From positions 1 to 28,715 of IMG/VR virus record IMGVR_UViG_3300037502_001357: a DNA stretch of 28,715 nucleotides; one strand, written 5' to 3'. The position numbers were made by a program, and so were the translations under genes. Of this stretch, positions 1 through 28,715 are shown one piece after another; the stretch's first letter is position 1, and every line of letters starts with the position of its first letter. The DNA is from a virus. The notes beneath the pieces are model-generated. The model was not told the DNA's origin and made no database searches. It worked only from the letters and a program-made list of their open reading frames with translations.

Positions 1-9
1 GTCATCATA

Positions 10-219
10 TTACCAACGTAACAGCGGGCACTCTTCATCAGGCACTCGAGTCTTAGCAGGCAAGAAGCATCCGCATTCGCGGCAGGTGTCGGTCAGCTTT
101 ATTCGGTAGGGACATGTCTTGCAAATCTCCATGCGCGGCTTCATTACCTCGCGGCTCTCCTTGCTATCAAACGCCCACAACGCCCAGCCGTGCGCGATGC
201 TCTTTAACTTCTTTAACAT
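10..219 (-). CDS. Small zinc-ribbon-like protein, unknown function
   Basis: Protein of 69 residues. The start is placed at 219 because this ATG overlaps the stop of the upstream gene (ATGTTAA); a start at 228 is possible but lies inside that gene. Two CxxC pairs, ICKTCPY and CRECGCF, plus a further Cys near the C-terminus, suggest one zinc site. The N-terminus is basic and amphipathic. It is the last complete gene before the left end and follows the Cys-rich virion-like gene, so a virion or packaging-accessory role is possible, but that is inference from position only. Its stop (10-12) is followed by TATGATGAC, so another gene may begin at position 8 or 5 and leave the window. Confidence 0.75.
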   Translation of the reverse strand: MLKKLKSIAHGWALWAFDSKESREVMKPRMEICKTCPYRIKLTDTCRECGCFLPAKTRVPDEECPLLRW

Positions 220-554
220 TCCACGCATTCAAGTAGGTTTATAGTTTCGGGCTCTTCAGTGTCCATGTTAACCACGCTGAATGCGATGCAGTCATACTCA
301 ACCTCGCAGATGGTGAACTTATCGCAGCTGCTTAACGTGATGGTGTAGCCTTGCAGCGCATCCACCTTCGCGCCAATGATTGTGATGATGCCATCAATAT
401 CCGATGTCGCGGTGAAGCTCTGCACGCGCTTGGTGGCGTTGTGAGTTATCAAGACGGTGTACTCGGTCTCGGGCGTAACGATGCCGAAGCTAATGCCAGC
501 ATGGCAAGCCGCAACGCTGATGCCTGAATCGAAGCAAGGTGAACATACGCTCAT
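213..554 (-). CDS. Cys-rich virion-like protein, unknown
   Basis: Protein of 113 residues starting at the ATG at 554, which forms an ATGA overlap with the terminase stop; a longer frame would need a TTG at 596 inside the terminase gene. The N-terminus (MSVCSPCFDSGISVAACHAG) and the C-terminus (ECVEC) carry Cys pairs. The middle is beta-rich, with alternating Thr/Ile/Val, as in small structural or decoration proteins. The N-terminus is reminiscent of the Cys-containing start of the virion-like gene at 28054-28593. I do not recognise a named family; a structural role is inferred from composition and position directly after the large terminase. Confidence 0.75.
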   Translation of the reverse strand: MSVCSPCFDSGISVAACHAGISFGIVTPETEYTVLITHNATKRVQSFTATSDIDGIITIIGAKVDALQGYTITLSSCDKFTICEVEYDCIAFSVVNMDTEEPETINLLECVEC

Positions 555-1828
555 AGGTATCGCTTTAAGATTGCGTTGACAAAGTAACGAAAACAATCCA
601 AGAAGTCAGCACGCTCGGCAATGTTTTTTCGGTTGGCCTTTATGATTGACCCATTCGCATCGCACTGCACTTGCTTCGCATCGAAGACAAATCCCTTGCA
701 ACGCTTGGAGTTCACTCGGATGTCGAGTTTGCGCAGTGCTGCGTTGCAATCGATACGGCTGTTGTAGTGCGTTGGGTTGGCTGGAATGAGAAACTGGCTA
801 TCGCTCATGCCGAGCCTGCGCTTAATCATTGTGTACGCGCTGGAGTTGTCACGCTGTTGAACCGTGCCACCCTTACCCATCGCATCGCCTGTAATCCTGA
901 TCAGCCCGATAGGCACGCCCAACGCAAGCACCGCATCGCAGAACGCATCCACGCTGCCCTTCTCAATCCTTATCTCATCCACTACCACTGCGCCCCTGCC
1001 AACGTGCTGAATCACCAAAGCGCACAGCGGATTGATGTTGAAGTCAACGCTGATGTGCACTGGCATGTTCCTGTTGAGCTGCACGCTGTCATCGATGTGC
1101 TTCTCATCATCCCACTCGTAGAGGAATGGGTTGGCTACATCGTCCATCACATCCCAATCGCCTTCCACGAATCGGGCATACTGAACTGGTGGCAGCTCCT
1201 TCAGGCTCTCGAGGTATTCAGCAGGGATGTGCGGGTTATCGGTAATCTTGCTCGGAATGAATGTCCACCGCTCGGGCAATCGACCTTCGCGGTATGGGTT
1301 GTAAATTAAATCTTTCACCCAATTGTTCGCCGGGTTGCACGTTGCCAAGCACACAATCGGCGGCTGACCTATTGCCTTGTTCCATGAGCCAATGCGTTCC
1401 TGAACCTTGTAGAATGTCAAATCTTGCAGCTCGTTCACTTCATCCAAGCCCGCACCGTTAACCTCGAGCCCCTTGAAGCGGTTGAGGTCTTTGTCATCGT
1501 CAAAGCTCTCGGCCATGAAGATAAGCTCACTGCCATTGATGAATGTCACCACTTGTGTGTCTCTATTCCAGCTTTCAACGTATTGGTTCACGCCATCGTC
1601 AAGTATCGAGATGAACGATGGAAAGGTGGTGCGCTTCAGGTCGGGCAGGCTGCGGCGAATAATCACCCAACGGCTGCGCGGATATTGCAGCGCAAGGTAA
1701 ACAAGTGTGATTAGCAGCCAAGTGGTTTTGCCACCACGTATACTGCCCCCGAACACTATCACACGGTACTGCCCAGACTCAACTGCCTCGAGTGCTATGG
1801 ACTGCCTTTCAAATAATTCGTAGTTCAT
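551..1828 (-). CDS. terL: Terminase large subunit (TerL)
   Basis: DNA-packaging motor ATPase and nuclease, 425 residues, a normal TerL length. Walker A is GGSIRGGKT (residues 27-35). A Walker B-like strand with the catalytic acid is GAGLDEVNE (125-133), and the coupling motif is ATCNP (162-166). The C-terminal RNase H-like nuclease shows acidic residues in SVDFN (D262), ITGDA (D315) and the ADFLDC segment (D408/D411). The start at 1828 overlaps the stop of the 41-residue membrane gene as TAATG, and the next gene overlaps its stop as ATGA, so it sits in a coupled operon with the candidate small terminase. TerL docks on the portal (24606-26513) during packaging. Confidence 0.96.
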   Translation of the reverse strand: MNYELFERQSIALEAVESGQYRVIVFGGSIRGGKTTWLLITLVYLALQYPRSRWVIIRRSLPDLKRTTFPSFISILDDGVNQYVESWNRDTQVVTFINGSELIFMAESFDDDKDLNRFKGLEVNGAGLDEVNELQDLTFYKVQERIGSWNKAIGQPPIVCLATCNPANNWVKDLIYNPYREGRLPERWTFIPSKITDNPHIPAEYLESLKELPPVQYARFVEGDWDVMDDVANPFLYEWDDEKHIDDSVQLNRNMPVHISVDFNINPLCALVIQHVGRGAVVVDEIRIEKGSVDAFCDAVLALGVPIGLIRITGDAMGKGGTVQQRDNSSAYTMIKRRLGMSDSQFLIPANPTHYNSRIDCNAALRKLDIRVNSKRCKGFVFDAKQVQCDANGSIIKANRKNIAERADFLDCFRYFVNAILKRYL

Positions 1829-1953
1829 TAATCCTCTTCATCATTCGGGTCGGGTAGGCAGTCGATCATGTTCCGAATAACAAGCACAATCACATACGCT
1901 AAGGCAACGATGAACAGCGTTGCAATCACACCGATGCCAATCGCTTTAAGCAT
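1828..1953 (-). CDS. 41-residue single-pass membrane microprotein
   Basis: Read directly from the sequence. It begins MLKAIGIGVIATLFIVALAY, has one hydrophobic helix (residues about 5-26), then an acidic tail ending PDPNDEED. The ATG at 1953-1951 overlaps the stop of the DUF5681-like gene by 8 nt, and its TAA shares a base with the TerL ATG (TAATG). Such precise coupling at both ends makes a real gene likely. A basic N-terminus and acidic cytoplasm-type tail suggest a membrane-anchored microprotein. Its function is unknown; a holin-like, superinfection or terminase-tethering role would be guesswork. Confidence 0.75.
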   Translation of the reverse strand: MLKAIGIGVIATLFIVALAYVIVLVIRNMIDCLPDPNDEED

Positions 1954-2248
1954 CGGGCTCCTTCGTTTTGATAATTACCAACGGCTCGGTTGTCTTGAGC
2001 GTTGTCTCGTTTGTCTGCTTCGGCTTGCCGTATGCCCTGTCGAGCAACAGCTCGGCTGCGCGTGTATCGCCCTTCGCAGCTCGGGCGCGTATCGCTTTGA
2101 GTATCGCTTCGGCTGCTGTCATGCCGTCCTTCTCTTCGCCCAATACATCAGCGAGCAATACATGAAGCTCGGGCAGCTTGCGAGGCCGTCCGTTCGGGTT
2201 TAGTGTTTCACCCTTCTTCATCTTTCTCCCATCATGCGGAAATGCCAT
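1946..2248 (-). CDS. DUF5681-like protein, candidate small terminase
   Basis: About 100 residues from the ATG at 2248 (MAFPHDGRKMKKGETLNPNG). An alternative ATG at 2221 begins exactly at the conserved part, MKKGETLNPNGRPRK, the DUF5681 signature (KKG-x-NPxGRPR). The rest is helical: a KAIRARAAKGDTRAAELLLD segment, then a basic DRAYGKPKQ turn. DUF5681 proteins lie next to large terminases in phages and are plausible DNA-binding small terminase subunits; here only the 41-residue microgene separates it from TerL. It overlaps the end of the ParB-methyltransferase gene by 17 nt if the 2248 start is used. Confidence 0.75.
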   Translation of the reverse strand: MAFPHDGRKMKKGETLNPNGRPRKLPELHVLLADVLGEEKDGMTAAEAILKAIRARAAKGDTRAAELLLDRAYGKPKQTNETTLKTTEPLVIIKTKEPDA

Positions 2249-3422
2249 ACGTCTGTATTTCGTCTGTTTTATACGGCTGCCCATTGCGCTTGATTCTAAG
2301 CGTAGGGTCGAGCTTTATCATGCGGTCAATTATAACTTGGCAATACTTCGGGTCAAGTTCCATGCCGTAGCATTTGCGTTTAAGTTGGTGGGCTGCTACC
2401 ATAGTAGAACCGCTCCCAAGAAAAACATCAATAATAATATCTTTTTTTACTGAAGAATTATTCATAAAATATTCTACCAAACCTATCGGCTTCATTGTAG
2501 GATGTTCTTTATTATTTTTAGTTTTTTCAAATTCAAATACTGAAGTTTGCTTTCTATCACCGTACCATTTATGGGCTGCTCCCTCTTTCCATCCATAATG
2601 TATTATCTCGTGAATTGGATGATAATCAAATCTTGATAAATTTAATGATGGTTTTTTCCAAACAATGGCTGATTGATACTTCCAAAGCCATGCATTTACA
2701 TATTTTGATTGTTCTAAGCCAATTGGACTTGCAGCATATATTGGGCATCCTTCTTTAATGAATAAATCCATTGTGGTAAATACATTTAATAGAAACTCCT
2801 CAAAATCATCCCTTCTTTCATCGTTTTGTATTTTTCTTCCTTTACTTTCATATCCTATCCCATACGGCGGGTCAGTAAACACCATATCCGCCTTTTGCCC
2901 ATCCATCAACTTCGCAACCGCATCGCTATCCGTACTATCCCCACAAAGCAACCGATGCTCACCTATCTCGAACAGGTCGCCCAGCACGATGTCGGTTTGT
3001 ATTTCATCGGGTATCTCGTAATCGTCTTCAACTGCTTCGAGGTTCTGCTCGGGTTCGAAGTCGGGCACATCCAAGCCCCACGCATCGAGCTGCTCAGTAT
3101 CCCATTCGGTTTGAAGCATCGCCCAATCCCATTCGCCGCCGCTTACATTGTCTTTAATTATAAATTCGCGCTTTTGAGCCTCTGTGAGCTCGCTTGCCTT
3201 TATAACGTGCACTTGCTTTAGCTTTGCTGCTTTGCATGCCTTAAAACGCATATTACCGCCTAAAATCACGTTGTTTTCGTCCACCACTATCGGGCGGTAC
3301 TTTAGCATCTCGGGGAACTCCTTAATCGATTGAACGAGCTTATCGAACTTCTCATCCTTAATGATGCGCGGATTGTTCGGGTTTACCGTTAGCTCGGATA
3401 TGTTTATCAATTCTGCTTTCAT
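2232..3422 (-). CDS. ParB-like domain fused to N6-adenine/N4-cytosine DNA methyltransferase
   Basis: Protein of 396 residues with two modules. The N-terminal ParB/sulfiredoxin-like domain (about 1-95) carries VILGGNMRFKAC (52-63) with the GGxxR pocket. The C-terminal methyltransferase has DPPYGIGY (184-191, catalytic motif IV) before DVFLGSGST (332-340, SAM-binding FxGxG); this order is that of the beta class. Such fusions are common in phages and mobile elements and probably modify phage DNA against restriction; the target sequence cannot be read from the gene. The start at 3422 overlaps the preceding 46-residue gene as ATGA. The stretch encoding about residues 185-330 (roughly 2430-2860) is clearly more AT-rich than either flank, suggesting mosaic origin. 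Confidence 0.93.
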   Translation of the reverse strand: MKAELINISELTVNPNNPRIIKDEKFDKLVQSIKEFPEMLKYRPIVVDENNVILGGNMRFKACKAAKLKQVHVIKASELTEAQKREFIIKDNVSGGEWDWAMLQTEWDTEQLDAWGLDVPDFEPEQNLEAVEDDYEIPDEIQTDIVLGDLFEIGEHRLLCGDSTDSDAVAKLMDGQKADMVFTDPPYGIGYESKGRKIQNDERRDDFEEFLLNVFTTMDLFIKEGCPIYAASPIGLEQSKYVNAWLWKYQSAIVWKKPSLNLSRFDYHPIHEIIHYGWKEGAAHKWYGDRKQTSVFEFEKTKNNKEHPTMKPIGLVEYFMNNSSVKKDIIIDVFLGSGSTMVAAHQLKRKCYGMELDPKYCQVIIDRMIKLDPTLRIKRNGQPYKTDEIQTYGISA

Positions 3423-3559
3423 CTTCTGCGCTTTGAGCGGTACTTCTCTGCCTCTGCATAGGCAATGGCAGCCGCTTGTTCGGGTGAATATCCCTCGCTG
3501 ATTAGCTTGCGGATGTTCATGCTGATGATGGTTTGGCTATCGCCTTGGAATAGTGGCAT
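3419..3559 (-). CDS. 46-residue small protein, unknown
   Basis: Small gene read directly: it starts MPLFQGDSQTIISMNIRKLI and ends KYRSKRRR. The ATG at 3559 overlaps the upstream stop as TAATG, and its TGA overlaps the methyltransferase start as ATGA, so it is coupled on both sides. The segment NIRKLISEGYSPEQAAAIAY resembles a short helical motif (N-I-R-K-L-x-x-x-G-x-x-x-x-Q-A-x-A-I-A) that I associate with small Bacteroidetes phage proteins. A basic C-terminus may touch nucleic acid. Function unknown. Confidence 0.8.
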   Translation of the reverse strand: MPLFQGDSQTIISMNIRKLISEGYSPEQAAAIAYAEAEKYRSKRRR

Positions 3560-3930
3560 TATGCTGTGATTAATTCGTTAATGAATCGACCTTGCTGTTC
3601 GGCGTTTACCTGATGCCCGGTAATTACTATCTCGTTGTATTGCCGTGGATAGATAACGAGGTTATGCAGCTTACCATCGGCGAACACCTTGCACGTATAG
3701 GCGTTGTTTCGGTCGCGGTCTTCGATGCTTAATAGGGTGCCAAACTTATACTCGGGTTCATCGGTTGGTAATATGAGCTTGTTCGTTTGCGCAAATGATT
3801 TAAGCTGCCCCTTTGTGATTGCAATGGCTACCTCATACTCCATGCTCGGATGTATCAGATAACCGAAGTAGTACGGTTGGCCGTTTACCGATGAAGGAGT
3901 GAGTACGCCTGATCGTAATCGTGTTGTCAT
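3559..3930 (-). CDS. Hypothetical protein, 123 residues
   Basis: Begins MTTRLRSGVLTPSSVNGQPY. No recognised domain. Composition is mixed alpha/beta, soluble, with no membrane segment or signal peptide. The start at 3930 forms an ATGA overlap with the preceding gene and the stop forms TAATG with the next one, placing it firmly in the operon leading to the ParB-methyltransferase and terminase genes. Function unknown. Confidence 0.8.
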   Translation of the reverse strand: MTTRLRSGVLTPSSVNGQPYYFGYLIHPSMEYEVAIAITKGQLKSFAQTNKLILPTDEPEYKFGTLLSIEDRDRNNAYTCKVFADGKLHNLVIYPRQYNEIVITGHQVNAEQQGRFINELITA

Positions 3931-4322
3931 AGGTTGTAGGTGTCTATGCGTTTTTTAACCATTTCGATGAACTTCTCCATCATTGCCGCGTAAAAGCTGT
4001 TGAAGTCCTTATGCCCTTCGGGAGCGTGCTCGAATAGCACGTAAAGCGTTGAGCGTAGCCGCTGGCTCGGTGTCTTGCTTCCAAGCTCGGCTGCATCAAG
4101 CTTCAGGTTGTTGAGCAGCTGTTCATCGTTGTAATTGAACTGCTCACCTTTGAATGCCATCACACCTACACCACCCATCCACTGGTTGAACAGTGCGCTC
4201 GTTTGCTCGGGCGTTAGCTCCTGCGTTCCGATTGTTACCTTTATCGTCTTATCGCGGCGCGTGGCTACCGATTCAATCGCGCAAGGTATGGTTAAGAGCT
4301 TAGCATCCATACTCTGGTTCAT
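3927..4322 (-). CDS. Hypothetical phage protein, 131 residues
   Basis: The frame stays open upstream to 4466, but that extension lies over the preceding gene. I place the start at the ATG at 4322 (MNQSMDAKLLTIPCAIESVA); 4310 is an alternative. The C-terminal half has a segment SKTPSQRLRSTLYVLFEH followed by a helix ending KFIEMVKKRIDTYNL. I recall SPSQRLR-type segments in small Bacteroidetes phage proteins of unknown function, so this is probably a conserved family. It overlaps its neighbours at both ends. No enzyme motif is visible. Confidence 0.75.
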   Translation of the reverse strand: MNQSMDAKLLTIPCAIESVATRRDKTIKVTIGTQELTPEQTSALFNQWMGGVGVMAFKGEQFNYNDEQLLNNLKLDAAELGSKTPSQRLRSTLYVLFEHAPEGHKDFNSFYAAMMEKFIEMVKKRIDTYNL

Positions 4323-4497
4323 GCTTGCGGTTAGTCTTGAGCGTATCCATGTAATCATAAACCATGCGGCGAATTGTTGACTTATGCGATTCAGGAACGC
4401 GGAATGTAATGTTAACCGTTGGCTCGCCATATAGCGGCTTCGCCCCAGCTCCCTCGCGGTAGCCACCTCGCCCTGTCTTTATGTTTTCACTTTCCAT
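4300..4497 (-). CDS. Small putative DNA-binding protein, 65 residues
   Basis: Starts at the ATG at 4497; the longer frame to 4509 depends on a TTG. The N-terminus is Gly/Arg-rich (GRGGYREGAGAKPLYG), a common flexible lead-in of small phage DNA-binding proteins, followed by a strand-helix stretch NITFRVPESHKSTIRRMVYD that could be a ribbon-helix-helix-like unit. A TATCTTTG box (4507-4514) ends 9 nt before the ATG, so the mRNA is probably close to leaderless and this gene may head the operon running to the left end. A regulator role is plausible but inferred. Confidence 0.75.
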   Translation of the reverse strand: MESENIKTGRGGYREGAGAKPLYGEPTVNITFRVPESHKSTIRRMVYDYMDTLKTNRKHEPEYGC

Positions 4498-4506
4498 TGA
4501 TGTTTG

Positions 4507-4514
4507 CAAAGATA
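4507..4514 (-). promoter_or_regulatory. Bacteroidetes-type -7 box TATCTTTG
   Basis: Perfect TAnnTTTG match 9 nt upstream of the ATG at 4497. No TTG lies at the usual -33 distance, so the promoter is only half supported. It would give a near-leaderless transcript for the left-end operon. Confidence 0.5.
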
Positions 4515-4519
4515 AGTAT

Positions 4520-4756
4520 TTATTTGATTGTGTGATGCATTTCGATGCCGTTTTTTTTCAGAAGCATAAGCCACTCATAACAGCGTTTAAGGTACACCTT
4601 GCGCACGAATGAGCCATCAGGCGCGTGTTTCAAATGCTCTGCGTAGCTTCGATGCGTTCGCGTGGTGCTGTGGTATGTTACGCATCCATCGGTTAGCGTT
4701 GCCTCGCTCGGTTCGTAGTTATTCATGCGCTCGATTAATTGCTCTTCTACGTTCAT
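4520..4756 (-). CDS. Hypothetical protein, 78 residues
   Basis: The start is placed at the ATG at 4756, which makes an ATGA overlap with the upstream gene; a start 33 nt further up would sit inside that gene. The product begins MNVEEQLIERMNNYEPSEAT and is rich in His, Tyr and basic residues, with a helical C-terminus (KRCYEWLMLLKKNG). No family recognised. Confidence 0.7.
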   Translation of the reverse strand: MNVEEQLIERMNNYEPSEATLTDGCVTYHSTTRTHRSYAEHLKHAPDGSFVRKVYLKRCYEWLMLLKKNGIEMHHTIK

Positions 4757-5067
4757 GCAGGAATATATTCTGATTTTATTTTTTCGCAAAATTGATAATC
4801 GCTTAAATAATCTTCAGTAAGTTCTATTTGTTCACCATTAAGCTCAAATGAAAAATAAATCTTTTCTCCGCTTTTTCTCATTTGGACTTTATCCATGTAG
4901 TATGTTTTGCCTTTTTCTGCAATAACTTTTCGCCCTGAAGTATAATCTACAATATTGCATTTAAGCATAACATTTTTGTCTGACAAAAGATTTACAATTT
5001 CATTATACATTTCTTGATAATGCCTTTCTCGTTTATATTTATCAAGCAAGTATTCTATCATATTCAT
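4753..5067 (-). CDS. Hypothetical protein, 104 residues, AT-rich gene
   Basis: Begins MNMIEYLLDKYKRERHYQEM; a second ATG at 5061 is possible. The gene is markedly more AT-rich and more Lys/Glu/Tyr-rich in product than its neighbours, suggesting recent acquisition. The C-terminal two thirds look like antiparallel strands with charged turns. It sits 11 nt downstream of the helicase stop and is coupled by ATGA to the next gene. Function unknown. Confidence 0.75.
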   Translation of the reverse strand: MNMIEYLLDKYKRERHYQEMYNEIVNLLSDKNVMLKCNIVDYTSGRKVIAEKGKTYYMDKVQMRKSGEKIYFSFELNGEQIELTEDYLSDYQFCEKIKSEYIPA

Positions 5068-5078
5068 ATTATCTTAAA

Positions 5079-6491
5079 TTAGAAAGGATTAAAATCAAAA
5101 GTTTCATTCGGCTGCATTGCCTTTGGGCTACCGTTTAAGCTCGGCTCGGCTTCAGGCATCGGCAAATAAGAGCTGCCACCACTCGAGCCTGTATCGTGAA
5201 AGCTCGTGAGCGTGGTGTTATGTTTGAAGCGCACCTCACCAGTTGAGCCTTGCCGGTGCTTCTCGAATAAGTAAAACACATCGGAGCTGTAAGGGTTGCC
5301 AGCTTCATCCATCAATCCGTAGTATTCAGGTCGATAAACAAACATAACCGTATCGGCATCCTGTTCAATGCTACCCGATTCGCGTAGGTCTGAAAGTATA
5401 GGTCTTTTATCGGCGCGTTGCTCAACTTGTCTACTCAATTGCGCGAGTGCGATAATTGGTATGTTAAGCTCCTTTTGAGCGGCTTTTAATGTGCGGCTTA
5501 TTTCGGCTACTTCAGCCTCGCGATTACCGCCTCTGAATCCCTCGATTGTCATTAATTGAAGATAGTCAATGATTGCCCACTTGCAATTGTTCTTACGTGC
5601 CTCGCGCCGCATTATGCGTATCGCCTCATGCACCCCACATCGCGGCTTATCGTAGATTGTGATGGGTAGCTTCTCAACTAACCCGATCGTGGTTTCAAAT
5701 GCGTGTAGCTCGGGCTGCGATAGGTTGCCATCACGTAGGCGTGCGCTGTTTATTGAATCATTTGCGTGTTGTAGTATGAGCCGCTGGCATAGCTGGCTTT
5801 GATTCATCTCGAGGTTGAAGTATATGCCCGGCTCATTGAACTGGCAGGCGTGGTATAGTGCGATGGCGGTCTTACCCATCGATGGGCGGCCTGCAATGAT
5901 TATAAGCTCGGGATGGAAGCCACCAGTAAATCGGTTAAGTGCTGCGATGCCGGTATTCAATCCGCTTGTTTTGCCGCTTTGATGCAACGCGGCGCGGCGG
6001 TAATATGCCTGCCGCTCTTCGCTTGTTAGCTGTGGCGTTGTAATGATGTTATCGGTAGGGCTGCCATTCTCGATCAGTGTGTTAAGCCGTTTAATGATGT
6101 TTACGGCTGTTTCGCTTCCGCTCGATTCCTTTCCGAGCCCAAGTGCTTGCTCGGTTAGTATGGTGTTTATATTGCGTTTGATGTGTTCATCTTTGAGGAT
6201 TGCGATGTATTGGTTTATGGGTTCGGAGTAACTCAGCTCATTGCCCCACTGTGTGACCGCTGCAATCTGTTGCGGTGTTAGTGCTTTGTTCTTTGTCGCG
6301 TATTGCCCGAAGGTAACAAATGTCGGCTGCTTTCCGTCCTTCATAATCGCATTAATGAGCTTAAATGTTTTAAGCGCGGTATCATCGGAGAAATAGTCTT
6401 CGATAAGCTGCGGCGCGATTTCTCGGTAGTTATCATCGCCATTAAGGCAAAGAAACATTAGGGCTTGTTCGATTTTTGGGATTGAGGTCAT
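5079..6491 (-). CDS. dnaB: Replicative DNA helicase, DnaB-like
   Basis: Protein of 470 residues with the two-domain DnaB layout. A helical N-terminal domain (about 1-110) precedes a linker and a RecA-like motor: Walker A GRPSMGKTA (201-209), an EMN element near 228-230 (FNLEMNQSQL), Walker B WAIIDYLQLM (305-314), then SDLRESGSIEQDAD (367-380), a hallmark of DnaB motif H4. It unwinds the phage fork as a hexamer. The C-terminus is a Ser/Gly/Pro-rich tail ending NETFDFNPF, probably disordered and possibly a protein-docking tip. The start at 6491 lies 12 nt after a GC-rich hairpin (6504-6522). With the initiator-like gene at 6812-7465 it forms the replication module. Confidence 0.96.
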   Translation of the reverse strand: MTSIPKIEQALMFLCLNGDDNYREIAPQLIEDYFSDDTALKTFKLINAIMKDGKQPTFVTFGQYATKNKALTPQQIAAVTQWGNELSYSEPINQYIAILKDEHIKRNINTILTEQALGLGKESSGSETAVNIIKRLNTLIENGSPTDNIITTPQLTSEERQAYYRRAALHQSGKTSGLNTGIAALNRFTGGFHPELIIIAGRPSMGKTAIALYHACQFNEPGIYFNLEMNQSQLCQRLILQHANDSINSARLRDGNLSQPELHAFETTIGLVEKLPITIYDKPRCGVHEAIRIMRREARKNNCKWAIIDYLQLMTIEGFRGGNREAEVAEISRTLKAAQKELNIPIIALAQLSRQVEQRADKRPILSDLRESGSIEQDADTVMFVYRPEYYGLMDEAGNPYSSDVFYLFEKHRQGSTGEVRFKHNTTLTSFHDTGSSGGSSYLPMPEAEPSLNGSPKAMQPNETFDFNPF

Positions 6492-6503
6492 GCGGTAAAG
6501 TTG

Positions 6504-6522
6504 GGGCGGTTGTTAGCCGCCC
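6504..6522 (-). repeat. GC-rich intergenic hairpin, copy 1
   Basis: GGGCGG at 6504-6509 pairs with CCGCCC at 6517-6522 around a 7-nt loop. It differs from copy 3 (12695-12713) at a single loop base. No U-tract follows, so it looks like an RNA-processing or stability element rather than a strong terminator; it sits between the 64-residue gene and the helicase. Confidence 0.75.
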
Positions 6523-6530
6523 TGTTTTAT

Positions 6531-6725
6531 TTATAGGCTATTACAAAAATCAATATACTCGGTTTCTGAAATACGTTCCATTAAAATATTCATTGCTACA
6601 TCCCAAACCATATTAGCTGCATCTGAATGGTCTGAGGTTAATTTTTTAATTTCGCTCATTAGCTCGTTAGTAGGTATTACGCTAATTCTTTCTGTTGCGA
6701 TTTGTGTGAATTGTTCAGTTGTCAT
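6531..6725 (-). CDS. Small hypothetical protein, 64 residues
   Basis: Begins MTTEQFTQIATERISVIPTN and is acidic and predicted largely helical. No motif recognised. It has its own -7-like box (6754-6761) and the recurrent leader that precedes the early genes, so it is probably expressed early at its own level. A GC-rich hairpin follows its stop, then the helicase gene. Confidence 0.75.
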   Translation of the reverse strand: MTTEQFTQIATERISVIPTNELMSEIKKLTSDHSDAANMVWDVAMNILMERISETEYIDFCNSL

Positions 6726-6738
6726 TGTGTAAGTGTTT
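6726..6738 (-). promoter_or_regulatory. Recurrent 5' leader motif, copy at 64-residue gene
   Basis: On the coding strand the 13 nt AAACACTTACACA directly precede the ATG. The same 13 nt, with ATG, precede the gene starting at 12664. Confidence 0.55.
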
Positions 6739-6753
6739 GAATGTTTAACAGCA

Positions 6754-6761
6754 CAAATATA
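6754..6761 (-). promoter_or_regulatory. -7 box TATATTTG
   Basis: Perfect TAnnTTTG match 28 nt upstream of the ATG at 6725, in an AT-rich gap. No clear TTG at the -33 distance. Confidence 0.5.
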
Positions 6762-6811
6762 AAACCTTATTTTGAATTCGCTACACTTAATCGAAAATAA
6801 ATTAAAATATT

Positions 6812-7465
6812 TTATTCCATCTTAACGCCCATCGAGGCGCGTGTCTTTGTTGGTGGTGGTTGTTTAGTGTTGTTGCGTTTAATTTCAAATAAACCGCTCC
6901 ATCCGTTGGCGATTGCTTCCTCGAGCCCTTCAATTACTTCCTCTTTGGTTTTATAAATTTTACGCATTTTTTTAATTAGCAATTCAATCGAGTTATCAGT
7001 TGGGTATTTCTTACGTGCGATACGTTCGGATAAAAATTGGATAAATAAGCTGTTTATTTTTTCATCAGCAAAATGCTCCTTTTTTATTTCATCAATATTC
7101 TTATAAATTTTATTTGCATTTATACTATCACTATCACTTACACTATCACTATCAGGTTTTTTGGGTTTTGAAATAACCTGCTGGGTTTTTTGGGTTTCTT
7201 TTTTACCTACTTGGTTTTTAGTTGGCCTTCCACCTTTAGCACCATTTTCTCGCGACCTTTCAGCTCGTTGCTCATACTTTACCCCATCCCTATCCAAGCT
7301 CGATTTAATGAAGCCAAATGCAATAAATAAAGGGTTGTTTATTTCGGGTGTTTTTCCGCTGGTTTGATATTCAAATATCATTCGCATTAATTTACCGAGC
7401 TGTTCATCGCTTAGGTGCTGAAGAGTGTCGTAGGTGTCGCTGTATAGTATAAATGATTTTCTCAT
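6812..7465 (-). CDS. DUF6291-like replication initiator candidate
   Basis: Protein of 217 residues. The N-terminus (MRKSFILYSDTYDTLQHLSD, then GKLMRMIFEYQTSG) matches the DUF6291 pattern found in phage replication-initiator or primosome-type proteins; a KGGRPTKNQ segment near residue 78 is typical too. The middle is a low-complexity linker (DSDSVSDSDSI) encoded by short direct repeats, and the C-terminal helical region (about 120-200) resembles the domain that recruits helicase or binds DNA. Position just upstream of DnaB fits. The gene is AT-rich. Its ATG directly follows an 8-U tract and a long hairpin, so its expression is probably controlled by attenuation. Confidence 0.75.
   Translation of the reverse strand: MRKSFILYSDTYDTLQHLSDEQLGKLMRMIFEYQTSGKTPEINNPLFIAFGFIKSSLDRDGVKYEQRAERSRENGAKGGRPTKNQVGKKETQKTQQVISKPKKPDSDSVSDSDSINANKIYKNIDEIKKEHFADEKINSLFIQFLSERIARKKYPTDNSIELLIKKMRKIYKTKEEVIEGLEEAIANGWSGLFEIKRNNTKQPPPTKTRASMGVKME
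7124..7154. repeat. Iteron-like direct repeats inside the initiator gene
   Basis: ACTATCACTATCA occurs at 7124-7136 and again at 7142-7154, with starts 18 bp apart, beside an AT-rich stretch (about 7098-7123). It encodes the DSDS-type linker of the initiator-like protein. The arrangement recalls lambda O, where origin iterons lie inside the initiator gene. Confidence 0.5.
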
Positions 7466-7537
7466 AAAAAAAACGCCCTTTGATGGCTGCGGTCGAACCG
7501 GCTCGGTTTTACCCTTGCCTCGCAGCCCCCAAAGGGC
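7466..7537 (-). terminator. Long hairpin with U8 tract abutting a start codon (attenuator candidate)
   Basis: On the coding strand GCCCTTTG (7537-7530) pairs with CAAAGGGC (7482-7475), and GGCTGCG (7527-7521) pairs with CGCAGCC (7491-7485), separated by a 2x2 internal loop. An inner hairpin of 5 bp (7496-7508) caps it. After one G comes a run of eight T, then immediately the ATG of the initiator gene at 7465. The form is that of an intrinsic terminator placed as a transcription attenuator or translation gate. Confidence 0.75.
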
Positions 7538-7580
7538 TTCAAATGTTTTACATTCGTTCGGGGTTCGACTTCCAAACGCT

Positions 7581-7613
7581 CAAATATACAAATTTTATCT
7601 GACTTCCTTACAA
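7581..7613 (-). promoter_or_regulatory. Bacteroidetes-type promoter upstream of the attenuator hairpin
   Basis: -7 box TATATTTG (7588-7581) with TTG (7613-7611) 22 bp upstream, within the 17-23 bp spacing reported for Bacteroidetes promoters. It lies at the 3' end of the lipoprotein gene and would drive the initiator gene through a roughly 110-nt leader containing the long hairpin. Confidence 0.55.
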
Positions 7614-7858
7614 GATACCCGCGTATCAGTAGTGTATTTTTTATTGTTAATGATTACCGTTGTGCTGGTTGTCATTTGCTCAACGTACTGCTTATTCTCG
7701 CGCCGAGTCATGCCGCACTGCTCAATGATTATGGGCGGCTGCGATTGCATCTGTCCGTATTGATTGGTGCTGCTCTGTATGATTCGACATTCAAAGCATC
7801 GCTCGCAGCTGGTAAATGTTAGCGCGGCTGCGGCGCATAGGATGTAAATTGTTTTCAT
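7595..7858 (-). CDS. Small lipoprotein
   Basis: Protein of 87 residues with a short signal peptide MKTIYILCAAAALTFTSC ending in a lipobox-like TSC, so Cys18 would be lipidated. The mature part has several Cys (CERCFEC, and later single Cys) and Gln/Thr-rich strands. In Bacteroidetes such lipoproteins reach the periplasm or the outer membrane. Phage lipoproteins act either in superinfection exclusion or as outer-membrane spanins; its distance from the endolysin cluster and its place among early genes favour exclusion or host interaction, but this is inference. Confidence 0.8.
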   Translation of the reverse strand: MKTIYILCAAAALTFTSCERCFECRIIQSSTNQYGQMQSQPPIIIEQCGMTRRENKQYVEQMTTSTTVIINNKKYTTDTRVSCKEVR

Positions 7859-7869
7859 GGTGTTTTAGT

Positions 7870-8265
7870 TCATCGTAAGTATTCATCAATTATGTCAATG
7901 CACTCGTTAAAGCCTATGCCGAACACAGCAAGATAGCCAACGGCATTGAGTCGATTCAGCATTGCGTGTTGCTCTTCGAGATGCTGATCGGCGTACAGCG
8001 TTCCATCGAGCCGTTGGATGCGTTCGCCGTCTTTCTTAATCTCGATGTATAGCCCGGCATAACCGTTCGATGGTTGGCAGATGAACAGGTCAGGGTAGCC
8101 TCGATGTGGGTTGAGCCCCTTGTGCGATTTTGCTTGCCCGATGCTCATCTTAACCCCTGCGCTGAAGTCAAACCGCCATATTACATTCGGGTATTTGAGC
8201 TTCATAAACTTTGATATGGCAAAGTAGATGTCGGTTTCTTTATGGGCGTTGCGTTTGGCTTTCAT
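7870..8265 (-). CDS. VRR-NUC family PD-(D/E)XK nuclease
   Basis: Protein of 131 residues, the usual size for stand-alone phage VRR-NUC proteins. The nuclease core is visible: an N-terminal helix with E11 (HKETDIYFAI), GYPDLFI with D59, and GLYIEIKKDG with E75 and K77. A further helix (DQHLEEQHAMLNRLNAVGY) follows as in the family. VRR-NUC enzymes cut branched or structured DNA and can act as Holliday-junction resolvase substitutes. It overlaps the C5-methyltransferase gene by 26 nt, so the two are co-expressed; a restriction partnership is possible but a recombination or packaging role is the simpler reading. Confidence 0.9.
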   Translation of the reverse strand: MKAKRNAHKETDIYFAISKFMKLKYPNVIWRFDFSAGVKMSIGQAKSHKGLNPHRGYPDLFICQPSNGYAGLYIEIKKDGERIQRLDGTLYADQHLEEQHAMLNRLNAVGYLAVFGIGFNECIDIIDEYLR

Positions 8266-9433
8266 ATTGCTCTATTGCTTTTAAAATTTGGTAAACCACT
8301 TGAGGCACTATTGCATTGCCTCCGGCTTTGATTGACTCGTTTCGCCATTTAGAAAAGGTAATAGAGTCCAATCGGGCGGAAAGCCCATCATTTCGAGTAC
8401 GAACTGTGGGTTCAGTTGTTGGGAAGTCTCCCCAGTCTGTTGCGTGTGTTTTCCAAGCATCACCGGCAGATTGTTCAATTGGTCTGCCCTGCTTTTGCCG
8501 TCCTTTCTTGTCATTCCATTTGGTGATTGACCGCTTTTGCAATCCCTTGTTGTTGGTGTCGGCAGCATTTGATTCTTTACCAATTGTGGCAGGCTCAATT
8601 GTAGATTGATTCCCTTTTCTGCCCATTTTTCTTTTCGCGCTTGATATTTCTCCGGAGTTTGGGCATCCTTGAAATCCCTGCTGTTCGGTGTCGGCAACAT
8701 CCCCATCGCCATTGCCCGGCAAAGGGTCACGCTGTGCATCGAGCCATCCTTGACTTGGCTGCTCTTCATCGTTGCCGTTGCATTGGTTGAGTCCATTGCC
8801 GTTGGGGTCGGGAGCATGCCGTGAAATTGCAGATGGTCTAATATTGAGTTTGGTCTGGCTTCCCCATTCGCTCGGCTGAACATTGATGTTGCTCCAGTTT
8901 CTTTCAATGCTTCTACTCTCTCCGGATGTTCCCTTTGAATTGCTGTTGGTGTAGGCAACAAACCAAACTCGGTCTCTTCGGTGCGGTGCGTTGACGGCAC
9001 AAGCTGGAAGTACATACGGTTGTACTTCGTACCCTTCAGCTTCCAGGTCAGCCTGCACCTCGTGGAAGACCAACCCTCCTGACCAATTAACAAGCCCGAG
9101 AACGTTTTCGCCCACAACCCAACGCGGCTGAATTTCTCGAATCGCTCTAAGCATTTCCGGCCAGAGGTGTCGCTCATCGTCTTTTCCAAGTCGCTTGCCT
9201 GCCATTGAATAGGGCTGGCATGGGAATCCCCCAGTGAGGATGTCAATTCGTCCTCGATGAATAGTGAAATCTGTCTTTGTGATGTCTTCATAAGATATTG
9301 CATTTGGCCAATAATGTTTTAATACTCTTTGCGCGAAGGCGTTCCACTCGCAGTGAAATATGTTTTCCCATCCCATCCACTCTGCGGCTAAATCGAAGCC
9401 ACCGATGCCGCTGAATAAGCTTCCGTGTGTCAT
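8240..9433 (-). CDS. dcm: DNA (cytosine-5) methyltransferase
   Basis: Protein of 397 residues. Motif I LFSGIGGFD (6-14), catalytic motif IV GGFPCQPYS with C72, motif VI GENVLG (108-113), motif VIII APHRRDRVWFVA (149-160) and motif X GNAIVPQV (372-379) are all present and in order. It transfers methyl groups to C5 of cytosine in phage DNA, most likely to evade host restriction. The region between motifs VIII and X (about 160-350) is low-complexity and holds repeated TN/DTN/DPNG elements where a target-recognition domain is expected. The same DNA is open for 331 codons in another frame (see 8308-9303). The start at 9433 makes an ATGA overlap with the upstream gene. Confidence 0.95.
   Translation of the reverse strand: MTHGSLFSGIGGFDLAAEWMGWENIFHCEWNAFAQRVLKHYWPNAISYEDITKTDFTIHRGRIDILTGGFPCQPYSMAGKRLGKDDERHLWPEMLRAIREIQPRWVVGENVLGLVNWSGGLVFHEVQADLEAEGYEVQPYVLPACAVNAPHRRDRVWFVAYTNSNSKGTSGESRSIERNWSNINVQPSEWGSQTKLNIRPSAISRHAPDPNGNGLNQCNGNDEEQPSQGWLDAQRDPLPGNGDGDVADTEQQGFQGCPNSGEISSAKRKMGRKGNQSTIEPATIGKESNAADTNNKGLQKRSITKWNDKKGRQKQGRPIEQSAGDAWKTHATDWGDFPTTEPTVRTRNDGLSARLDSITFSKWRNESIKAGGNAIVPQVVYQILKAIEQYESQTQRP
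8308..9303 (-). CDS. Nested alternative-frame ORF inside the cytosine methyltransferase gene
   Basis: A 331-codon ORF lies wholly inside the methyltransferase gene, in a different frame of the same strand. It begins MQYLMKTSQRQISLFIEDEL, contains four LPTPT/LPTPN elements (LLPTPTAI, MLPTPTAMD, MLPTPNSRD, MLPTPTTRD) and ends LNPQFVLEMMGFPPDWT then LLPFLNGETSQSKPEAMQ. From memory, near-identical sequences (LPTPTAxD repeats; LNPQF...MMGFPxxWT) are annotated as proteins in other Bacteroidetes genomes, and their DNA is the alternate frame of similar methyltransferases: ADTN-type codons read one base off give LPTPT. Either it is a conserved dual-coding gene or a shadow kept open by the constraint on the methyltransferase. 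It has an ATG but no separate promoter that I can see. Confidence 0.4.
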   Translation of the reverse strand: MQYLMKTSQRQISLFIEDELTSSLGDSHASPIQWQASDLEKTMSDTSGRKCLERFEKFSRVGLWAKTFSGLLIGQEGWSSTRCRLTWKLKGTKYNRMYFQLVPSTHRTEETEFGLLPTPTAIQREHPERVEALKETGATSMFSRANGEARPNSILDHLQFHGMLPTPTAMDSTNATATMKSSQVKDGSMHSVTLCRAMAMGMLPTPNSRDFKDAQTPEKYQARKEKWAEKGINLQLSLPQLVKNQMLPTPTTRDCKSGQSPNGMTRKDGKSRADQLNNLPVMLGKHTQQTGETSQQLNPQFVLEMMGFPPDWTLLPFLNGETSQSKPEAMQ

Positions 9434-9666
9434 CGCTTATACACCTTTGGCAATAGTGTAACAATCTCAACCTTTCCAGCGCGTTCGATGTCATCGTATA
9501 GGTCAATCACTATGCAGCGGTTATGCTCGTAATCGTTGTAGAATTTACGATACTTATAATTGCCCTCGTAGTAATCGAATCCACACGCCATGAGGTATGA
9601 TGCCACGTTCTTATAATTGTGGCCTGTAAACTCGCTTAAATTGCCTAAATCAATTGCTGTGCTCAT
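9430..9666 (-). CDS. Small hypothetical protein, 78 residues
   Basis: Starts at the ATG at 9666 (MSTAIDLGNLSEFTGHNYKN); a slightly longer frame would need a TTG at 9672. The N-terminal half looks helical and the second half is rich in Tyr and Asp (CGFDYYEGNYKYRKFYNDYE), then ends with strands. No family recognised. It overlaps the exonuclease gene by 17 nt and is coupled by ATGA to the cytosine methyltransferase, so it is made with the recombination genes. Confidence 0.75.
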   Translation of the reverse strand: MSTAIDLGNLSEFTGHNYKNVASYLMACGFDYYEGNYKYRKFYNDYEHNRCIVIDLYDDIERAGKVEIVTLLPKVYKR

Positions 9667-10231
9667 GCTCAAAGTATTTAGAGATTAACTGCTTCGCGTT
9701 GTCAATTTCGAGCGCATTATGCCGATAAAGATACAAGTCGCTAAACCTACCCGACTGCTTCACCTTTGGCGGTATGCCGATGTAGTAAAAATTCGCAGGG
9801 TCGAAGCCCATAAGCATCGAATACCATACCGCCTGAACGTGGTTAAGGTGCCGTATCATGTCCTCGGCAAACGCCTGAATCGTTGGCGCACTGGTGGTTT
9901 TAATATCGGCAATGATGCCCTCGTTTATCCAGCATAAGTCCATCATGCCCTTGGCCTCGCGTTGGGTGCCATCGACCTCAACGCTTCCGAGCTTTATGTA
10001 TTCGTGTTCTGATTCGTTGAACAACCGTGCAAGCATCGGTAATTGATTAATGGCCGTGTAAACATTGCGCACAGGTTCGGGCATCTGTATGAACGGTTGC
10101 TCGAGAAGCTCAAAGTGGAACGATGCACCGGCATCGAGCGCGGCTTGTGCGTAGCTTATATCGCCCGTGTAGAAGCGTTTGATACGGCTTGCGCTCGTTG
10201 CTGGGTGCTTAATGTATTGCTCGCGTGTCAT
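9650..10231 (-). CDS. RecE-like PD-(D/E)XK exonuclease (DUF3799-like)
   Basis: Protein of 193 residues with the phage RecE/exonuclease VIII-type core: a helix with GASFHFELLE (35-44), KGMMDLCW with D98, IIADIKTT (106-113) with D109 and K111, and HVQAVWYSML (131-140), matching the QxxxY element of RecB-family nucleases. Such enzymes resect double-stranded ends in a two-component recombination system. A clear RecT-like annealase is not visible; the coiled-coil protein at 10665 or the SSB-like protein at 11399 may act with it. It is shorter than full RecE but typical for phage single-domain versions. The start is an ATGA overlap at 10231. Confidence 0.85.
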   Translation of the reverse strand: MTREQYIKHPATSASRIKRFYTGDISYAQAALDAGASFHFELLEQPFIQMPEPVRNVYTAINQLPMLARLFNESEHEYIKLGSVEVDGTQREAKGMMDLCWINEGIIADIKTTSAPTIQAFAEDMIRHLNHVQAVWYSMLMGFDPANFYYIGIPPKVKQSGRFSDLYLYRHNALEIDNAKQLISKYFEHEHSN

Positions 10232-10668
10232 TGCTTTACTTCCTTTACTTCTTTATGTTCTTTGAGTTCCTTGAATTGCTCAATCTGATCGAGCGTTATG
10301 AATATCTGAAGCTCATGGCAGTACTTGGTAAAAAGCAACGGCTGCCCGTGCTCAACGATGTATTCGCGTGGTATATTCCACGTTGCAAATTCATCAATGA
10401 TGCGCACCGTATCGAATCGCGTTGCCTCAGTGATTAACTTATGATTGAGGCCATAGGCGTTTCGGTTAATGAGTATGTGATTTATGCGGCTGCGCTTAAC
10501 GATTAACGTGCGGCTGGTCATGTCGATGTCTCCGATGTATTTCGGCTTCGGGTTTAATGCGTTGTTCGCTAATTGAATCGATACGGTTAGCCTCTGATTG
10601 TTGCGGTTCACGATTATGCGGTTGCCGAACTTGTCTTCAATGTAGGATGAATTGTCGTTAATTCTCAT
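10228..10668 (-). CDS. Conserved-looking hypothetical protein, 146 residues
   Basis: Begins MRINDNSSYIEDKFGNRIIV. Basic, with a beta-rich N-terminus and a distinctive segment GQPLLFTKYCHELQIFITLD before a charged C-terminal helix (KELKEHKEVKEVKQ). I recall similar GK-x-FKxQGxExQIF segments in unnamed Bacteroidetes phage proteins next to recombination genes, but know no function. Coupled by ATGA at both ends to the coiled-coil protein and the nuclease. Confidence 0.8.
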   Translation of the reverse strand: MRINDNSSYIEDKFGNRIIVNRNNQRLTVSIQLANNALNPKPKYIGDIDMTSRTLIVKRSRINHILINRNAYGLNHKLITEATRFDTVRIIDEFATWNIPREYIVEHGQPLLFTKYCHELQIFITLDQIEQFKELKEHKEVKEVKQ

Positions 10669-11324
10669 CGGATTACCTGTGTTTTAGATTCATAAAGTTC
10701 AATCCCTTCGATGCTATCCACGCCCATCTCCTTCATTGCTTTTGGAAGCCCGGTCAATAGGTCTTCAGCGGTTAGATTGCCGAATGCGAATTGAACAGAT
10801 AGCACCTTCAGCCAGTCCACCTCTCCTTTGGTACGCGCCTTAATCGTGGTGCGCACGTTCTTTGTATGATTCGTCTCAACGCTTGCAGTGTATAGGTTAT
10901 CAGTGAAGTTAGCCATAATATCGTTAATCGATTGCGCTTGTCGCATTGCTGCCTCTGCTTCCTCTCTCAACCGCGCTTCAGCCGCAGCGCGTTCAACTGC
11001 GAGCTTCTCATGGTAATCGACCATGCGCTGCTTCGCCGATTCGATAAACTCATTGAGAGGTGCGATGGTATCTTTCTCGAGCTTCATCAATTCCTTTTTG
11101 AAAGCATCGAGCGGCGTTGTTACTTCCTTACGCGCTGCTTCGATTGCCTTAACTGCTTCGCTTACTTCCTTAACGCAGGCCGTCATTGCGTTGTATTCGC
11201 TCACGTTGTTAATGAGTATGCCTTTATTCGCTGCGATTAACGATTGAGCGTTTAATGTTTTAGGCGAATTAATCGCCAAGTAGATTTTTTCGATTGGTAT
11301 TTGTACCTTTGCCAGTGTGTTCAT
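10665..11324 (-). CDS. Coiled-coil phage protein, possible recombination accessory
   Basis: Protein of 219 residues. A long helical region (about 50-130) rich in Lys, Glu and Ala (AVKAIEAARKEVTTPLDAFK, later AVERAAAEARLREEAEAAM) predicts a coiled coil; the C-terminal third is globular and ends YESKTQVIR. It resembles the DUF1351-type helical proteins found next to phage exonuclease/SSB genes, though I am not certain of the family. Position between the SSB-like protein and the nuclease supports a DNA recombination or replication accessory role. Its ATG follows an AT-rich leader downstream of a GC-rich hairpin. Confidence 0.75.
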   Translation of the reverse strand: MNTLAKVQIPIEKIYLAINSPKTLNAQSLIAANKGILINNVSEYNAMTACVKEVSEAVKAIEAARKEVTTPLDAFKKELMKLEKDTIAPLNEFIESAKQRMVDYHEKLAVERAAAEARLREEAEAAMRQAQSINDIMANFTDNLYTASVETNHTKNVRTTIKARTKGEVDWLKVLSVQFAFGNLTAEDLLTGLPKAMKEMGVDSIEGIELYESKTQVIR

Positions 11325-11360
11325 GTTTGTTTATTTTTAGGCACGTAGTGCTTAGTGATA

Positions 11361-11381
11361 GGGGCGGCACTTTACCGCCCC
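11361..11381 (-). repeat. GC-rich intergenic hairpin, copy 2
   Basis: GGGGCGG (11361-11367) pairs with CCGCCCC (11375-11381), 7-nt loop. Same stem as copies 1 and 3, different loop. No U-tract follows. It separates the SSB-like gene from the coiled-coil gene. Confidence 0.7.
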
Positions 11382-11398
11382 TTAATTGTTTAACAGCG

Positions 11399-12064
11399 TT
11401 AATCCCAAGGTAGGTCATTTGCTGCTTTTTGCCCGAATATATCATCAATGTCGGGCAGCTCTTCAAAGTTCTGCGGCGGTTTATTGAACGCTGACTTCTG
11501 CTCATTGCGGCTCATTGCGATGTATTCATCCGATTCTTTAATTTTATTTTGAATGAACTCGGGCAGCTTGGCGAAGGTAGCTTGATCGTGCGCGGTTGGC
11601 GTGTAGGTGAATGCCTCGTTAATTGGTGCCGGGCATTCGTAGCCCTTCATCAGTGGCGCGAAGCTTATAATATTTGCGTAGGTGTTCTCGCCTTTGGTAA
11701 CGTGCGCAATGTTCACCATGCAGGTCTTGCCGAGCAGCGTAAAGATATCGAGCTTCTTTGCTTGGTCATCGGTTATCTTTTTACCCATCCACGCTGAAAG
11801 GTCGCGGCGTAGCAATGCCTTCTCATTCATCGAAAGCGTGTAGATGCTGCGCACGTAGTACGGCTGCTTCCCTTTGTCTTCATCGAATACCGCCAGCTCG
11901 GTAGGTAGTTCAAACAGGAATTGTACTTTGCGCTTTTTGCCGGGATAGTTACCGCCCTGCTCGGTGGTTCCAAGGTCAATGATTTGATAGCAGCGTGCAG
12001 GGTAGCTGCCTTCGGGTGCGATTTGACGGTTCGATTGTCCGCCGATTGGTGCTGTTAAAGCCAT
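11399..12064 (-). CDS. Single-stranded-DNA-binding-like phage protein
   Basis: Protein of 221 residues. The N-terminal part (EGSYPARCYQIIDLGTTEQG, then KKRKVQFLFELP) matches the pattern of a phage family with an OB-like fold found beside recombination nucleases. It ends in a disordered acidic tail DIDDIFGQKAANDLPWD, which resembles the acidic tip (DDLPF/DIPF) by which bacterial SSB proteins recruit partners. It probably coats ssDNA during replication or recombination; SSB activity is inferred, not proven by sequence. The ATG at 12064 follows the recurrent AACACTTA-type leader. Confidence 0.75.
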   Translation of the reverse strand: MALTAPIGGQSNRQIAPEGSYPARCYQIIDLGTTEQGGNYPGKKRKVQFLFELPTELAVFDEDKGKQPYYVRSIYTLSMNEKALLRRDLSAWMGKKITDDQAKKLDIFTLLGKTCMVNIAHVTKGENTYANIISFAPLMKGYECPAPINEAFTYTPTAHDQATFAKLPEFIQNKIKESDEYIAMSRNEQKSAFNKPPQNFEELPDIDDIFGQKAANDLPWD

Positions 12065-12068
12065 GTTA

Positions 12069-12078
12069 TAAGTGTTTA
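12069..12078 (-). promoter_or_regulatory. Recurrent 5' leader motif, copy at SSB-like gene
   Basis: Coding-strand TAAACACTTA followed by TAAC and the ATG at 12064. Related copies precede the genes starting at 6725, 12389, 12664 and 12934. Confidence 0.5.
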
Positions 12079-12089
12079 AGGGTTAAAGA

Positions 12090-12389
12090 TTAAAGATTGT
12101 CAGATTCAAGTGATTGGATAAGGTCGCGGTTAATGCCATCGATTACGCTGGTAAACCTGTCGACATAATCAGCGCGAGATAGTGGCTCGAATAATCGATG
12201 CTCGGCTGGTACACCCTCGACTTGCTCGCGGTGGAACTTACGCGCCATGTTTGCCGCGCCTGAATCGCAGCGTGTGTGAATGCCCTTTTGGCATCCGTGT
12301 GAAACGAGCAAGGTCATAACACCGCTGAGGTGATCGTAATGGTAGAACTCTGTGCGCTCGTAGTTTTGGAATGTGGTACTTGTGTCCAT
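12090..12389 (-). CDS. Small hypothetical protein, 99 residues
   Basis: Begins MDTSTTFQNYERTEFYHYDH. It has His/Cys residues (VSHGCQKGIHTRCDSG) that could bind metal, but no known arrangement, and a helical C-terminus. Unrecognised family. One of a run of small early genes, each with the same kind of AC-rich leader. Confidence 0.75.
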   Translation of the reverse strand: MDTSTTFQNYERTEFYHYDHLSGVMTLLVSHGCQKGIHTRCDSGAANMARKFHREQVEGVPAEHRLFEPLSRADYVDRFTSVIDGINRDLIQSLESDNL

Positions 12390-12400
12390 GTGTATAAAGG

Positions 12401-12412
12401 TTTAAGTGTTTA
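12401..12412 (-). promoter_or_regulatory. Recurrent 5' leader motif, copy at 99-residue gene
   Basis: Coding-strand TAAACACTTAAA, overlapping the stop codon of the 84-residue gene and lying 11 nt before the ATG at 12389. Confidence 0.45.
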
Positions 12413-12664
12413 AAGATTTGAAATTGCTGCGATGAGTTTAAGTTTTAAGGAGTCAAAAGTTGCATAAGTCTTATGAAAGTCATCGCTACCGATGTAGCTT
12501 GCATCCTCCTTAACTGCCTTGTTCAATTGTTCGCGAAAAAACAATACTGACTGGAATGCATCGAGCACCTTTGTATGCTCATTGTTGCGGTTGCAATTGT
12601 GCTTTACAAGCGATGTGAGCGTATCTATTCGCTGTTCGATTTCTGTTTGTGTGATTGTGTTCAT
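12410..12664 (-). CDS. Small helical hypothetical protein, 84 residues
   Basis: Begins MNTITQTEIEQRIDTLTSLV and is predicted nearly all helical, acidic and soluble. No motif recognised. It follows a hairpin-plus-T-tract terminator (12684-12713) and the best copy of the recurrent leader, so it either has its own start or depends on read-through. Confidence 0.7.
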   Translation of the reverse strand: MNTITQTEIEQRIDTLTSLVKHNCNRNNEHTKVLDAFQSVLFFREQLNKAVKEDASYIGSDDFHKTYATFDSLKLKLIAAISNL

Positions 12665-12678
12665 TGTGTAAGTGTTTA
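12665..12678 (-). promoter_or_regulatory. Recurrent 5' leader motif, copy at 84-residue gene
   Basis: Coding-strand TAAACACTTACACA directly followed by ATG. It shares 16 nt including the ATG with the leader at 6726-6738. Confidence 0.55.
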
Positions 12679-12683
12679 AAAGT

Positions 12684-12713
12684 TTAAAAAGAAAGGGCGG
12701 TTATTAGCCGCCC
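12684..12713 (-). terminator. GC-rich hairpin, copy 3, with T-rich tail
   Basis: GGGCGG (12695-12700) pairs with CCGCCC (12708-12713) around a 7-nt loop. On the coding strand TTTCTTTTT follows, giving an intrinsic terminator form downstream of the 70-residue gene. It is nearly identical to copy 1 (6504-6522). Confidence 0.7.
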
Positions 12714-12721
12714 GTGATGGG

Positions 12722-12934
12722 TTAGTTAAATGACCAAGAAACAAGGGTTAAAATAGTTTCGTGCTGTTGATTGCCACGGTCTAAAATCCAATCGTTTAAA
12801 TTTTTACGTTGCTCGTTTTCGCCTTTAAGCTCCCAGCAATATTCTCCGTTAGAGTATGCGTTGGTTGCGTCGATTGTTCTGCTAACTGTTTCGCCTGTTA
12901 GTTCGTCAATCATTTGTAGTGTTACTGTTCTCAT
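12722..12934 (-). CDS. Small hypothetical protein, 70 residues, first early gene
   Basis: Begins MRTVTLQMIDELTGETVSRT and reads like a small beta-sheet domain followed by a helix (ENEQRKNLNDWILDRGNQQ). No family recognised. It lies directly behind the best-formed promoter of the window (12971-13000) and is followed by a hairpin terminator, so it can be transcribed alone. That suggests an early, strongly expressed product, possibly regulatory or host-directed (inference). Confidence 0.75.
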   Translation of the reverse strand: MRTVTLQMIDELTGETVSRTIDATNAYSNGEYCWELKGENEQRKNLNDWILDRGNQQHETILTLVSWSFN

Positions 12935-12944
12935 GGTGTGAATG

Positions 12945-12955
12945 TTTAAGTGTGT
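12945..12955 (-). promoter_or_regulatory. Recurrent 5' leader motif, copy at 70-residue gene
   Basis: Coding-strand ACACACTTAAA about 10 nt before the ATG at 12934; a looser match to the leader seen at 6726, 12069, 12401 and 12665. Confidence 0.4.
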
Positions 12956-12970
12956 GATTGTTTAACACTG

Positions 12971-13000
12971 CAAACATACAACTATTATTTGAACCTGCAA
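12971..13000 (-). promoter_or_regulatory. Bacteroidetes-type promoter for the early genes
   Basis: -7 box TATGTTTG (12978-12971) with TTG (13000-12998) exactly 19 bp upstream, the classical Bacteroidetes spacing. The leader to the ATG at 12934 is about 30 nt and AC-rich. Confidence 0.7.
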
Positions 13001-13055
13001 TACACGAACAAAGAAAAAAGCAAATTAATTTATAAATCGCTGATTTACAACGCGC

Positions 13056-13703
13056 TTATTTTTGTGCTCGCATTATCGCAGCTCCTATGATTACACCGAA
13101 CCCAACCTTTGCCGCGCTTGTTTGCCACCACTTCTTGCGTGGTTCGGCCACTATTATGTTGCTCATTCCGGTAACGCTTACGTATGGGTTATCGATGCCG
13201 AGCCTTACAACCTTATCGCGCTTACGCGATAGGAAGCCTTTACGCAGCGTATCTCCGATTGCAACGGTATAAGACACCGGAATGATAATTGAATCCAACT
13301 GAAGCCGCCCTAAGCGGTTAATCTGCCCACCTATCTCGAGCCACTTACCCGGCCGATGGAAGTAACGCGGAAGGCGAAGGTGAGGAAAGCTATCGATATA
13401 CACCGTTTCACCCAGTTCGAATTGCGTTACCACCTTGGTCCGCGTTTGGTACCTTACCACCACTTCAGGCTCACGCAATTCCAAGGCTCTGAGCTTGGTG
13501 CCTGCCGCTGCGAGCTGCACACCTTGGGAGTACATCTTTGCGCTGTCTCTCGCAATGCGAATCGTGTATTCATTATTCAGCGAATCGAGATACATCGCAT
13601 TGCTTTCGGCCTCGCCTAATGCCGCGCAAGTGCGCATTAATAGCAGCAAAAGAAACAGGCATATTGCAAATAGGCTTAACGTGCTGATGTTGCTTTGCTG
13701 CAT
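13056..13703 (-). CDS. Membrane-anchored protein of the lysis region (spanin-like candidate)
   Basis: Protein of 215 residues with an N-terminal membrane helix (ISTLSLFAICLFLLLLLM, about 6-23), a periplasmic-type helical stretch (about 30-80), a beta-rich middle, and a second hydrophobic segment near the C-terminus (VGFGVIIGAAIM). A resemblance to DUF6808-type phage proteins is possible. Placed after endolysin and holin-like genes, it could be an inner-membrane spanin or other lysis accessory; this is inferred from topology and context. It overlaps the upstream 64-residue gene by 28 nt. Its stop is about 55 nt before the early promoter. Confidence 0.75.
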   Translation of the reverse strand: MQQSNISTLSLFAICLFLLLLLMRTCAALGEAESNAMYLDSLNNEYTIRIARDSAKMYSQGVQLAAAGTKLRALELREPEVVVRYQTRTKVVTQFELGETVYIDSFPHLRLPRYFHRPGKWLEIGGQINRLGRLQLDSIIIPVSYTVAIGDTLRKGFLSRKRDKVVRLGIDNPYVSVTGMSNIIVAEPRKKWWQTSAAKVGFGVIIGAAIMRAQK

Positions 13704-13870
13704 AGTATAAGTTCGTTTAATCGTTTGAGGTAGGTGCTCTTATCGCGCAGCTCGTTGAGCAATATATCGCCAGCCACCTTAATCGGCATTGATTTCTCGG
13801 CTATGTAAATTGCCAGCACCTTCACAAGTCGCTCATCGCATTCGCAATCGGTCGCTGGTAGGTTACTCAT
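13676..13870 (-). CDS. Small helical protein coupled to the PAS-HisKA gene
   Basis: Protein of 64 residues beginning MSNLPATDCECDERLVKVLA. Predicted helical with a CEC pair near the N-terminus; no receiver or HPt signature. The ATG overlaps the PAS-HisKA stop as ATGA, so the two are translationally coupled and may work together, for example as a small regulator of the kinase-like partner. Function unknown. Confidence 0.75.
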   Translation of the reverse strand: MSNLPATDCECDERLVKVLAIYIAEKSMPIKVAGDILLNELRDKSTYLKRLNELILCSKATSAR

Positions 13871-14433
13871 AATTGCCGCGTTGCTTTCTTGACTAACAAC
13901 CTGATGACATTGTCGAGCTTTTCGACACTATCTTCGAGCATCTTCATAACTCCATCGCGTTCCTGATCGGTTGCCCACGTATGCTCGTTTATCATCTTCA
14001 CCAAGCCGCCGATCGATGTCAATGGCTGACGAAGTTCGTGCGATAAGGTGAAGCGAAACTCTTCCAAAAGCATCTTTTGCCGTTCGTATTCGTGGCTGCT
14101 TATTGAAGTAACATCGACCAATTGAATGCCGATGAAGTGCAGCATATCGACAATGGCATAAACATTCCACATGTTGTACCGCTCGGAGCTTATCTTCTGC
14201 TTTGTCTTTGCGTATGCCCGAATCGGCTCAGGTGATTTGCTTTGCGCCTTGCGAATTGCGGCAAGCAGCTCATCGCGGTCGCTGTCTTGCGCTGCGATGT
14301 CGAGTATATTGCCGGGCTTTATGTGGCTGGAGTACTCTTTGAACAGCTCATTCGTTGCGACAATGTTGCCATCCCTGTCGGTGATCACATAGAAGAGGTC
14401 AATACTTGACTCAAGGATGTGCAGCGATGCCAT
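13867..14433 (-). CDS. PAS domain plus HisKA dimerisation domain, without the kinase ATPase domain
   Basis: Protein of 188 residues. Residues about 8-110 form a PAS sensor domain: IDLFYVITDRDGNIVATNEL is the classical PAS opening, and FIGIQLVDVTSIS closes it. Residues about 118-185 form a HisKA four-helix unit with the H-box TLSHELRQPLTSIGG (phospho-acceptor H132). It then stops: there is no N, G1 or G2 box, so no ATP-binding catalytic domain. It could form dimers with host histidine kinases, accept or drain phosphate, or act as a PAS-gated decoy. The start at 14433 lies 4 nt after a TATCTTTG box, so the message is probably leaderless. Sequence recognition is firm; role is inference. Confidence 0.88.
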   Translation of the reverse strand: MASLHILESSIDLFYVITDRDGNIVATNELFKEYSSHIKPGNILDIAAQDSDRDELLAAIRKAQSKSPEPIRAYAKTKQKISSERYNMWNVYAIVDMLHFIGIQLVDVTSISSHEYERQKMLLEEFRFTLSHELRQPLTSIGGLVKMINEHTWATDQERDGVMKMLEDSVEKLDNVIRLLVKKATRQL

Positions 14434-14437
14434 GCTG

Positions 14438-14471
14438 CAAAGATACGTTAAACCGAACGTAAATCACTCAA
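14438..14471 (-). promoter_or_regulatory. Promoter for the PAS-HisKA gene
   Basis: -7 box TATCTTTG (14445-14438), with TTG (14471-14469) 23 bp upstream at the long end of the usual spacing. Only 4 nt separate the box from the ATG, implying a leaderless mRNA. Confidence 0.55.
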
Positions 14472-14840
14472 GAAAGCACGCCATGCAGGTACGCATCCGA
14501 GCGCATATTTGATGGTAAGCAACATCGTGAAGGTAAGCACGATGCCGTTTGCAAGTATATCGTAATTCATAGGCGTTGGCATTTCAGGCTCATTTCTTAC
14601 AGCGTGAGTTTTCGGGATGTAATACGTGGCGGCTGGGTACAAAGATACATCACACGGCTGAATCGTGTCGAATGCTGTTAGCACTTTCGGCTTTGGCGGT
14701 TGCGCCATCACTGCCTGAAAGCTTTCGCGGTTGGCTTGCTGAAATGAGGTATCGGCTTCGGGAGCATGCCAGCTCATGGTATCGATGTTGAGCTTGCTGT
14801 GGCGCACTACCTTGATGGTGTCTCTACGAATCTGTTGCAT
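14448..14840 (-). CDS. Hypothetical protein with one C-terminal membrane segment
   Basis: Protein of 130 residues, beginning MQQIRRDTIKVVRHSKLNID. Residues 1-90 are polar and Pro-rich (MAQPPKPKV, NEPEMPTPM); residues about 95-117 are a membrane helix (ILANGIVLTFTMLLTIKYAL). It overlaps the holin-like gene by 17 nt and belongs to the lysis block. It may be a holin partner or antiholin, but the sequence does not settle this. Confidence 0.75.
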   Translation of the reverse strand: MQQIRRDTIKVVRHSKLNIDTMSWHAPEADTSFQQANRESFQAVMAQPPKPKVLTAFDTIQPCDVSLYPAATYYIPKTHAVRNEPEMPTPMNYDILANGIVLTFTMLLTIKYALGCVPAWRAFLSDLRSV

Positions 14841-15030
14841 CGCTTTTGGCTTTTGGGATATATCCTGCGGCTATTAGTGCTGCAATGATGGCTGTTAATG
14901 TTTCGGCTGTTATCACTTTAAAGATTAGCAAGAAGATGGATACCAAAATCATCAGCGAACCGATTGTGCTACGCCAGTGCTTAACAATCACATCGAGTAT
15001 TCGCCTTGGTTTGGTAGGTCTTCGTGCCAT
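14824..15030 (-). CDS. Holin-like small membrane protein
   Basis: Protein of 68 residues: basic N-terminus (MARRPTKPRRILDVIVKHWR), a strong hydrophobic segment IGSLMILVSIFLLIFKVI (23-40), a short turn, and a second hydrophobic helix (about 44-57, LTAIIAALIAAGYI), then a polar tail. Size, two-helix topology and the position next to the endolysin fit a holin that perforates the inner membrane. No sequence family can be confirmed by eye. Confidence 0.72.
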   Translation of the reverse strand: MARRPTKPRRILDVIVKHWRSTIGSLMILVSIFLLIFKVITAETLTAIIAALIAAGYIPKAKSDATDS

Positions 15031-15076
15031 GCCTTAATATACGCTCAAAGCCTTGCAGCGTTTGGGCAATAGTGGC

Positions 15077-15535
15077 TTAAAGATTACAAAGTGAGAAATA
15101 GAGATTAGCCTCTTCCCTGCGCCTGTTGGTAAGCCCTTGCAGTGCCTTACCCCCAGCCTTGTTCCATTTAAGGAACTCATCGAGGATGCTCGGGTCGGCG
15201 TTGTTTACCTTTGCCTTTTTCAACAGCGTAGATTTGATTAAAGCACCAGTGCCTACGTTATAGGCGAAGCTCACAAGCGCATCGAATTGGCATTGATTGA
15301 TATTCGGTAGGTGCTTATTGACTGCTTGTTCGTATGGCTCAAGGGTAGCGAGCAGCAATTGTGTTGCTTCCTTTTCGCCGCTCAACTTTTCGCCGAGCAT
15401 CACCTTCTTGCCGTTCGGGTAGCGTGTCGAGCCGTAGCCTATGGTCGGCACTCCGGCGGGGCATAGGTAGCTTGAGAGCCTCAATCCCTCGTACTTCTTA
15501 ATCAGATTAAGACCGAGAATTGAGGTGCTGCGCAT
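15077..15535 (-). CDS. Endolysin, GH24 lysozyme
   Basis: Protein of 152 residues, normal for T4/P22-type lysozymes. The catalytic signature E-x8-(D/C)-x5-T is complete: E16 in KKYEGLRLSSYL, C25 and T31 in CPAGVPTIGYGS. Downstream, QCQFDALVSFAYNVGTGAL and the C-terminal NRRREEANLY helix are typical of GH24. It cleaves the peptidoglycan glycan chain. The C-for-D variant is common in phage enzymes. There is no signal peptide, so it depends on a holin. The ATG overlaps the preceding gene as TAATG. Confidence 0.95.
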   Translation of the reverse strand: MRSTSILGLNLIKKYEGLRLSSYLCPAGVPTIGYGSTRYPNGKKVMLGEKLSGEKEATQLLLATLEPYEQAVNKHLPNINQCQFDALVSFAYNVGTGALIKSTLLKKAKVNNADPSILDEFLKWNKAGGKALQGLTNRRREEANLYFSLCNL

Positions 15536-16023
15536 TAGATGATTTGATATTGTAAAATTACACCTACGTTTTGAATCGGGCTTCCAGCGGTTACAGATGA
15601 AATAATAATTTCGATTAAGTTGTTAGTTGCATCCGATTCAATTAAGGCTTGTTCATACTCAGAATCTGCATTTATTACGCCATTCGCTTGATAACGCGTT
15701 GAAAAATCTGAAGCAACAGGCATTGAGATGTTAAAATCTGTACTATTTTGTGCAGTATCCATTTGAACATTCATTCGAAATGCCATAGTTACCACATCAC
15801 CAACCCTCGAATAAGTGCCTGCTTCAATTGTAATTGTTGCGCCATTGCTAACATTTGACTCAACTGGCGTAAACACCCCGCTCTCAAACTGTGGCATCCC
15901 ATCGTAGAGGTTCTGTACCTCAATCTGTTTCGAGGTGTTCGTGCTGCTGTCAACGATATACATCACATCGGCTGGGTCTGCCGTTGGTAGTGCTGTGAGG
16001 TCGGTTACTTTTACGCCTGCCAT
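15535..16023 (-). CDS. Appendage or tail-fibre-like virion protein
   Basis: Protein of 162 residues. The N-terminus MAGVKVTDLTALPTADPADV followed by MYIVDSSTNTSKQI is a pattern of phage fibre/appendage proteins (an adaptor that mounts the beta-rich part on the virion). The rest is a beta-rich jelly-roll-type domain (YSRVGDVVTMAFRMNVQMD, a form seen in fibre tips). Host recognition or decoration is likely. It is coupled by TAATG to the endolysin. Confidence 0.8.
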   Translation of the reverse strand: MAGVKVTDLTALPTADPADVMYIVDSSTNTSKQIEVQNLYDGMPQFESGVFTPVESNVSNGATITIEAGTYSRVGDVVTMAFRMNVQMDTAQNSTDFNISMPVASDFSTRYQANGVINADSEYEQALIESDATNNLIEIIISSVTAGSPIQNVGVILQYQII

Positions 16024-16038
16024 AGTAAGTGCTTTTAA

Positions 16039-16257
16039 TTAGAACAAAGGTAGTGATTCTTTTGGAATATATTTAATCTTTGGCAATTGCTTAACCCAGT
16101 CAATCGTTGTGTTGCTCACCTCTTCTTGGCTTATTATCCAGTTACCATTCGCATCCTGAATAGGGTTAAACGTCATATCGGTTACGTACTGAACGCCTCG
16201 CAACTGCTCGGCTTGTTCGGGTGTGAGTTGGTAAACTGTTATCATAAGTTTAATCAT
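16039..16257 (-). CDS. Small virion-associated protein, 72 residues
   Basis: Begins MIKLMITVYQLTPEQAEQLR; an internal ATG at 16245 is an alternative start. The segment FNPIQDANGNWIISQEEV is reminiscent of small proteins encoded among fibre genes. It lies 5 nt after the LamG-like gene and 15 nt before the fibre-like gene. Probably a fibre adaptor or chaperone, by position only. Confidence 0.7.
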   Translation of the reverse strand: MIKLMITVYQLTPEQAEQLRGVQYVTDMTFNPIQDANGNWIISQEEVSNTTIDWVKQLPKIKYIPKESLPLF

Positions 16258-16262
16258 ATAGC

Positions 16263-17051
16263 CTACACATTTCGACCTAATGTGGTTTGAAAAGTTTGAA
16301 TTGTATTGTATAAATTAACTGCATCTGTGTTGCTCATAGAAGCTGTTCCTCCCAATAGACCAAATGCAATTTGATGATTTGTATATAAATCTGGACTGCC
16401 ATTATTATTTAATGCGCCAAAATAAAAATTAAATGCTGGCAACATAGTTGTAGCCACTGTTGTTGTTCCTAAAGATATGCCATTACGATATGATTCATTA
16501 AATGTACTACTTGTTCTTCGGCTGAAAAATAAACCAGTTGACGGACTTGGCGTATAAAATATTTGTCCAGTAAATGCTATTTGAATATTACCATTTGATA
16601 AATTATTGAATACTCTAATTACCGGCGTTGTAAATGAACCATAAACTTGAGTGCCAGTGGTGCTATTAGTTCTTAAATAAGCACCAAAACAAGCATTGTT
16701 TACATTTGTTTGAGTATTAAAATTGTAAAATGTATTTGCATATCCATTCGTGCCATTCGGCTGCGCACCATTAGCTGAGTGTGTCCACCCCCCGACAAAG
16801 GACAATCTGAATGCCGCATTTGTATCGGCTGGATTTTTTAGGTTGAACTTATGCGTTGTAGCCGTTCCTCCCACAAATGGATAAATAGCATCGAGCTTGC
16901 TCCATATCCCTTGCGATTTTAGGCTCGTTACCAACGTGCATATTGCGCTGCTTATCGTTGCGTTTGTGATGCCTGTTGCCGTTAAGAAAGCATTGGCATC
17001 TGCATCGGAGCAGCCAGAAACATAAACATAAGGGTTAACAATGAAACTCAT
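16263..17051 (-). CDS. LamG/concanavalin-like virion protein
   Basis: Protein of 262 residues. Residues 1-60 are helical (ANAFLTATGITNATISSAIC), followed by AIYPFVGGTATTHKFNLKNP and a long beta-rich, Asn/Thr-rich region (about 75-235) typical of LamG/concanavalin sandwiches, and a C-terminal helix (MSNTDAVNLYNTIQTFQTTL). This layout is common in fibre-module proteins that bind glycans. The gene is more AT-rich than its neighbours, as expected of swapped receptor-binding modules. It is coupled by ATGA to the neck-fibre gene. Confidence 0.8.
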   Translation of the reverse strand: MSFIVNPYVYVSGCSDADANAFLTATGITNATISSAICTLVTSLKSQGIWSKLDAIYPFVGGTATTHKFNLKNPADTNAAFRLSFVGGWTHSANGAQPNGTNGYANTFYNFNTQTNVNNACFGAYLRTNSTTGTQVYGSFTTPVIRVFNNLSNGNIQIAFTGQIFYTPSPSTGLFFSRRTSSTFNESYRNGISLGTTTVATTMLPAFNFYFGALNNNGSPDLYTNHQIAFGLLGGTASMSNTDAVNLYNTIQTFQTTLGRNV

Positions 17052-19342
17052 GCGTAAGTGCCGATTAGTGCAACTTTTAATCCTTTTGCCGTGCCATCGC
17101 CAATCTGGTCGATGTCGATTGTAATCTCTGCGTCATCAGCCAGTGCCGTGTCGCTTATCACTGGTGGCGTTGCCGCTGTTGTGCTCGTCTTTTCAGTATT
17201 GTCAATGGTTATCTTTGTGCTCAATATGCTTGTGCCAGCCTCGTTGATGTCAACGGTGAAGATATTGCCGCTCGTTTGCGCTGTGGTAAGCGATGCCCGA
17301 ACCGCTGTAAGGGTTACAGCTCGCGGCATCCTGAATGTTATCTTCGCATTGCCAGCCGTTAGTGCCGTTGTCTCATCCGATGCTGCCACCACAAGCTCAA
17401 AGGGCAGCGATGCAAGCGAACCATCCCCTCTGATGTACTGCGAGGTCGTGCCTGTTGGCGTGTTGAATTTGCCGTTGAAGGTGCTCCAATCGGTCGAGCT
17501 TAATGCGCCTCTATTGCTTGCGCTGGCAGTTGGTAGGTTGAATGTATGCGTACCTGTTGCCGAGCTGATGCCGAAGTCAGTGCCGCTCGTACCAATGGCA
17601 AAGGTCTGCACTTGGTCGGTCAATCCATTAAGTGCCGTTATGCCTGTGCTGAATGTGGTTAGCACCTCGCATAAGTGATTGTCCTCAGTGTGCAGCGTAA
17701 TGGTTCGCCCGCTTCTATCTACATACACCACAATCGCAAGCCTGTCTGTTATCGCTAACGCTGTGTTAGGTACTGCAACCGATGTCTGATAAAGGTCAAT
17801 TGCCGTACCGTTTGTGATGCCTTCAGGTGTCGCAGAATTGTTGGCAATCGATGTGAATGTAACACCATCGTATTTGAACAGCTCAACGTAGAATTGAGGG
17901 CTTCCACCGCCTGATGAAGCACTGAAATACAAATCGAATACCCAAGCTCCGGCTGGTATTGACAAGAATGCAGGGTCACCAGCATCGGTGATGAATCGCT
18001 GCATCACTTGAAATCCACTTCCAGTTGTTAACTGAAAGTCAGTACCGCCTCCAAGTATTGCATTGCGGCTCATTTGTCGGTATGTATTGCCTGCTAACGT
18101 GCCCTGATTAATCGAGCCGTTGAGGTAGTAATTAACCGAAGCCCCACCGCCTGCACCGCTTTGGCTGTTGGTAATTGTGAAGTTCGGATACGTGCCGCTT
18201 ACGATTATGCCAGTGCCTTGCGTAATTGCCACAATCTGATCGGGTGCTGTGTTATCGATTGTGAAGCTCGGATAAATACCGCTTGTGCTTATGCCTGTGC
18301 CAGCCGTTAGGCTCACCACTTGATCGGGTGCGGTATTGGTTACAACATTGCCAGTTAAGTCGATGCCTGTTCCCGCCGTGAGTGCATCTTGCTTGCCATC
18401 AAAGGTGTTCCAATCAGCCGAGCTCAGATACCCATCCGAGCTGCTTGTTGCTTGAGTGATGCTTATGTCGGGCGTTGCCCCGCCACTCGATGCGATAGGT
18501 GCTGTCCCAGTTACTGATGTTACACCGCCACCACCACCGCTTGGAATGTTCACCTCAACCACGCCGGGCGAAGTAAGCGAAGCCGTTACACCTGAACCTG
18601 TGAAGTTGAGCGTTGTTGTGTTAGTGCTTACATCAATCCCTTCGTCCTGTGTGCGCAGCGGTGTTCCACCGCCACCACCAATCGCGACAAGCGGGTCGGC
18701 TGGTGTGCCGTTGCCTGTGATGGTAACGCCATCTACAGCTACCGATGTGAGGCAAGGCTCGCAAGGCTCGAAGTCCGGCAATGGGATGTCACCAGTTGCG
18801 CAAGTGTCATAGCAGCCGTCCTCGCTCGATGTGCTCACGTTCACATCGACCTCGATTGCAACCGCAGCCCATTCATAATTTACAGGAAGGTAGCGTATCT
18901 CATTCTGATAGCCGCTCGGCACTACCTCATAGGCAATCGCACCAATCGCAGTCTTGAATTGCGGGTCAGTGCCGCTAATCAGTCGCAGCACCCTGGATGC
19001 TACCCAGTCCTGTGCATCGGCAGCATCGCAAGGAAGATGGCTTTTGCGCACCATCGCATAGGCTGTAAGGCTGAAGCGTGTCTCATAGATTGAGCGGCAA
19101 CCAGCAAGCCTGAGCGAATCGTTTTTGGTTACGTTAATCTTACCGCGCTTCGCCCAAAAGAGAGTGCCTTGCTTCGCATCATAATCGGTTACAGGAATCG
19201 CTTGTCCGTTGCCGATGTAATAAGCCCATGCCTTATCATTGCCTTCGCCTACAAGCTCGCTAAGGCCGTAAATCTTATCGAAGATATTGCCGACCTCAAT
19301 GCGTTGGTTAAGCCTGTCGAGTATGGTAGAAAGTATATTCAT
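17048..19342 (-). CDS. Neck/tail-completion domain fused to a fibre (764 residues)
   Basis: Residues 1-170 form a compact alpha/beta domain resembling head-tail completion proteins (ILDRLNQRIEVGNIFDKIYG at the start). After a Cys-rich turn (CYDTC, CEPC) the chain becomes fibre-like: Gly linkers at about 222-226, 269-273 and 398-400, repeated TAGTGI...GxYPxFTI units, and repeated SSADWNTFDGKQ / SSTDWSTFNGKF motifs known from phage fibres. After RGDGSLASLP comes a C-terminal beta domain (about 645-764) of a type often found at fibre ends. Probably the virion-anchored receptor-binding fibre, with its neck mount in the same chain. The start at 19342 forms an ATGA overlap. Confidence 0.85.
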   Translation of the reverse strand: MNILSTILDRLNQRIEVGNIFDKIYGLSELVGEGNDKAWAYYIGNGQAIPVTDYDAKQGTLFWAKRGKINVTKNDSLRLAGCRSIYETRFSLTAYAMVRKSHLPCDAADAQDWVASRVLRLISGTDPQFKTAIGAIAYEVVPSGYQNEIRYLPVNYEWAAVAIEVDVNVSTSSEDGCYDTCATGDIPLPDFEPCEPCLTSVAVDGVTITGNGTPADPLVAIGGGGGTPLRTQDEGIDVSTNTTTLNFTGSGVTASLTSPGVVEVNIPSGGGGGVTSVTGTAPIASSGGATPDISITQATSSSDGYLSSADWNTFDGKQDALTAGTGIDLTGNVVTNTAPDQVVSLTAGTGISTSGIYPSFTIDNTAPDQIVAITQGTGIIVSGTYPNFTITNSQSGAGGGASVNYYLNGSINQGTLAGNTYRQMSRNAILGGGTDFQLTTGSGFQVMQRFITDAGDPAFLSIPAGAWVFDLYFSASSGGGSPQFYVELFKYDGVTFTSIANNSATPEGITNGTAIDLYQTSVAVPNTALAITDRLAIVVYVDRSGRTITLHTEDNHLCEVLTTFSTGITALNGLTDQVQTFAIGTSGTDFGISSATGTHTFNLPTASASNRGALSSTDWSTFNGKFNTPTGTTSQYIRGDGSLASLPFELVVAASDETTALTAGNAKITFRMPRAVTLTAVRASLTTAQTSGNIFTVDINEAGTSILSTKITIDNTEKTSTTAATPPVISDTALADDAEITIDIDQIGDGTAKGLKVALIGTYA

Positions 19343-19914
19343 TTGCTCATTGCGTTAATGATTTGCTCAACTAATTGCTGTGCATGGTCTTGCAGCATCT
19401 CTTCTTGTTCCTCTGCCGTTGGCTTGAATATTTCGCCATAGCCTTTGAATCTTTTACCATTGCCGAATTGAAGTCCTTGTGCTTTCTCCTTTTCTGATTC
19501 CGGCAATCCAATGCCAGCGGTTAAGCCTTCTGTGATTACTTCTTGAGATAAGAATCCACCCTTCAATCTGCCAGTTAATTCAAGCGGTAATTTGCGCGAT
19601 GTTTCTTGCTTCAATTGCGCATAGCCATCTGGAAAGTACAGCGACTTAATTGGCTCATCTCGCTTACCTACCTTAAACCTACTCGGAGCATTAGCCAAAC
19701 TTCGCGGACTCACATATATCGGTGTTGTGCTATATGGCTTTGTTGGCAATTTATCTCCAGCCGTATTCGTGCCACCCCTCGAGCCAGTGCCGAATATTCG
19801 TTTGAACATGATGCGCTTGAGTTCTCGAACTGCACCATACAGCGGAGTGAATTGACTCTGCCAGCCTTCATACAAGCTGTCAAGATTCTTCTGAATTTCG
19901 GCTGGTGTCGGCAT
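19339..19914 (-). CDS. Head-tail completion-like virion protein
   Basis: Protein of 191 residues beginning MPTPAEIQKNLDSLYEGWQS. A basic Gly-rich loop and the segment LPLELTGRLKGGFLSQEVI resemble minor head/tail-completion proteins of the gp10-like/virion-morphogenesis type (LTGxLxxS followed by strands), with an EIFKPTAEEQEEMLQDH C-terminal helix also typical. It would sit at the neck between portal and tail. It lies one base after the connector-like gene. Confidence 0.75.
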   Translation of the reverse strand: MPTPAEIQKNLDSLYEGWQSQFTPLYGAVRELKRIMFKRIFGTGSRGGTNTAGDKLPTKPYSTTPIYVSPRSLANAPSRFKVGKRDEPIKSLYFPDGYAQLKQETSRKLPLELTGRLKGGFLSQEVITEGLTAGIGLPESEKEKAQGLQFGNGKRFKGYGEIFKPTAEEQEEMLQDHAQQLVEQIINAMSK

Positions 19915-19915
19915 G

Positions 19916-20953
19916 TTATGGTAACGCAGTTACGTACTTCATGTTTCGCTTGCAATCCCAGCAATGCGTGTCATCAGGCAGTCGCATGTTCTGAAGCATC
20001 GCTCCAAGCTCTTCGCTGTACCTCGATGCTGCGATGTCGCGTGCTGCCATTATGCCTTCTTGCAATTCGGCTTTATTTGACCCACGATTCACAATAACGG
20101 CAGTGTTCACGCGCTGATTCGGGCTCGTTGTTAGGGCATAGTTGTAAATCTCAACCGCCGTTGCATAGGCTAACGATAAGGCCATTGTACCACCAATCGA
20201 GCAGAGCCAACCTTGGCGGTCGCAGTTCACGTTATACGTTACGCTCATGCCTGTGGTGTACTTACTCGCTCGCGAGGTCAGCACATCCGTTCCGTTCGTT
20301 GTGAGCTCGATGCCTATCGCATCCACGAATGGGCAGATATGCGATTCCTTAACGCCCCCTCCACAGCTGGTGCAATTTCCCTTCTTTGGCGTGAACTTAA
20401 CCGTGTTCATTGTCGATTCATACACGATTGCAATATCGAGCTTGCGCCGTGCCGAGGTAAATGTCTTACCGATGAACTGATCGAGCGCACCCTCTGAATA
20501 GGTAATCGTCTCAATCAGCTTTCCGGTAGTCATATCGAAGATTAACACAGGCACGTTCGTATTGGTCGAAGCAATGGCAAGGTTAATATCGGCTAAGTAA
20601 AAGTTAAGGTAGGAAATCGTGTTCGGGTCAATCTTTAATCGGATGCCGCCATAGTTGCCAGCACCGAGGGCAGTCTGCACATTGGAATAGTTGCTCACAG
20701 CTTGCCCAATCCTACGGCTCTCGATGACCGTATCGCTCTTCATCATTGGGCTGAGTTTAGTCAGCACATCCGATGACAGCTTGCGCCATGCAAAGGCTCG
20801 CTTATCCTCAAACAGCTCAACGCCGTTGCGATATTGGTCGGTGATTATTTGACCGAGGAAGGTTTGATTAATCCCAAGGTCATCGATGTAGAGCCCTGTC
20901 GATGGCTCAACGCCAGCGCAGTCTCTTAATCCAAGCAGTGATTCAATGCACAT
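19916..20953 (-). CDS. Virion structural protein, possible connector, Cys-rich
   Basis: Protein of 345 residues beginning MCIESLLGLRDCAGVEPSTG. I do not recognise a named family, but gene order (directly after the capsid protein, before head-completion) supports a connector or neck role. It contains CxxC pairs (CTSCGGG near residue 194; CWDCK near the C-terminus) and single Cys that could hold metal or disulfides in the particle. It has its own -7 box (20968-20975), just behind the terminator of the capsid gene, so it can be expressed separately from the capsid protein. Confidence 0.8.
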   Translation of the reverse strand: MCIESLLGLRDCAGVEPSTGLYIDDLGINQTFLGQIITDQYRNGVELFEDKRAFAWRKLSSDVLTKLSPMMKSDTVIESRRIGQAVSNYSNVQTALGAGNYGGIRLKIDPNTISYLNFYLADINLAIASTNTNVPVLIFDMTTGKLIETITYSEGALDQFIGKTFTSARRKLDIAIVYESTMNTVKFTPKKGNCTSCGGGVKESHICPFVDAIGIELTTNGTDVLTSRASKYTTGMSVTYNVNCDRQGWLCSIGGTMALSLAYATAVEIYNYALTTSPNQRVNTAVIVNRGSNKAELQEGIMAARDIAASRYSEELGAMLQNMRLPDDTHCWDCKRNMKYVTALP

Positions 20954-20967
20954 CGCTTTAGTTTTTA

Positions 20968-20975
20968 CAAAGATA
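20968..20975 (-). promoter_or_regulatory. -7 box TATCTTTG before the connector gene
   Basis: Perfect TAnnTTTG match 14 nt upstream of the ATG at 20953, starting within the T-tract of the capsid terminator. No TTG at -33, since that position is inside the terminator hairpin. Confidence 0.5.
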
Positions 20976-21003
20976 AAAAAAAAGAGGGGTTGTTACACCC
21001 CTC
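20975..21003 (-). terminator. Intrinsic terminator after the major capsid gene
   Basis: GAGGGGT (coding strand 21003-20997) pairs with ACCCCTC (20990-20984), 6-nt loop, followed by a run of nine T (20983-20975). A strong rho-independent terminator for the capsid transcript. Confidence 0.85.
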
Positions 21004-21010
21004 ATTCAGT

Positions 21011-21079
21011 GGTTAGATTATCTAATCCATCTTGGGTCAATAGGTCTTCATCGGCTTGCGAGAGTAAACCTATCGACCC
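21011..21079 (-). other. Two further hairpins in the capsid 3' UTR
   Basis: Directly after the capsid stop, GGGTC plus ATAGGT (21034-21045) pair with ACCTAT plus GACCC (21068-21079), 11 bp with one mismatch and a 22-nt loop. Next, TTAGAT (21013-21018) pairs with ATCTAA (21020-21025) in a near-palindrome. Both precede the terminator and may protect the capsid mRNA from 3' decay. Confidence 0.6.
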
Positions 21080-21081
21080 GA

Positions 21082-22125
21082 TTACGGGTTTACGATGCTC
21101 ACGCAGTTAACGTAGTTAACGCCTGAATACTTATCGCCAGCCTCGTAGATGTCAGTTGGAAGAGTTACAATCTTTCCAGTTGTGGTTAACACAATTGACA
21201 AGTTGCCGCAGTCATCCTTCATCGTTAGGTCGCAAGGTACTCCAGCCGGTGTGAACACCAAGGTCTTTGAGTAATTGCTACCAGCAACAGGAGTGATGCC
21301 CTGGTTCCAATCAGCAAGGTTGAATGATAACCACTGGATTGCTCCGGCAGTTGTTACCAACGCTGAGGTCTGGTCACCTTGCGCAGCGGCTAAACGAGCA
21401 TCGTAAGCGAAGCCGAAGCCGTTCTGCTGTGTGATTGCCAACAAGTCCAAGCCATACTGCGAGCAACAGCCAGCAGCCATAGCGTTAGCGTAACGCTGCA
21501 TTGCAGCACCACCGAATGCAACAGGTGCGCCCGGATAGTTAGCCATGCGAGTTGCTTGCTGAATGTCAGCGATTGCGAATGGATTCGGCTCGGTTGCGCC
21601 GTTCATTGTTGCAATCTCCAAGCAGTCACCAGTTACAGTGTAGAAGCCTTCAACATCAGTGCCCCACTTTCCGATGTCAGCAACAGCTTGAACAGCGGCA
21701 GCAGAAGCAACCTTGCGATCGAGCACATCCATCAAACGCATTACCGACTCAAGTACGTAACGGCTGTTTTCCTGACAATGGCGAGCAATGTCAGCAGCGT
21801 TAATCAATTGAGATGCGATGTACGTATCTGTTGTGTCAACCGTGTACGTGGTTGTTGAATCGCCGTAAGTGTTGTCTGAAGTACAAGTAAGGATGTCACC
21901 TTCAGTTTCAACTTCGGTCTCAGGCAAACGCTGAATCCAACGAGCTTGAACGGTTTTTAATTTCCCACCACCGGGAGCAACCTCAGTGCGGATTAGTTTG
22001 GTGTTTTCAGGCGAAAGAAGAAACTCCAAGAATGGAAGCTGCTCGCGTTGCCCTACTTCGATGAATAACTCCGAAAGGCTCATCTGCACATTCGGGCATT
22101 CTGAAAGAATACGAGATATAGACAT
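21082..22125 (-). CDS. Major capsid protein
   Basis: Protein of 347 residues starting at the ATG at 22125 (MSISRILSECPNVQMSLSEL); the longer frame depends on a TTG at 22155. Identification rests on length, position after the scaffold and portal, its own promoter and terminator, and a composition typical of HK97-fold capsid proteins: N-terminal helix, the SENTKLIRTEVAPG-type E-loop-like region, an AADIARHCQENSRYVLESVM helix, and beta-rich C-terminal strands. The leader is strongly folded (22129-22213), so translation is probably regulated. No protease is encoded nearby, and the N-terminus shows no long delta domain; the separate scaffold fits this. Confidence 0.85.
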   Translation of the reverse strand: MSISRILSECPNVQMSLSELFIEVGQREQLPFLEFLLSPENTKLIRTEVAPGGGKLKTVQARWIQRLPETEVETEGDILTCTSDNTYGDSTTTYTVDTTDTYIASQLINAADIARHCQENSRYVLESVMRLMDVLDRKVASAAAVQAVADIGKWGTDVEGFYTVTGDCLEIATMNGATEPNPFAIADIQQATRMANYPGAPVAFGGAAMQRYANAMAAGCCSQYGLDLLAITQQNGFGFAYDARLAAAQGDQTSALVTTAGAIQWLSFNLADWNQGITPVAGSNYSKTLVFTPAGVPCDLTMKDDCGNLSIVLTTTGKIVTLPTDIYEAGDKYSGVNYVNCVSIVNP

Positions 22126-22128
22126 GAT

Positions 22129-22213
22129 TGATGTAGTATTAAAGAGACCTTCCAATTACAAAGGCTGGAAGTTGCGCCTACTTTGCCGCGATAAGTTGCG
22201 GCGCACTACATCA
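22129..22213 (-). promoter_or_regulatory. Structured 5' leader of the capsid gene (three-way junction)
   Basis: TGATGTAGT (22213-22205 on the coding strand) pairs perfectly with ACTACATCA (22137-22129), closing a junction with two inner hairpins: GCCGC/GCGGC (22202-22198 with 22189-22185, 8-nt loop) and CTTCCA/TGGAAG (22171-22166 with 22154-22149, 11-nt loop). The closing stem ends 4 nt before the ATG, so it covers the ribosome landing site. Confidence 0.7.
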
Positions 22214-22222
22214 TAGGTGCTG

Positions 22223-22256
22223 CAAAGATAAATAAAAAAAGCCTGCATTGCTGCAA
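22223..22256 (-). promoter_or_regulatory. Promoter of the capsid gene
   Basis: -7 box TATCTTTG (22230-22223), with TTG (22256-22254) 23 bp upstream inside the preceding terminator stem. It would give a capsid leader of about 90-95 nt. Confidence 0.6.
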
Positions 22257-22259
22257 GCT
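22234..22259 (-). terminator. Intrinsic terminator before the capsid gene
   Basis: AGCTTGCA (22259-22252) pairs with TGCAGGCT (22247-22240) with one G-U pair, capped by a GCAA tetraloop of the GNRA type and followed by seven T. It ends the portal-to-decoration transcript. Confidence 0.85.
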
Positions 22260-22316
22260 CTTTCATTTTTTGCCTAAACTATTGGTATGACTGAATAAAG
22301 AACGAGCCGCAATATA

Positions 22317-22589
22317 CTACGGCAAATCGATTCTTCCAAAAAAAGGTTTGTCACTTACCGACCTTCGCCCCTCGCAGCTCCAAAGCTGCCGAGCCCACCA
22401 ATTCGCCGAGCCTTTCGGCGAAGGGATGCCAGCACTACGAGCGCAGTAAGAATTGCCTGCATCAGTGCCGGGCTTAATCCGATAGCCTTCAGCACCAAAG
22501 TGAATCTCATTGCCGTCATCATCTACCGCCTTGTATTTCTTACCAGCGCGATCGGATGCCGTGACATTGTAGCCCTCATATTGCGGCAT
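22317..22589 (-). CDS. Small conserved phage protein of the head operon, 90 residues
   Basis: Begins MPQYEGYNVTASDRAGKKYK. The pattern NVTxSDRAGKKYKAV...IHFGAEGYRIKPGTDAGNSYCARS...WARQLWSCEGRRS is one I recall in small proteins of Bacteroidetes phages and also of large DNA viruses (DUF5872-like: KKY, HFG, YCARS, W-C-G-K); function there is unknown. It overlaps the preceding 53-residue gene by 14 nt and is the last gene before the capsid terminator-promoter. Virion decoration or head assembly is plausible by position. Confidence 0.8.
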   Translation of the reverse strand: MPQYEGYNVTASDRAGKKYKAVDDDGNEIHFGAEGYRIKPGTDAGNSYCARSAGIPSPKGSANWWARQLWSCEGRRSVSDKPFFGRIDLP

Positions 22590-22737
22590 TGAATTCCCTC
22601 ATTAGTTTATTCTCAAGATAAGTAAGCACTATCTCAAGTGCTTTTGTTAGGTCGGTTGGCGTGACCATTTCCGATTCCTTACCTTGCCGCCATTCGGCAT
22701 GGTGCTTCAATATCTTATATGCTTGCTTAACGGTCAT
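22576..22737 (-). CDS. 53-residue small phage protein
   Basis: Read directly: it begins MTVKQAYKILKHHAEWRQGK and ends LENKLMREFNAAI. The ATG overlaps the scaffold stop as ATGA, and its end overlaps the next gene by 14 nt. The pattern AYKIL-x3-x-EWRxG...P-x-x-x-x-x-ALEIVL is one I recall in small Bacteroidetes phage proteins. Two helices, no known function; it is made with the head proteins. Confidence 0.82.
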   Translation of the reverse strand: MTVKQAYKILKHHAEWRQGKESEMVTPTDLTKALEIVLTYLENKLMREFNAAI

Positions 22738-23558
22738 TTGGTAAAGAATCTTGGGTTAACACCTTTGATGCGTTTATCTGCTTGACTTTCGAGCGGTGGA
22801 ATGATAGCCTGCCCCGGTCTTGGCACACGCTGCCCAGCCGATGGGTTCTTTTGAATGATGCCCGCTGCGGTTGCCTCTTGCAACAGCACATCGGATAGAT
22901 TCAGAAATGAGCCTGCCTTCTCTTTGCTTTTGAGCCGCTCGCCGCTCTTCTTATCTTTCACGAATATATTGCCATCGTCCTCTAAATCGATTGCGTACTT
23001 CTCGCCGATGGTAGCCTTAAAGCCTTTGATGGTGAACTCATTCACAGATGGGTCGAGCTTTATTGCTGAAAGCTCCTTCTCAAATGTGTGGTTAATCTTT
23101 GTGAGCTTCTGCTCTTCGGCCATCTTCTGCTTGAACTGCTCGAACTGATTGATTGCTTCTTGGCGTGCCGTGTCAATCTCGGTCAGTTTGCGCTCAAGTG
23201 ATTTGTGCTTTTTCTCCCATTCCTTTACCAGCTCTTCGCTGCCCGATTTATCGGCTCGTTGCTGCCACTCTTCTTGCTGCTTTTCATAAGCCTCGCGAGC
23301 ACGTTCGGATGCCATGCGTAATACATCTTGCGCCTTCTTGTCCTTGAAATCTTCTTCAGTAAGCGTAACTCCGAATGGCTCAAATGCTCGTTTAGCAACG
23401 TGAGCGATAGTGCCATTAATTTTTCCGAGCTTTTCGTTTAGCTCCTTGCTGTTTACCCAGTTCTCCTGAAATTTCTCTTTTGCTTCCTCGAGGCTCTCGG
23501 CTTCGTTTAGGTTTAGGAAGTTCACTATCTCCAGTGCTTCCTCCGGTTTGATCGGCAT
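22734..23558 (-). CDS. Capsid scaffolding protein (GP20-like)
   Basis: Protein of 274 residues. An N-terminal helical region (MPIKPEEALEIVNFLNLNEA) and a long charged coiled coil (about 75-165, for example EEWQQRADKSGSEELVKEWE) precede a small globular part (GFKATIGEKYAIDLEDDGNI) and a basic Pro-rich tail ending RIKGVNPRFFTK. The high Lys/Glu content, coiled coil, and position between portal/MuF and the capsid gene are those of scaffolds, which organise capsid assembly and leave the head. The family name is a judgement from layout. Confidence 0.82.
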   Translation of the reverse strand: MPIKPEEALEIVNFLNLNEAESLEEAKEKFQENWVNSKELNEKLGKINGTIAHVAKRAFEPFGVTLTEEDFKDKKAQDVLRMASERAREAYEKQQEEWQQRADKSGSEELVKEWEKKHKSLERKLTEIDTARQEAINQFEQFKQKMAEEQKLTKINHTFEKELSAIKLDPSVNEFTIKGFKATIGEKYAIDLEDDGNIFVKDKKSGERLKSKEKAGSFLNLSDVLLQEATAAGIIQKNPSAGQRVPRPGQAIIPPLESQADKRIKGVNPRFFTK

Positions 23559-23682
23559 ATAGTATAGGGGTGTTAATTGGTTGCAATGTTAATTCCTTTG
23601 CGCCCTTCTTTGTTAGAAGGTAATCGGCCACCAAATCAGAGGCTTTGATTATTCGGCCATCGCTTAAAATTAGGTGTCTCAT
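23416..23682 (-). CDS. 88-residue ORF, leaderless, overlapping the scaffold start
   Basis: The frame starts MRHLILSDGRIIKASDLVAD with its ATG 4 nt after a TACCTTTG box. The first about 41 residues lie in DNA not used by any other gene and look like a compact domain (strand-helix-strand). The last about 47 residues (KPKRSREPRGSKREISGELG and on) overlap the scaffold in another frame and are basic and low-complexity. The N-terminal part is therefore credible; the overlap of 143 nt is unusual for this genome. A frameshift joining the N-terminal part to the scaffold is an alternative. Confidence 0.6.
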   Translation of the reverse strand: MRHLILSDGRIIKASDLVADYLLTKKGAKELTLQPINTPILYADQTGGSTGDSELPKPKRSREPRGSKREISGELGKQQGAKRKARKN

Positions 23683-23686
23683 TTAG

Positions 23687-23715
23687 CAAAGGTAAATAAA
23701 TTTTGAATTAATCAA
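23687..23715 (-). promoter_or_regulatory. Promoter before the 88-residue ORF and scaffold
   Basis: -7 box TACCTTTG (23694-23687) with TTG (23715-23713) 18 bp upstream, overlapping the end of the MuF gene. Four nucleotides separate the box from the ATG at 23682, implying a leaderless mRNA. Confidence 0.55.
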
Positions 23716-24619
23716 TATACCCCTCAGCCCTTGCGCGAGCCTTAACGGTGTCGGGCACTTTACGTTCAGGCACAGGCACGAGATAGTGTCGGCAATTCCA
23801 CCCCCCTACAAGCGTAAATATCGACTTACTATCCGTGCCATCAATGCGCCCCGCCCATGTGCCGTCTTGAATGTCTTTAATGCCTCCGCTATTCTTACCA
23901 TCGCCCCAAGCCTCAATCTCTTTCTTGTGGAATATCTTGCCCTCGCGATGCTCGCAGAATGGGCGGGTTGTGGATATTTCGCCGCCAAGGTATTCGTACC
24001 ATTCAATGCCGAGTTCATCATTAACAGCGGCTGAATAGCTACGGTCTGCAACGGCTTGCGCTGTGGTGGCTGTTGTCTTAATGTTAGCCAGCAATCGCCC
24101 ATCGCTGGTGTCCGTTCCGGTAACGGTTGCCTCAAGAGCATTCACCGCTTCGCGCAGCGGTGCTCGCGCTGCGATGTTGGTTGTTAACTGCTCAAGGAAT
24201 GGTTGAGTGAATCGAGCATCCAAGCCGCTGCCGTAGAATGTATTGATTGCATTCTGCTTGGATATTTGAAGCAGTTGTTTCTGCACTTCGGTTGGCTCGA
24301 ATGCGCTCTCGAATGTCCGTGCAATCTCGTTAGTGAGCTGCACCCCTTCATCGATTGAACCGAGGAACGAGCGAACGGCCTCCTTGTATTCACTACCAGC
24401 CAAGACCTTCTTGAGCTCATCAGCAATGAGGCTGATGCGCCTGATGTTGCCTTCGGTCTGCTCGATGTTACCCGCTGCGCTAACATCCATGTCATCGAGT
24501 ATTGGACGAATCTTGCGCCATATCTCGGCTTGAGTCTTTACCGCTGCTGTTGCCAGCTTATCCGGGACCGACTCGAATAGCTTAATCTTTTGGTTTACGA
24601 GCGAATCAAACGAGGCCAT
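23708..24619 (-). CDS. Minor head protein, MuF (Mu gpF-like)
   Basis: Protein of 303 residues. The long helical N-terminal part (1-200) is followed by the MuF signature: WYEYLGGEISTTRPFCEHRE (207-226) with R219 and C222, then KDIQDGTWAGRI and GGWNCRHYLVPVPE (272-285) with C276, R277 and H278. MuF proteins attach to the portal and take part in head assembly or DNA ejection; some carry toxin domains, but none is visible here. The ATG at 24619 lies 14 nt inside the end of the portal gene, the usual coupling of portal and MuF. Confidence 0.93.
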   Translation of the reverse strand: MASFDSLVNQKIKLFESVPDKLATAAVKTQAEIWRKIRPILDDMDVSAAGNIEQTEGNIRRISLIADELKKVLAGSEYKEAVRSFLGSIDEGVQLTNEIARTFESAFEPTEVQKQLLQISKQNAINTFYGSGLDARFTQPFLEQLTTNIAARAPLREAVNALEATVTGTDTSDGRLLANIKTTATTAQAVADRSYSAAVNDELGIEWYEYLGGEISTTRPFCEHREGKIFHKKEIEAWGDGKNSGGIKDIQDGTWAGRIDGTDSKSIFTLVGGWNCRHYLVPVPERKVPDTVKARARAEGYID

Positions 24620-26513
24620 TCAATAGTTCCTGTTGCGCCTGTTGAATCGGGTCGAGCTGCACGGCAATCTTATCCGATGCCAAGCGGTTAAGTGCTGCAA
24701 TCTGTTCGCTCATTGGTAGGTCGATGAATCGCTGTGCATCCTCGGTAGGGATGTGATTGCGAATAAGCTCCATGATAAGCTGTGGTGCGCTGTGGTGAAT
24801 TACATCCTGATATTTCTCAATCGTGCCATTGGCAACGCGAAGAGCAATGTCTGCGCTGTTCATTAGTAGCAATTCATCAGCGTTGAGGATTAAGTCATAT
24901 ACCGCACTTGTCTCTTCGTCTGTGTAGTGAATTGCTTTGATGTAATTGTACACATTCGAGAACGTAATCGATGGAGGAACACCGGCCTTCACACCTTCGC
25001 TGATAACAGCCAAGTAATCGCTCGGGGTGCTGATGTCGAATGATGTCGGGTACACAAGATTGACACCGCCAAAGAAGTCACCATAACGCATGCGCCCCAT
25101 CGTTACCAAGCAGAACTCGTAAAGGTTGAATAGCTGGTCTGATATAGGCTTAATAAACGCATAGAGCGCACGTAGCTTATTCAATGAGCCTGTGGCTGTC
25201 GATGCTTCTCCGATGGTTCCGGTTTCGTCTGATGAAGGCAAATGCAATATCCTGCGAGCCTTTGCCATTTGTTGCTCAATCTCGATGCGAAGGAAGTTAA
25301 GCGTGTCCATCGGTGGGCTAACGAACTTCAAGTATTCGCCACTCAATGCGCTGTCCCCTTCGCTTAATGCGGTCTTAGGTTTAATAAGTAGCATCCCTGT
25401 CGGGCTGAATCGGCTCTTCACGCCCGAGCCATTACAGCTCGAGCAAGTGCGATACCCGCCATTGATTGGGTCGAAGATTTGACCGTCTTGACATTTGTTA
25501 CCTTCGCGGTCAGTAAACTCGCAAATCTCTCCCAGCGCAACCATGAAAGGGAACGCACTTGTCGCTTTGCTGATTTGCAAGTAGCTTTCATCGAGGATAA
25601 CCTGATCGAGCAATGGCACGGCTGTGATGAAGGGCGATTGGAAGTTAATCTCCCCACCGATAAGCTGCGGCATCCCTTGTAGCTTTTGGCATGGCACATA
25701 TCCGAGATTGTGCGAATAGTAAAGCACAGGCTCGCTGAATGTATAGTCCGATTTCTTACCGACCTGATACACCTTCCAGATGTTCATCGTGTCGTAAATC
25801 TCCAGCACGATGCCGCTCTTCTCGGTCTTGCTGCCAGCCTTTACTTCTGAGCGTTCATCGCAAATAACCATGTAGTATTCGCCGTACTTCTGCCCGACAA
25901 TGCTCTTGCATGAGTAGTATTCAGGCATCGGCTTAATGAGCTCGTTACTTACAACTTCTTCGCCTTGCTCATTCTCATAGGTGTCAATGTAATCGGGCTC
26001 GATTGCAATGATGCCATTCGGGTCGATTAGCTTCAGCGTTGGGAGCATTGTCTTAACGAATGCTTCCAAAGAACCGAACCGCTCAATCTCTTGGTTCACG
26101 TATCGCTGGAAGGTGTCTTCGCCAAATATTGGCTCAACTTCGGGGTTATATCTGATGCTCCAGTTCTGGTCCGCGAACGCTCGGCTTATCGTAGCTTTGA
26201 AGTCCTCAAACACCGACAGCGTTGTAGGCTTGTAGTTTGCTTTGATGTATTCAGCCTGTGCATCGGTTTGGTTCGGAGCTCGAACGCTTAACAAGTGCGC
26301 CGGGTAAATGTCAGGCCGAGTGTGCGGCAAGATGCTGTCATACATCTTAGCGGCATAGTTATACCCCGACCAATACTCAGGATATTGACTCACGCCTGTG
26401 CGCTGCTTAGTGATTGGATTGATAGGTGTCTTCATTGCTGCAGCTTCCCAACCCTTGTGCAGCATTGCGAACTTACTTACAATCTTATCAATGTCCTCAG
26501 TAGTTAGTGCCAT
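24606..26513 (-). CDS. Portal protein
   Basis: 635 residues starting at the ATG at 26513 (MALTTEDIDKIVSKFAMLHK), which shares a base with the stop of the microgene (TAATG); an in-frame ATG at 26561 lies inside that microgene. Evidence: size, position before MuF and scaffold, and the layout of portal proteins: an alpha/beta wing (EFGSLEAF to LVYPTSF), an SSDETGTIGEASTATGSLNK segment before the long stem helix KPISDQLFNLYEFCLVTMGR, and a helical crown. Residues about 331-360 carry four Cys (CEFTDREGNKC, CSSCNGSG), a likely zinc site inserted in the wing. It forms the DNA gate and docks TerL. Confidence 0.87.
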   Translation of the reverse strand: MALTTEDIDKIVSKFAMLHKGWEAAAMKTPINPITKQRTGVSQYPEYWSGYNYAAKMYDSILPHTRPDIYPAHLLSVRAPNQTDAQAEYIKANYKPTTLSVFEDFKATISRAFADQNWSIRYNPEVEPIFGEDTFQRYVNQEIERFGSLEAFVKTMLPTLKLIDPNGIIAIEPDYIDTYENEQGEEVVSNELIKPMPEYYSCKSIVGQKYGEYYMVICDERSEVKAGSKTEKSGIVLEIYDTMNIWKVYQVGKKSDYTFSEPVLYYSHNLGYVPCQKLQGMPQLIGGEINFQSPFITAVPLLDQVILDESYLQISKATSAFPFMVALGEICEFTDREGNKCQDGQIFDPINGGYRTCSSCNGSGVKSRFSPTGMLLIKPKTALSEGDSALSGEYLKFVSPPMDTLNFLRIEIEQQMAKARRILHLPSSDETGTIGEASTATGSLNKLRALYAFIKPISDQLFNLYEFCLVTMGRMRYGDFFGGVNLVYPTSFDISTPSDYLAVISEGVKAGVPPSITFSNVYNYIKAIHYTDEETSAVYDLILNADELLLMNSADIALRVANGTIEKYQDVIHHSAPQLIMELIRNHIPTEDAQRFIDLPMSEQIAALNRLASDKIAVQLDPIQQAQQELLNGLV

Positions 26514-26593
26514 TATGCAACTGCTTTTGTCGTTGGTTGGTTTATGATGTGCGAGCCGCATGACTTAGAGCGGCAGAAGGTTAGTGCTTTCAT
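26513..26593 (-). CDS. 26-residue microgene between methyltransferase and portal
   Basis: Starts MKALTFCRSKSCGSHIINQP and ends TTKAVA. The ATG overlaps the methyltransferase stop (ATGA) and the TAA overlaps the portal ATG (TAATG), so it is perfectly coupled at both ends. A CRSKSCGSH cluster (Cys, Cys, His) and basic residues suggest a metal-binding or nucleic-acid-touching peptide. Alternatively its only task is to carry ribosomes to the portal start. It is too short for standard gene callers. Confidence 0.6.
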   Translation of the reverse strand: MKALTFCRSKSCGSHIINQPTTKAVA

Positions 26594-27153
26594 CGTTTCA
26601 GAATTGATAAGCCACGCCCCTCAGAAGTGTTGAGCGTAACTATGTTATACTTATAATGAGCTGCGTATTCCATCAGCTTCCTCACATCAGGAATGTGAAT
26701 AGTATCGTGATAGGCAAGTATGCCACCTGCGGCGAGCACACGCTCAACCTCTTTGAACTCGGGTAATATATTCGCCCAGCTATGGTCTCCATCGACAAAG
26801 ATAAAGTCGAAGTGATTTGCCGGAAAGCCTTTGAGCAAGGTTATGGATTCACCGAGCTTGAAGTCAACAGCAACGCCATTGCCATCAAGCTTATGCTTGC
26901 GATAATCGTTAATATCAAGCCCAGCATAATAACCGCCAACTGGTAAGGCTTCAATCATCTTAATGGATGTCTCGCCCTCGAATACTCCAATCTCAAGTGC
27001 TGTCTTTACTTGGTGCATTTTAATTAACGCTCCAATAAACTCGCACACATCGGGCTCGCTGTTCCAATCGTGTCGGGCTACCTCTTTGAATGTTTCGGTA
27101 GTCACAATCTTCTTTGGTCTGCCTTTCTTTGGCTTATCGCTTTGGGTCTGCAT
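26590..27153 (-). CDS. Class I SAM-dependent methyltransferase (Methyltransf_24-like)
   Basis: Protein of 187 residues. An N-terminal basic tail (KPKKGRPKKI, AT-hook-like) precedes a Rossmann fold: motif I LEIGVFEGETS (53-63), acidic end of strand 2 at GLDIND (78-83), and FDFIFVDGDHSWANI (115-129), the DGDH signature of Methyltransf_24 proteins, which usually methylate sugars or small molecules. It overlaps the glycosyltransferase gene by 20 nt, so both may build or cap the same glycan. A role in modifying virion or host-surface glycan is inferred. Confidence 0.88.
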   Translation of the reverse strand: MQTQSDKPKKGRPKKIVTTETFKEVARHDWNSEPDVCEFIGALIKMHQVKTALEIGVFEGETSIKMIEALPVGGYYAGLDINDYRKHKLDGNGVAVDFKLGESITLLKGFPANHFDFIFVDGDHSWANILPEFKEVERVLAAGGILAYHDTIHIPDVRKLMEYAAHYKYNIVTLNTSEGRGLSILKR

Positions 27154-28054
27154 GTTTATAGTCTGTTATGCGATGAATAAAATATTTATGCTGGATGCCG
27201 TCCTCTGCCATCCATGCCTTTAGCTTTCGGTCGAGCCAATCGATATAAAAGCTCGGAGTGAATCCCTTGCCACCATAGTAGCTCATTAAGTAGAAGCGTT
27301 CCTCGATTTGCGAGTATGTAAACTCGCGGCTCATCTGAAAGCATACTACATCAATCTCGTATGGCTTGAAGTTGTTTTTACCAAATGATACATTGAAGTA
27401 AAGCTCATCTGGTTGGCCACCGCCCCACTTCATGCGCAGCTTGCTAATCGGCATTGGGTTGTTCAGATAAAGGTCGGCAGCGGTGCGGTAAATCGCTTCT
27501 GCATTTGCGCACTTCTGAATGAACTGGATGCTGCTATTGATAGCGTAAATCTTATCGGCTTTCGTCAATCCGAAGTGCTGCCATAGCTGGTCAGCCCACG
27601 CCCATTGCATCTCTTTGAAGTCGCGACCTTTCTCGATTGTGTGCTCACCCACTACGCGGGTCGCATATTCAGCATCGTTCTCGATTAGCTGGTCGATTAA
27701 CGGCTGCAAGTCCTTCAGGCATACAGCATCGACATCGAGATAAAGATTGTTCTCGAATGGAAGGTAATCGTAGAGCAAGACCTTCGCCTTGCCCGGGTCT
27801 AATTTCTTATTCGTGTAGATGTGCTGCTCGGGCAAGTCAACATATACATCGATTTGATTTGTCAGGTCATTGCAATAGTACAATGCCCTATCCTTGCTCT
27901 CGCTTATCAATGCAATCTGCAAATCCTTATTAAATCGCTTAATTGAATAGGCAAGGTTGTAAGCGGCCCAATAATATTGCGGCTTGCCAAAAGCAACAAG
28001 CACCACCCCTGTCGAGGTAGGCTTGCCGCTTGTCTTTGTTGGTTGAATATCCAT
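27134..28054 (-). CDS. Glycosyltransferase (GT-A fold, nucleotide-sugar dependent)
   Basis: Protein of 306 residues. GVVLVAFGKPQYYWAAYNLA near the N-terminus begins the nucleotide-binding fold (the AFG...Y..A..NLAYSI pattern of GT8-like enzymes), and NLYLDVDAVCL (103-113) holds the DxD metal motif (D107, D109). The C-terminal half contains an aromatic acceptor region (RFYLMSYYGGKGFTPSFYID). It overlaps its neighbours: TAATG with the virion gene and 20 nt with the methyltransferase. A glycosyltransferase in a head operon suggests sugar decoration of the particle; substrate unknown. Confidence 0.88.
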   Translation of the reverse strand: MDIQPTKTSGKPTSTGVVLVAFGKPQYYWAAYNLAYSIKRFNKDLQIALISESKDRALYYCNDLTNQIDVYVDLPEQHIYTNKKLDPGKAKVLLYDYLPFENNLYLDVDAVCLKDLQPLIDQLIENDAEYATRVVGEHTIEKGRDFKEMQWAWADQLWQHFGLTKADKIYAINSSIQFIQKCANAEAIYRTAADLYLNNPMPISKLRMKWGGGQPDELYFNVSFGKNNFKPYEIDVVCFQMSREFTYSQIEERFYLMSYYGGKGFTPSFYIDWLDRKLKAWMAEDGIQHKYFIHRITDYKHADPKR

Positions 28055-28593
28055 TATCCAAAGATGCCCGGAGGCGCATCGTATTGTGCTGGGATATTCT
28101 TGTCGCGCCAGCTGAATGTTACTTCGTAACGCTGCAATTCGTTATTCTGCTCAGGCAAGATGAAGTTCGCCGATGTAGTAATACCAACCGGAGGGTTAAT
28201 GTAGATAACCTTTCCGCTGTCGCACATATAGGCAAGTACCCACGCGATGCGGCGGTTGTTTACATCATTCCAGAATGTATTATTCTCATCGGTAACATTT
28301 GCATCGTAAAGGGTTGCAGTACGGTCTTCGTTAATACGAATTGGAGTACCGCAGCCAATCGGGCTGTCAACCGTCACTGGTGAGCCAGCTGGTAACGCGA
28401 ATCGGATGTCCTCAATGAGCTTCGCAGTTCCGGCATCAATTAACGCCTGAACCTCAACCTCATCTGAAGGGTTTACCAATTCAGTACCGCATGCGCCAAC
28501 CAAGATAGCAGAAACGCCGCCGAGCTTGTATTCGTTGCAGTTTACTAAGTTGTGATCGAGTAGCGAGGAATCGCAGTAGCTTACACAAGCCAT
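28054..28593 (-). CDS. Virion structural protein, 179 residues
   Basis: Begins MACVSYCDSSLLDHNLVNCN, with a YKLGGVSAILVGACGTELVN segment, and is beta-rich throughout with several Cys. A similar opening (S-L-x-x-H-x-x-x-x-C-x-E-x-x-x-G-G) occurs in structural proteins of Bacteroidetes phages from memory. Composition and place as the first gene of the head operon, behind a -7 box, support a virion role (tail-tube, decoration or appendage protein). It shares Cys-rich termini with the gene at 213-554. Confidence 0.75.
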   Translation of the reverse strand: MACVSYCDSSLLDHNLVNCNEYKLGGVSAILVGACGTELVNPSDEVEVQALIDAGTAKLIEDIRFALPAGSPVTVDSPIGCGTPIRINEDRTATLYDANVTDENNTFWNDVNNRRIAWVLAYMCDSGKVIYINPPVGITTSANFILPEQNNELQRYEVTFSWRDKNIPAQYDAPPGIFG

Positions 28594-28672
28594 AGTAGTA
28601 GAGATTAAATTGTTAGTGTCAGCCTGTTGAATAGGACGGCATCAACCCCTACGTAGTTCCTATGATGTAGTG
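28594..28672 (-). promoter_or_regulatory. 5' leader of the head operon
   Basis: About 79 nt between the -7 box and the first ATG. CATCA (coding strand 28668-28664) can pair with TGATG (28645-28641), and a CTACGTAG palindrome lies within. The first 14 nt with the last base of the -7 box (GCACTACATCATAGG) are the exact complement of the start of the capsid leader. Confidence 0.4.
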
Positions 28673-28680
28673 CAAATATA
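28673..28680 (-). promoter_or_regulatory. -7 box TATATTTG of the head operon
   Basis: Perfect TAnnTTTG match 80 nt upstream of the ATG at 28593. No TTG is visible at the -33 distance before the window ends. Confidence 0.5.
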
Positions 28681-28715
28681 CGAATTTATTGCTGATAGAG
28701 ATTAATGAAATTCTC

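Follow-up and report, generated by a model that had tools for sequence, protein, structure and literature searches.

DHp-type dimers that pass phosphate on without making it are known in Spo0B and ChpT, both of which lack a PAS domain but retain a CA-like domain in degenerate form, and the phage protein described here (hereafter PAS-DHp) differs from them in this. In known kinases it is the turn of helix alpha-1 following the H-box that docks regulators. Kinases of the PhoR/PnpS type and ThkA of T. maritima (3a0r) share with PAS-DHp a PAS domain, a DVT joint, a signal helix, a DHp hairpin and an H-box of the form SHELRxPLT, but PAS-DHp is phage-encoded, is 188 amino acids long, lacks both an ATP-binding domain and a membrane segment, and has a Gln at the fourth position after the histidine (H+4). 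In the HisKA kinases that have been tested, kinase chemistry requires the Glu adjoining the His while phosphatase activity does not, the latter requiring a Thr or Asn at H+4 instead; the DHp domains of EnvZ and NtrB, when without CA, are able to act on their regulators, the phenotype seen in vivo being that of a constitutive phosphatase (PMC3510030). By analogy PAS-DHp would work most like one of these isolated DHp domains, as it too is a HisKA hairpin lacking CA, but those are laboratory fragments whereas PAS-DHp occurs naturally, is under selection and has a PAS domain of its own, a predicted phage promoter and Gln at H+4. A viral PAS/HisKA-like fold is also found in BFVD entry A0A6J5L941, annotated as a histidine kinase of an uncultured Caudovirales phage, but that protein has 528 amino acids compared to 188 and the identity is 17%.

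The window (the whole stretch of 28,715 nucleotides of viral DNA that was analysed) carries the PAS-DHp gene on the minus strand, from 14433 down to 13867, as an open reading frame of 188 codons with an ATG start and a TGA stop; the locus given by the first-pass annotation was confirmed by this frame, and the strand, which that annotation lacked, is minus. Its placing of the gene in the lysis block also stood, as the gene has the lysozyme, the holin-like gene and the transmembrane protein p130 on its upstream side and is followed by p64 and p215, in an order which is fixed across 114 representatives of the family, the gaps being contig ends. The features are as follows.

13056..13703, minus strand: p215, with an N-terminal hydrophobic segment, in a spanin-like position; its order after p64 is conserved
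13676..13870, minus strand: p64, a 64-aa three-helix protein (AF2 pLDDT 85) whose start overlaps the PAS-DHp stop (ATGA)
13867..14433, minus strand: the PAS-DHp (HisKA) protein gene, 188 aa (ORF, Pfam, AF2, Foldseek and 91 homologues)
13873..14097, minus strand: signal helix and DHp hairpin, helices 113-150 and 156-187 (AF2 model)
14038..14040, minus strand: codon of H132, the predicted phospho-accepting histidine, invariant in 91/91 and within the run 131-145
14104..14403, minus strand: PAS domain, residues about 11-110, with the DVT motif (107-109) at its end (AF2, Foldseek, conservation)
14438..14445, minus strand: TATCTTTG, predicted sigma-ABfr -7 box, 4 nt before the ATG (conservation and the spacing rule of PMC6847099)
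14448..14840, minus strand: p130, with a C-terminal hydrophobic segment, directly upstream of PAS-DHp; position conserved
14824..15030, minus strand: small membrane protein of 68 aa, holin-like (E 0.0035 in a weak match to a PHROG holin; position conserved)
15077..15535, minus strand: endolysin, a phage lysozyme (Pfam Phage_lysozyme, 2.3e-39; PHROG endolysin)

Neither p130 nor p215 matched a Pfam or PHROG family, and a fold search with p64 gave no significant match.

A Pfam search placed HisKA (PF00512) on residues 129-178 of PAS-DHp with 31.1 bits against a gathering score of 26.9, and 33 of 33 diverse family members matched it at E <= 0.1 (best 4e-9). By sequence the PAS domain is sub-threshold (sensory_box, 14.4 bits compared to a cut-off of 22.9), though it is clear in the predicted structure: an AlphaFold2 (AF2) model, for which the 33 family members were the input, gave a PAS-type beta/alpha order followed by a complete two-helix DHp hairpin (mean pLDDT 79), and the best PDB matches found by Foldseek were mostly LOV/PAS proteins, including LOV-histidine kinases. 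Structure prediction and fold search, both of which the first-pass annotation had called for, thus agree with its reading of a PAS sensor domain followed by an intact H-box with H132; this histidine lies in SHELRQPLTSIGG and is placed in the first DHp helix (113-150) of the model. A LOV photosensor was considered and rejected, as there is no photoactive Cys motif (NCRFLQ-type) and the protein contains no cysteine at all. The best sequence matches over the full length were to PAS-HisKA kinases, with ThkA at 5e-7 and the PhoR and PnpS models far below their cut-offs (the PhoR equivalog TIGR02966 reached 35.1 bits compared to 334.2). There is no membrane segment in PAS-DHp, and we propose it to be a soluble protein.

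PAS-DHp ends at the point where a kinase would continue into its ATP-binding domain. No HATPase_c match was found after the DHp hairpin, elsewhere in the window or in 36 related records (37 in total, with positive controls matching), and HATPase_c_2 and HATPase_c_5 were absent from 21 records, control genomes again matching; a stop with no ATP-binding domain had been noted from the letters, and the adjacent HATPase fragment that it was suggested to look for in related phages was in none of the 36. A split kinase with an ATP-binding half of these recognised families elsewhere in the phage is rejected by these searches, although a CA fold that they do not recognise may exist, and a phage-encoded cognate receiver is rejected by the lack of any receiver domain in 22 records in which control genomes matched. 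By fold and sequence, PAS-DHp is a PAS plus HisKA protein. It is not PhoR, nor does it count as a histidine kinase, since a search for the catalytic domain that defines these enzymes found none; having no ATP-binding domain, it cannot phosphorylate itself. Each of 21 records (21/21) has exactly one HisKA match above the cut-off. A second, sub-threshold HisKA-like match of 15-17 bits was seen in three of these records (G002:C1:7326-7442, G004:C1:34686-34802 and G005:C1:15553-15669), in a 228-codon frame approximately 2.5 kb downstream of the PAS-DHp gene, and these may be chance coiled-coil matches.

A scan of public viral contigs found at least 352 relatives of the gene, the best 80 per scan being read and the others counted. 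The fetched loci yielded 216 intact copies (some contigs twice), which reduced to 114 distinct genes and 91 distinct proteins, the latter 66-100% identical to the query, every one of 188 amino acids and all with a common stop position. H132 and E133 are invariant (91/91), and Q136 is present in 90 of the 91 with His in the remaining one. The longest invariant run among the 91 proteins is S131–V145, comprising the H-box and the turn after it, and shuffling the invariant positions 20,000 times reached this length in 58 cases. D107, V108 and T109, which form the DVT joint after the PAS domain, are conserved in the family, and the C-terminus (KKxTRQ) is nearly invariant, which is unlike a truncation scar. 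Median dN/dS is about 0.08 overall and similar in the PAS domain and both DHp helices, the only raised region being the looser hairpin loop (0.22). The earlier description of a clean frame with no sign of decay therefore holds, with an identical stop in 114 distinct genes, and neither of the findings that had been named as counting against it was made: H-box loss was seen in none of the 91 distinct proteins, and there was no full-length kinase in the related phages of which this gene could be a truncated artefact. The sole broken copy (L213, about 5000-5576) has a frameshift which puts the H-box in another frame, by mutation or assembly error, and the remaining incomplete copies run off contig ends.

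The invariant His with its adjacent Glu argues that H132 is used, and on sequence and modelling we lean, by a little, towards PAS-DHp having a host two-component phosphotransfer role in general. It would be a PAS-gated DHp protein that joins a host two-component system as its catalytically dependent partner in phosphotransfer, probably as a dimer formed through the DHp helices. The phosphate on H132 would have to come either from a trans-acting host kinase or from a host response regulator that is already phosphorylated, and it could then be re-routed, parked or removed. The PAS domain would set the active period through the DVT joint and signal helix, and the conservation of this joint supports gating by the PAS domain. 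Production would probably coincide with that of the lysis genes, from the gene's own predicted leaderless transcript. In principle, folding might be the only purpose of the invariant H and E. The first-pass annotation had proposed a PAS-gated decoy or phosphate sink that rewires a host two-component system, for instance to time lysis or sense host redox or envelope state; this is supported in part, by the complete and selected CA-less protein, its predicted leaderless promoter and its place in the lysis cassette, while the decoy or sink function, contact with a host kinase or regulator, and the timing and sensing roles stay suggestions.

A PAS-gated response-regulator phosphatase is an unlikely competitor, in which the free DHp dimer would dephosphorylate a host regulator with no need for H132 to be phosphorylated, so that a host stress or envelope regulon would be held off late in infection. 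The constitutive phosphatase phenotype of EnvZ and NtrB DHp alone in vivo (PMC3510030) would be in keeping with this, as would the freezing of the H-box and the following alpha-1 turn throughout the family, but the Thr or Asn required at H+4 is replaced by Gln in 90 of 91 proteins and by His in one, such that the HisKA phosphatase motif E/DxxT/N is not present, and the H+1 Glu, which is for kinase and not phosphatase chemistry, is invariant. Keeping the kinase Glu while exchanging the phosphatase Thr/Asn for Gln favours phosphotransfer over a plain phosphatase, and a plain phosphatase sink seems to account for the residue pattern less well than would a partner in phosphotransfer or a substrate phosphorylated in trans; Gln at H+4 is no proof against phosphatase activity.

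Slightly less probable again is a dominant-negative subunit, with mixed DHp dimers locking or rewiring one host kinase under the control of the phage PAS domain. The dimerisation hairpin is complete, the DVT joint and helix are conserved, and PhoR-type PAS-HisKA kinases are the best match for all members, which makes mixed dimers plausible, but the PhoR match is far under its cut-off and no close cellular HisKA was found in two genome-contig scans, which, using two short peptide patterns each, were narrow and so exclude close cellular relatives only. As to a cellular origin, a tblastn search of plasmids gave only 23-36% matches. No homologue was found in cultured phages at E 0.01, a divergent member as query giving only matches of E >= 0.3, and none was present in three phage records, namely Cellulophaga phi19:1 (its first 50 kb), Flavobacterium 11b and Polaribacter P12002L. 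All 33 of 33 members matched phrog_857 (function unknown; weak, best 4e-7) and phrog_10912 (kinase), and from sequence there may be distant DHp-like proteins in some cultured phages. An anti-phage defence protein was also considered and rejected, with no PADLOC match. The open-licence literature yielded no account of phage-encoded PAS-HisKA lacking the kinase domain, and a phage protein of this build was not found described in the collections or open-licence papers searched, the cellular searches being narrow.

We consider it improbable that PAS-DHp is reused internally, its dimer serving the holin, the spanin-like proteins or p64 as a scaffold or timer with no phosphate chemistry. Its place between p130/holin and p64/p215 is constant in contigs long enough to show it, and the p64 start overlaps the PAS-DHp stop by ATGA in 81 of 114 genes, but p64 is without this overlap in the other 33, and such a role would leave unexplained both the invariant His-Glu pair and the position of the longest run exactly at the H-box. 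The 64-residue gene that the first-pass annotation called coupled has this overlap in the window. Among the 33, 24 (24/114 overall) have a TAHHTTTG box of their own 3-4 nt before the p64 ATG, so that the p64 start apparently alternates between likely translational coupling and an apparent private leaderless promoter; in the window p64 starts at 13870 (minus), and the own-box form is seen in L147, L186, L218 and L244. A decayed or truncated host kinase, or an assembly artefact, to which the absent ATP-binding domain and the one frameshifted copy might point, is refuted by the common stop in 114 distinct intact genes, the conserved C-terminus and the dN/dS of about 0.08, across hundreds of independent contigs.

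The phosphotransfer partner that we favour would be expressed from a promoter of its own. In F. johnsoniae the -7 box has T-12, A-11, T-8, T-7, T-6 and G-5 and lies 4-5 nt from the start (PMC6847099). TATCTTTG ends 4 nt before the PAS-DHp ATG, where an own box had previously been noted, and with this spacing the F. johnsoniae rule predicts the A of the ATG as the first transcribed base, so PAS-DHp is predicted to be made from its own leaderless transcript. The box fits TAHHTTTG in 112 of 114 distinct genes, with TAACTTTA in the other two, and a comparison of 56 distinct upstream sequences shows no variation at -12, -11 and -8 to -6 and 96% conservation at -5, against values near 45% at most flanking positions. 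Related genomes each have one to five small genes that also carry TAHHTTTG, in most cases with a spacing of exactly 4 nt to the ATG; these include an 88-aa protein beginning MRHLILSDGR, proteins of 60-75 aa with GGxRxGAG, a 46-aa protein with MPLFQGDS and, in some, p64. This arrangement is expected by chance 0.02-0.1 times per strand and was observed well above that, and the recurrent box occurs at 23682 in the window (minus strand, ORF 23416-23682) and in genomes G003, G012, G022, G023, G026 and G028. Leaderless transcripts may therefore be used systematically by this phage group.

The phages of this group are all uncultured. PAS-DHp is present in seven of seven larger genomes compared, with 69-96% identity to the query, compared to 70-91% for the endolysin and 61-96% for the holin; being conserved like these and in a fixed place, it is a core gene of the group. 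The window's genes for DnaB helicase and the two DNA methylases lie at 2232-3422, 5079-6491 and 8240-9433, and they are absent or replaced in most related genomes while the structural and lysis genes are approximately 70-90% identical, which suggests exchange of a replication/modification block. Overlaps of 62-127 bp between the ends were found in four of six records tested, which are thus probably complete circular assemblies of 34-35 kb, and the gene maps of the related genomes are circularly permuted. The phages are probably virulent, as a search of 21 records turned up no integrase. The host is probably a member of the Bacteroidota, because of the promoter type and a distant similarity of terminase and portal to those of Flavobacterium and Polaribacter phages.

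More tentatively, we suggest that a virulent-phage lineage has made a CA-free PAS-DHp protein core to its lysis cassette, where host kinases or regulators would load or unload the phage histidine, informing the phage or blinding the host at the lysis decision. The gene is common in its phage group (at least 352 contigs), and no annotated cultured-phage relative was found. If our reading is true, PAS-DHp would be a naturally selected half-kinase, a sensor and phospho-acceptor wholly reliant on the signalling enzymes of another organism, and the natural equivalent of laboratory constructs that consist of an isolated DHp domain, and it would allow a direct test of phages plugging into host two-component networks during lysis.
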